A DNA stretch of 37,568 nucleotides from Bacillota bacterium (lineage in GTDB: Bacteria; Bacillota; Clostridia; Christensenellales; Pumilibacteraceae). How positions within the stretch are numbered: the first letter of the stretch is position 1; every line of letters begins with the position of its first letter. Shown here piece after piece: positions 1-37,568 of the stretch. The notes beneath the pieces were generated by a model that was not told the DNA's origin, ran no database searches, and worked only from the letters and a program-made list of their open reading frames with translations. A program made the translations under genes and the position numbers. The DNA is taken from positions 1-37,568 of the forward strand of contig WQVM01000007.1 of the NCBI GenBank assembly GCA_009783985.1, in the 5' to 3' direction.

Positions 1-64
1 GTGACAATATTTTCTCGACAAAAAACGAAAGGCTTTTTGAAGTGTGTATGGTAACTTAGTATTC

Positions 65-919
65 GTGATTGTCTATATAGAGTTTGTTATAATAGACAAC
101 TTGGTTATCACCGCACTTATTTGTATGCTTTCGGCGAGAGCTGTTGGGTATCGGGTGCGGAAGATAAGGGTTTGGAGTGCCTCGGTTGGCTCGACAATCG
201 TGGCAATTATTTTGCCCCTTATTGATATGCCGTTAGCTGTCCATATTTTGGTTAGAGTTGTTTTGGCTGTAATTATCATAGGCATTATGACTATTCCAAA
301 AGGACTACGGTTGGCGGTCAAATTCGGGGCATTGTTTTTGGGTGTTACTTTTTTGTTTGGAGGTGCACTCACGGCAATAGGGTATCTTGTGACGGGTGAT
401 ATTTATCTTGCACTGACCTCGCCATTTGTGGATATTCCGCTTGGCATAATCATTGCCGTTGCTGTCATATTGTACTGGATTTGTCGCAAGGTATTCTTAT
501 CCGTCAAGCGGTCTAAGATTATCGATGGCTTTGCCATAGATGCACATATCAGCATACTTGGCAAAACCTACAAGGTACGAGGTTTGATTGATAGCGGCAA
601 CGGACTTTATGATGACAAAACGGGCTTGCCGATAATCATACTCGGATTAAAAGCTGTCTTAAAAACGCTTGAACCGACCACGCTAATCAAGGTGTTAAGT
701 GGGGAGGGGGACGGCATCTGTAGAGGTGCCAGATATATTGAGATTAAGACAGTCACAGGTAAGGACAAAATTTTGATAGTGCCATGTCAAAAATTTGTAT
801 TATATCCTGGCAAGCGTGTGAATACAATGTATGAGAGAGTTTACGAGGTAATGGTCGGACTCAAAGCAGGAGCATTAAATTCTGGGTATGATGCGTTGCT
901 ACACCCGTGTATGCTGTAG
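65..919 (+). CDS. spoIIGA: SpoIIGA, sigma-E processing peptidase
   Basis: Membrane-embedded aspartic protease that removes the pro-sequence of sigma-E during sporulation. The N-terminal half is a run of hydrophobic segments (about five membrane helices). The soluble C-terminal half carries the catalytic-type motif GLIDSGNGLYD, with the Asp codon at 590-592, and ends in YDALLHPCML, like the end of known SpoIIGA proteins. A GTG at 44 is also in frame. I prefer the GTG at 65 because it gives MIVYIEFVIIDNLVI, the usual N-terminal look of the family, and because another frame entering from the left edge stops at 57-59. No clear Shine-Dalgarno precedes either start. The product is 285 residues, close to the family's roughly 300. 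The next gene is sigE, the conserved partner order. Function is secure; the start is not. Confidence 0.9.
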   Translation: MIVYIEFVIIDNLVITALICMLSARAVGYRVRKIRVWSASVGSTIVAIILPLIDMPLAVHILVRVVLAVIIIGIMTIPKGLRLAVKFGALFLGVTFLFGGALTAIGYLVTGDIYLALTSPFVDIPLGIIIAVAVILYWICRKVFLSVKRSKIIDGFAIDAHISILGKTYKVRGLIDSGNGLYDDKTGLPIIILGLKAVLKTLEPTTLIKVLSGEGDGICRGARYIEIKTVTGKDKILIVPCQKFVLYPGKRVNTMYERVYEVMVGLKAGALNSGYDALLHPCML

Positions 920-926
920 GAAATAA

Positions 927-1043
927 AGTAAAAAAGTAAGAAGTAAAAAGTAAAAAGTGCGGACTAGGAAATATAATATTATCCCGATAGGGCATCTAAA
1001 TCCTCGACAACACTTTTTACCTTTTACTTCTTACTTTTTACTT
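927..1043. repeat. Heptamer-armed palindrome, family A copy 1
   Basis: The spoIIGA-sigE gap is an inverted repeat. The left arm (about 927-958) is built of AAAGTAA-type 7-bp units, and the right arm (1009-1043) is its complement. The arms flank about 50 bp. The same arms recur at 9498-9535 and 9647-9684. The right arm ends about 12 bp before the sigE Shine-Dalgarno. Confidence 0.85.
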
Positions 1044-1061
1044 AAAATATAGGGAGTTTTT

Positions 1062-1787
1062 ATGAAAACCGCAAAAAGCAAATTATTCAAAAAGCTAAAA
1101 AAACTGTTAAACAAACTTGTGCCTGAGTCGTGCCAAAATGTTATTCATTACATAAGCGGCAGCGAAGTTTTGCCGCAACCTCTTTCGCAAGAAGAGGAGG
1201 CAGATGTTTTTAAGCGACTGGCAGAACAAGATGAGAGCGTGCGAGCTGTGCTTATTGAGCGTAATTTGCGACTTGTGGTGTACATTGCCCGCAAATTTGA
1301 GAATAGCGGTGTCGATGTTGAGGATTTGATATCTATCGGCACTATTGGACTTATCAAGGCGGTAGGGTCTTTTAATCCCGAACGCAATATTAAGCTGGCG
1401 ACTTATGCATCTCGCTGTATCGAAAACGAGATACTTATGCATCTTCGCCGTGTGGTTAGGCTCAAGTCAGAAGTCAGTCTTGACGAGCCGCTCAATGTTG
1501 ATTGGGAAGGCAACGAGCTTTTGATGAGCGACATTTTGGGGACAGAACCCGACACCGTATGCAAAAATCTTGAGTCATCTGTTGAGAGAGAACTTTTGTG
1601 GAAAGCTATCTCGCATCTTGGTAGCCGTGAGCAAGAAATTATGGAACTTCGTTTTGGACTCAAAGGCAAAGACGAAAAAACTCAAAAAGAAGTTGCCGAC
1701 CTACTAGGCATCTCACAATCATATATAAGTAGGTTAGAAAAAAAGATTATATCAAGGTTGAAAAGGGAAATAGCTAAGTCAATCTAA
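1062..1787 (+). CDS. sigE: RNA polymerase sporulation sigma factor sigma-E
   Basis: Early mother-cell sigma factor, made as an inactive precursor. It is 241 residues, essentially the length of Bacillus SigE (about 239). The first 30 residues are a basic amphipathic pro-sequence, followed by [17 protein letters not shown], which matches the SigE processing and maturation region. Region 2 follows ([20 protein letters not shown], then [14 protein letters not shown] and the [17 protein letters not shown] core and -10 recognition segment). Region 4 is the C-terminal helix-turn-helix ([20 protein letters not shown]). Shine-Dalgarno AGGGAG lies just before the ATG. The gene follows spoIIGA as expected, but sigG, often next in Clostridia and Bacilli, is absent here. 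Confidence 0.96.
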
Positions 1788-1791
1788 AATA

Positions 1792-1919
1792 ATGCACAAT
1801 TCTCAGTGCTCAATGATTGATGAGTGTTTTAATTTATAATGTACTAGATTATTTCTTGTCAATAATTGAGCACTAAGCATTGGAAATGGCATTGAGAATT
1901 GAGCACTGAGCATTGATTT
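1792..1919. repeat. Heptamer-armed palindrome, family B
   Basis: Starts a few bases after the sigE stop. The arms are made of ATTGAGC/ACTGAGC-type 7-bp units: the left arm is at 1792-1825, and right-arm blocks are at 1858-1885 and 1890-1918. The element ends where the -35 box of the next promoter begins. Confidence 0.8.
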
Positions 1920-1922
1920 TGC

Positions 1923-1952
1923 TTGACATTCCTTATCAAGCAGTGCTATACT
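1923..1952 (+). promoter_or_regulatory. Strong sigma-A-type promoter, near-leaderless
   Basis: TTGACA at 1923-1928, an 18-bp spacer and TATACT at 1947-1952. The start codon is only 12 bp after the -10 box and has no Shine-Dalgarno, so the transcript would have about 5 nt of leader. Confidence 0.8.
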
Positions 1953-1964
1953 AAGTTAGTAATT

Positions 1965-2591
1965 ATGAAAGTAATTTTGGTTAATGGTAGTCCCAAAAAA
2001 GAAGGGTGTTCTTATACTGCACTCACCGAAGTAGCTAGGGCGCTTAATGCTCACGGTGTGGATACGGAGATATTTTGGGTGGGGAGTAAGCCGTTGTCAG
2101 GTTGTACAGCGTGCCTTGGTTGTCGCAAAAATAACGGTGGCGGTTGTGTTATTAAAGACAAGGTTAATGAGTTTGTTAAGGTGGCGGAGAGTGCGGACGG
2201 ATTTGTGTTTGGGTCACCTGTGCATTTTGCGGCAGCGAGTGGGGCGATAAGTTGCTTTTTGGATAGGGCATTCTTTTCTTCTAGCCGTGATTTTAGGGGC
2301 AAACCGGGTGCTGCAATCGTCACGTTAAGGAGAGGCGGTGCGTCAGCGGCTTTTGATAGGCTTAACAAATATTTTACTTTTGCACAGATGCCTATTGTCA
2401 GCTCACAGTATTGGAGTATGGTGCACGGCACTACACCCGAAGAAATCAAGCAAGATTTGGAAGGACTGCAGATAATGCGTACACTTGGCAATAATATGGC
2501 GTGGTTACTCAAATGTATAGATGCAGGCAAAAAAGCAGGAGTAGAGATGCCTGTACTAGAAAAAAGAATTTCGACAGGTTTTGTTAGATAA
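1965..2591 (+). CDS. NAD(P)H-dependent FMN reductase / flavodoxin-fold protein
   Basis: 208 residues. It opens with the FMN phosphate-binding pattern MKVILVNGSPKKEGCSYTAL. A Cys-rich loop (GCTACLGCRKNNGGGC) and the segment GFVFGSPVHFAAASGAISCF follow, both typical of the NADPH-dependent FMN reductase or iron-sulfur flavoprotein family. The spaced cysteines resemble the Cys loop of iron-sulfur flavoproteins, but a cluster is inference. It likely reduces a small oxidised substrate in the cytosol; the substrate is unknown. The open frame extends 14 codons further upstream, but those codons overlap the promoter, so ATG 1965 is the start. The gene has its own promoter and is monocistronic, with a palindrome on each side. 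Confidence 0.85.
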   Translation: MKVILVNGSPKKEGCSYTALTEVARALNAHGVDTEIFWVGSKPLSGCTACLGCRKNNGGGCVIKDKVNEFVKVAESADGFVFGSPVHFAAASGAISCFLDRAFFSSSRDFRGKPGAAIVTLRRGGASAAFDRLNKYFTFAQMPIVSSQYWSMVHGTTPEEIKQDLEGLQIMRTLGNNMAWLLKCIDAGKKAGVEMPVLEKRISTGFVR

Positions 2592-2616
2592 TTAAGGATA
2601 ATAAGATGTGAGCAAT

Positions 2617-2646
2617 TCGGGACGCCGAAGGCGGCGTCCCGAATAC
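2617..2646. repeat. GGGACGCC hairpin (family G, short form)
   Basis: Perfect 12-bp inverted repeat around a 6-bp loop. It reads ATTCGGGACGCC on one arm and is the short form of the G-family palindromes seen at 34382-34414 and 35348 onward. No T-run follows, so it is a repeat more than a terminator. Confidence 0.8.
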
Positions 2647-2671
2647 TAAGTCATTTTAAGGATAAACAATC

Positions 2672-3658
2672 ATGGCAAATAACAAAAGATCATTGACAAG
2701 TAAGGAGCGTAGGGAGCTTAATAACCCTAAGCCACCGCCACCAAAAGAAGAGCAAGCGGACAAGCCAAAAAGAAAAAAGCTGGTTATATTTTTTAGCGTG
2801 CTTTGTTTGGGGCTTGCACTAATAATTGCAGGTGTTTCGATAGGAATATATTTTTCGGTTAGAGAACCCCGCTTTAATACGGACAATCCTGTTGCTCGTA
2901 TCTACTTAGAGATAGACGGCAACCGCCGTGTGCATATAGATGTTGAGCTTTTTCCTGATGATGCCCCTAATGCTGTAGCCAATTTTATTTTCTTAGTAGA
3001 AACAGGTTTTTATGACGGCACAATTATAAGTGATGTGGGCGGTGTGGAGGACGGTACTCCTGCTAGCGGACACGGTTTTATGCGATTTGCAGGATTTGTT
3101 AATCCGGTCGATAATCGCGCTAATCCAACTGTTGACCCTGCTTTTCATAGTAGTTTCCCACTACTTAGAGATGACAGAACTAACAATAGATTGGCATATA
3201 ATCTCGGGACTGCTGGCGATAACACCACATTTCGGGGTAGATACCAAGAGCCTTACATGATGTCCTTGATACAATCAGGCGGGTGGGGACCTAACCTTGG
3301 CAGGACAGCTGTGCAAATCGGTACAATCCAAAATCCTGACACTAGGTTAGAACACAGAAATAGTACAGGGGTTCGTACTTATACAGGTCATGCATTTGGA
3401 CAGGTAATGTATGATAGCCGTCAGCTTGTTAGAGAGATAGCTCAAATGAATTTCCAAGAAGAGTTTTTGACAGGGTATTCGCATAACTTTTTCCGTCATC
3501 CTGTTGCCGCCGACGGCAGAACTTCTCGTGTAGTAATCCGCCGAATCCGTGTGTATCAACAAGGGGATTTGCGTATGAATATGAATGACCGTGTAACAGA
3601 TATGCAGGGTAGAACTACAGCCTCTTGGTTGGAAAATCCTTCTACAACATGGCTCTAA
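2672..3658 (+). CDS. Membrane-anchored cyclophilin-like peptidyl-prolyl isomerase
   Basis: 328 residues. There is a charged, proline-rich cytoplasmic start (residues 1-35), one membrane helix (about 36-60), then an extracytoplasmic cyclophilin-type domain. Recognisable family pieces are VHIDVELFPDDAPNAVANF, LVETGFYDGTI and, near the end, a HAFGQV segment. The region that in active cyclophilins reads FHRV...Q.GD is here ISDV followed by FMRFAGF, so the catalytic Arg and Gln are not visible. It may be a weak isomerase or a binding-only fold acting on exported proteins. Shine-Dalgarno AAGGA precedes the ATG by 9 bp. Fold assignment is fairly sure; catalytic activity is doubtful. Confidence 0.75.
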   Translation: MANNKRSLTSKERRELNNPKPPPPKEEQADKPKRKKLVIFFSVLCLGLALIIAGVSIGIYFSVREPRFNTDNPVARIYLEIDGNRRVHIDVELFPDDAPNAVANFIFLVETGFYDGTIISDVGGVEDGTPASGHGFMRFAGFVNPVDNRANPTVDPAFHSSFPLLRDDRTNNRLAYNLGTAGDNTTFRGRYQEPYMMSLIQSGGWGPNLGRTAVQIGTIQNPDTRLEHRNSTGVRTYTGHAFGQVMYDSRQLVREIAQMNFQEEFLTGYSHNFFRHPVAADGRTSRVVIRRIRVYQQGDLRMNMNDRVTDMQGRTTASWLENPSTTWL

Positions 3659-3704
3659 ATTAGTTGCCACCCCGCAAAAAAATCATTATGCATAATTAAA
3701 CGAC

Positions 3705-3746
3705 AAAATGTCCATCCTAGGTTTATTATCAGGAGGGACATTTTTT
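3705..3746 (+). terminator. Hairpin with T-run that also holds a Shine-Dalgarno
   Basis: Left arm 3705-3718 (AAAATGTCCATCCT) pairs with 3731-3744 (AGGAGGGACATTTT) with one mismatch and a 12-nt loop, and six T follow. It could terminate the cyclophilin transcript. The right arm contains AGGAGG (3731-3736), placed to serve the ATG at 3747, so the fold would both end transcription and mask that ribosome site. Confidence 0.65.
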
Positions 3747-3839
3747 ATGTTAAACAAGAAAACATCTAACGCTAAAGTTGAAACGCAAAAAAGAGCATCA
3801 GCGAACCCGACCGAAGGGAGGGCTTTTTTATGGCTTTAG
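3747..3839 (+). CDS. Possible 30-residue leader ORF upstream of the DUF1614 gene
   Basis: ATG 3747 has a full AGGAGG 11 bases before it. The reading frame encodes MLNKKTSNAKVETQKRASAN, then PTEGRAFLWL, and stops at 3837-3839. It overlaps the next start codon (3830) by 10 bp in another frame, an arrangement typical of translational coupling. The peptide is basic and has no recognised domain. It may be a leader peptide that sets translation of the membrane protein, or merely a chance ORF. The main support is the excellent ribosome site and the overlap. Confidence 0.4.
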   Translation: MLNKKTSNAKVETQKRASANPTEGRAFLWL

Positions 3840-4606
3840 GTTTAATAGTTTTGGGGGCATTGGCACTACTTATGTTCTTTGGCGTTACTAACAGGTTGTT
3901 TGAGCGCATAGGCATAAGCAATTGGGTAGCATTTTTTTTAGCGCTAGCACTTGGACTATCTGTACTAATACCCGACATTACTTTTGGAAGACAATACTTT
4001 GCGATGAGTGTCAGTGCGTTTTTGCTACCGCTCATAATCGTAGGAATACTACTTGCTAAGGCAGCTACTACACGCAGATTTATGATATCGCTAAGTAGTA
4101 TTCTGATTGTAGCGTCGGCAACTACCGTTATCAGACTTGCTGTGCCACCCACAACTAATGTTATGGCGATTAGCAGCGGAATTGTCACAGGACTTGTAGC
4201 CGGTATACTAGCATACGCTGTCGGACGCAATCATCTTGCGACAATTACAGGTGCAATCGGTGGTATCATCTTGGGTGATGTTATTGGTGGCGGACTTCAT
4301 AACCTTATGACAGGTCAAAGCCTATATGTACTAGGCGGACTGGGTGTATTTGACGCTATTGTTATCGGTGCGGTATTCTCACTCATATTTGTAGAAGTTA
4401 TCGGTGCGATTAGACGCAACGCATACGGTGAGCGCCATGTCCGAAGAGCCGTTACAGCCGAGGCAGGCAAAGATGTAACGCACGGCACTAATAGGGTAGA
4501 GCATACCACAGCAGACAAGTATCTCAAAGATGGCAAATGCGGTTGCAATGTTGATAGTGAAGTTACTCGCCCTAAATACAGAGATTATTTTGAAGACGAA
4601 ATGTAA
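3830..4606 (+). CDS. DUF1614-type multi-pass membrane protein
   Basis: 258 residues with about seven hydrophobic helices between residues 1 and 200. A soluble acidic/basic tail (about 60 residues) includes KDGKCGCN and ends in YRDYFEDEM. The pattern of a conserved LIPDITFGRQYF segment and a GGIILGDVIGGGLHNL loop resembles the DUF1614 family, membrane proteins of unknown function common in Clostridia. The family call is from memory of motifs, not a search. Shine-Dalgarno GGGAGG lies about 9 bp before the ATG, and the upstream 30-codon ORF overlaps the start. A terminator follows at 4649-4684. Confidence 0.65.
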   Translation: MALGLIVLGALALLMFFGVTNRLFERIGISNWVAFFLALALGLSVLIPDITFGRQYFAMSVSAFLLPLIIVGILLAKAATTRRFMISLSSILIVASATTVIRLAVPPTTNVMAISSGIVTGLVAGILAYAVGRNHLATITGAIGGIILGDVIGGGLHNLMTGQSLYVLGGLGVFDAIVIGAVFSLIFVEVIGAIRRNAYGERHVRRAVTAEAGKDVTHGTNRVEHTTADKYLKDGKCGCNVDSEVTRPKYRDYFEDEM

Positions 4607-4648
4607 ATACGGGGTATAATGAAAAGCGAAAAATGAAAACTTAAAAAT

Positions 4649-4684
4649 GATTGACTTAGAGTAATTTGAGTCAATCGTTTTTTT
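4649..4684 (+). terminator. Rho-independent terminator
   Basis: GATTGACT pairs with AGTCAATC around a 12-nt loop and is followed by seven T. It ends the DUF1614 transcript. Confidence 0.85.
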
Positions 4685-4710
4685 GTGTGGGATTTGAAAT
4701 TGGGAATACA

Positions 4711-4760
4711 AGTCGTAGGGGCGGGCGTCCTCGACCGCCTGAACACTCCTATCCTTATAC
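4711..4760. repeat. G-family repeat, single arm
   Basis: Contains GTAGGGGCGGGCGTCC followed by TCGACCGCC and ends in ATCCTTATAC. This is one arm of the larger palindromes at 18701, 29743 and 35348. It sits downstream of both converging genes. Confidence 0.8.
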
Positions 4761-4972
4761 TAATACTCTGTAAGACCTGCCAAATAATCTAGAGAAACTT
4801 CAAAAAAAGTAGAAACTTTTATAGCGTAATAAAAGTCAGGCTCTTGTAGTCCGTTTTCCCATCTGCTGATAGTTGCATTGCCAACATCCAATTTTTTGGC
4901 AAGTTCGTTTTGCCCTATATTGCGTTCTTGTCGTAAGTATTTAAGCCTTTCTCCAAACAATGTTTTATTCAT
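4760..4972 (-). CDS. Small XRE-family helix-turn-helix regulator
   Basis: 70 residues, almost wholly one lambda-repressor-like DNA-binding domain: RLKYLRQERNIGQNELAKKL then DVGNATISRWENGLQEPDF, with TISRWENG as the recognition-helix signature, and a final LDYLAGLTEY. It has no sensor domain, so it is probably a compact repressor. It diverges from the small membrane protein at 5008 with only 35 bp between starts, so it may control that gene and itself. The minus-strand -10 TATAAT (4984-4979) ends exactly 6 nt before the ATG and there is no Shine-Dalgarno, so the message is probably leaderless. Confidence 0.9.
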   Translation of the reverse strand: MNKTLFGERLKYLRQERNIGQNELAKKLDVGNATISRWENGLQEPDFYYAIKVSTFFEVSLDYLAGLTEY

Positions 4973-4978
4973 AACAAG

Positions 4979-5007
4979 ATTATACTACCAAACGGCATAA
5001 GTATAAT
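4979..5007. promoter_or_regulatory. Divergent pair of -10 boxes
   Basis: Minus-strand TATAAT at 4984-4979 serves the XRE gene. Plus-strand TATAAT at 5002-5007 serves the small membrane protein. Each lies 6 nt from an ATG (4972 and 5014). The two promoters must overlap, so binding at one would affect the other. The -35 boxes are poor. Confidence 0.6.
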
Positions 5008-5208
5008 ATGAAAATGATAGATAGAATTAGATATATTATACTCCTCATTATGTATCCGACATTGTTAATAATAGTATGTGTTTTTGGAATTATCGCAATT
5101 AAAAAGATTTACAAACAGGACAAATCAAAAGGGCAGGCTATTATTTGTGTTATTGCCCTTATTTCTATTGCGGTTATTCTTGTATCAGGAATGATTGCTC
5201 ATATATAG
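5008..5208 (+). CDS. Small two-helix membrane protein
   Basis: 66 residues with two hydrophobic helices (about 9-30 and 42-63) joined by a basic loop (KKIYKQDKSKGQ). No family is recognised. The two-helix layout next to a divergent XRE repressor recalls toxin-like or immunity-like membrane peptides, but nothing proves that. The -10 box abuts ATG 5008. The second Met codon at 5014 is exactly 6 nt after the -10 box and may be the real, leaderless start. A weak hairpin with eight T follows at about 5208-5229. Confidence 0.6.
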   Translation: MKMIDRIRYIILLIMYPTLLIIVCVFGIIAIKKIYKQDKSKGQAIICVIALISIAVILVSGMIAHI

Positions 5209-5256
5209 CAAATCCGCTTGCTTTTTTTTGTGACATCCATTATAATAATATAATAC

Positions 5257-6432
5257 ATGGTCTATAAGTTTAGCAATAATATGCAAAGCGTTACGGGGTC
5301 GGCGACAAGAGAGATTTTTAAGCTATTGTCTAAGCCTGAGATTATATCTTTTGCCGGTGGACTGCCTGCTAATGAGTGTCTGCCTACGGAGGCGGTTGCC
5401 CGAATTTCTAATGAGCTACTTGTGTCAGCCGAGGGTAAGGCGATTTTGCAATACGGAACAACTGAGGGGGTTGCCACACTTAGGACAGAGCTTGTCAAGT
5501 ATGCCACTAGTGAGGGGCTAAAAGCGACAGATTCCGAGCTTATGGTGCTTAGTGGCGGACAACAGGGGATTGACTTATTTATCAAGACTTTTTGTAATAA
5601 GGGTGATGTCGTTCTAGTCGAAAATCCTACCTTCTTAGCTTTTTTGCAAGTGGCTAGCTCTTACGGTGCGCGGTGTGTGGGTGTCAAATCGGACGACAAG
5701 GGGCTTGATATAACCGACCTAGAGGCTAAGATTAAGGAGTATAAGCCAAAAGCCTTGTATGTTGTTCCGACTTTTAGCAATCCCACAGGCAAGACCTATA
5801 CGGCAGAGCGTCGCAAGGCGATTTGTGAGGTGACTGCAAAGTATGGCATTATGGTGTTAGAGGACGACCCGTACTCTCGCTTGCGATGGACAGGCGACAG
5901 AGTGTCGCCACTCAAGACTTTTGATAAGACAGGCAATGTGGTTTATGTAACATCATTTAGTAAGCTGATTTCGCCAGGACTTAGAGTGGGTTTTTGTATC
6001 GGGGAAGAAGAGGTTATCCGCAAGATGACCATCGGCAAACAATGTGCTGACCTTCACACAAGCAACCTATCACAAGCTATAGTAAGGGAGTTTTTGAGGG
6101 GCGGTCTGTTAGAGCCACATATTAAAAAAGCTGTACCTATCTATCAGAAGCGGGCAAAAACAATGCTTGATTGTCTAGCCGAATATATGCCCAAAAATTT
6201 TGAATACACTAAGCCTGAGGGCGGGCTATTTGTGTGGGGCGAATTTAAGGACAAAACCAATACCGTCCAAAAGTTTGAGCAAGCGATAACTAACAATGTC
6301 GCCTATATACAAGGGCAAGTATTTTACGCAGACAGTAGCGGACTTAACACTCTCCGCCTTAACTTCAGCAATGCCGACCCCGAAAAAATTGAGAGGGGAG
6401 TCAAGGCACTAGGCAAGATTTTTGGAAAGTAA
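5257..6432 (+). CDS. PLP-dependent aminotransferase, class I/II (LysN/MocR-type)
   Basis: 391 residues, the usual length for 2-aminoadipate or aromatic aminotransferases of fold type I. Signatures are IISFAGGLPANECLP at the start, LQYGTTEGVATLR, VVPTFSNPTGKTY (substrate and PLP Asn), LEDDPYSRLRW, and TSFSKLISPGLRVGF with the Schiff-base Lys. It probably transfers amino groups between an amino acid and 2-oxoglutarate in the cytosol. Substrate is not decidable, with 2-aminoadipate, branched-chain or aromatic acids possible. There is no Shine-Dalgarno, and TATAAT boxes at 5241-5246 and 5249-5254 lie just before ATG 5257, so the mRNA has little or no leader. The Sel1 gene follows after 8 bp, likely as one operon. 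Confidence 0.9.
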   Translation: MVYKFSNNMQSVTGSATREIFKLLSKPEIISFAGGLPANECLPTEAVARISNELLVSAEGKAILQYGTTEGVATLRTELVKYATSEGLKATDSELMVLSGGQQGIDLFIKTFCNKGDVVLVENPTFLAFLQVASSYGARCVGVKSDDKGLDITDLEAKIKEYKPKALYVVPTFSNPTGKTYTAERRKAICEVTAKYGIMVLEDDPYSRLRWTGDRVSPLKTFDKTGNVVYVTSFSKLISPGLRVGFCIGEEEVIRKMTIGKQCADLHTSNLSQAIVREFLRGGLLEPHIKKAVPIYQKRAKTMLDCLAEYMPKNFEYTKPEGGLFVWGEFKDKTNTVQKFEQAITNNVAYIQGQVFYADSSGLNTLRLNFSNADPEKIERGVKALGKIFGK

Positions 6433-6440
6433 TTTACTTT

Positions 6441-7295
6441 ATGGATATATCAAAACTAACAAAAGAAGCGGAGCAAGGGGACGCTAAGGCTCAACATAAT
6501 TTGGCGGTTAGTTATGCCAAAGGTTTTGGTGTGCCACAAGATTATTCCAAAGCATTTGAATGGTACACAAAAGCCGCTAAACAAAATTTTGCGGGGTCAC
6601 AGTTTGGCTTAGGTGTTTGCTATGCTAATGGTCAAGGAGTCGCACAGGATTATACTAAGGCTGTAGAGTGGTATACAAAATCTGCTGAGCAAGGAGATGC
6701 TCACGCTCAATGTGGGTTAGGAATTTGCTATTATAACGGTCAAGGTGTTGCACATAATTATGCAAAAGCTGTTAAGTGGTATACAAAATCTGCTGAGCAA
6801 GGAGATAAATATGCTCAAAATCGTTTAGGTTATTGCTACCATAATGGTAACGGAATAAAGCAAAACGATACAAAAGCCGTGGAATGGTGGACAAAGTCTG
6901 CTGAGCAAGGTGATGATGATGCTCAATTAAATTTGGCTGTATGTTATGCTAACGGCGAGGGTGTTCCGCAAAATTATGCAGAGACCTTTAAGTGGTATAA
7001 TAAATCTGCCGAACAAGGAAATGCTCACGCTCAATATGGGTTAGGAGTCTGTTACTATAGCGGTCAAGGTGTTAAGATAAACTATGAGAAAGCTGTGGAG
7101 TGGTATGTAAAGTCTGCTGAACAAGGATTTGCGAAAGCAATATATTTACTTGGAATTTGTTGCGATAATGGTTATGGTGTATCTCAAGATTCTGCTAAGG
7201 CGATAGAGTGGTTTATAAAAGCTGCCGAGCAAGGTGACGAAGACGCAATTGAATACTTAAAGGAAAATAAAATAAATTATGAAAAGCAAAAGTAA
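6441..7295 (+). CDS. Sel1-like tetratricopeptide repeat protein
   Basis: 284 residues composed of seven 36-residue Sel1 repeats plus a partial one. Each repeat carries A(K/H)AQ..LG.CY..G.GV, then ..AV.WY.KSAEQGD. There is no signal peptide and no other domain, so it is probably a cytosolic scaffold for protein-protein contacts. It starts 8 bp after the aminotransferase and its last 17 bp overlap the tyrS start, suggesting co-transcription of all three. The repeats are close to each other at DNA level too, which favours copy-number change by recombination. Partner proteins are unknown. Confidence 0.92.
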   Translation: MDISKLTKEAEQGDAKAQHNLAVSYAKGFGVPQDYSKAFEWYTKAAKQNFAGSQFGLGVCYANGQGVAQDYTKAVEWYTKSAEQGDAHAQCGLGICYYNGQGVAHNYAKAVKWYTKSAEQGDKYAQNRLGYCYHNGNGIKQNDTKAVEWWTKSAEQGDDDAQLNLAVCYANGEGVPQNYAETFKWYNKSAEQGNAHAQYGLGVCYYSGQGVKINYEKAVEWYVKSAEQGFAKAIYLLGICCDNGYGVSQDSAKAIEWFIKAAEQGDEDAIEYLKENKINYEKQK

Positions 7296-8502
7296 AACTA
7301 ACATTTTTGATACTCTTAAAGAAAGAGGATACATTAAGCAGGTTGTTTTTGAGGATGACTTGTATAAGAGATTGGGATCGGAGTCGATGCCTTTTTATGT
7401 GGGGTTTGACCCTACGGCGGACAGCTTGCATATCGGGCATTATATACCCATTATGGTTATGGCACATATGCAGAGAGCAGGGCATAAGCCTATCGCTCTT
7501 ATCGGCGGTGCAACGGCACTTATCGGCGACCCTAGCGGTCGCACTGATATGCGTACTATTATGACCAAGGAAACCGTGCAGAGTAACGGCGAGGCTTTTG
7601 TCGTGCAAATGAAACGCTTCCTTAGTTTTGAGGGCAAATACGGCGCAAAACTTGTTGACAACAGTGCGTGGTTAGGCAAGCTAAATTATCTTAACTTTTT
7701 GCGTGATGTGGGCGGATATTTTTCGGTCAACAAAATGCTGACCGCCGACTGTTACAAGCAACGGCTAGAAAAAGGTCTGACTTTTTTGGAATTCAATTAT
7801 ATGCTTATGCAAGCATATGATTTTTATAGGTTGTTTGAGAAGTATGGTTGCCGTTTGCAGGTGGGCGGTAACGACCAGTGGAGCAATATTTTGGCAGGTG
7901 CTGACCTTATAAGGCGTAAGTGCGGCGAGGACGCTTTTGGATTGACTTTGACCTTGCTGGAGACAAGTGACGGCAAAAAAATGGGCAAGACCCAAAAGGG
8001 TGCATTGTGGCTTGACGCGAATAAGACTACACCTAATGAGTTTTATCAGTATTTTAGGAATGTCGAGGACGCTAAGGTTGCCGAATGTTTGAAGTTGCTT
8101 ACTTTCTTGCCGCTTGACCAAATCAATGAGATTACACGCTATAACGACCAACGAATCAATGAGGCAAAAAAGCGTCTTGCATATGAGGTGACTAAGTTAG
8201 TTCACGGAGAGGCGGCGGCTGTAGCGGCTCAAAATGAGGCGGCGGCGGCATTCGGCGGCAGTTCAAGTGATATGGAAGCGCATAAAATCAGCTTAACAAA
8301 AGACGCTACGGTAATTGACTTGTTATGTGAGTGTAAATTTGCGGTGACTAAGAGTGAGGCGAGGAGGCTGATTGAGGGCGGCGGTATAAGGATAGATGAT
8401 AAGGTCGTGGTGACAGTTGGTGATACAATAGGGCAGTATGCGAGTGGGGCAGAGTTTGTATTGTCTAAGGGGAAAAAGAATAGGATAAAAGTAGCGTTGT
8501 AA
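7279..8502 (+). CDS. tyrS: Tyrosyl-tRNA synthetase
   Basis: Charges tRNA-Tyr. It is 407 residues, the normal bacterial length. The class I catalytic core has HIGH at residues 51-54 (DSLHIGHYIPI) and the second signature as KMGKT at 234-238, a usual variant of KMSKS in TyrRS. The tyrosine-binding region is FNYMLMQAYDF and VGGNDQW. The C-terminal S4-like RNA-binding domain is visible (KSEARRLIEGGGIRIDDKVV). It overlaps the Sel1 gene by 17 bp, with a weak AAAGGA 14 bases upstream. There is no T-box leader, since the gene sits inside an operon. The family C palindrome begins directly after the stop. Confidence 0.97.
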   Translation: MKSKSKTNIFDTLKERGYIKQVVFEDDLYKRLGSESMPFYVGFDPTADSLHIGHYIPIMVMAHMQRAGHKPIALIGGATALIGDPSGRTDMRTIMTKETVQSNGEAFVVQMKRFLSFEGKYGAKLVDNSAWLGKLNYLNFLRDVGGYFSVNKMLTADCYKQRLEKGLTFLEFNYMLMQAYDFYRLFEKYGCRLQVGGNDQWSNILAGADLIRRKCGEDAFGLTLTLLETSDGKKMGKTQKGALWLDANKTTPNEFYQYFRNVEDAKVAECLKLLTFLPLDQINEITRYNDQRINEAKKRLAYEVTKLVHGEAAAVAAQNEAAAAFGGSSSDMEAHKISLTKDATVIDLLCECKFAVTKSEARRLIEGGGIRIDDKVVVTVGDTIGQYASGAEFVLSKGKKNRIKVAL

Positions 8503-8608
8503 TAGTGGCTAGTGATTAGTGGATAGTGGTTAGTTGTTGGCGAGTGTTATGGCTAGCGACAACCCATCAAGACACTAAGTCAACAACTAACCACTATCCA
8601 CTAACTAG
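8503..8608. repeat. Heptamer-armed palindrome, family C
   Basis: The left arm (8503-8538) is TAGTGGC/TAGTGAT/TAGTGGA/TAGTGGT units. The right arm (8578-8608) is the complement (AACTAACCACTATCCACTAA). It begins at the tyrS stop and ends at the AGGAGG of galU. The same units lie inside nadE at 19854-19905. Confidence 0.85.
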
Positions 8609-8618
8609 GAGGTATATA

Positions 8619-9509
8619 ATGAACAAAAAAATCACTAAAGCCGTAATACCATGTGGAGGTATGGGAACAAGATTTTTGCCGATTACTAAGGCAGTGCCTA
8701 AGGAAATTTTGCCGATTGTTGATACACCTGTTTTGGCATACATTGTAGACGAGGCGATAGATAGCGGAATCACAGATATTTTGATAGTATTGGGGCAAGG
8801 TAAGGACAGTATCAAAAATTACTTTGTGCCTAACGCAAGACTGGAAGATTCTCTTGCCAAAGCGGGCAAAACCGATGAACTAAAGTTAGTGCGTAGGATA
8901 AGCGAGCGTGCTAACATTGTTTTTGCGACGCAAGCCGAGCCTAAGGGGTCAGGCGATGCCGTTATGTATGCCAAGAATTTTACGGGTAGCGAGGCTTTTT
9001 GTCTTGCGTGGGGTGACGATTTGATTTATAACCCTGACAAACCTGTAATGGGTCAGCTTATGACGGCACACGCTAAGACGGGCGGTACGATTTTGGGTGT
9101 GCAAAAGTGGTTAGGTGACGATATAACCAAGTATGGTGTAGCGGACACGGGAGCAGATGTCGGAAGTAATCGTATGTACAAGTGTGCAGGTATTATCGAA
9201 AAACCACCCCTTGCCAAAGTTCCGCCATCTAGGCTTGCGGCTCTTGGGCGATACATCTTGACACCTGATGTTTATGCGACCCTACTCAAGACCCCCGTTA
9301 GCGGCAGAGAGTTAGGGCTTACGGAAGCACTCAACATTATGGCAAAGAGCGGTAATGTCTACGCGTATGATTTTGAGGGAACAAGATACGATATGGGCGA
9401 CAAACTAGGCTCACTCAAAGCAGCAGTAGAATTCGGACTAAGGAATAAAGAGTACGGCAAGGACTTTGCAGAATACTTGAGGCAACTAGCGTTGCAAAGT
9501 AAAAAATAA
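8619..9509 (+). CDS. galU: UTP-glucose-1-phosphate uridylyltransferase
   Basis: Makes UDP-glucose for cell-wall glycopolymers and glycolipids. It is 296 residues, the usual GalU size. The nucleotide-binding signature PCGGMGTRFLPITKAVPKEI (about residues 12-31) is followed by DTPVLAYIVDEAIDSGITDI, the metal-site region WGDDLIY and the sugar-site region GIIEKPP. The frame is open for 31 more codons upstream, but those lie in the repeat; AGGAGG stands 8 bp before ATG 8619, which fixes the start. No terminator is visible downstream, where another heptamer palindrome begins. Confidence 0.95.
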   Translation: MNKKITKAVIPCGGMGTRFLPITKAVPKEILPIVDTPVLAYIVDEAIDSGITDILIVLGQGKDSIKNYFVPNARLEDSLAKAGKTDELKLVRRISERANIVFATQAEPKGSGDAVMYAKNFTGSEAFCLAWGDDLIYNPDKPVMGQLMTAHAKTGGTILGVQKWLGDDITKYGVADTGADVGSNRMYKCAGIIEKPPLAKVPPSRLAALGRYILTPDVYATLLKTPVSGRELGLTEALNIMAKSGNVYAYDFEGTRYDMGDKLGSLKAAVEFGLRNKEYGKDFAEYLRQLALQSKK

Positions 9510-9684
9510 AAGGTAAGAAGTAAAAAGTGCGGACTTAGTAATTATTAGAACAAGTTAAACCTAGCCTTATTTATTTAGCTTTCGCTCCTCGCAATGACAC
9601 TCTAAAAAGAAGTAAAATAGTGGTTAGATTAGTCTAAAAATCCCCAACAACACTTTTTACCTTTTACTTCTTACTTTTTACTTA
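9498..9684. repeat. Heptamer-armed palindrome, family A copy 2, with insert
   Basis: Its arms, AAGTAA-type units at 9498-9535 and 9647-9684, match the copy at 927-1043, including the GTGCGGACT junction. The centre is longer and holds a fragment of the F-family palindrome (TTCGCTCCTCGCAATGACAC, 9581-9600), so one repeat has been inserted in another. Confidence 0.85.
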
Positions 9685-9695
9685 CAGCTTTATTT

Positions 9696-10239
9696 ATGAA
9701 ATACTACCCAATCACAATCGCAGGGCGACACGAGCAACTCCCTATCATACCCATATCGCCGGAATTGTCGATAGCTTTTTTTAATTTGCACGGCAACCAA
9801 GAGCTGACCGAACATTGTGCCAAGAGCCTTGTTCCGCTAGTAGAGGGTGCGGAGGTAATAATTACCGCCGAGAGTAAGGGTTTGCAACTTGCTCATTGCG
9901 TTGCAAGGCTATTAGGTCATCCTTTTTATGCTGTCGCCCGCAAAACCCAAAAGCTCTATATGCAAGACGGCATAAGCGTCAAAGTTAAGAGTATAACAAC
10001 AGGCGATGAGCAAAGGTTTATACCTATCAGCACACGACACAGCACTAATCAAAGGCAAAAAAGTCGCCATAGTAGACGATGTAATCTCAACAGGTGGCTC
10101 ACTTGCGGGACTAGAAGAACTAGTCCAAAAAGCAGGCGGCAAGGTGCTAGTCAAAGCAACAATCCTAGCCGAAGGTGACGCAACGGACAGAACTGATATT
10201 AAGTATTTGGCTAAAATACCGCTTATACAAACGCACTAA
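9696..10239 (+). pseudogene. Phosphoribosyltransferase (Apt/xanthine type) split by a +1 frameshift
   Basis: The first frame (from ATG 9696) gives MKYYPITIAGRHEQLPIIP, then AEVIITAESKGLQLAHCVAR and FYAVARKTQKLYMQDGISV, then loses homology after TTGDEQ (about 10013). Homology resumes in the next frame with GLYLSAHDTALIKGKKVAIV, then DDVISTGGSLAGLEEL, which holds the PRPP-binding motif, and continues to 10239. One extra base in or near GAGCAAAGGTTTAT (10007-10020) explains it. Without it the product would be about 180 residues, a normal purine phosphoribosyltransferase. There is no Shine-Dalgarno before the ATG. It could be a real mutation, an assembly error or, least likely, a programmed shift at the rare AGG codon. 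Confidence 0.8.
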
Positions 10240-10273
10240 TCAAAAAATAAATGACTAAGGAAGGGTGTTTATT

Positions 10274-10750
10274 ATGCCATTTTGGGCAGGGTTAATTATA
10301 ACTACTTGTGTTTGTGCCGTAATTATCGGTTGCATTATTTTTTGTGCATTGTTTTGGAGAGGGGCAATTTCGCCTAAAGTTTTTATAAGTAACCGAACAC
10401 GCAAGGAAATTAACGGAGAAATTATTAAGGTAAGTTATAGGGGAAGTCCGTCAATTAGCGTAGGAATAATGGGTACACAAAGACCGTTATATAGTATTTT
10501 AATCCGAACTGAGGAGTTTTGCAAACCTTTGGTTGCAAAAGTTGTCCTTAAATCCGAAGTAGGTGTTGCGATTGCTAACGATATTAACTCGTTAAAACGA
10601 TGGTTCAATCGTAGAGAAAAACCTTACAAGGTCGGTCAAATTGTTTGTATAGAATACGATTCGGAAAGACCAAAAAGATGTAATATATTAACGGCACAGT
10701 TTGACAAAACTGATGCTGACGATGATTTGTCAATTATTTCTAATTCTTAA
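10274..10750 (+). CDS. Membrane-anchored hypothetical protein
   Basis: 158 residues. One N-terminal hydrophobic helix (about residues 4-27, FWAGLIITTCVCAVIIGCII) is followed by a soluble domain with many beta-type stretches. It includes EIIKVSYRGSPSISVGIMGT and ends in an acidic tail (DKTDADDDLS). The soluble part resembles small OB- or SH3-like beta domains such as those of DUF3592-type proteins, but that is a guess from pattern. GTG 10265 is also in frame, but the purine-rich AAGGAAGG sits 9 bases before ATG 10274, which I prefer. It starts 35 bp after the phosphoribosyltransferase. Confidence 0.55.
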   Translation: MPFWAGLIITTCVCAVIIGCIIFCALFWRGAISPKVFISNRTRKEINGEIIKVSYRGSPSISVGIMGTQRPLYSILIRTEEFCKPLVAKVVLKSEVGVAIANDINSLKRWFNRREKPYKVGQIVCIEYDSERPKRCNILTAQFDKTDADDDLSIISNS

Positions 10751-10760
10751 ACTATTTTGC

Positions 10761-10790
10761 TTGACATTATTTGTTGCAATTGGATATACT
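10761..10790 (+). promoter_or_regulatory. Promoter of rpsU
   Basis: TTGACA at 10761-10766, 18-bp spacer, TATACT at 10785-10790. The leader to ATG 10839 is about 42 nt, with a weak purine stretch as ribosome site. Confidence 0.85.
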
Positions 10791-10838
10791 AGTAGTGTTG
10801 TGCGAGACTTTCGGCAATAAGGACGGTGTAGGTTAGTT

Positions 10839-11015
10839 ATGTCAGTAATCAAAGTTGGTGATAATGAGTCGCTAGAGAGCGCGCTCAAGCGTTTTAAGCG
10901 TAAATGCCAAAGAGATAATATTATGGGCGATTTGCGCCGTAAAGAAGCTTACGAAAAACCATCAGTACGCCGTAAAAAGAAATCAGAAAACGCACGCAAA
11001 AAACATAGAATTTAA
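10839..11015 (+). CDS. rpsU: 30S ribosomal protein S21
   Basis: 58-residue basic protein starting MSVIKVGDNESLESALKRFK, then RKCQRDNIMGDLRRKEAYEK, and ending in the Lys/Arg-rich tail RRKKKSENARKKHRI. This is the complete S21 pattern. S21 binds the small subunit near the anti-Shine-Dalgarno end of 16S rRNA and helps initiation on mRNA. Gene ends: ATG 10839, TAA 11013-11015. It has its own promoter (10761-10790) and its own terminator (11024-11051), so it is monocistronic. It was too short for standard ORF cut-offs. Its role in SD-based initiation is of interest because many genes in this window lack a Shine-Dalgarno. Confidence 0.95.
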   Translation: MSVIKVGDNESLESALKRFKRKCQRDNIMGDLRRKEAYEKPSVRRKKKSENARKKHRI

Positions 11016-11023
11016 GTTATAGA

Positions 11024-11051
11024 AGAGAGTTGTAATGACTCTCTTTTTTTT
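11024..11051 (+). terminator. Terminator of rpsU
   Basis: AGAGAGT pairs with ACTCTCT around a 7-nt loop and is followed by eight T. Confidence 0.9.
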
Positions 11052-11087
11052 GTTATTGAGAGGATTAATGGACGATATATTTTTGAT

Positions 11088-11250
11088 AAGGATAATTATT
11101 GTTCGGGCGGTCGAGGGCGACTGCCCCTACGATTTGTATCCGTGCTACACTTGTTTTTTCAATTGTAATCGTATTCCAAGTCGTAGGGGCGGAGGCCCTC
11201 AGCCGCCCGCTGTCTATTTCGCAAAAGGTCTAATGCCCGCCCCTACGATA
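11088..11250. repeat. G-family palindromic repeat cluster
   Basis: In the 448-bp gap between rpsU and spoIIIAA. AAGGATAATTATTGTTCGGG leads into CGGTCGAGGGCGACTGCCCC. After about 45 bp comes GTCGTAGGGGCGGAGG, and then GCCCGCCCCTACGAT. At least three arms of the G family are combined here. Confidence 0.85.
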
Positions 11251-11283
11251 TAAAAACTTGCAAAAACTCTAAGCCTCTATAAT

Positions 11284-11373
11284 GTCATTGCGAGGAGCGA
11301 TAGCGACGAAGCAATCCCATGTGAAATGTCCTATTCGTGGGATTGCTTTGTCGCTATCGCTCCTCGCAATGAC
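11284..11373. repeat. F-family palindrome (GTCATTGCGAGGAGC)
   Basis: A long near-perfect inverted repeat, about 35 bp per arm. It opens GTCATTGCGAGGAGCGATAG and closes with the complement CTCCTCGCAATGAC. Close copies lie at 21288-21377 and, diverged, at 35190-35298. Fragments lie at 9581, 12828 and inside spoIIIAE. This word is widespread in many bacterial genomes. Confidence 0.9.
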
Positions 11374-11438
11374 AATCAATTTGTATTCAACACAAATTGA
11401 GCAATCCGTTACATGACAGGCTGTGCTAAGTTCTAATC

Positions 11439-11463
11439 TTGTCCAATTTTTCGTATACATAAT
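11439..11463 (+). promoter_or_regulatory. Putative sporulation promoter motif, spoIIIAA copy
   Basis: CTTGTCCAATTTTTCGTATA followed by CATAAT, ending at the spoIIIAA start. The motif recurs before spoIIIAB (12897-12924) as CTTGTCCATATTTTCGTATA then TATATAAA. Conservation at two sporulation genes suggests a promoter or operator for a sporulation regulator. It does not fit the textbook sigma-E spacing. Confidence 0.45.
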
Positions 11464-12444
11464 ATGGTTATGGTTCATCAGGCGATACAGCAAAAATTAA
11501 GCGGGGGCGGGGTGGCTACCGCTTACCTTGCACAACTTTTGCCGAGTCCTATTATACAGGCTATGGACGGCAGGCTTGACAAAGAAAAGTTGTACGAAAT
11601 GCGTTTTCGGATAAACCGTCCTGTCAGCGTTAATTACGGCGGTAAATATTTTTTCTTGGGAGCCGACGGCTTATCGACCGAAAAGCACAACAAGGCTTTT
11701 TGCGCTACATATGATGTGCTTAAATATATAGCTGACAAAGCCACCGAACGGTCGATGTATGCTGTGGCGAGTCAACTTGCTAGTGGTTTTATAACGGTGA
11801 GGGGTGGGCTTAGGCTAGGTATCGCAGGGCAAATCATCAGTGACGGTCAAAATGTCCGCACTATCAAAAATATTTCGTCACTTAATATCCGTGTTCCGCA
11901 CGAGGTCAAATTTTGCTCTCAAATCGCCGCTAATTATATATTCGGTAGCGGCAAAAATGTACATAACGCTCTTATTGTATCACCACCCGGCGGAGGAAAA
12001 ACGACTTTTCTTAGAGACCTCGCCTTTATTGCCGGACTCAAAATGCCTCTTAGCAATATTTTGATAGTTGACGAACGAAACGAAATAGCCGCTTGCCACG
12101 AGGGAGAACCGCAACTTGATGTGGGACTTTGTGCCGATATTTATACTGATTGCACTAAGCGGTTTGCTTTTGAGAGTGGTATAAGGGGTATGCGACCCGA
12201 TATTATTATCACGGACGAGATAGCGACCAAAGAGGACGCCGAAGCGCTTCTCTATGCTATGAGTTGCGGTGTCAAAGTTATTGCAAGTGTTCACGCTAAA
12301 GATTGCAGGGAGCTAGACGACAAAGACGGTTGGAGTAAGCTGATTAAATCCCGCCTGATTACTAGGTACATATGCATAAGTGACCGTAATGGTCCGGGTA
12401 CATATGAGGGAGTTTTTGATGAGGGACTGAATTCAATCAATTAG
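11464..12444 (+). CDS. spoIIIAA: Stage III sporulation protein AA (secretion-type ATPase)
   Basis: 326 residues. Mother-cell ATPase of the SpoIIIA-SpoIIQ feeding channel, related to type II/IV secretion ATPases. Walker A is SPPGGGKTTFLRD (residue 173 on). Walker B and Asp/Glu boxes are NILIVDERNEIAAC and GMRPDIIITDEIATKEDAEA. Before them lie an N-terminal domain with YEMRFRINRPVSV and a MYAVASQLASGFITVRGGLR segment, both typical of SpoIIIAA. A second Met codon at 11470 is an alternative start. There is no Shine-Dalgarno. It is normally co-transcribed with spoIIIAB, but here 488 bp of repeats separate them and each has its own copy of the CTTGTCC motif. Confidence 0.95.
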   Translation: MVMVHQAIQQKLSGGGVATAYLAQLLPSPIIQAMDGRLDKEKLYEMRFRINRPVSVNYGGKYFFLGADGLSTEKHNKAFCATYDVLKYIADKATERSMYAVASQLASGFITVRGGLRLGIAGQIISDGQNVRTIKNISSLNIRVPHEVKFCSQIAANYIFGSGKNVHNALIVSPPGGGKTTFLRDLAFIAGLKMPLSNILIVDERNEIAACHEGEPQLDVGLCADIYTDCTKRFAFESGIRGMRPDIIITDEIATKEDAEALLYAMSCGVKVIASVHAKDCRELDDKDGWSKLIKSRLITRYICISDRNGPGTYEGVFDEGLNSIN

Positions 12445-12468
12445 GAATTAGGAGAGTTAGGAGTTGTT
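12441..12468. repeat. Family D heptamers, single arm
   Basis: AATTAGG/AATTAGG/AGAGTTAGGAGTT units directly after the spoIIIAA stop. The matching arm is not seen here; the paired version is at 13438-13538. Confidence 0.65.
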
Positions 12469-12490
12469 GTCAAAATTATTGAAATTCATA

Positions 12491-12830
12491 GTCATTAGGC
12501 ATTGTTCAAAAGGAATGGAAAACAATCCTTATAGGAAATAGTCATAAAGTAAATTATATTCCCAAAAAACAGGGTGTCATTTCGACCGAAGCGGAGAAAT
12601 CTCCTTAAAAACTGTATTATAACACCGCTAATGAGGAGATTTCTCCGCTTCGGTCGAAATGACACCCTTATGATATATACCTCACACAATATACTCGTTT
12701 TGAACAATGCCTCTTAAAAAGAGGGGAATAGAGATAGCTTTGAATCCAAATTCCCCTCTTTTAAGAGGGATGGCGGCACAGCCGACGGGGTGTTTATTAC
12801 GAGGTAAGCATTTTCCGAACAACTCTATTG
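12491..12830. mobile_element. Composite MITE-like element with palindromic cargo (H and J)
   Basis: The left end GTCATTAGG (12491-12499) leads into AGGCATTGTTCAAAA, whose exact complement is at 12698-12712. Inside is the H palindrome (12571-12668, GTGTCATTTCGACCGAAGCG on one arm). Then come a TTAAAAAGAGGGGAAT/ATTCCCCTCTTTTAAG pair and GGATGGCGGCACAGCCGACG. The right end is AACAACTCTATTG (12818-12830), followed by an F fragment. The same end sequences bound the element at 34142-34359 around a different palindrome. It encodes no protein. The rest of the 488-bp gap holds only the CTTGTCC motif. Confidence 0.6.
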
Positions 12831-12896
12831 CTCCTCGTAATGACATATATAATCAGAATATTCTGCATTAAAATGCAACACTAGTCCTGTTCTATT

Positions 12897-12924
12897 CTTG
12901 TCCATATTTTCGTATATATATAAA
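12897..12924 (+). promoter_or_regulatory. Putative sporulation promoter motif, spoIIIAB copy
   Basis: CTTGTCCATATTTTCGTATA then TATATAAA, 8 bp before ATG 12933. GACAAG at 12925-12930 is complementary to CTTGTC, giving an inverted pair. It is the counterpart of the motif before spoIIIAA. Confidence 0.45.
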
Positions 12925-12932
12925 GACAAGCT

Positions 12933-13439
12933 ATGAATTTATTTCTTACATTTATTTGCATAGCCTTAGGCACAATGGGCGGCTTGTACTTTACTAAGCG
13001 CAGTCAAGCTAAGGTCAAGTATTACGCCGGTATGGTGGAACTGTGTGACGCATTAAGGCGTAACTTGATGTTTAGGAGAGATAAGTTGCCGTTGTTCTTG
13101 GAAGAGCAAGAACCTGACGAAAAATTATTAGTAAAGCACCTTCAAAAATTCGGACAATTTGTTAAGGGGGAGTTGCCGCCGCCAAATGTTGACAGCAAAA
13201 AAGAGCAAAGTTACCTTGACAGGGGATTCCTTAAGCAAAAGGAATTGGAGCAAGTGCAAAAGTTTTTGGAAGGACTTGGGTCGGGGGACAGCGTGACAGA
13301 AATAGAAGGTCTTGAAAGTTACAGAGAGTTGTTTGCCGAGCTTCTTGCCAAGTACAAAGCAAGTAACGAAAAGATGGGCTCGGCGTACACCAAGTTAGGT
13401 TTTTTGGGCGGACTTGCGATGGGAATCGTTTTACTTTAA
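12933..13439 (+). CDS. spoIIIAB: Stage III sporulation protein AB
   Basis: 168 residues, the normal SpoIIIAB length. There is an N-terminal membrane helix (LFLTFICIALGTMGGLYFTK), a long helical region with ELCDALRRNLMFRRDKLPLF, a central insert, and a closing hydrophobic segment KLGFLGGLAMGIVLL. This arrangement is the SpoIIIAB/GspF-like pattern, and the protein is part of the mother-cell side of the feeding channel. There is no Shine-Dalgarno before ATG 12933, and a CTTGTCC-type promoter motif lies directly upstream. It is followed by spoIIIAC after a 105-bp palindrome. Confidence 0.9.
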   Translation: MNLFLTFICIALGTMGGLYFTKRSQAKVKYYAGMVELCDALRRNLMFRRDKLPLFLEEQEPDEKLLVKHLQKFGQFVKGELPPPNVDSKKEQSYLDRGFLKQKELEQVQKFLEGLGSGDSVTEIEGLESYRELFAELLAKYKASNEKMGSAYTKLGFLGGLAMGIVLL

Positions 13440-13538
13440 TTAGGAGTTAGGAGTTAGGAATTAGAAATTAGGAATGGTTGACTTAGTTAAATAAAATGTT
13501 AACAATAATTCCTCACTCCTCATTCCTAATTCCTCATT
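13438..13538. repeat. Heptamer-armed palindrome, family D
   Basis: Left arm AGTTAGG/AGTTAGG/AATTAGA/AATTAGG (13440-13475) and right arm ATTCCTCACTCCTCATTCCT onward (13508-13538). It fills the spoIIIAB-spoIIIAC gap and ends 6-8 bp before ATG 13545. Confidence 0.85.
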
Positions 13539-13544
13539 GATTTT

Positions 13545-13742
13545 ATGGGTATCGACATCATTTTTAGAATAGCGGGTATCGGCATTGTAACCGCAATAGT
13601 AAGTCAAATACTTAAAAAAGCCGAAAAAGACGAAATCGCCACTCTTGTCACTTTGGCAGGTTTGGTTATCGTTATGATTATGGTTATCACTATGATTAGC
13701 CAGCTTTTTGATACTCTGCGAACGATGTTCGGATTGTTTTGA
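13545..13742 (+). CDS. spoIIIAC: Stage III sporulation protein AC
   Basis: 65-residue membrane protein, exactly the family size. It has two hydrophobic helices (IDIIFRIAGIGIVTAIVSQI and TLVTLAGLVIVMIMVITMIS) separated by the charged loop KKAEKDEIA, ending QLFDTLRTMFGLF. It is a subunit of the SpoIIIA channel complex. There is no Shine-Dalgarno, and the ATG directly follows the pyrimidine-rich arm of the family D palindrome. It is co-oriented with AB and AD. Confidence 0.93.
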   Translation: MGIDIIFRIAGIGIVTAIVSQILKKAEKDEIATLVTLAGLVIVMIMVITMISQLFDTLRTMFGLF

Positions 13743-13834
13743 CGAATAACGAAATAATGAATAGCGAATAACGGTTGACTTATTTTTTTACCCGTCATTC
13801 ATTATTCGTTATTCATTATTCGTTATTCGTTAGT
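13743..13834. repeat. Heptamer-armed palindrome, family E
   Basis: Left arm GAATAAC/GAAATAATGAATAGC/GAATAAC and right arm TATTCGT/TATTCAT/TATTCGT/TATTCGT. It begins at the spoIIIAC stop and ends 3 bp before the spoIIIAD start codon. Confidence 0.88.
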
Positions 13835-13836
13835 TT

Positions 13837-14220
13837 ATGATTATTTTTCAGATAGCGGCAATAGCGATTGTAACGGCAATATGCGTAGCGGTACTCCGTG
13901 ACGCCAAAAGTGAAACCGCTTATCTTGTGGGAATTGCGGGCGGTCTTATCATACTTATAATGGTGCTTGACCTTGCAATCGGAATATTTGACGCAATGGA
14001 ACGAATAGTATCACGGAGCGGTCTTGACGGTAATGTGGCACGGGCGGTTATACAGATAGTAGGGATAGGGTATATTACCGAATTTGCGGCGGGGATATGT
14101 GAGGATTGCGGAAGCAAAAGTTTGGCGGACAAGCTGATATTAGGCGGTAAAATTGTTATTATGGTAATAGCAATGCCGATTGTGATAACATTATTTGAGA
14201 CTATAGCGGGATTACTGTAA
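13837..14220 (+). CDS. spoIIIAD: Stage III sporulation protein AD
   Basis: 127 residues, the family length. Four hydrophobic helices are seen: IIFQIAAIAIVTAICVAVLR, YLVGIAGGLIILIMVLDLAI, an IQIVGIGYITEFAAGICEDC segment and IVIMVIAMPIVITLFETIAG. The GYITEFAAGICEDCGSKSLA stretch is a strong SpoIIIAD signature. It is a channel subunit in the mother-cell side of the engulfed forespore membrane. There is no Shine-Dalgarno; the ATG is 3 bp after the family E palindrome. A G-family repeat follows before spoIIIAE. Confidence 0.94.
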   Translation: MIIFQIAAIAIVTAICVAVLRDAKSETAYLVGIAGGLIILIMVLDLAIGIFDAMERIVSRSGLDGNVARAVIQIVGIGYITEFAAGICEDCGSKSLADKLILGGKIVIMVIAMPIVITLFETIAGLL

Positions 14221-14228
14221 AATTATAC

Positions 14229-14281
14229 AATAAGGGTAATTGTTATTCGGGCGGTCGAGGACGCCCGCCCCCTACGATTGG
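14229..14281. repeat. G-family repeat
   Basis: AAGGGTAATTGTTATTCGGG then CGGTCGAGGACGCCCGCCCC and CTACGATTGG. It lies between spoIIIAD and the true spoIIIAE start, inside the upstream extension of that frame. Confidence 0.85.
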
Positions 14282-14323
14282 ACAACCTCAACTACAAACC
14301 TATCAAATAACTCAAAAACACAA

Positions 14324-15793
14324 ATGCCAAAAAAAATTACAAGTATAATATTTGTTTTGCCGCTCTTATTAAGTATATTTTTGGGAGTGGCTTTTAGCAA
14401 TGTTAAAACAGCACAAGCAGATTACAGTGGACAAGATATGGCATATGTACATATGTGTGAGTGTAGGGGGCAAGAACTTTCGGTTTTGTTTGGCACAGAT
14501 TCTGAAGCCCTATTGGGAGTGTTCTGTTCGTGGGATTGCGGAGCCTGCCCTGAGCTTGCCGAATGGGTCGCTACGCTCCTCGCAATGACAGGAACAGACA
14601 ACCTAGGCATACTTCTCGCCCAAGATAACTTATCCTTAGCTATTCCATATTCCATATTCCATATTCAATCCACTTCCACCTCTTCCGACAACAGCGACTT
14701 AGAACGACAGCTCGAAACAGAGATTAACGATATGCTTGTAGGGATTGACCTTAGCGAATTAGAGAATTATCTCAATCAACTGGAGGCGGCGCAGAGGGAG
14801 TTATTTGATAATCAGAGTTTTGGTGCTATGGTCAGGCGGATTCTAAACGGTGATAACAGCGTTGATTATGATAGCTTTATTTCGTTTGTTATAGGTTTGA
14901 TTTTCGGGCAAATTGGCATTTATGTTCCGCTTGCGATTTCTATTGTTGCCATTGCTTTGACTATGAGTATATTGTCATCAATCAAAGGCAAATTTGCGTC
15001 TAAATCGGTCGAGAATGTGGCCCACTTTGCATCACTCTCGATAGTGATAATCTTGGTCACGACCAATGTGGTTATACTGATGGGGCGAACGGTGCGGATT
15101 ATTAACGGGTTGCAGACGCAGATGAATATCGTCTTTCCGATTTTGCTGACGCTTATGACAACGGTCGGGGCGACTAATTCGGTGGCGGTTTATCAGCCAT
15201 CCGTGTTAATTTTAAGCAGTTGGATAATCAATCTTATTACAATAGCCGTACTGCCGACTTTTATTTTTAGCTTTGTATTTGCGGCGGTGGGAAGTTTGAG
15301 CAAAGACCACCCTTTAGGCAAATTATCTGACTTTTTTGCGAGCGTATGCAAATGGATACTTGGGGTTGTTTTCTTTTTGTTCTTAGCCTTTTTGAGTGTG
15401 CAAGGGGTAACGGCTGGGATATATGACGGCGTATCTATAAGGACGGCAAGGTTTGCTATAAGCCGCTATGTGCCTATAATCGGCGGCTACCTGTCAGAGG
15501 GGTTTAACTTAATGCTTGCGGGCGGTGTACTAATCAAAAATGCCGTCGGTCTAGGTGCGGTAATCTTGCTTATAGTATCCATACTACCCACACTAATCAA
15601 CATAATCGTATTTTCGCTAGCCCTAAAACTTACCGCCGCCTTATGCGAACCCCTAGGTGACAGCCGTATACCTAAATACCTCAACAGCGTATCAAAACAT
15701 GTTACCATACTTGCGGCAATATTACTCGGTGTGGCATTCTTGTACTTTATTTTTTTGATGTTGATTATCTTTACAGGCAATATGATATTATAG
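14324..15793 (+). CDS. spoIIIAE: Stage III sporulation protein AE with repeat-derived N-terminal insert
   Basis: 489 residues from ATG 14324. The frame is open back to 14240, but that part is a G-family repeat. A signal peptide (LPLLLSIFLGVAFSN...AQA, about residues 1-32) is followed by an unusual stretch (33-120). The recognisable SpoIIIAE begins at DLSELENYLNQLEAAQ. Eight or so membrane helices follow, with family landmarks such as FPILLTLMTTVGATNSVAVY, LSDFFASVCKWILGVVFFLF and SVQGVTAGIYDGVSIRTARF. It is a polytopic subunit of the feeding channel. Residues 66-91 are encoded by an F-family repeat fragment and 107-115 by ATTCCAT heptamers. The usual AF, AG and AH genes do not follow. Confidence 0.93.
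   Translation: MPKKITSIIFVLPLLLSIFLGVAFSNVKTAQADYSGQDMAYVHMCECRGQELSVLFGTDSEALLGVFCSWDCGACPELAEWVATLLAMTGTDNLGILLAQDNLSLAIPYSIFHIQSTSTSSDNSDLERQLETEINDMLVGIDLSELENYLNQLEAAQRELFDNQSFGAMVRRILNGDNSVDYDSFISFVIGLIFGQIGIYVPLAISIVAIALTMSILSSIKGKFASKSVENVAHFASLSIVIILVTTNVVILMGRTVRIINGLQTQMNIVFPILLTLMTTVGATNSVAVYQPSVLILSSWIINLITIAVLPTFIFSFVFAAVGSLSKDHPLGKLSDFFASVCKWILGVVFFLFLAFLSVQGVTAGIYDGVSIRTARFAISRYVPIIGGYLSEGFNLMLAGGVLIKNAVGLGAVILLIVSILPTLINIIVFSLALKLTAALCEPLGDSRIPKYLNSVSKHVTILAAILLGVAFLYFIFLMLIIFTGNMIL
14459..14669 (+). repeat. Repeat fragments inside the spoIIIAE coding sequence
   Basis: Within the gene, GAGTGTAGGGGGCAAG (14459-14474) resembles a G-family arm. 14519-14591 matches one arm of the F palindrome (GTGTTCTGTTCGTGGGATTG ... 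GCTCCTCGCAATGACA) with CCTGAGCTTGCCGAATGGG nested in it. 14642-14669 is ATTCCAT in tandem three times plus ATTCAAT. All keep the frame open. Confidence 0.75.
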
Positions 15794-15865
15794 AGGGTAC
15801 TGTTCTTGGCATCCCAAACAACAATGGTCCTTATTTGCTGCGCACAAAAAACATTGCAAAAACAA

Positions 15866-15894
15866 TTGACAATGCATAGTATATATGATATAAT
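15866..15894 (+). promoter_or_regulatory. Promoter of the 16029 lipoprotein
   Basis: TTGACA at 15866-15871, 17-bp spacer, TATAAT at 15889-15894: a consensus sigma-A-type promoter. The 5' leader is about 128 nt. The 72 bp between the spoIIIAE stop and the promoter show nothing recognisable. Confidence 0.88.
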
Positions 15895-15938
15895 TAGTAC
15901 ATAACTTAATAAAATTATGTCGCTGTAAAAGAGTGGCT

Positions 15939-16024
15939 AAAAGAGGGTGCCCTCTTTTATTTATGTAATAGCTTACATAAATAAACATATTGATTAAGTC
16001 AAAATTATAAAACAAAGGAGTAAA
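15939..16024 (+). promoter_or_regulatory. Two-hairpin lipoprotein leader, copy 1
   Basis: Hairpin 1 is AAAAGAGGGTGCCCTCTTTT (15939-15958). Hairpin 2 is ATTTATGTA/TACATAAAT with a 6-nt loop (15959-15982). Then come ATATTGATTA (15987-15996) and AAAGGAG. The order and spacing match the leaders at 17782-17911 and 23054-23127. Confidence 0.7.
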
Positions 16025-16028
16025 TCAA

Positions 16029-16439
16029 ATGAAAAAGAAACTAATGTCCATAGCCATTGTATTGGGATTAATATTATCTGCGGGTGCATTCGTAGTCGCT
16101 TGTGGTGGTGGCAACAATGTAACCTTGGCTGATCTAGAGGGCGAGTGGAGGCTTGAGCGTTTTCACATTAGTGGTACAACAACGCCAACATGGCTGTCAT
16201 CAATTACTTTTGATAATGAGGGCAACTTTACAGGTGTTCTTACTATCGGTGGCGGAGAGGTCACTGGAACAGCGACACTTGATGGCAGAAGAATCCGCTT
16301 TAATAGCAATCTTCCGGAAAAAAATGCGTGGTTTTCTACTTACGACTATAGAGTCCGCTTTGTAGGCAACAATATGCAGTGGGACTGGCATTCGCTCGGA
16401 AGCCGTCAAAATACAGCATTTGTTTGGAACAGAGTATAA
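16029..16439 (+). CDS. Small lipoprotein with lipocalin-like domain
   Basis: 136 residues. A type II signal peptide (KKKLMSIAIVLGLILSAGAF) is followed by VVAC, with the Cys at about residue 25 as the lipidation site, and then GGGNN as a linker. The mature part (LEGEWRLERFHISGTTTPTW, ITFDNEGNFTGVLTIGGGEV, TGTATLDGRRIRF) is a run of beta strands starting with a GEW motif, as in lipocalin-like stress or surface proteins of Clostridia and Bacteroidetes. Ligand is unknown. Shine-Dalgarno AAAGGAG lies 8-10 bp before the ATG. It has its own promoter, a structured leader and a terminator at 16458-16495, so it is monocistronic. Confidence 0.8.
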   Translation: MKKKLMSIAIVLGLILSAGAFVVACGGGNNVTLADLEGEWRLERFHISGTTTPTWLSSITFDNEGNFTGVLTIGGGEVTGTATLDGRRIRFNSNLPEKNAWFSTYDYRVRFVGNNMQWDWHSLGSRQNTAFVWNRV

Positions 16440-16457
16440 TAAAAACACCTAAACAAA

Positions 16458-16495
16458 AACAACTTCCCTTACTTTTTTGGGGAGGTTGTTTTTTT
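16458..16495 (+). terminator. Terminator of the 16029 lipoprotein
   Basis: AACAACTTCCC pairs with GGGAGGTTGTT and is followed by T. The 11-bp stem includes one G-T pair. Confidence 0.88.
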
Positions 16496-16502
16496 GTGAT
16501 AC

Positions 16503-16700
16503 AGTAAGCCACCGGTGAGCTGGTGGTTCTAAAAAGCTTTAGTTATGCGTTTTGAAAAAAAGCTTCTCCTTTGGTGGAATGTAGTAGATAGCAAAACCAC
16601 ACACCATGTAGTATTTGCGCCGAAGTATAGACGGCAAATAATATACGGAAGGTAAAAAATGAGATAGGCTTGATTCTGACGCTGATGGCTGTGTTTCGAA
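16503..16700 (+). mobile_element. Degenerate IS200/IS605-type element
   Basis: A subterminal-type hairpin AGCCACCGGTGAGCTGGTGG (16507-16526) precedes a relic of the small Y1 transposase. ATG 16545 reads MRFEKKLLLWWNVVDSKTTH then HVVFAPKYRRQIIYGR, the conserved N-terminal block of TnpA with its HVVF.PKYRR pattern, and stops at 16653-16655. KNEIGLILTLMAV continues after a frame slip. The HUH motif and catalytic Tyr region are gone. It is too short and broken to move, and it abuts the 3' end of the M23 gene. Confidence 0.75.
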
Positions 16701-16702
16701 TA

Positions 16703-17668
16703 CTATAAACCGACAGCCACCCGATTTTTTTCAAGTAGTCTAGTAATAGCATATATATCAATCCAAATTTCTTTAGAGCCTTTTTCTTGGGAGGGGTGGA
16801 ATATTAGTTGTAATCCTAGGTGGAGGTGGGGTTTGGCGTTTGGCATATTTTTGTTTTCTTTATTTGAGTAGCCGCTAACTCCGAGATAGCCGATATGTTG
16901 ACCTGCGGTGACTTCTGAGCCTAATTCTAGACCTTGTGCAAAGGGAGAATCTTTGCGGAGGTGGGCATAATAGTAGTAGCGCTTGTTGTCGTGAGAGCGT
17001 ATTCCTACCCGCCAACCGCCGTAGCGATTCCAACCGATTTCGGTGATTATACCGTCCTCAATAGCCATTATGGGTGTGCCTACAGAGCCAAATAAGTCGT
17101 GCCCCAAATGACGGCGTTTGTAGCCGTATGACCTAGCAACTCCAAAGTCATTAGAGTGATTGTAGTAGCGACCTTTGGCGATAGGGTGGGAGGCAATAAG
17201 TCCGTATTTGCCCTCGGCGGTAGTTCCCAAAAACTCTGCAAAGATGGTTTGATAAACCTCCAAGTGATACTTGTAATATTTGTTGCCACTCATTATCTCG
17301 TCCAAATTTTCGCCTGCTTTGAGGCGGGTGGCTATCTTGTCAAGCTCTTTGACATCTCGTTTTGAGCTAAAAAAATTGCCGTTTTTGACCGATATATAAG
17401 CCAAAAGTTCGGGCATTTTGAGATGAACATCCTTGCCGTATGTGCTTACATCGTACTGATACGCTTTGGCAAGGACAGCATAAGAGACATTAAAATCAAC
17501 CCACTTTATATGGTTGGTTTCGGGCAAGGATTTTGGCGGCTCGGTGTGAGGTGCAGGGGAGTGACAGTAAGAAGCCTCTACAAAAGGAGCCTCAGGAAAA
17601 AGCGGCTTAGAGGTACAACCCCCAAACAAAAGAATAACTAACAACCCAATCAGCACAAAAAGTTTCAT
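16703..17668 (-). CDS. M23-family (LytM-type) metallopeptidase lipoprotein
   Basis: 321 residues from ATG 17668. An upstream ATG at 17728 is in frame, but the later one starts a clean lipoprotein signal (KLFVLIGLLVILLFGGC, Cys 18). A proline-rich spacer and a helical region precede the C-terminal M23 zinc endopeptidase domain. Zinc ligands are H187 and D191 in RRHLGHDLFG and the second His of HLHLG (281-285). A GWNRYGGWRVGIRSHDNKRY core is typical of Clostridia M23 proteins. All ligands are present, so it should cut peptidoglycan peptides at the cell surface. It stands alone on the minus strand between two lipoprotein genes; an IS200 relic touches its end. Confidence 0.88.
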   Translation of the reverse strand: MKLFVLIGLLVILLFGGCTSKPLFPEAPFVEASYCHSPAPHTEPPKSLPETNHIKWVDFNVSYAVLAKAYQYDVSTYGKDVHLKMPELLAYISVKNGNFFSSKRDVKELDKIATRLKAGENLDEIMSGNKYYKYHLEVYQTIFAEFLGTTAEGKYGLIASHPIAKGRYYNHSNDFGVARSYGYKRRHLGHDLFGSVGTPIMAIEDGIITEIGWNRYGGWRVGIRSHDNKRYYYYAHLRKDSPFAQGLELGSEVTAGQHIGYLGVSGYSNKENKNMPNAKPHLHLGLQLIFHPSQEKGSKEIWIDIYAITRLLEKNRVAVGL

Positions 17669-17713
17669 TTGTGTAGTATGAGTAAAATATACAAAAAAAT
17701 TCATTAAAAATGC

Positions 17714-17743
17714 TTGACAGTAGTACAAAATATATGATATAGT
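17714..17743 (+). promoter_or_regulatory. Promoter of the 17923 lipoprotein
   Basis: TTGACA at 17714-17719, 18-bp spacer, TATAGT at 17738-17743. The leader is about 173 nt. It diverges from the M23 gene, whose start is 46 bp away. Confidence 0.82.
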
Positions 17744-17781
17744 ATATACATAAGGGAAAACTCTTTTTTCAGAAAATCGTC

Positions 17782-17911
17782 TAAAAGGGGTACCCCTTTT
17801 ACTTTATTTAGTAAGGATAATCACTAAATAAAGTAAAAGGGGTACCCCTTTTACTTTATTTAGTAAGGATAATCACTAAATAAAGTAAAAGTATTGATGA
17901 TTATCAAAAAA
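17782..17911 (+). promoter_or_regulatory. Two-hairpin lipoprotein leader, copy 2, with a 52-bp tandem duplication
   Basis: Hairpin 1 AAAAGGGGTACCCCTTTT (17783-17800) is followed by hairpin 2 ACTTTATTTAGT/ACTAAATAAAGT with a 10-nt loop. The whole unit is repeated perfectly with a period of 52 bp (17782-17833 and 17834-17885). Then GTATTGATGA (17891-17900) and AAAGGAG follow. Confidence 0.8.
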
Positions 17912-17922
17912 AGGAGAAAAAA

Positions 17923-18585
17923 ATGAAAAAGAAAATTATAACCCTATTAGTCATTTTGATAATGGCTATGGCAACTGTTGCTTTTGTCGCTTGCGATGAC
18001 ACTGCTGGCGGCGGTGGCGGCGGCGGTGAAACACCAAGACTTGGAACCCCCACCAATGTGACATTTAGTGTCGCTACGGGAGGAAGACACTATATCAATT
18101 GGACACCTGCCACACCAGCACCGCCAACAATTGAAGTGCTTGGAATTGATTTTAGAATTTATGCTGACGGCGAATTCGTGACTCAAACAACTGCAAGCAG
18201 ATACAATATTGGTAGCACAGTTTTTGCTGGCACAGATCCAGTTGAATTTACAATTGTAGCAAATCCTCGAATTACTACACATTTTCAAAGTTCATTACCT
18301 AGTGCACCGGCGACATTGACAAGAACACCACTTGCAGCACCTACTGGCATTAGAACATTGACAACAAATCTAACATGGACTAATCCGTCAACTCCAGCAC
18401 TTGGCAATTGGCCGACACGAATCTATGCCGATGGTGAGTTTGTATTAGAGCACACGGGTTCGATATTTCCAATTGCCTCATTAGGCTTGCCAGCAGGAAC
18501 CCATTCAATTACAGTTGCTTTGGCAGCGAGAGGTCCTCATCTACAAAGTCCGCAAAGTATTGCATATAATCTTACTATTGCTTAA
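17923..18585 (+). CDS. Lipoprotein with two fibronectin-like repeats
   Basis: 220 residues. The type II signal KKKIITLLVILIMAMATVAF runs into VACDD (lipid Cys about 27), followed by a flexible Gly-rich linker (GGGGGGG). Two similar beta-sandwich-like modules of about 90 residues follow, each with ITW/INWT-type strands and a shared IYADGEFV motif (about residues 80 and 167). The pattern resembles fibronectin type III or Ig-like modules. It is probably exposed at the cell surface; its binding partner is unknown. A strong AAGGAG precedes the ATG. It is monocistronic, with a terminator at 18610-18646. Confidence 0.78.
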   Translation: MKKKIITLLVILIMAMATVAFVACDDTAGGGGGGGETPRLGTPTNVTFSVATGGRHYINWTPATPAPPTIEVLGIDFRIYADGEFVTQTTASRYNIGSTVFAGTDPVEFTIVANPRITTHFQSSLPSAPATLTRTPLAAPTGIRTLTTNLTWTNPSTPALGNWPTRIYADGEFVLEHTGSIFPIASLGLPAGTHSITVALAARGPHLQSPQSIAYNLTIA

Positions 18586-18609
18586 AAGCATAATTTGAAT
18601 ATAATCACA

Positions 18610-18646
18610 AAAAAAGAGATTTGACTTATGTCAGACCTCTTTTTTT
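18610..18646 (+). terminator. Terminator of the 17923 lipoprotein
   Basis: An AAAAAGAG.TTTGAC stem pairs with GTCAGACCTCTTTTT, TTAT loop, followed by T. Confidence 0.8.
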
Positions 18647-18700
18647 GTAGCCATTTCAAAAATCTAATCCTTGTATTGTTTCTTAAAAGAAATAATTAGT

Positions 18701-18813
18701 CACCTAGTGTGTAGGCTGTCGCCCTTGACCGCCCGAACATCCTTATCCATATAGTTTAATAAGGATAATTATTATTCGGGCGGTCGAGGGCGACAGCCCC
18801 TACAACTAGGTGA
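18701..18813. repeat. G-family palindrome, complete
   Basis: GTCACCTAGT at one end and ACTAGGTGAC at the other. Inside, the arms TAGGCTGTCGCCCTTGACCG and CGGTCGAGGGCGACAGCCCC face each other around AATAAGGATAATTATTATTC. It is the cleanest full palindrome of the family and separates convergent transcripts. Confidence 0.9.
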
Positions 18814-18885
18814 CTATATTGCAGATGATTTTCAGTCTTAGCAGGTAGCCCCACAAAAATTGTTGGAATAAGTGGTAAAAAACTA

Positions 18886-20691
18886 TTACTTGCTAGTTTC
18901 GCTTTTCTCAAAGTCGTCTAGTTCTTTGAGCCATACTTCGCCGCTGAAGTCGGTTTTGATTTGTAGGTTGGTTAGGTCGTGGGGGGTGATTTGTATGCCG
19001 TCGCAGCCGAAGAGTCGTTTGAATTGTTGGGAGAAAAATCGGGTTAGGAATTTTCGCATTGTGGCTAGTATGACCTTGCGGTCGTATTCGGGATATGCGG
19101 TGTAACATAGGTTGATAGTATCCGCTACACCATGTTGCTTGCAAATCATATAGTAGAGGAAAAAGTCGTGTAACTCGTAAGGTCCGATTTCTTTTTCGGT
19201 GTCTTGATTTTGCTTTAGTTCGGGAGATATGGGTGTGGCTAAGATGTCGGTCATTACGGCGGATATTTTTTTGTCAGTTGTCGGCTTAGTAGCGTAGTGC
19301 CTAAGATACGCACGGATAAAAGTTTTTGACAAAGAGGAGTTAGGGTTATATTGTGCTAGTTGGTCACCGCCGTAGGTACTCCAACCCAAAGCAATCTCAG
19401 ACAAATCCCCCGTGCCCAGCACCAACGCTCCGTGCATATTGGCGAGGTCGAGTATGATTTTGGTGCGTTCACGGGCTTGAGTGTTTTCGTACGCTATATC
19501 CGCCTTGCCGTTGTGACCTATGGCTTTGAGGTGCGTAGTAACAGCATTGGTAATAGGTATGTCTAAACCGGTGACACCGTAGAGTTTGATTAGCTTGTCA
19601 GCGTTGTTAGCGGTACGACTGGATGAGGCAAGCCCGCCCATTGTTACACAAATAATATTTTTTGGCGAGAGCTTATATTTTTTTGCCATATGGGCGCAAA
19701 GACAAAGAGTCATTGCCGAGTCAAGTCCGCCTGATAAGCCAAAAATAACTTTGGTGACATTGATATGCTCCATACGACCCTTGATGCCACGGACGAGTAT
19801 GTCCATAGCCTCATCAAAGTGGGCAGGGTTAGTTGGCACATAGGGTAGGCGAGTAGTAGTGGTTAGTGGATAGTGGATAGTGGATAGTTGGGGGTTGAGG
19901 GGAGGTGAGTTGCTAGCGGTAAGTTGTAAGTTACTTACTGTAATTGGTAGGTCATCGCCTGTTGATGCGGATATGATATGTCCGTTTTGAGCAAAAATCT
20001 TATCGCCGCTGTATACGGTATTGCTCACGCTCATTCCCGCTCCGCCGCTAACATACGCATAAGTGCAGCCTAATTCTTGTGACATATGAGCAATTTTTGA
20101 TTGACGATTATCAAAAGAACCTATCAGAGCTTGTGATGCCCCTAGATTGATAATAAGGTTAGTGCCATTTTGGACGAGCTTAAGAGAGTGGGGTGTAGGG
20201 CTATCAAAATCTTCTCCAAAAACAACCCCTAAACGGGTCTTGTCTATGTCAACAATTGGATAGTCAGTAATAGGGACAAGTGTATCGCCTATAACAATAT
20301 TTGTCTTAGGGAAAGTTTCGCCGTGTTGCTTGTCTATAGTTAGCGCAAGTACTTTACCGTTTTTTATAAATGCCGCCATAGTGCGGATTTGGTTATCACA
20401 GCTGTTATCAATTATCTCTATAGGTAATGACAAAATAACAAGAGCATTATGCTTAGTGTTTTGAGCGGTCAAAGTTTCTAGTGCCAGATGGCAACTTTTT
20501 TGAAAATCACCAAAATGCCCCATATCCTCTGCAAAACCGCCCGAGATACATAACAAAGGCAGAGCGACAATACTTGCGCCTGCTTTAGTAGCGTCTGTTA
20601 TCGCTTTGGATATAGTGTCCGTATTGCTGATTACAGCACCCAAACGCAAATTAGGGGTAGCTAAGGCTATTTTTAATTGACCTGATTTCAT
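18886..20691 (-). CDS. nadE: NAD synthetase with degenerate glutaminase domain
   Basis: 601 residues. The C-terminal half (about 290-600) is the ATP-pyrophosphatase-type synthetase that amidates nicotinate adenine dinucleotide. The P-loop is FGLSGGLDSA (SGGLDS at 320-325), followed by GTGDLSEIALGWSTYGGDQL, and all key blocks are kept. The N-terminal half is a nitrilase-fold glutaminase, but its catalytic residues are lost. The usual FPELC block is LPLLC (Leu 46 for Glu) and the usual ICED block is FGED (Gly 159 for Cys). The enzyme likely uses ammonia. Residues about 264-280 in the linker are encoded by heptamer repeats. Promoter TTGCCA-18-TATAAT on the minus strand (20729-20700) leaves almost no leader. 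Confidence 0.93.
   Translation of the reverse strand: MKSGQLKIALATPNLRLGAVISNTDTISKAITDATKAGASIVALPLLCISGGFAEDMGHFGDFQKSCHLALETLTAQNTKHNALVILSLPIEIIDNSCDNQIRTMAAFIKNGKVLALTIDKQHGETFPKTNIVIGDTLVPITDYPIVDIDKTRLGVVFGEDFDSPTPHSLKLVQNGTNLIINLGASQALIGSFDNRQSKIAHMSQELGCTYAYVSGGAGMSVSNTVYSGDKIFAQNGHIISASTGDDLPITVSNLQLTASNSPPLNPQLSTIHYPLTTTTRLPYVPTNPAHFDEAMDILVRGIKGRMEHINVTKVIFGLSGGLDSAMTLCLCAHMAKKYKLSPKNIICVTMGGLASSSRTANNADKLIKLYGVTGLDIPITNAVTTHLKAIGHNGKADIAYENTQARERTKIILDLANMHGALVLGTGDLSEIALGWSTYGGDQLAQYNPNSSLSKTFIRAYLRHYATKPTTDKKISAVMTDILATPISPELKQNQDTEKEIGPYELHDFFLYYMICKQHGVADTINLCYTAYPEYDRKVILATMRKFLTRFFSQQFKRLFGCDGIQITPHDLTNLQIKTDFSGEVWLKELDDFEKSETSK
19854..19905. repeat. Family C heptamers inside nadE
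   Basis: On the plus strand, GTGGTTA/GTGGATA/GTGGATA/GTGGATA/GTTGGGG/GTTGAGG. The same unit forms the palindrome at 8503-8608. In nadE it encodes NPQLSTIHYPLTTT in the linker between the two domains. Confidence 0.85.
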
Positions 20692-20699
20692 TAGATTTA

Positions 20700-20767
20700 A
20701 TTATACAGTATAGCTTGTGTTTTTGGCAAGCCATTTGCTTGACTAATATTCCAATTTGTTGTAAAAT
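20700..20767. promoter_or_regulatory. Back-to-back promoters of nadE and rplI
   Basis: Minus strand: TTGCCA (20729-20724), 18 bp, TATAAT (20705-20700), 8 nt to the nadE ATG. Plus strand: TTGACT (20739-20744), 17 bp, TAAAAT (20762-20767), 6 nt to the rplI ATG. Only 9 bp separate the two -35 boxes. Neither start has a Shine-Dalgarno. Confidence 0.8.
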
Positions 20768-20773
20768 ATATGT

Positions 20774-21220
20774 ATGAAAGTTATATTTAAGCAAGATGTA
20801 GCAGGGCAAGGTAAAAAAGGCGAGGTCAAGGAAGTTAGTGACGGATATGCGCGTAATTTTTTGTTGCCTAAGGGATTGGTTGAGATAGCGTCAGCAACGG
20901 CGGTTAATAATGCTAAGTTAGCCAAAGAATCTGAGGTACACAAAAAGGCTGTGGCTAAAGCCGAGGCGGAGGCTCTTGCCAACAAACTTAACCAAATCAA
21001 AGTTACAGTAGAAGTCAAGGCAGGCGAAAGCGGTAAGCTGTTCGGTTCACTTAATACTCAAAGCATAGCCGACGCTTTGGCAACACAAGGCACTGTCATT
21101 GATAAGCGGTCAATTGTGCTTGCAGAGCCTATCAAGCAAGCGGGAGTTTATAAAGTAACAGTCAAGCCTTATGCCGAAGTGTCTGCTAAGATAACGGTTG
21201 AAGTAGTCGCTAAGAAATAG
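20774..21220 (+). CDS. rplI: 50S ribosomal protein L9
   Basis: 148 residues, the exact family length. The N-terminal rRNA-binding domain, [20 protein letters not shown] then [15 protein letters not shown], carries the L9 signature. A long connecting helix ([20 protein letters not shown]) joins it to the C-terminal domain with [16 protein letters not shown]. It binds the L1-stalk base of the large subunit. The ATG is 6 nt after the -10 box with no Shine-Dalgarno, so translation is predicted from a leaderless or 1-nt-leader mRNA. In many Firmicutes rplI sits beside dnaB, rpsF or a DHH phosphodiesterase; here it is alone and followed by a terminator. Confidence 0.97.
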
Positions 21221-21253
21221 TGTTTAGTGAATAGTTGTTGTTAAATATATTTT

Positions 21254-21284
21254 AGACTTGTCGAATATCGGCAGGTCTTTTTTT
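21254..21284 (+). terminator. Terminator of rplI
   Basis: AGACTTGTCG pairs with CGGCAGGTCT (two G-T pairs), 5-nt loop, then seven T. A short family C-like heptamer fragment (TAGTGTT/TAGTGAA/TAGTTGT) lies at 21219-21241, between the stop and this terminator. Confidence 0.9.
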
Positions 21285-21287
21285 AAT

Positions 21288-21377
21288 GTCATTGCGAGGA
21301 GCTTTAGCGACGAAGCAATCCCACGAATAGAACACTTTACATGGGATTGCTTCGTCGCTTTCGCTCCTCGCAATGAC
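21288..21377. repeat. F-family palindrome
   Basis: GTCATTGCGAGGAGCTTTAG to CGCTCCTCGCAATGAC, arms of about 35 bp, near identical to 11284-11373. It begins directly after the T-run of the rplI terminator. Confidence 0.92.
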
Positions 21378-21429
21378 ATTAGCCCTAAGGCTCGCTATAG
21401 CTTAATGGAATTAGGGAGTAATACATAAT

Positions 21430-21540
21430 TAATTAAGCGTTCCTTTTGTGACACTAACAAGCATTGCTCCATAGTATGGTAAGGAATAGGGAGGAGGTCT
21501 CCCTAGTTTTTTCAGTCGATTTGTAGATGGATTGACTGTA
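21430..21540 (+). promoter_or_regulatory. Structured region before murA with internal terminator
   Basis: TTCCTT (21432-21437) can pair with AAGGAA (21481-21486). AGGGAG/CTCCCT (21488-21493, 21499-21504) with AGTTTTTT forms an intrinsic terminator. CAGTC/GACTG (21513-21517, about 21534-21538) forms a third hairpin before the ribosome site. No convincing promoter was found upstream. It could be an attenuator or a small RNA; in this 337-bp gap the remainder is the L9 terminator and the F palindrome. Confidence 0.45.
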
Positions 21541-21557
21541 GTACATAGGAGAAATCA

Positions 21558-22820
21558 ATGCAAAAGAAGATTATAATTGAGGGGGGACGCCGTTTGGAGG
21601 GCAGTTGCCGTATTAAGGCGGCTAAGAATTCTGTGCTGCCTATTTTGGCGTGTACTGTGCTGTGTAGCGGTGAGGTAAGATTACATAATTGTCCTAATAT
21701 CAGCGATATACGGGATATGTTGGAGATTCTTAGAAGTCTTGGAGCTAAGGTAAGCACACACGGGATTATTTCGGGGGATATAACTATTGACTGCCGTTAT
21801 GTGGATAAGACGGCGGTTACAGGGGATTTGACATCGGCGATACGGTCGAGTATTTTTCTTTTAGGACCTATTGTGACAAGGTTTGGGCAAGGTATTGTCA
21901 GTAGTCCGGGGGGGTGTCAAATCGGAAGCAGACCTATTGATATTCATTTGGACGGACTCAAGGCATTAGGTGTTGATATAGATGACCAAAATTGCCTAAT
22001 ACGGTGCAGTGTAAAAACAGGAAAACTTGTAGGCGGTGATATCCGACTTAAAATGCCCAGTGTAGGAGCTACCGAAAATCTTATGATGGCAGCGGTGCTT
22101 GCAGTTGGCAGAACAGTAATAAGTAATGCGGCAAAAGAGCCGGAGATAGTCGACCTAGCTAATTTTATAAATGCTATGGGCGGCAATGTGCAAGGGGCAG
22201 GAACGAGTGAAATTGTCATTGACGGAGTGGACGGACTTGTAGGGGGTGACTTTACTCCTATACCTGACCGTATTGTTGCAGGGACATATATGATTGGGTG
22301 TGCTATGTGTGGCGGTTGTGTGCGTTTAGAGGGAGCGAATTTGGGGCATTTGGGTGCACTACAAACGGTGTTAGAAAAAACAGGTGTGGGGGTGTTTGGC
22401 GATAGCAATCATATTATTGTTGAGAGCAACGGAAACCTTATAAGTCCGGGAAGAATTGAGACGGAGGTTTATCCAGGGTTTGCGACCGATTTGCAGGCAC
22501 AACTGATGGCGATGCTTGCGGTAACAAAAGGCGAAAGTATAATTGTAGAAAACCTTTTTGAGACACGATTTAGACACGCCGAAGAGCTAACAAAAATGGG
22601 TGCGGATATAGATGTAGTCAACAAGTCGGCTATTATTAAGGGCGTAAAGAGGCTTGTAGGGGCAGAAGTGAACGCTTTTGACCTAAGAGGCGGTGCGGCA
22701 ATGGTCTTAGCAGGGCTTGCGGCTAATGGCACAACAGTAGTCAGTGATGTGCATTATATCGAGCGTGGATATGAGAACATTGTTGGAGATTTGAGAGGAC
22801 TGGGGGCGGAGATAAAATAA
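21558..22820 (+). CDS. murA: UDP-N-acetylglucosamine 1-carboxyvinyltransferase
   Basis: 420 residues, the normal MurA length. First committed step of peptidoglycan synthesis: transfer of enolpyruvate from PEP to UDP-GlcNAc in the cytosol. Motifs: RLEGSCRIKAAKNSVLPILA with the conserved Lys-Asn pair. The catalytic Cys is C120 in SPGGCQIGSRPIDIH, equivalent to Cys115, so the enzyme should be fosfomycin-sensitive in type. Further blocks are VGATENLMMAAVLA and the C-terminal DLRGGAAMVLAGLAA. Shine-Dalgarno AGGAG lies 8 bp before the ATG. It is preceded by a terminator-containing structured region and followed directly by a G-family palindrome. Confidence 0.97.
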   Translation: MQKKIIIEGGRRLEGSCRIKAAKNSVLPILACTVLCSGEVRLHNCPNISDIRDMLEILRSLGAKVSTHGIISGDITIDCRYVDKTAVTGDLTSAIRSSIFLLGPIVTRFGQGIVSSPGGCQIGSRPIDIHLDGLKALGVDIDDQNCLIRCSVKTGKLVGGDIRLKMPSVGATENLMMAAVLAVGRTVISNAAKEPEIVDLANFINAMGGNVQGAGTSEIVIDGVDGLVGGDFTPIPDRIVAGTYMIGCAMCGGCVRLEGANLGHLGALQTVLEKTGVGVFGDSNHIIVESNGNLISPGRIETEVYPGFATDLQAQLMAMLAVTKGESIIVENLFETRFRHAEELTKMGADIDVVNKSAIIKGVKRLVGAEVNAFDLRGGAAMVLAGLAANGTTVVSDVHYIERGYENIVGDLRGLGAEIK

Positions 22821-22834
22821 AAGAAGAAAGAAAA

Positions 22835-22949
22835 AGGATAACTATTATTCGGGCGAACAATGTTCGCCCCTACGACGGGATGTTCAACTGCACTAGAAAA
22901 TTCAATCATAGGGGCTGGCATTGCCTGCCCGAATAATAATTATCTTTAT
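22835..22949. repeat. G-family palindrome
   Basis: AAGGATAACTATTATTCGGG, GCGAACAATGTTCGCCCCTA and, on the far arm, GGGGCTGGCATTGCCTGCCC then GAATAATAATTATCTTTA. The two outer arms pair. The 316-bp gap from murA otherwise holds the promoter and leader of the next lipoprotein. Confidence 0.85.
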
Positions 22950-22982
22950 ATTAAAAACAATCAATCCATATGACAAAAATGC

Positions 22983-23011
22983 TTGCTTTTGTTAGGTTAA
23001 TATGATAATAT
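22983..23011 (+). promoter_or_regulatory. Promoter of the 23137 lipoprotein
   Basis: TTGCTT at 22983-22988, 17-bp spacer, TAATAT at 23006-23011. It is weaker than the promoters of the other two lipoproteins of this type. Confidence 0.6.
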
Positions 23012-23028
23012 AAATATATACACAGTTC

Positions 23029-23127
23029 AATTTGACTAAAGTCAAATGCGTTCAAAAAGGGTACCCTTTTTGGTTTCTTGCTACTTGTTGCAAGAAACCA
23101 GTGTATAAAAAATATTGATTATAGGAG
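23029..23127 (+). promoter_or_regulatory. Two-hairpin lipoprotein leader, copy 3
   Basis: An extra hairpin TTTGAC/GTCAAA (23031-23046) comes first. Hairpin 1 is AAAAAGGGTACCCTTTTT (23054-23071). Hairpin 2 is GGTTTCTTGC/GCAAGAAACC with an 8-nt loop (23072-23099). ATATTGATTA (about 23112-23121) and AGGAGAG follow. Confidence 0.72.
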
Positions 23128-23136
23128 AGCAATCAA

Positions 23137-24255
23137 ATGAAAAGAATTTCAAAACTACTGGTCGTTATTATGCTTGCATGTGCTATGGGTATAAGTGTAT
23201 TTGCATTGACAGCTTGCGGTGGTAATGACGGTAATATCCCTATCCCTAATCCGGGTGACGGGGCTAATGTTAATCTAGGCAACGAGCGTGGTGCAATAAG
23301 CCTTGAAAGAATCGAGGAGCTTATTATAGGCTGGGTAGACCTAGTCGAAGAGGGCGGAATGACAGACTTTTCGGCTTATCATAGGGCAGGTAGGCTGTCG
23401 ACTGATTTTGCGATAAGAGGTAACGAAGCTATTGCGGGAGGGATATTTATTGGTTATTGCGGTGAGGAGGATTGCTATTATTGTTATAATGATGAGTGTC
23501 ATTATGACGAAGATTCAGAGATGAGTTTGTACTGGCGTAACGGAGTTGCTTACGAAAGAGAGGGGGAAAATAGATTTGTAATATTTGGTGAACAAGCTGA
23601 CCTGCAAGCAATGGTCAAGGATGTATTGTCAGGGGATTTGATGGATATAGCTTATGACTTTAGATATTATTACGAATATCTGTTTGAGGAGTTTGAGATA
23701 GTCGGAACAGAATATGCACGAGGCTACAGGATTACAATTACAGAGATAATAGATTGTGACGAGTGTTGTTCTATTTATTATTACGACGAGGCAATGTCTA
23801 TTGTTATTGCCTTTGCTAGCAACGGAAGGCTTTTGGGTGTGACAATGTCCGCATCAGAATGGGAATATGATGATTTTGGGGCTAGTTATGTGACTTTGAG
23901 TATAGTTTGGAATAGACCTACTCTAAACTTCCCTAATGATTTGGGTGGCTTTTTGAGACCGTCAGCGGATAGTGTAATAGGTATAGAGTTTCTAGAGACA
24001 TGGTGGAGTTCGGCGGTCGTAGGTGATAGCAGGTGGGTTGACACACGCTTGGATCTTGACTTGGGTGATGACGAGCCTTGGCACTGGACATGGGACAGTG
24101 CGATCTTTGAGGCAAGTAATGGCAATGTTATTATAGAATCATTTGGTGACATGGCACGACTTACCTTTGTAGCAGAGGGAGAAGTAACAATTACAGCAAG
24201 AAGTGTTGTTAATCCTGCGGTATATGCTACTTTAGACCTTACTATAACAGCGTAA
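23137..24255 (+). CDS. Large acidic lipoprotein with Cys cluster and Ig-like end
   Basis: 372 residues. The type II signal peptide ends in LTACGG (lipid Cys about 27). The middle domain (about 50-260) is rich in acidic and aromatic residues and resembles the LppX/DUF6612-type lipid-binding lipoproteins in layout (YWRNGVAYEREGENRFVIFG). It contains CGEEDCYYCYNDECHYDED and later DCDECCSIYYYDE, unusual for an exported Firmicute protein. The C-terminal 90 residues look like a bacterial Ig-like (Big-2) domain, ending VNPAVYATLDLTITA. It is probably at the cell surface with unknown ligand; metal binding by the Cys cluster is inference. AGGAGAG precedes the ATG; its own terminator is at 24285-24323. 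Confidence 0.75.
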   Translation: MKRISKLLVVIMLACAMGISVFALTACGGNDGNIPIPNPGDGANVNLGNERGAISLERIEELIIGWVDLVEEGGMTDFSAYHRAGRLSTDFAIRGNEAIAGGIFIGYCGEEDCYYCYNDECHYDEDSEMSLYWRNGVAYEREGENRFVIFGEQADLQAMVKDVLSGDLMDIAYDFRYYYEYLFEEFEIVGTEYARGYRITITEIIDCDECCSIYYYDEAMSIVIAFASNGRLLGVTMSASEWEYDDFGASYVTLSIVWNRPTLNFPNDLGGFLRPSADSVIGIEFLETWWSSAVVGDSRWVDTRLDLDLGDDEPWHWTWDSAIFEASNGNVIIESFGDMARLTFVAEGEVTITARSVVNPAVYATLDLTITA

Positions 24256-24284
24256 AGCTATCTAATTAAAAAATATAAAATCTC

Positions 24285-24323
24285 AAAACATCCTGTCATA
24301 ATATGCATGACGGGGTGTTTTTT
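24285..24323 (+). terminator. Terminator of the 23137 lipoprotein
   Basis: A 12-bp stem AACATCCTGTCA/TGACGGGGTGTT (two G-T pairs) followed by T. Two further small hairpins lie in the 24325-24450 stretch: CGTCTC/GAGACG at about 24388-24402 and GCAAAAACT/AGTTTTTTGC at about 24412-24438. Confidence 0.9.
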
Positions 24324-24455
24324 ATGCTATAGGAATTATCGTCCAACGGAATAGCTGTGCATCAACAAAAAGCATCAGCGATTCGTCTCGCAGAGACGAT
24401 TTTGTTCTATAGGCAAAAACTTCTTTTTAGTTTTTTGCTAGGGGGTGTTTTTTGC

Positions 24456-24484
24456 TTGCAAATTATTTTGAGATGGTGTATACT
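24456..24484 (+). promoter_or_regulatory. Promoter upstream of the rnjA leader RNA
   Basis: TTGCAA at 24456-24461, 17-bp spacer, TATACT at 24479-24484. Transcription would start near 24491, about 195 nt before rnjA. Confidence 0.7.
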
Positions 24485-24490
24485 AAGGTT

Positions 24491-24626
24491 AAAATTATTT
24501 ATTCTTAGTTAGTGAAAGTTTTGCTTTTACTCTAGGACTTTAACTAAATAATGTTGCGGAGTATAGAAACGGCTTTTTATTTTATGCTGTTATGGGAATC
24601 TATACATAAAACCGCTTAGTTTTTTT
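24491..24626 (+). ncRNA. Putative structured RNA ending in a terminator-like stem, upstream of rnjA
   Basis: Read by eye, the transcript folds into two domains. Domain 1: hairpin AGTGAAAG/CTTTTACT (24521-24541) inside a longer helix TTAGTT/AACTAA with flanking ATTAT/ATAAT. Domain 2: GCGG (24556-24559) pairs with CCGC (24612-24615), enclosing GTATAG/CTATAC and AACGGC/GCTGTT. After CCGC comes TTAGTTTTTTT. A promoter before it and a U-run after it fit a 136-nt small RNA or an attenuating leader of RNase J. It does not match any RNA family I recognise. Confidence 0.45.
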
Positions 24627-24685
24627 GTGGTGTTAATTTGGAATTGTGGATTTGTTCTGCAATTTAAGTTTATTTTAGGAGATAT

Positions 24686-26365
24686 ATGAGTAATATTAAA
24701 AAAACAACAGAACCGGCAATCAAGGTAACCTTTTTGGGTGGTGTCGGCGAAATCGGCAAGAATATGACGGCATTGGAGTTTGGTGACGATATTATCGTTG
24801 TTGATTGCGGGCTGGCTTTTCCTAGTAGTGATATGCCGGGGGTAGACTTGGTTATACCTGACTATTCCTACCTATTCAATAACCGCCACAAGGTTAGGGG
24901 AATTGTTTTGACGCACGGACACGAGGACCACATCGGAGCGTTGCCTTTTGTGCTAAAAGATGTGCCTGTGCCTGTATTCGGAACAAAGTTGACCCTAGCT
25001 ATACTTGACGGCAAACTTAGGGAGCATAAGGTAGACGAACCTAATTTGGTGACAGTCAAGCCTAAGAGTATCGTTAAGTTAGGTAATTCGTTTAAGGTCG
25101 AATTTATTCAGGTCAACCACTCAATAAGCGGCAGTTGCGCTATTGCTATTCATACGCCTATCGGAGTTGTTGTGCATAGCGGTGACTTTAAGGTTGACTA
25201 CACCCCTATTGACGGAGCGACTACGGATCTAGCAAGGCTAGGTGAGTTGGGCGGTAGAGAAGTCTTGTTATTTATGTGCGAAAGCACCAATGTGGAGCGA
25301 AGCGGACACTCTATGAGCGAGCAGGTTGTCGGGGTAAGTCTTGACGGGATTTTTGCCGACAATATGGATAGACGGATTTTGGTAGCTACATTTGCAAGTA
25401 ATATCCACAGGCTACAACAAATAATTGACCTTGCTAAGAAGTACAAACGAAAGGTTGCTTTTAGCGGTCGCAGTATGATTAACATCAGTGACAGTGCGGC
25501 AAAAATCGGAGAACTTAGATTCTCGCCCGAAGATATTATTGATATTGACAAGATTAACAATTTTGCGGACAAGGAGCTTGTTATTATTACGACAGGAAGT
25601 CAGGGCGAGCCTATGAGCGCCCTTACAAGAATGTCAAGCAATGAGTTTAATAAGGTCAAGCTAGGAATTAACGATACTATTGTTATAAGTGCGTCACCCA
25701 TACCGGGTAACGAGAGAATGATTTATAGCGTTATCAACAATTTGTATAAACTTGGTACGAGAGTTATTTACGAAAGCTTGAGAGATGTTCATGTTAGCGG
25801 ACATGCTTATGCCGAAGAGCTAAAACTTTTTCATAGCCTTTTGCGTCCTAAGTTTTTTGTGCCGGTGCATGGTGAGTATAGACATCTCAAAAGACACGCC
25901 GAGTTAGCCGAAAAAATGGGAATGAGGTCGGTTGATGTTTTTGTGCCTGAGATAGGTAATCAGATTGAGATTACTAAGCGTGCTATGAGAATGCTTGACA
26001 ATGTGTCATCGGGGAGTTTGCTTGTTGACGGACTTGGTGTGGGTGAGGTAGGTAACACAGTCCTGAGAGACCGTAAGCATTTGGCGGAAGAAGGTTTTTT
26101 TGTAGTTACGGCAGGTATTGATAGCCGTAGCGGTGAGCTTACAACTTTAGAGTTTTCGTCAAGAGGTTTTGTATACGAAAAAGAAGCCGAAGATGTCTAT
26201 AAGTCGTGTGACGAAATTGTGCGAGGAATAATCGGAAGCCTCGACCTAAGAGATTTTAGTGATTACAACTTACTAAAAACCAACATACGCAACGAAATCA
26301 AAAGACACCTATTCAGACGCACAAGAAAAAATCCTTTTATATTAGTTGCTGTTGTGACTATTTAA
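24686..26365 (+). CDS. rnjA: Ribonuclease J
   Basis: 559 residues, the normal RNase J size. It is a metallo-beta-lactamase/beta-CASP nuclease with 5'-3' exonuclease and endonuclease activity in mRNA decay and rRNA maturation. The zinc motif HGHEDH is at residues 77-82, with later His/Asp ligands in VNHSISGSCAIAI and VVHSGDFKVDYTP. beta-CASP blocks include ATFASNIHRLQQIID, ITTGSQGEPMSALTRM and VHVSGHAYAEELKLF, then PKFFVPVHGEYRHL. Shine-Dalgarno AGGAG is 7 bp before the ATG. mfd follows after 10 bp, likely in one operon. A structured leader lies upstream, notable because RNase J often responds to RNA structure. Confidence 0.96.
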   Translation: MSNIKKTTEPAIKVTFLGGVGEIGKNMTALEFGDDIIVVDCGLAFPSSDMPGVDLVIPDYSYLFNNRHKVRGIVLTHGHEDHIGALPFVLKDVPVPVFGTKLTLAILDGKLREHKVDEPNLVTVKPKSIVKLGNSFKVEFIQVNHSISGSCAIAIHTPIGVVVHSGDFKVDYTPIDGATTDLARLGELGGREVLLFMCESTNVERSGHSMSEQVVGVSLDGIFADNMDRRILVATFASNIHRLQQIIDLAKKYKRKVAFSGRSMINISDSAAKIGELRFSPEDIIDIDKINNFADKELVIITTGSQGEPMSALTRMSSNEFNKVKLGINDTIVISASPIPGNERMIYSVINNLYKLGTRVIYESLRDVHVSGHAYAEELKLFHSLLRPKFFVPVHGEYRHLKRHAELAEKMGMRSVDVFVPEIGNQIEITKRAMRMLDNVSSGSLLVDGLGVGEVGNTVLRDRKHLAEEGFFVVTAGIDSRSGELTTLEFSSRGFVYEKEAEDVYKSCDEIVRGIIGSLDLRDFSDYNLLKTNIRNEIKRHLFRRTRKNPFILVAVVTI

Positions 26366-26375
26366 GTATTTTTGA

Positions 26376-29300
26376 GTGAGTAGTAATGGGCTAAAAAACA
26401 TACTATCCTCTCCATTAGGCAAAAGAGGACAAATTCAAGAGGCGGTGTTGCAAAAGTGCGATATCGCTGTTTTTGGTTTGCCGTCAGCCGAACGAGCAGT
26501 GACGGCGGTTGTGTCGGCTATGAGTGGGTGCAATGTGCTGTATATTGCCCCTGATTTTGTCACGGCAGGGGTTGCCTTTGAGCAAATCAATGCGTTGACA
26601 GGCAATGCGGTACTGCTACCGTCTGTGGTTGATGTGCTTACCTATAGACGGAGCGAGTCTAGGGAGTCGGTATATAAGAGAATAGAAGCATTGTATAAGA
26701 TTGAAGGAATAGGGAGTAGTGAAAATGGAATAGTGGTTGTTGCTACGGCGGAGACTTTGTGTAATCTTTATCCTATGAGGGGTGCTTTGAGTGATGCTAC
26801 TGTCAGCCTAAAAGTCGGGGATAGTTTTGCACTAGACACTCTTGCACGGCTACTTGTTACAGCAGGATATAAGCGTGCCGTTAAAGTAGAGACCATAGGT
26901 GAGTTTGCCTTAAGAGGCGACATTTTGGACATCTTCGGAATAAACGGCAGGGCGGTTAGGTGCGAATTTTTTGGCGATACGCTGGAGAGTATCAGGACAC
27001 TTGATATAGATACTATGGTTTCGGCAGGTGCGATGAGCGAGGTTAGGATACTGCCTTGTTATGAGGAAGTCGGAATCAATGCCCAAAGTATAAAACTCAC
27101 TCAATGCGGGGATTTGGCAACCCAGATAATGGAGCGGGTAAATAGCGGAGATGTGTCGGCATATAAGTATTTGTTGCCTTATGTTAGAGAGCAGTTTTGC
27201 AGTCTTGACCAATTTTTGCCCGATGATTTTGTAGTCTTTTTTGACGAAAAAAAGCAAATCGAGGACAATTTAAGACTTGTTTATAGCGAGTATGAGAATA
27301 GATTTTCGGCACTTTTGATGCGTGGCGAAGTTTTGCCTGATGCACTCGGTGCTATCGTAGAGAGTGGCAAGGCAATAACTTTTGACAGGACAAAAATCTA
27401 CTTTAGTTCGGTCGGCGATATTTCGGGGTGTCCTACCATCAAGCCTGTCACCCAAGCTATGTCCAATTATACCCGTAATTTTGCAATGCTCCAAGATGAT
27501 ATTAAGGAATGGCAGAATGCAGGTTACAAGGTTATACTATGTGCAGGCGATATTGAAGGGGCAAACGGACTTAAAGAAAACCTAGGGATAGGCATAGACA
27601 TTATTCCCGATTTTGTCCCGTATGGTTGGGTTGATACAGACAGTCAAGTTGTCATAATAGGCACGCACAATCTCTTTGCAAAAAGCCGAAAAAGTGGTGG
27701 TAAGTCAGGAGCAAAAAGTGCAAAAACCAAACTGCAATCTGTACCTAAAGAGGGTGATTTTGTTGTGCATTCTCAGCACGGTATCGGACTTTGTGAGGGT
27801 GTCAAGACTATCACCACAAGCGGTTATAGCAGGGACTATGCGACAATTATTTATGCAGGGGACGGCAAGATTTATGTCCCTATCGAAAATCTTGACAGCC
27901 TGAGTCTATATCAAGGCGGTGAGCAATCGCCGACACTCAATAAGTTAGGCGGCAACGATTGGGAAAAAACCAAAGCACGGGTCAAAAAATCCGTGAGTGC
28001 GATGGCTTTTGACCTTATGGGTTTGTACGGTGAACGCAGTCAAAAAAAAGGTTATATATACAGTGGCGGCGAGGAGCTTTTGGAAGAGTTTGAGAGTGCT
28101 TTTCCGTACACTGAGACCGATGACCAACTGACGGCAATCGCCGAGAGTATCGGTGACCTTAGACAAGGCAAAATAATGGACCGCCTGCTTTGCGGTGATG
28201 TCGGATACGGCAAAACCGAGGTTGCTTTGAGGGTTGCTTTTAGAGTAATAATAGAAGGTAAGCAAGCCGTCATACTTGCACCCACAACTATACTAGCAAG
28301 ACAACACGCCGAAACGGCAAAAAAAAGAATGGAGGCTTTTGGGGTCAAAGTCGCCTCACTTACAAGATTTGAAAGTCCAGCAAATATCAAGAAGGTTTTG
28401 GATGATTTGGCTGCAGGCAAAGTTGACCTTGTTATAGGAACTCATAGACTACTTAGCAAAGATGTCAAATTCAAGGATTTGGGACTACTTATATTAGATG
28501 AGGAGCAACGCTTCGGAGTTGCCGATAAGGAAAAAATCAAACTACTCAAAAAAGACATCAATGTACTTACCCTGTCCGCAACACCCATACCGAGGACGCT
28601 ACACCTTAGTCTAATCGGCGTTAGGGACATCAGCGTGTTAGACACACCGCCTGCTGATAGGATACCCGTGCAGACTTTTGTCAGCGAGTATACGGAAGGG
28701 CTGGCGGCGGCGGCAATTGAGAGGGAACTGTCACGGAGCGGCAAGGTTTTTGTCGTGTATAACCGTGTAGAAAAAATCGAAAGTTTTGCTGCGAGTATTG
28801 CCTCACTTGCACCCAAAGCTAAGGTCGTTGTGGGTCACGGTCAGATGACCGCCGATAGATTAGAGAGGGCAATAGATAGTTTTGTGCATGGAGATGCGGA
28901 TATTTTGGTCGCAAGCACCATTATCGAAAATGGTCTAGACATCGCTGTCGCTAATACTATGATTGTAGCCGATGCAGATAGACTTGGACTTAGTCAACTA
29001 TATCAACTTAGGGGCAGAGTAGGTCGTGGCAATCGCTTGGCTTATGTGTTTTTTACTTATGACGGTCGCAAGTCTCTTACCGATACAGCATACAAAAGGC
29101 TAGAAGCAATCACGCAGTTTACGCAATTCGGGAGCGGTTTTAAGATTGCTATGAGGGATTTGGAGATTAGGGGTGCCGGTAATGTTATGGGACGGGAGCA
29201 ACACGGGCATATGGAAAAAGTCGGTTACGATATGTATTGCCGTCTGCTTGGCGAAGCGGTTGCCGAGCTAAAAGGAGAAACTCCCGACGAGGCTTTTGGG

Positions 29301-29714
29301 GGAGATGAGGTCAAGACAGTTATTGATTACAGTGCCTACTTGCCTAAAGGTTATGTGTCAGGCAGTGAGGAGCGTATGGCTTTGTATGCAAAAATCGCCA
29401 GAGTTGGCTCAATTGCCGAAAAAGACGGGCTAATCAGCGAGATAAAGGATATTTATGGCACACCGCCTCAGTCAGCCGTCAACCTTGTGGGGGTAGGGCT
29501 TATCAAAAATCTTAGTCGCAAAATGGGTGCAAATTGTGTCAAAGTAACAAAAGGCGAAATCAGCCTATCTTTCAAAGATGTCGGGTCACTCAAAGAAAAT
29601 GTCTTTAGAAAAGCAACAAAATATGGTGGCAGACTTAATGTTGAACGCAATCCCGTGATAAATTTTGGTAATCAAGGGTCATACGAGAGTTTTATGCGTT
29701 TTTTGACAGAATAG
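26376..29714 (+). CDS. mfd: Transcription-repair coupling factor
   Basis: 1112 residues, full family length. It removes RNA polymerase stalled at DNA damage and recruits UvrA. The UvrB-like N-terminal module comes first; the RNA polymerase interaction domain starts near 459 (GDFVVHSQHGIGLCEGVKTI). Then come the SF2 translocase: Walker A LCGDVGYGKTEVAL (about 605-613), Walker B as LILDEEQRFGV (about 707) and motif III TLSATPIPRTLHLS. Motifs V-VI are NGLDIAVANTMIVADADRLG then LSQLYQLRGRVGRGNRLAYV. The C-terminal TRCF domain is complete. It starts at GTG 26376, without a clear Shine-Dalgarno, 10 bp after rnjA. Confidence 0.96.
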   Translation: MSSNGLKNILSSPLGKRGQIQEAVLQKCDIAVFGLPSAERAVTAVVSAMSGCNVLYIAPDFVTAGVAFEQINALTGNAVLLPSVVDVLTYRRSESRESVYKRIEALYKIEGIGSSENGIVVVATAETLCNLYPMRGALSDATVSLKVGDSFALDTLARLLVTAGYKRAVKVETIGEFALRGDILDIFGINGRAVRCEFFGDTLESIRTLDIDTMVSAGAMSEVRILPCYEEVGINAQSIKLTQCGDLATQIMERVNSGDVSAYKYLLPYVREQFCSLDQFLPDDFVVFFDEKKQIEDNLRLVYSEYENRFSALLMRGEVLPDALGAIVESGKAITFDRTKIYFSSVGDISGCPTIKPVTQAMSNYTRNFAMLQDDIKEWQNAGYKVILCAGDIEGANGLKENLGIGIDIIPDFVPYGWVDTDSQVVIIGTHNLFAKSRKSGGKSGAKSAKTKLQSVPKEGDFVVHSQHGIGLCEGVKTITTSGYSRDYATIIYAGDGKIYVPIENLDSLSLYQGGEQSPTLNKLGGNDWEKTKARVKKSVSAMAFDLMGLYGERSQKKGYIYSGGEELLEEFESAFPYTETDDQLTAIAESIGDLRQGKIMDRLLCGDVGYGKTEVALRVAFRVIIEGKQAVILAPTTILARQHAETAKKRMEAFGVKVASLTRFESPANIKKVLDDLAAGKVDLVIGTHRLLSKDVKFKDLGLLILDEEQRFGVADKEKIKLLKKDINVLTLSATPIPRTLHLSLIGVRDISVLDTPPADRIPVQTFVSEYTEGLAAAAIERELSRSGKVFVVYNRVEKIESFAASIASLAPKAKVVVGHGQMTADRLERAIDSFVHGDADILVASTIIENGLDIAVANTMIVADADRLGLSQLYQLRGRVGRGNRLAYVFFTYDGRKSLTDTAYKRLEAITQFTQFGSGFKIAMRDLEIRGAGNVMGREQHGHMEKVGYDMYCRLLGEAVAELKGETPDEAFGGDEVKTVIDYSAYLPKGYVSGSEERMALYAKIARVGSIAEKDGLISEIKDIYGTPPQSAVNLVGVGLIKNLSRKMGANCVKVTKGEISLSFKDVGSLKENVFRKATKYGGRLNVERNPVINFGNQGSYESFMRFLTE

Positions 29715-29885
29715 GGAGTAGGGAGTAGGGAATAGGGTGGTTCAAGTCGTAGGGGCGGATGTCCCCAGCCGCCTGAATACTTTCAAATCCTTATACTATA
29801 ATAATGATAATTATCATTCGGGCGGTCGAGGATGCCCGCCCCTACAGCAAGGATGCCCACTAACAACTAATCACTAAACACTAAT
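29713..29885. repeat. Heptamer run and G-family palindrome after mfd
   Basis: GGGAGTA/GGGAGTA/GGGAATA units at 29713-29733 directly follow the mfd stop. A full G palindrome is at 29743-29848 (GTCGTAGGGGCGGATGTCCC to GGATGCCCGCCCCTAC). A CACTAAC/AACTAATCACTAA run is at 29858-29884. No coding sequence is seen in this 379-bp gap. Confidence 0.8.
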
Positions 29886-30000
29886 ATATATACAGTTACA
29901 CCTTTTTGCTTGTCGACTATTACATAATAGGGGTTTGATTGCGGATAATACGCATAAGGACAAGTTGGGCAAAAAATTTGTAATTGCTTGTCCAAAATAC

Positions 30001-30067
30001 TTGACACAGGTCTAAAAGGTATGTATAATATTAATGTTAAAGTATACATTTATACCTTTATGTATAC
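30001..30067 (+). promoter_or_regulatory. Promoter and 5' hairpin of the surface protein
   Basis: TTGACA at 30001-30006, 17-bp spacer, TATAAT at 30024-30029, a consensus promoter. The leader contains the perfect hairpin AGTATACAT/ATGTATACT (30041-30068) and ends in AAGGAG. An inverted pair GGACAAG (29958-29964)/CTTGTCC (29987-29993) flanks the region just upstream of the -35 box and may be an operator. Confidence 0.8.
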
Positions 30068-30093
30068 TGTATTCTAAGGAGTAAACCAAAACA

Positions 30094-33000
30094 ATGAGAA
30101 ATTTGAACACAAAAAAGCTAAAAACTTTGACATACGGGGTTATGGGCTTTTTGCTAAGCATTGCGCTTGCTATCGGAGCATGGAGCTGGTTGCCTATCGC
30201 TAGAGTATCGGCTGCACCTGCTACAGGTCCATCAGTTAGCCTATCGACGGCAACATCTTTTAACTTGCCCGAAAGAAGAGCTTTTGGTGGTTCTGTGGTT
30301 TTTGATGCTACAGAGTTTGCAGGTATGGAGATAGAAGTTACTAAGCCTAGCGGAGATACTGAGGCTTATGACCCGGGTGATACATTGCACCTTAACCAAA
30401 TCGGCACATTTAATATACGCCTTAGCCGTGGCGGTGCATTTTTCCACGAGTTTAATGTAGTCAGCTTTTTGAGAGATGAGCCTATTCTTTTTATAGAGCA
30501 AAACGGTGCAGGTGTTCCAACAATAATGGAAGTCGATGGCACTATGTCAAATTTGCCTACAACAAGCTGGGCTGATGTAACTAATTGGGACTATGTGGAC
30601 GATAATTGGCCACAAGCTCGTTTGGTATACATTGACGACAACGGCAGAGAGCATCCTATCCGTGACGGAGCTAATAACCCTATTGAGGTCAATATTAGAG
30701 CTATGGGTTCTAACAACATTGATAATGTTGATAGAGATACAGTATTTACTAATCAAGGCAGAACATGGATAGAATTTTATGCCCAAATAGGTGTAGATAG
30801 CGAGGGTCTTGCAGGCAAGGTGCTAAGCCAAGACTTTGAGGTATCTATCAGACCTACTTTTAATCCAACAGAGCCACCCCGTATTACAGTTGTCGGTGTG
30901 CCTGCTACAGCAAGCATTCGTACAAGAGTAACTTTGCCAGTGGCTACTGCAACAGACCTTCATGATACAAGGATAAGATTTGATATTGAGGTGCGTGACC
31001 CTAACGGTCGTTTGGTAACACAACCCGGTAGAGATAGTATTTGTAGAGATACAGACTTTGTATTGGCTTATCCTGCAGCAGTTGAGGGAATAGAGGGCGA
31101 AACTGCCGAACAGCGTGCTCAGCGAGCAGGCTTTACCAATAACCCAGTAAGATTTGATAATGACCGCAACAGACATTTTTATCCGCATATGAATGGTGAC
31201 TTTATTGTAACCTTTGTAGCTATCAATCATTTGGGTATAAGAAGCACAGTTAGGACAAGCCGTATAACTGTTTCGGACAGAACAGCCCCTACATTTGTAG
31301 ATATTGAAGATTGGCGCATTCCTACCGAGTGGGGACGCACTAATGTAACAAATGAAGCAGGAGCGAGTGTCGGCACACAAATATTGATACCTGTTCCTAC
31401 AGTTGTTGACAACTACACTGAGACCCCTACAGTTGAGCTTATTATCCGTAACCCGCAAGGAAATGATGTAATAAGATTTGGCAATATCAAGGCAGAGGGT
31501 GTTTCTGCACGCAATGCGGATTATCATAACCTTGCGGCAGGCGGTATTGCAGGCGGAACAACACAAACTATTAGATATTGGCTACAGACAGCGGCAGGTA
31601 CATTTGCTGAGTCAGCTTATGATGTAGACGGTGCTGTAAGAGGCTTTTTGTTCAACCCGGCTTTGTATGAGCCATTGGATACTGTCCGCAACAGCATTAC
31701 AGGAATGTTTGTTGTAGAATATCGTGCAAGAGATGCTGCAGGTAATATCGCTACCCAAAGATTTAATATCGATATAAGAACAGCCTTTACAGACGATACT
31801 CTGCCTACTGTCAGAATCCCAGAGATGCCGTCTTTCCTAACCTTTAATACCGATGCACCAACTTCTTTTGTTATCCCGCAACCTATTGTGAGTGACAACA
31901 GTGCTACTCGCCTAAGAGTGCAATACCTTATGAGCGTAGGTGGTGTATATGTGCTTGTTAACGGTGGTGAAAGAATGATACTTGACGGTGCGACACTTAG
32001 CTTTGACCCTAACACTGTTAGTCGTGGCTTAGCTATTGTTACAAGAAATGCTACAACAGGTGCTATTACTGTCGTCAATGAGCTAATTACAGACGAAGAG
32101 ATTCGTAACCCTCGTTTTGGTGGCAACCTAATCCCTTACGACGAGATTAGTTTTAGACTGACAGCATGGGACAGCGTAGGTAATTACCGTTATGTAAGTG
32201 ATGACAACAGACCTATCATCAGAATGGCTGACCAAAACGATGCAGGTAGTTTTACGCTTAACAGCACTCATACTATTAACGCAAGACAAACCGGAAATGG
32301 CGATAGAGTAGAGCTAAGAAATAACTTTGCTGTTGATGCAAACGGTGTTTATAATAATAGATTTGTCACCCCGATATTTAGCATTGGTGGGCTAGCAGAG
32401 GGTGACAGACTTACAGGCTTTGAGGTTGCTATCTATGAGCAACGCTACAATGAGGACGATAACGACTGGGATACCCCTATCAGAATAAGAGAGCAGGATG
32501 TAATATTCCGCTTTATCCAAAGTGGCACTTCGCCGGCAATCAACATTTACGAAATTAGCTATACACCTAATATTGGTAATGTTGCAGGCAACCTAGGTCG
32601 TAACAACCATATTAACAACCGTATATTTATATCTGTAAGAGCTTTTAATGCTAGTGGCGACAACCAAGTTGCTAGAATTGCACTAACTGGCATACAAGCT
32701 CGCTTTGACGGAAGTAATGTTGGCGGTGGATCATCAAATGTCAACATCAATATGCCGTCTAACCTAGCTGTAATGACTTGGACAGACATGAATAATAATT
32801 GGTTCTATGATAATGCAGGAGCAATTGAGAGCTATATCCTAAGAAGAATTGAATCTAACGGATTCTTTAGCGTAATGGGCAATAGATTCCGTGCAAGCAC
32901 AACAGGCTCATTTAATATTTCTTACTTCCGGGATACTGTTACTAATCTTAACGATCGTGGTGCTATTGCAGCTGCCCATACAATAACTGTAAATAATGCC

Positions 33001-34026
33001 GAAAATCCAATCATCATAAGAAGAGAAAACACCCCTAACTTCTTACCAAGAAGTGTCGCTGCTAACAATAATATCGGCGATGTGCTATTTGATGGCAACG
33101 GAGAGTATGACCGAGCCGAAGTAGCTAGACGCCGTGCTGAGGGAGAGGCTTTTCTAAATGACCCTAACGACCCATTCAACCCTGACAGCCCGTTTGCACT
33201 CTATATAGACGGTGCCCGCAATCCTAACGCTAATCCATTCTATCCTTATGTCAGATTGCCTGCCGTCAATGCAAGCTCTATGACAGGGGCAACTAATGTT
33301 ACGGTATCGGTTACTCTACCTGGCGGTGGCGGTGCTCAAGCTACTCTTTATTCTGTAGTGCCGACATCATATCATTCACGCACAAGTCCGCATTTCCGTA
33401 GTGGCAACCCTGTTGCTAATGTTTTGGATAGAGTAACTCACCGTCCTAATGACTATGTTACAGGCGATATATTCTTCCGTCCTACTGTCAGTGGTGTTTA
33501 TACAATAACATTTAGACCATTTAGCAATGGCGTTGAAGGTGCTCCTGAGATTATTACAATCGTTGTAGGCAATGTTGTTCCGCCTAATCTTACTGTAGAG
33601 GGTACACACGCTAGCACAATGCGTATAGGCGACACATTTACTTTCTTGCCTATGAGTGCAGCGGGTATTGACTACAGAGGTACTGCAATGAACCCTGAGA
33701 CATTCACATTTACTAAGGAAGTAAGGTTAGATAATGTTCTTTTGACAGAATGGACTGTTTCAGGTCTGGGTACAGACTCTGCTACAGCTGAATATAGAGG
33801 AACTGCTCCTACTATTGAGACTGCAGGCAGATACGAAGTAACATATAGGGTAGTAGATGAAGACGGCAATATAGACTATGTAACCTTTGTTATAACTGTA
33901 TCAGCAACTAGTGCCAGAAGACCTCTCAATACTACAGTACTAAGTGTTGTCCTTTCAATCATTGGTATTTTGGTTATTGTAGGGTTAGTATTCTACTTTA
34001 TCAAATTCCGTAAAATCAAAGAGTAG
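30094..34026 (+). CDS. Large surface protein of Ig-like/cadherin-like repeats with a C-terminal membrane anchor
   Basis: 1310 residues. A signal peptide (about 1-37, TLTYGVMGFLLSIALAIGAW, cleavage near VSA/AP) is followed by a long ectodomain without Cys clusters. Repeated blocks begin with phrases such as SDRTAPTFVDIEDW, TDDTLPTVRIPEMP and FEVSIRPTFNPTEPPRITVV and end in strands like GNIDYVTFVITVSA. These suggest six to nine beta-sandwich modules of Ig, HYR or cadherin type. It ends in one membrane helix (TVLSVVLSIIGILVIVGLVF) and a basic tail (KFRKIKE). There is no LPXTG, so it is held by the helix and not sortase. A strong promoter and a good ribosome site suggest abundant expression, perhaps as an adhesin or envelope structural protein. 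Confidence 0.8.
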   Translation: MRNLNTKKLKTLTYGVMGFLLSIALAIGAWSWLPIARVSAAPATGPSVSLSTATSFNLPERRAFGGSVVFDATEFAGMEIEVTKPSGDTEAYDPGDTLHLNQIGTFNIRLSRGGAFFHEFNVVSFLRDEPILFIEQNGAGVPTIMEVDGTMSNLPTTSWADVTNWDYVDDNWPQARLVYIDDNGREHPIRDGANNPIEVNIRAMGSNNIDNVDRDTVFTNQGRTWIEFYAQIGVDSEGLAGKVLSQDFEVSIRPTFNPTEPPRITVVGVPATASIRTRVTLPVATATDLHDTRIRFDIEVRDPNGRLVTQPGRDSICRDTDFVLAYPAAVEGIEGETAEQRAQRAGFTNNPVRFDNDRNRHFYPHMNGDFIVTFVAINHLGIRSTVRTSRITVSDRTAPTFVDIEDWRIPTEWGRTNVTNEAGASVGTQILIPVPTVVDNYTETPTVELIIRNPQGNDVIRFGNIKAEGVSARNADYHNLAAGGIAGGTTQTIRYWLQTAAGTFAESAYDVDGAVRGFLFNPALYEPLDTVRNSITGMFVVEYRARDAAGNIATQRFNIDIRTAFTDDTLPTVRIPEMPSFLTFNTDAPTSFVIPQPIVSDNSATRLRVQYLMSVGGVYVLVNGGERMILDGATLSFDPNTVSRGLAIVTRNATTGAITVVNELITDEEIRNPRFGGNLIPYDEISFRLTAWDSVGNYRYVSDDNRPIIRMADQNDAGSFTLNSTHTINARQTGNGDRVELRNNFAVDANGVYNNRFVTPIFSIGGLAEGDRLTGFEVAIYEQRYNEDDNDWDTPIRIREQDVIFRFIQSGTSPAINIYEISYTPNIGNVAGNLGRNNHINNRIFISVRAFNASGDNQVARIALTGIQARFDGSNVGGGSSNVNINMPSNLAVMTWTDMNNNWFYDNAGAIESYILRRIESNGFFSVMGNRFRASTTGSFNISYFRDTVTNLNDRGAIAAAHTITVNNAENPIIIRRENTPNFLPRSVAANNNIGDVLFDGNGEYDRAEVARRRAEGEAFLNDPNDPFNPDSPFALYIDGARNPNANPFYPYVRLPAVNASSMTGATNVTVSVTLPGGGGAQATLYSVVPTSYHSRTSPHFRSGNPVANVLDRVTHRPNDYVTGDIFFRPTVSGVYTITFRPFSNGVEGAPEIITIVVGNVVPPNLTVEGTHASTMRIGDTFTFLPMSAAGIDYRGTAMNPETFTFTKEVRLDNVLLTEWTVSGLGTDSATAEYRGTAPTIETAGRYEVTYRVVDEDGNIDYVTFVITVSATSARRPLNTTVLSVVLSIIGILVIVGLVFYFIKFRKIKE

Positions 34027-34042
34027 TATAATTAACAAACTT

Positions 34043-34081
34043 AAAAAAGGCATGGCTTGTATTGCAGGCTATGCCTTTTTT
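34043..34081 (+). terminator. Terminator of the surface protein
   Basis: AAAAAAGGCATGGCTTG pairs with CAGGCTATGCCTTTTTT; it has an A-run before and a T-run after the stem, so it could act in both directions. Confidence 0.92.
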
Positions 34082-34141
34082 CTGTCTCTATATAAATTGT
34101 CATTAGAGATAAATACTATATAAAAACAATCGCACTAAATC

Positions 34142-34359
34142 GTCATTAGGGTTGTTACGAAACCCCAAAGTGGGATCTGTCATCCTGAGCGAAGCGAAGG
34201 ATCTAGCGAAGCGGAAAATGCAGGGACTTGCAACTTTTTAAGGGTTTTTTACTCGCTAACGCTAGATCCTTCGCTTCGCTCAGGATACCTTCGGTGCTTC
34301 GTAGGACAAGACCAATAATGTTTTATCGTCCAATACAGGGTTTCGTAACAACTCTATTG
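34142..34359. mobile_element. MITE-like element with palindromic cargo (I family)
   Basis: The left end GTCATTAGG (34142-34150) leads into GTTGTTACGAAACCC (34151-34165), whose exact complement is at 34338-34352. The right end is AACAACTCTATTG (34347-34359). Cargo is the palindrome ATCCTGAGCGAAGCGAAGGA (about 34182) facing TCCTTCGCTTCGCTCAGGAT (34267-34286). End sequences match the element at 12491-12830. A G-family hairpin follows at 34382-34414. No protein is encoded in this 417-bp gap. Confidence 0.6.
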
Positions 34360-34443
34360 CGAGCATTTTATTTGTCCTAGTGTAGGGGACGCCGATGACG
34401 GCGTCCCGAATAACATTTTTCCTATGTTATCCCGAACCAACAA

Positions 34444-35091
34444 TTACTCATTTTTGTAGCTTACGGCTATTTTATCTTTTTCTTTATCATAGACTGCAAG
34501 GATAATATTATCCAAATCTTTTTTATCGGCGACATCTAGTTTTTGATTAAGCCATTCTTGGTCGTAGCCTAAAGTTCGCAAAGTTGCTTGATTTATTTTA
34601 CCGTCATCAATTAGGTAATAGGGGAGCTTGGCATCGGGACTTTTTTGCATTATACTCAAACCACCGCTGTTTTCAAATACTGCATACTCAATATCTGACA
34701 AGTCAAAATAGCCTTTTTCACGGCTTTTGGATATCAAATCGTTTATGTCCAGTTTACTTTTTTTAAGTGATTTGTAATTTATTTTTCCCTCATAAATAAT
34801 CATAAGCGGTTCGCCTTTCAAAAATTTCTTAAAAAATTTGCCCTTTCGTTCCAAAAATATAATAAACAAATTAAGCACAAAAAAGAAGCTCATAGCAACA
34901 AGAAAATGCCAAAAAGGAGTGTCAGACATATCAGTAGCCATATTAGCCGCAATAGAACCCACTGCAATACCTAACATATAATCAATAACATCTAATTGAG
35001 CTATTTGTTTTTTGCCGAGAAGTTTCGCCATCACAAACAAATAGATTGCCGCAATTGCCGAAAACAACAAAATTCTTAATACAACTTGCAT
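34444..35091 (-). CDS. DUF421 (YetF-type) membrane protein
   Basis: 215 residues. Three N-terminal helices are seen (VVLRILLFSAIAAIYLFVMA, LDVIDYMLGIAVGSIAANMA, FWHFLVAMSFFFVLNLFIIF). The conserved soluble DUF421 domain follows: LKGEPLMIIYEGKINYKSLK, then LISKSREKGYFDLSDIEYAVFENSG and GGLSIMQKSPDAKLPYYLID. The motif LLGKKQIAQLDVIDYMLGI is a strong family mark. Members are often linked to spore germination or envelope functions in Firmicutes, but the biochemical role is unknown. The minus-strand -10 TATAAT lies 20 nt before the start codon; no Shine-Dalgarno is seen. Confidence 0.88.
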   Translation of the reverse strand: MQVVLRILLFSAIAAIYLFVMAKLLGKKQIAQLDVIDYMLGIAVGSIAANMATDMSDTPFWHFLVAMSFFFVLNLFIIFLERKGKFFKKFLKGEPLMIIYEGKINYKSLKKSKLDINDLISKSREKGYFDLSDIEYAVFENSGGLSIMQKSPDAKLPYYLIDDGKINQATLRTLGYDQEWLNQKLDVADKKDLDNIILAVYDKEKDKIAVSYKNE

Positions 35092-35189
35092 ATTAAGTAG
35101 TGTGTACTATATTATAAGAATAAATTTATATAAAAGTATTTGAGATTTAATTAGAGCTAACTTTGTGGAGAACAGCTTGCGTGTCCATC

Positions 35190-35298
35190 GTCATTGCGAG
35201 GAGCATAGCGACGAAGCAATCTGCCAAAGACAAAAAAGTAGTTTGTACGCCAAATATGAATTTTTCTAGGGCAGATTGCTTCGTTCCTCGCAAAGACG
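35190..35298. repeat. F-family palindrome, diverged
   Basis: GTCATTGCGAGGAGCATAGC and GAAGCAATCTGCC face GGCAGATTGCTTCGTTCCTC around a 45-bp centre unlike the other copies. The arm has point changes (GCAAAGACG), so it is probably an old copy. Confidence 0.82.
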
Positions 35299-35347
35299 AT
35301 AGTGGCTCTAGCGTTGACACACCACAAAACTTAATCAATACCCAAGC

Positions 35348-35520
35348 GTAGGGGACGCCGCCTTCGGCGTCCCGAATAGGTAATAATCAATTTTTTATAA
35401 TAAGGATAATTATTATTAGGGCGAGCAATGCTTGCCCCTACACTTGGATTATCTTGTGTAGATGTTTTCCTAAGTGTAGGGGCGGGCGTCCTCGACCGCC
35501 CGAATAACAATAAATCCTTA
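35348..35520. repeat. G-family repeat cluster
   Basis: A short hairpin GTAGGGGACGCC/GGCGTCCCGAATA is followed by AAGGATAATTATTATTAGGG with GCGAGCAATGCTTGCCCCTA. A third arm is GTGTAGGGGCGGGCGTCCTC GACCGCCCGAATAA. Together with the F palindrome, these fill the 436-bp gap between the DUF421 and asparagine synthetase genes. Confidence 0.85.
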
Positions 35521-35527
35521 TACTATC

Positions 35528-36973
35528 CTAATCAACTATCTCAACCTTATACTTATCCAACCAATAGTTTATTTGCAAAAAATACGCTATTGTTTGGGGG
35601 GTAGTCATTAGTTGACCGTACCATGGAGTAGACTCTTGAGACCCTAACAAATTTTCCAAAGCCTCTTTTTTGATAATTTTTAGGATAGGAGCGGAGGAGT
35701 CACTAATCACTTCTCTAAGTCTATTTGACACAGCGGTGAGGTAGGCAGGGTTATGCGTTTTTGGATAAGGGCTTTTTTTACGCCAAAGCACATTGTCTGG
35801 CAAAATCCCCGTCATTGCCTCTCTAAGCAAGCCTTTTTCTCGTCCTTTATAATCTTTATACTCCCACGGAACGGCATAAAGATACTCCACAAGTCGGTAG
35901 TCACAAAATGGTAGCCTTGTAGCTAATCCTGCCATTGTACTCATACAGTGCTTGCGTTCAAAAAGCGTTTGCCCGAACCATTTAAGGTTAAGGTTAGTCA
36001 TCTCTTTCATTCGGCGTTCTAGCGGAGTCGCTGACTGCAGTATATGAGTGCTTGTTATGGCTGACCGATAACGCTCTTGCACATAGTTGCTATCAATAGC
36101 GTTAGCAAAATCGTCTTTCAAAAAACTTTTGCGAAATTCAAGCGAACCTGCCCAAGGAAAGCCGTCAATATTCCTAATCGTCTCATCTCTAAACCACGGA
36201 TAACCCCCAAAAATTTCGTCCGCACCCTCGCCTGATAAGGCAACATCTATATAAGGCTTTACTTTTCTGCAAAAAAGCAAAAGGGATGCATCAATATCAG
36301 CCATTCCGGGCAAGCCTCTGGCATCAACCGCATCATACAGAGCATCAACAAGCTCGTCGGTATCTAGCAGGATTCGGTGATGTTTGGCCCCCAAAAAGGA
36401 ATTCATTTCCTCGATATAGGCTATGTCGCTATTAGGCTGAAACTTGCTTGCCCTAAAATGCTTGTCATTATCCTTATAATCTACTGAAAAAGTTTCGAGT
36501 TTTTTACCCTTGCTGGCAAGATACCTGTTAGCAACCGCAGAGATAATGCTTGAGTCAAGTCCACCGGACAGAAAAGTCCCGATTATATTTTCTGACTCTA
36601 ATGACCGCTCTATAGATTCAATTAATAATGCCCGCACTTTTTGCTTTGTTTCCTCAAAACTATCCGTATGAGGCTTGTCGGTTAGCTCCCAATACTTACG
36701 CAGGGTAAGTTTGTTTGTATCGGAATCATAATATCCGCGTGTAGCAGGGGGCAGAGACTTAATATCCTTAAAAATAGCGTGACTTGGGGTTCGCCCCGGT
36801 CCTAGCAATATAAGTTCTGCTATCCCTTGTTTATCAACTTGAGGCTTAACGCTTGGGTGAGCCAAAATTGTCTTTATATCCGTCCCGTATAAAAAAATAC
36901 CGTTCTTATGATAATAGAATAATGGTCTGACACCCAATCTGTCTCGCTTGAAATTTATTTGATTTTTGTGCAT
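35528..36973 (-). CDS. asnB: Asparagine synthetase lacking most of its glutaminase domain
   Basis: 481 residues from ATG 36973, against about 600 for complete AsnB. The first recognisable part, FKRDRLGVRPLFYYHKNG, is the C-terminal end of the Ntn-glutaminase domain. The preceding 110 or so residues, including the catalytic Cys at position 2, are missing and not found upstream in any frame. The synthetase domain is intact: SGGLDSS at 136-142 (ATP pyrophosphate loop), VALSGEGADEIFGGYPWF, and a complete C-terminus. Minus-strand TATAAT (36985-36980) is 6 nt before ATG 36973. Frame continuation to 37027 shows no homology. It could be an ammonia-dependent enzyme or a decaying gene; the full-length open frame favours use. 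Confidence 0.85.
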   Translation of the reverse strand: MHKNQINFKRDRLGVRPLFYYHKNGIFLYGTDIKTILAHPSVKPQVDKQGIAELILLGPGRTPSHAIFKDIKSLPPATRGYYDSDTNKLTLRKYWELTDKPHTDSFEETKQKVRALLIESIERSLESENIIGTFLSGGLDSSIISAVANRYLASKGKKLETFSVDYKDNDKHFRASKFQPNSDIAYIEEMNSFLGAKHHRILLDTDELVDALYDAVDARGLPGMADIDASLLLFCRKVKPYIDVALSGEGADEIFGGYPWFRDETIRNIDGFPWAGSLEFRKSFLKDDFANAIDSNYVQERYRSAITSTHILQSATPLERRMKEMTNLNLKWFGQTLFERKHCMSTMAGLATRLPFCDYRLVEYLYAVPWEYKDYKGREKGLLREAMTGILPDNVLWRKKSPYPKTHNPAYLTAVSNRLREVISDSSAPILKIIKKEALENLLGSQESTPWYGQLMTTPQTIAYFLQINYWLDKYKVEIVD

Positions 36974-36990
36974 ATATAAATTATATATGC
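36970..36990. promoter_or_regulatory. Palindrome containing the -10 box and start codon of asnB
   Basis: GCATATATA/TATATATGC with AAT in the centre, a perfect 9-bp inverted repeat. It covers both the -10 TATAAT and the ATG of the truncated asnB on the minus strand. It may be an operator; it also marks the truncation junction. Confidence 0.5.
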
Positions 36991-37061
36991 GTAAGTAATG
37001 ATATTGTTGCGGGCAACTAGTGGACATATGTGCAACTCAAAGGCGGACATATCAAAAATGA

Positions 37062-37090
37062 TTGACAATGGCTTGTATTTGTGCTATGCT
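37062..37090 (+). promoter_or_regulatory. Promoter of the diacylglycerol-kinase-family gene
   Basis: TTGACA at 37062-37067, 17-bp spacer, TATGCT at 37085-37090. A leader of about 64 nt with AAAGGAGG at 37144-37151. Confidence 0.82.
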
Positions 37091-37160
37091 AAACAGAGAA
37101 CAAAAATAATGAATAGCCAATAAAAATACCGTCATCGCACGACAAAGGAGGTCGGCATAA

Positions 37161-37568
37161 ATGTGTATGTTTATATACAACCCGACCGCAGGTAAGGGAA
37201 AGGTTAAAAAACACCTCGCACTAATAATCGGGCGACTTGAGCAAATATTCGGGAGTGTGACGGTCAAGGAGACCCTGCAAGAGGGTGACGCCGCAAGGTT
37301 TGCCTCGCAAGCGTGCGGTGTTTATGAATATCTGATTTTTAGCGGGGGAGACGGTACTTTTAATGAGGTGGTCAATGGGATTGCCGAGGCGGAAAACCGT
37401 CCGATTTTGGGATACATACCGCAAGGCACGACCAATGATATAGCCTCTAATTTTGGGCTGTCAAAAAAAGTCAAAAAAGCACTTGACACTATACAACTCA
37501 AAAAAAACACACACGCCGATATTATTAAGGTGACACATACCGATAGCCAAGTATCCTCTTATGCAGCA
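37161..37568 (+). CDS. Diacylglycerol kinase-family lipid kinase (YegS-type), 5' part only
   Basis: Runs off the right edge after 136 codons, with no stop. It starts at ATG 37161, 9 bases after a full AAAGGAGG. The protein opens MCMFIYNPTAGKGKVKKHLA, then FSGGDGTFNEVVNGIAEAEN with the GGDGT nucleotide-binding signature, then LGYIPQGTTNDIASNFGLS with the PxGTxND signature. This is the DAGK catalytic domain of lipid or sphingosine kinases such as DgkB/YegS. Likely role: phosphorylation of diacylglycerol released by lipoteichoic acid synthesis, at the inner face of the membrane. Substrate is not certain. The gene was hidden from ORF lists because it has no stop in the window. Confidence 0.92.
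   Translation, partial: MCMFIYNPTAGKGKVKKHLALIIGRLEQIFGSVTVKETLQEGDAARFASQACGVYEYLIFSGGDGTFNEVVNGIAEAENRPILGYIPQGTTNDIASNFGLSKKVKKALDTIQLKKNTHADIIKVTHTDSQVSSYAA

Follow-up and report, generated by a model that had tools for sequence, protein, structure and literature searches.

Palindromic repeat DNA within the coding sequences of spoIIIAE and other conserved genes of a Bacillota bacterium

We suggest that mobile palindromic repeat DNA has been inserted in frame into the sporulation gene spoIIIAE of a Bacillota bacterium, and that this block is translated as a non-conserved linker of the protein, a reading that we hold with considerable confidence. The block lies directly behind the signal-peptide-like N-terminus and is a composite, made up of one half of a palindromic repeat here designated F, an array of heptamers and probable pieces of a second repeat, designated G. 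The same F element is found in frame within 13 other genes with Pfam support in the sampled parts of the genome, among them housekeeping genes, and where homologues were compared the corresponding residues are missing from them.

Materials and methods

The window, by which we mean the whole stretch of 37,568 nucleotides that was analysed, is one contig (C7) of a draft genome of 1.6 Mb, 88% complete and assembled in 110 contigs. A search of GTDB records with the SpoIIIAE protein returned two loci in Bacillota MAGs with the isolate names Th196P3bin37 and Lab288P1bin16, and names of this type presumably belong to termite-gut studies. Repeats were counted in 56 stretches around F copies, the window included, which amount to about 393 kb of the 1.6 Mb when overlaps are counted. 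The stretches take in all exact F-core places and part of the places with mismatches, and the 73 F places reported below are those inside these 56 stretches. Gene families were assigned from Pfam, and finer gene names are our own reading.

SpoIIIAE matches were obtained in 54 of 61 genomes, the genome under study included, and those given loci were aligned. The comparison has 31 rows, in which GTDB records L070 and L071 carry the same proteins as L025 and L031, so that 29 sequences are distinct. For AroA, 24 same-family genomes were searched and 20 used, those left out having one half absent or weak matches; for RNase R, 22 genomes of the family had matches and 20 were used, G015 (one bridging match) and G019 being excluded. 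The relatives in which empty sites were sought for SpoIIIAE, AroA and RNase R all belong to other genera.

Results

The spoIIIAE gene (14324–15793, forward strand) is preceded by spoIIIAA, spoIIIAB and spoIIIAD and encodes 489 residues. Its protein matches the Pfam profile PF09546 (Spore_III_AE) over residues 165–484 with 215 bits, against a cut-off of 27, which places it in that family. At 14324–14419 it begins with a signal-peptide-like segment (hydropathy peak at residues 1–29) that ends in AQA before D33, the cleavage site having been chosen by eye, and the conserved part, which runs from a DLSELE motif (residue 142) through the last residue of the Pfam domain, is encoded at 14747–15775. 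In the relatives the motif, DLSxLE, likewise follows the hydrophobic core of the signal peptide, at a distance of 17–44 residues (median 28, 31 sequences), as against 116 residues here. The surplus of about 88 residues is encoded by roughly 14420–14694 on the forward strand, the edges being approximate as they derive from this comparison of spacing. The original prediction had made the repeat origin of the segment depend on its absence from close relatives, and the block is indeed absent from all 31 aligned SpoIIIAE sequences, which come from other genera; nor is there an insert in the SpoIIIAE of G018 (locus L015), a relative rich in the F arm.

Ribosome-binding sites vary along the window. 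Shine-Dalgarno-like sequences are lacking ahead of the starts at 13837 (spoIIIAD), 14324 (spoIIIAE), 11464, 12933 and 9696, and a clear GGAG precedes the genes at 16029, 21558, 24686 and 30094. A search for a solved structure of a SpoIIIAE relative found none, and an AlphaFold model made from three sequences was set aside (mean pLDDT 57.7, with values below 50 over residues 1–80 and 85–123). An Rfam search of the window gave no matches.

The clearest component of the block is the F element at 14509–14590 on the forward strand (nhmmer E 5e-7, from a profile built with the block masked). It is a half-palindrome, consisting of the spacer and the right arm with no more than a trace of the second arm; 13 other places in the genome match 59–73 nt of it at 90–97% identity. 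Nested in the arm is a further word (14540–14566, forward strand), which occurs in 13 places of the sampled stretches, spoIIIAE included. Its copies differ in their flanking sequence, and since this nested variant is present in at least 13 places with differing flanks it appears to have spread as one unit. At 14642–14669, on the same strand, stand three copies of ATTCCAT and one of ATTCAAT. The dimer of ATTCCAT was met at just one other place in the sampled 393 kb, so the exact array is no common word of these stretches. Period 7, with differing units, is a favoured class of short tandem repeat there: nine tandem arrays of three exact copies have this period, as against none or one for each of periods 5, 6 and 8–12, and six for period 4. 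Further period-7 arrays lie at 13800–13836 and 19864–19872 of the window and elsewhere, and ahead of spoIIIAD a heptamer-like array extends almost to the ATG.

The frame is open from the signal peptide through the block into the Pfam domain, and most of the five cysteines in the mature N-terminus come from the repeats. The F arm, the word nested within it, the heptamers and their common reading frame were all part of the original prediction and were recovered here. The claim of a G-like arm fared less well. The left-hand candidate, AGTGTAGGGGGCAAG at 14460–14474 on the reverse strand, is doubtful: 21 of 500 shuffles align as well to the G consensus, and 4 of 500 to a hand-built G variant. A better candidate, which the prediction had not named, is CGCCCAAGATAACTTATCCTTA at 14617–14638, also on the reverse strand, equalled by none of 500 shuffles and likely to be a G fragment. 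The G profile HMM (E 10) reports neither segment, and both pieces are thus identified from local alignments, which we grade as weak or moderate.

Outside genes, F occurs in the window as full palindromes at 11283–11375 (the reference copy, nhmmer E 3e-27, which folds as one long hairpin) and 21287–21378 (E 6e-29), and as a more diverged palindrome at 35188–35298 (E 1e-12). Predicted fold energies are -76 kcal/mol at 11283 and -22.5 kcal/mol in spoIIIAE. F joins two CGTC-like REP units head to head, a short spacer lying between them, and the nested word may be present or absent. The arms begin with an xGTC tag: among 127 arms this is TGTC in 50, CGTC in 35 and AGTC in 24, and 18 have other starts. 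A CCCA end, which corresponds to a CCA-like unpaired tail, is seen in 90 of 109 complete arms, and paired head-to-head palindromes make up 45 of the 83 groups of arms in 375 kb. Of 96 arms, 61 adopt the three commonest folds, in which an outer stem of 5 bp, ATTGC/GCAAT, is followed by internal loops; the A/T start of this stem is no independent observation, as arms were picked by a pattern starting ATTGCGA. The innermost loop has four bases in 43 of the 96 arms and three in 18.

The F core (at most one mismatch) was found at 122 places in this genome and 154 in G018, and at moderate or rare frequency in the other genomes of the family sample, which numbers 61. In G018, which belongs to another genus, the approximately 154 core places often form direct tandem arms instead of palindromes. 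The peptide encoded in the F frame has matches in two of the 61 genomes; it lies in long open frames only in the genome under study, and the matches in G034 fall in short frames.

An intact G repeat occupies the gap between spoIIIAD and spoIIIAE (14230–14277, forward strand, nhmmer E 9e-13). G contains GTAGGGGCG, and its consensus ends in CGCCCCTACGA, which is TCGTAGGGGCG on the opposite strand. On contig C65 an inverted pair of G repeats adjoins a gene for an IS200-like transposase (PF01797), the association seen between GTAG REPs and RAYT genes; we judge by eye that this gene is a RAYT and not another IS200-like transposase. It lies at L137:1524–2033 on the reverse strand, beside a gene for an Obg-like GTPase, and two G-like stretches fall within its own open frame. 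Contig C13 has another gene for an IS200-like transposase (L136:3076–3507), which apparently lacks a normal start. The RAYT-like gene is a candidate spreader of G and perhaps of F too; no link between F and either of the two PF01797 genes was found, the stretch around the C65 gene holding G and no F. Another sequence again forms an inverted repeat of 98 bp in the spoIIIAA–spoIIIAB gap (12571–12668), with arms of 49 nt that are 88% complementary.

Within the sampled 393 kb, 14 of the 73 F places lie in frame in Pfam-supported genes, those for SpoIIIAE, UvrC, MurC, AroA, TyrA, PyrD, a tRNA-dihydrouridine synthase (Dus), TilS, RNase R, a U32 peptidase, a SPASM radical SAM protein, a YgiQ-like radical SAM protein, a DUF2229/BcrAD activase and an MFS transporter. 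The whole palindrome is present in AroA, MurC, UvrC, RNase R, the activase and the SPASM protein, and a single arm in PyrD, TyrA, the MFS transporter and SpoIIIAE. The YgiQ-like gene (contig C4, L062:759–2630, reverse strand) also has what appears to be a second, shorter remnant of an F arm, with the peptide SLRATAKQS. An open frame with F on contig C2 was excluded from the 14 as it belongs to no Pfam family; chance matches to the F core in a dihydroorotase-like gene and in the gene after PyrD in L108 were dropped, as were spurious open reading frames on C50, C24, C37 and C94 and at the N-terminus on C92. The original prediction had pointed to a permissive, exported site; such a site does not explain the insertion, since the carriers include the enzymes MurC, AroA, UvrC and RNase R.

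In comparison with solved homologues, a stretch of 49 residues in AroA corresponds to 8 in 3rmt, one of 78 in UvrC to 6 in 3c65 and one of 76 in MurC to 20 in 9ir5, and PyrD has about 16 residues more than a solved structure. The AroA insert (median 42 extra residues) and the RNase R insert (median 31 extra residues, or 93 nt, the length of one F) are each missing in 20 of 20 relatives measured. The resemblance to the Rickettsia inserts that had been proposed for spoIIIAE is thereby supported in kind, the same element standing in frame in 14 genes and its inserts missing from relatives and solved homologues.

F places abutted on both sides, on one strand, by at least 70 open codons gave 14 rows, 11 of which are continuous open frames. 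The other three are antisense readings of MurC and of AroA, and C4:638, an F place beside a terminator-like hairpin that we judge by eye to be intergenic. With 11 continuous and three accounted for, no gene in the sample is clearly broken by F, which is the pattern expected from selection against loss of frame. The share of places within genes is 2 of 107 for G and 14 of 73 for F (p 8e-5), a comparison possibly biased as the stretches were chosen for F; the two G places, on C65 and C37, were entered by hand, and the latter is without Pfam support. An excess of stop codons in G finds no support as the cause of its rarity in genes, the open-frame shares being similar (0.55 vs 0.49), and the idea that F copies in genes are mostly shortened was likewise unsupported (lengths under 80 nt were found for 6 of the 14 copies in genes and 14 of the 59 others; Fisher p 0.19).

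Discussion

The closest description of an F-like element is that of the CGTC REPs. In the parts of Di Nocera et al. (2013, PMC3733652) that define this superfamily, its units have a CGTC, TGTC or CCTC tag, a stem of 8–9 bp starting with A and T, a loop of 4–5 bases and a short unpaired tail that fits CCA; they are mostly head-to-head dimers and have no dedicated transposase. The class includes RPE-4 and RPE-6 of Rickettsia conorii, which are equated with CGTC-4 and CGTC-1, respectively, and dRS3 of Neisseria. The same account places both CGTC and GTAG REPs inside genes, where dimers encode 20–30 residues and clusters 43–82. F shares with the CGTC REPs the outer xGTC tag, the CCA-like tail, the head-to-head dimers and the high copy number, and both are partly in frame in genes, including excinuclease ABC genes there and UvrC here; a stem starting in A and T may be a further likeness. 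F differs in its outer stem of 5 bp followed by internal loops, in an AGTC tag (24 of 127 arms), which those parts of the paper do not list as a variant, and in its host, a spore-forming member of the Bacillota; the words Firmicutes and Clostridi are absent from the main text of that study. Since F misses the published stem length, we term it CGTC-like and keep it out of that family. G resembles a GTAG REP with its RAYT in containing GTAGGGGCG and in the inverted pair beside the IS200-like gene on C65 (compare the GTAG REPs in the sections cited of PMC3733652). It differs in being rare in genes here, spoIIIAE holding only fragments.

In its mode of insertion F is like the Rickettsia palindromic elements (RPEs), which, as outlined in portions of PMC10969869 and of Delihas (2007, PMC2759123) that refer to Ogata et al. 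(2000, 2002), lie in frame in numerous metabolic genes that are unrelated to one another. F too is inserted in frame in several unrelated conserved genes, and the insert is missing from homologues. Host and sequence differ, and the likeness is drawn from the mode of insertion, not from sequence homology; moreover the spoIIIAE insert is only a half-palindrome, mixed with other repeats. The ERIC and RU elements described within enterobacterial genes in portions of Delihas (2007, PMC2759123) are likewise small mobile repeats fused in frame, although element and host are unrelated. Inverted repeats also occur inside protein-coding genes of Nematomorpha mitochondria, a likeness by description drawn from part of PMC6649704, and a mitochondrial one.

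We infer mobility of the repeats, translation of the block, tolerance of it without a function, and an order of events as follows. Some enzyme would have spread F copies through the genome, and copies landing in genes would persist only if the frame stayed open and the protein tolerated the insert. Just behind the signal peptide of SpoIIIAE an F arm, the heptamer array and probable GTAG-tagged G pieces would have accumulated, and the resulting block would be translated as a long non-conserved linker at the N-terminus of the mature protein.

The alternative that SpoIIIAE starts further downstream, the repeats being an untranslated leader, is unlikely. The start at 14324 is without a Shine-Dalgarno-like sequence, and many N-terminal REPs are possibly extragenic, to follow a passage of Di Nocera et al. 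(2013, PMC3733652); against this, such a start would forfeit the in-frame signal-peptide-like segment that precedes the block and is placed as in relatives, and F is in frame in the middle of the protein in many other carriers. Decay of spoIIIAE, with repeats piling up under relaxed selection, would fit their presence in the gaps of the spoIIIA operon, yet we think it less probable still, given a SpoIIIAE domain that scores 215 bits and has no frameshift, an intact SpoIVA, and F copies in such housekeeping genes as AroA and MurC. Removal of the inserts after transcription or translation, by ribosome bypass or splicing, would leave the proteins normal, and full F copies could form very stable hairpins (-76 kcal/mol at 11283). 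This is very improbable: removal would not need F-bearing genes to be in frame and free of stops across the insert, as they are, and the half-palindrome in spoIIIAE folds far more weakly (-22.5 kcal/mol). That repeat copies were misjoined in a metagenome bin is barely credible even for a draft in 110 contigs, where assemblers fail at repeats, for in the tested carriers both flanks belong to the same gene with the frame kept, and F copies differ from one another by several percent.

In-frame palindromic inserts are already known, as RPEs, intragenic REPs and ERIC fusions. The host lineage and the set of genes appear to be new, as does a composite block in a protein of the sporulation channel; in the open-licence literature we found no earlier report of the peptide, of intragenic palindromes in Firmicutes, or of REPs from termites or Clostridia. 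In-frame insertion of repeat DNA into spoIIIAE and its fellow carriers extends the Rickettsia phenomenon of protein-coding palindromes to a spore-forming lineage of the Bacillota, and on a large scale within one small genome. It also carries a warning for annotation, as such inserts imitate domains and disrupt alignments. Because the relatives of some carriers have solved structures, both the manner in which palindromic DNA enters essential genes in frame and leaves them working and the question of whether function is gained become testable. There is a small chance that the block has been put to use. On that reading the SpoIIIA channel would have gained a new functional segment in the mature N-terminus of SpoIIIAE, which would be exposed beyond the membrane, and the REP peptides in MurC, AroA, UvrC and other carriers would be raw material rather than tolerated junk. 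If so, REP-derived peptides would be a lineage-specific raw material for protein evolution.

Follow-up and report, generated by a model that had tools for sequence, protein, structure and literature searches.

A palindrome and an abutting, locus-specific hairpin recur 5′ of surface-lipoprotein genes in an uncultured Clostridia genome

Described leader hairpins and dispersed palindromes

The 5′ stem-loops of the ompA, papA and aprE mRNAs are cited in PMC3997798 as established stabilisers, and the same source cites two protective elements in the ompA UTR. The leaders analysed here, each composed of a palindrome (P1) and a second hairpin (P2), resemble those of E. coli ompA/papA and B. subtilis aprE in that the hairpins lie near the mRNA 5′ end, 5′ of the Shine-Dalgarno sequence (SD), often in front of genes for abundant exported proteins; they differ in that the P1 palindrome is conserved and P2 begins directly at its end. 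We know of no primary sequence that the ompA, papA and aprE hairpins have in common.

Small 5′-leader hairpins of Bacillota also include those of dfn and mln, which recruit the NusG paralogue LoaP. The LoaP hairpin has a loop of UNCG type and stands before long operons for biosynthesis that contain internal terminators (PMC12691694), whereas P1 has a palindromic tetranucleotide loop and is followed mostly by genes for lipoproteins or other exported proteins. Since P1 lacks the UNCG-type loop that LoaP antitermination requires (PMC12691694), this mechanism was rejected.

With its A-tract, G+C core and T-tract, P1 is shaped like an intrinsic terminator or attenuator, but it has only 2–4 G-C pairs and a short, paired T-run, with a promoter upstream and a start codon downstream; P2 departs from this class in virtually lacking G-U pairs. 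Like REP/REPIN sequences, P1 is a short palindrome dispersed in one genome. REPs are usually extragenic repeats linked to RAYT transposases; P1/P2, unlike REP/REPIN, is fixed in position and orientation relative to promoter and gene.

Three leaders in one window

The window, a 37,568-nt stretch of contig WQVM01000007.1, contains three such leaders, named here after the first nucleotide of the gene that each precedes. Their parts are as follows:

15866..15894, + strand: sigma-A-type promoter of the 16029 gene, TTGACA-17-TATAAT (12/12 consensus)
15938..15959, + strand: P1 of the 16029 leader, palindrome TAAAAGAGGGTGCCCTCTTTTA
15956..15985, + strand: P2 of the 16029 leader, hairpin abutting P1, 13-bp stem, loop TAGC
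15988..15994, + strand: TATTGAT box 3′ of P2, 16029 gene
16029..16439, + strand: 136-aa lipoprotein, lipobox VVAC, without Pfam family
17714..17743, + strand: promoter of the 17923 gene, TTGACA-18-TATAGT (11/12 consensus)
17782..17801, + strand: P1 copy a of the 17923 leader, TAAAAGGGGTACCCCTTTTA
17796..17839, + strand: P2 copy a of the 17923 leader, 17-bp stem, loop AAGGATAATC
17834..17853, + strand: P1 copy b of the 17923 leader, from an exact tandem duplication
17848..17891, + strand: P2 copy b of the 17923 leader, 17-bp stem, loop AAGGATAATC
17868..17875, + strand: P2-loop segment GATAATCA, 5′ partner of a candidate pseudoknot in the 17923 leader, read from sequence
17892..17898, + strand: TATTGAT box, 17923 gene
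17898..17905, + strand: TGATTATC, which would be the 3′ strand of the same candidate pseudoknot, immediately 5′ of the ribosome-binding site, likewise read from sequence
17923..18585, + strand: 220-aa lipoprotein, lipobox FVAC, without Pfam family
23053..23072, + strand: P1 of the 23137 leader, CAAAAAGGGTACCCTTTTTG
23071..23100, + strand: P2 of the 23137 leader, abutting P1, 11-bp stem, loop TACTTGTT
23113..23119, + strand: TATTGAT box, 23137 gene
23137..24255, + strand: 372-aa lipoprotein, lipobox LTAC, without Pfam family

In agreement with an earlier, sequence-only reading of this DNA, P1 with a longer, locus-specific P2 abutting it is present in front of each of the three genes, and their products are otherwise unrelated lipoproteins, with lipoboxes, no Pfam family and nothing in common outside the signal peptide. 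The promoter that this reading placed before every leader is clear for the 16029 and 17923 genes; that of the 23137 gene is sigma-A-like but weak. The TATTGAT box is likewise present at all three loci (15988, 17892 and 23113), and TATTGA follows P2 in excess when all sites are taken together (6 observed versus 0.9 expected). As an element-wide feature it was discarded: it follows P2 in only 7 of 12 loci of the window's own genome and is not general in other genomes.

The 52-bp P1+P2 unit of the 17923 leader is exactly duplicated in tandem, which had escaped the earlier reading. The P1 of the 16029 leader has the non-palindromic centre GTGC, the sole such member found in its genome. Folding z-scores are −3.9 for the 16029 leader, −10.2 for the 17923 leader and −4.6 for the 23137 leader, and the window holds 7 P1-like sites versus 1.2 expected. 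All three P1 elements weakly match a terminator pattern, with a T-run that is taken up in the pairing of P1 or P2. The leaders belong to no known RNA family: at the gathering score, Rfam 15 gave 0 matches in the window and in seven other carrier loci, and low-threshold matches were dismissed as chance miRNA and snoRNA matches to the palindrome.

Architecture, target genes and distribution

Across loci, P1 is a near-perfect palindrome of the form AAAAGG(G)NNNNCC(C)TTTT (recorded centres GTAC, CATG, TATA, ACGT, ATAT, GTGC and GGAC) and P2 is a longer hairpin with a sequence particular to each locus. The search was a rule-based structural scan rather than an Infernal model, and P2 proved unalignable with MAFFT. 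At 40 of 49 non-tandem sites P2 stands on exactly one side of P1, and at 0 of 49 on both, the chance rate of a second hairpin beside P1 being about 0.33% per side. P2 and the gene lie on the same side of P1, with the gene in the same orientation as the leader. When the window's own genome was scanned for any palindrome with an abutting hairpin, without sequence constraint, almost only this family was recovered. A chance origin of the pair is excluded. Tandem copies of P1/P2 occur at several loci.

At 33 of the 49 sites a promoter scoring at least 9/12 lies upstream of P1, the downstream side being near shuffle level; for these promoters the end of the −10 element is 7–81 nt from P1. Since most P1 copies have a good promoter on their 5′ side, the pair is predicted to be transcribed, and its orientation goes with that of transcription. 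In the window's own genome P1 is often 40–50 nt from the −10 element and thus not at the extreme 5′ end.

In that genome (1.07 Mb scanned) 9 of 42 lipobox genes have the pair in front of them, versus 2 of 895 other genes (p = 1.6e-11). Roughly one in four surface-lipoprotein genes of this uncultured gut-type Clostridia genome thus starts with it. Over all distinct targets, 25 of 31 are of exported type versus a 22% background (p = 9e-12), and many are solute-binding proteins or surface glycosidases. Of the surface-lipoprotein regulon proposed earlier, the strong tie to exported lipoproteins is supported. The target set is not purely lipoproteins: the carriers also include genes for a sugar ABC permease, an FGGY kinase, an AraC regulator, GH88, MBOAT and TnpB.

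A search of about 85,000 genomes with the exact 18-mer AAAAGGGGTACCCCTTTT returned 50 stretches, mostly from Clostridia. The earlier reading had named an absence of further hits, or hits unconnected to lipoprotein genes or promoters, as grounds for giving up the element; more leaders were found, both in the same genome and in other bacteria, and both links hold. Among 391 sampled Clostridia genomes only two, the window's own (G000) and one other, carry several copies. Matches of relatives to the wider pattern AAAAGGN{4,6}CCTTTT are mostly chance outside G000, G053 and G058, and single P1-like matches in other Clostridia have non-palindromic centres. Lipoprotein genes of other sister-genus species lack the leader at the loci examined. 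Bacterium 1XD42-1 has six copies, most of them 5′ of TnpB-like genes. The one copy in Anaerotruncus colihominis (DSM 17241) is also 5′ of a TnpB-like gene. A viral origin was rejected, the exact P1 being absent from viral contigs. The form AAAAGG(G)-palindromic tetranucleotide-CC(C)TTTT with an abutting stem is a simple signature by which the leader can be searched for, and it recurs sporadically before surface-protein and solute-binding-protein genes of other gut bacteria.

RNA and DNA signals, and possible roles of the pair

The P1 sequence is constrained, and P1 covaries strongly: 6 of 9 pairs change on both sides, and 0 of 500 shuffles attained its covariation score. Two of the six are central pairs, the innermost of which cannot form in an RNA hairpin of this shape. 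P2 stems contain essentially no G-U in about 850 pairs, versus 2.2% in terminator-like hairpins of the same genome, a count that leaves out L235 (Tannerellaceae), a false P2 call and the source of three G-T. Between sister species, the P2 loop is reverse-complemented (GAA/TTC). The earlier argument that differing arms with pairing kept are the mark of a functional RNA is not supported as it was put, given these P2 stems without G-U, a P1 centre that is palindromic where RNA cannot pair, and the inverted loop. DNA template switching yields such DNA-level signatures, and its hairpins share with P1/P2 perfect arms, arm homogenisation and spacer inversion (PMC8794818, PMC8604942). The best account of the near-perfection of the stems and of their locus-specific sequence is that template switching, which creates and mends perfect inverted repeats, has worked on a pair of hairpins under selection. 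Template switching explains perfect stems, not the place of P2 beside P1 before exported genes (PMC8794818, PMC8604942). It confounds textbook covariation here, a clean cautionary case for RNA-motif discovery.

Aptamer-like conserved sequence outside P1 was looked for across the leaders and none was found. A closing helix, which would create a three-way junction, is clear in L180, L170, L195, L044 and the window's 17923 leader, where it pairs the SD, and is weak overall (mean z −0.67). A partition-function test against shuffled flanks did not reach significance (Wilcoxon 0.27, Fisher 0.046); Fisher p ranged from 5e-4 to 0.05 by test, and the significance of one further test was inflated by shared G+C content. 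Given the lack of a conserved core outside P1 and the weakly supported closing helix, a riboswitch is not indicated. From the proposed riboswitch-like cis-regulatory RNA we retain a repeated 5′-leader element inside the predicted transcript, oriented with the gene.

Present on many lipoprotein genes here and sporadically before exported-protein genes elsewhere, the pair is therefore probably a leader of an undescribed type, which governs how well the mRNAs that carry it are produced or preserved. We infer that its working form is RNA rather than DNA, with an effect on mRNA life or translation, and we tentatively favour, at somewhat below even confidence, a 5′-proximal double-hairpin mRNA leader that most likely serves as a stability/expression element. 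The leader would be transcribed from an ordinary sigma-A promoter, at a distance of a few to about 80 nt, and would fold co-transcriptionally into two stems that abut each other and are probably stacked coaxially: P1 with its conserved AAAAGG(G)-palindromic tetranucleotide-CC(C)TTTT, and as P2 any near-perfect stem starting no more than a few bases from the P1 T-run. Most likely it would act as the ompA and aprE stabilisers do, hindering 5′-end-dependent decay (by RNase J, or through the entry of RNase Y). This would raise and sustain the expression of abundant exported lipoproteins, binding proteins and glycosidases among them. Strong hairpins close to the predicted 5′ end of the mRNA, as in a stabiliser, are present (7–81 nt from the −10 element; window z −3.9 to −10.2). 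Against a stabiliser, P2 without G-U and the palindromic P1 centre point to a constraint or origin at the DNA level; the conserved GGG-palindrome-CCC would be superfluous in a pure stabiliser; P1 in the window's own genome is often off the extreme 5′ end, 40–50 nt past the −10; and the exported-gene bias is unexplained, as a general stabiliser should serve abundant cytoplasmic proteins too.

The conserved P1 core (GGG/CCC with A/T arms, shared by unrelated leaders) and the regulon-like target set in G000 are what one would expect if a dedicated protein, or a ligand in a pseudoknotted subset, read P1 or the P1/P2 stack and switched translation or termination of a lipoprotein and nutrient-uptake regulon. 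P1 scoring as a weak terminator-like hairpin and the closing helix, which reaches significance in a few leaders and pairs the SD in the 17923 leader, fit this too, as does a candidate pseudoknot that would join the P2 loop to the pre-SD region: the GATAATCA/TGATTATC relation of the 17923 leader appears to recur in L028 and in the two L044 leaders, which makes four leaders, all from one genome, with putative compensatory differences (GATAATC/GATTATC, GATAGCT/AGCTATC). We nevertheless consider a factor-bound leader rather unlikely, given that the P2 loop and flanks are unconserved between loci, that the closing helix is weak overall, that the LoaP-type UNCG loop (PMC12691694) is absent and that the taxonomic spread is very patchy. 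In its broader form, as an undescribed 5′-leader class of several phyla in which the conserved perfect palindrome and the abutting hairpin mark exported-protein mRNAs, and a dedicated factor reads them as a paired or dimerised nucleic-acid structure to coordinate the expression of surface proteins, the idea is in our view unlikely.

P1 could also act as DNA, as the operator of a dimeric regulator (a roadblock or repressor site just past the promoter), with P2 as a second inverted repeat. P1 is a perfect palindrome common to the gene set, including its centre (GTAC, CATG, TATA, ACGT, ATAT), where chance copies without P2 are non-palindromic; P2 lacks G-U, and the place just 3′ of the start site fits a roadblock. 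P2, however, is left unexplained: an operator has no need of it, and its sequence varies at almost every locus and is therefore unreadable by a sequence-specific protein, although P2 invariably stands on the side of P1 that faces the gene. As a centre that varies and is always palindromic would be unusual in an operator, and perfect arms are explicable by template switching without any DNA function, we hold this reading to be decidedly unlikely. Even less probable is a small mobile or self-copying palindrome (similar to a REPIN or MITE, or borne by insertion elements that encode TnpB) inserting 3′ of promoters, which the patchy spread, the TnpB-like genes beside most 1XD42-1 copies and the A. 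colihominis copy, and the tandem copies would suit. P2 is unlike at nearly every locus, so the copied part would be P1 only; neither a target-site duplication nor an empty site was found, and strict orientation and exported-gene bias are unexpected for an insertion element. If the leader does control mRNA life or answer to a factor, it would offer a handle on how the surface proteome is set, and a portable expression element.

The leader of an orthologous solute-binding-protein gene (L260, 71% protein identity) has two abutting stems at the same place, with P1, P2 and flank sequences changed. Remoter orthologues of this gene have other 5′UTRs, some of them strongly structured (L262, z −4.7; L265, z −4.1).

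The leader in its own genome

In all three window loci, the order is promoter, P1 (the short palindrome), P2 (the longer hairpin), TATTGAT, SD and lipoprotein gene, with P2 overlapping the final one to five bases of P1. Compared among themselves, the three lipoproteins have no common sequence outside their signal peptides, and no Pfam family was matched. The source genome (G000; 1.6 Mb, 110 contigs, 88% complete, with the window as contig C7) comes from an organism that forms spores and resembles Clostridia, the window having genes for SpoIIIAC/AD and SpoIIIAE; the class is inferred from those genes and from the relatives identified.

We scanned both strands of 1.07 Mb of G000, including the window, for a palindrome or four-base-loop hairpin with at least seven arm bases, followed directly by a hairpin of at least eight pairs. 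In the first 433 kb P1 sequence was unconstrained except for two G or C, and later scans required GG or GGG in the P1 arm. The output was almost wholly one family, P1P2:

P1P2 copies from the G000 scan
L023:7576, copy
L028:8076, tandem copy
L036:3497, copy
L041:15052, minus strand, tandem copy
L042:18264, copy
L044:17585 and 16497, minus strand, two copies
L068:18435, minus strand, copy
L069:14370, copy
Window, the three leaders described above

Genome-wide, AAAAGGN{4,6}CCTTTT has 13 matches, every one a perfect palindrome, and its reversed control has 1. On a simple gene call, a pair lies at most 260 nt upstream of 9/42 lipobox genes and 2/895 others (odds ratio 122, p 1.6e-11), which supports the proposed link to lipoprotein genes; P1P2 therefore marks a subset of these genes, not all. 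The L042 target is a tenth lipoprotein, missed by the lipobox pattern, and the two non-lipobox targets are a sugar-ABC permease (its binding protein is next) and an FGGY sugar kinase.

Exact tandem P1P2 duplication was seen at six loci, with two copies each time: L028, L041, L113/L129, L130, L244 and the middle window leader (a 52-bp unit, 17782-17891). Copy number may differ among strains or reflect assembly. In L044 (15826-17660, minus strand), two adjacent lipoprotein genes encode different proteins behind leaders that are 87% identical; the likeness reaches well past P1P2, through more paired segments, as far as the SD, and no full-length match was found outside G000 among the 101 genomes searched.

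Copies and target genes in other genomes

Within the taxonomic family of G000, GGGTACCC copies occur only in G000 and in G053 and G058, two genomes from a single other genus, where they also precede lipoproteins (GH16 glucanase, Ig-like surface proteins), in some cases in tandem. The paired hairpin leaders first noticed in the window are confirmed, and extended by copies in G000 and beyond. A search of ~85,000 genomes found the exact 18-mer AAAAGGGGTACCCCTTTT in 50 stretches. Most are from Clostridia; Gordonibacter, one Streptococcaceae genome and one Tannerellaceae genome each have a single credible site, and viral contigs have none. P2 stands on exactly one side at 40 of 49 distinct non-tandem sites, on both at none and on neither at nine, the chance per side being 0.33% in shuffled flanks; nine is about the number of chance 18-mer copies to be expected. 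Several copies per genome were found in just two of 391 Clostridia genomes, one of them G000; nine others have single hits, which have non-palindromic centres and look like chance.

Of the 31 distinct proteins whose genes follow P2 and point the same way, 25 have an N-terminal hydrophobic segment; among 251 neighbouring genes the share is 22% (p 9e-12). Among the 25 are solute-binding proteins, MBOAT, a TonB-dependent receptor and Ig-like proteins; a GDSL lipase gene is a target in other loci. Exceptions to the exported type are TnpB-like genes and an FkbM methyltransferase, as well as AraC, GH88 and GHL6 genes in other loci. Bacterium 1XD42-1 has six copies, most upstream of TnpB-like genes (Cas12f1-like TNB domain), and Anaerotruncus colihominis one, also upstream of a TnpB-like gene (together L171, L181, L184, L186, L197, L203 and L213); unlike the TnpB-linked copies, that of L171 precedes an FkbM-domain gene.

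The orthologous solute-binding-protein gene in L260 (71% identity) has CAAGGGGGTACCCCCTTG plus TTATCCCCACACAGTGGGGATAA at the equivalent place. P1 of this kind was not found in eight more distant orthologues; strong structure is seen in the 5'UTRs of some (L262, L265) but not in those of others. Possibly a structured 5' leader came first, and P1 is one particular solution that has been used repeatedly.

Constraint and possible function

At 33/49 sites, the 110 nt before P1 hold a promoter that matches at least 9/12 consensus positions, with a -10 to P1 distance of 7-81 nt. Mean promoter scores are 9.24 upstream of P1 (7.37 shuffled) and near shuffle downstream of P2 (7.59 vs 7.33). Judged by this position, the element is transcribed; it keeps to one side of the gene and to one orientation.

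The palindrome of P1 includes its centre (GTAC, CATG, TATA, ACGT, ATAT; not so for GTGC in the window or GGAC in L249), so that the innermost pair is kept palindromic although an RNA hairpin cannot form it; chance P1 copies without P2 have non-palindromic centres. A Tannerellaceae repeat with centre TGCA was left out as an apparently different family. In the P1 alignment both sides changed in 6/9 pairs, and the covariation score was reached by 0/500 shuffles, which shows that pairing is maintained. G-U pairs are essentially absent from P2 stems (~850 pairs), versus 41/1891 in G000 terminator-like hairpins scored equally, and across six sister Oscillospiraceae species the P2 loop is GAA or its reverse complement TTC. 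In this series (L170, L172, L190, L193, L200, L210; GAA in four species, TTC in two) the flanks are otherwise nearly identical, making these natural hairpin-loop inversions. Arm perfecting and spacer inversion are reported marks of template switching at replication (PMC8794818; PMC8604942), by which RNA hairpins can arise and persist. Template switching is probably the mutational route to P1/P2 pairing. We therefore do not accept covariation as proof of RNA function, as the sequence-only reading had; its riboswitch-like interpretation likewise found no support.

The observed architecture, placement after promoters, orientation, link to particular genes and constraint on P1 would be most economically explained by a pair of 5' hairpins that shields or boosts mRNAs for exported binding and surface proteins by acting on mRNA life or translation. 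Stem-loops at the 5' end protect or boost ompA, papA and aprE mRNA (cited in PMC3997798). Protection leaves the conservation of P1 sequence unexplained, which points to recognition by something. A factor binding the transcribed leader could supply it, an alternative we consider rather unlikely; a DNA operator, with which the palindromic centre and the near-absence of G-U pairs in P2 are compatible, seems more doubtful still. Since the TnpB-linked leaders hardly differ from one another, the leader may travel with the insertion elements; that P1P2 is itself a mobile palindrome is nonetheless improbable, given its fixed side and orientation. The LoaP system was set aside, as it needs a UNCG hairpin (PMC12691694). 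Absent from Rfam and from the literature searched, at partial coverage, the leader looks undescribed.

Further structure and neighbouring repeats

In four G000 leaders (window 17923, L028 and two in L044), the P2 loop is the complement of a segment that lies between P2 and the SD; from the sequence, this is a candidate pseudoknot:

Window: P2 loop GATAATCA (17868-17875) with TGATTATC (17898-17905)
L044: P2 loop GATAGCT with AGCTATC

A closing helix that would join P1 and P2 in a three-way junction stands out in L180, L170, L260, L195 and window 17923, in the last of which the SD region takes part in the pairing; the helix is weak across all loci and so does not define the element.

G000 intergenic regions also contain many dispersed REP-like palindromes of several families (GTCATTGCGAGGAGC..., TTCGGGCGGTCGAGG..., ATCCTGAGCGAAGCG...), in the window at:

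11104-11374, REP-like
12571-12668, REP-like
18714-18798, REP-like
21284-21381, REP-like
34182-34286, REP-like
35190-35500, REP-like

In Oscillibacter sp. (G108, the genome of L183), the reversed control TTTCCCNNNNGGGAAA has 35 matches versus 2 for AAAGGGNNNNCCCTTT; the 35 are an unrelated abundant repeat. Palindromes of AAAGGGTGCACCCTTT, clustered at short intervals in L252 and L253 (Tannerellaceae genome G119), are apparently a different palindromic repeat family. Finally, a single palindromic hairpin leader without P1 (AGTATACAT...ATGTATACT; window 30029-30093; folding z just -1.6) follows a promoter and precedes the gene at 30094, which encodes a 1310-aa exported-looking protein.
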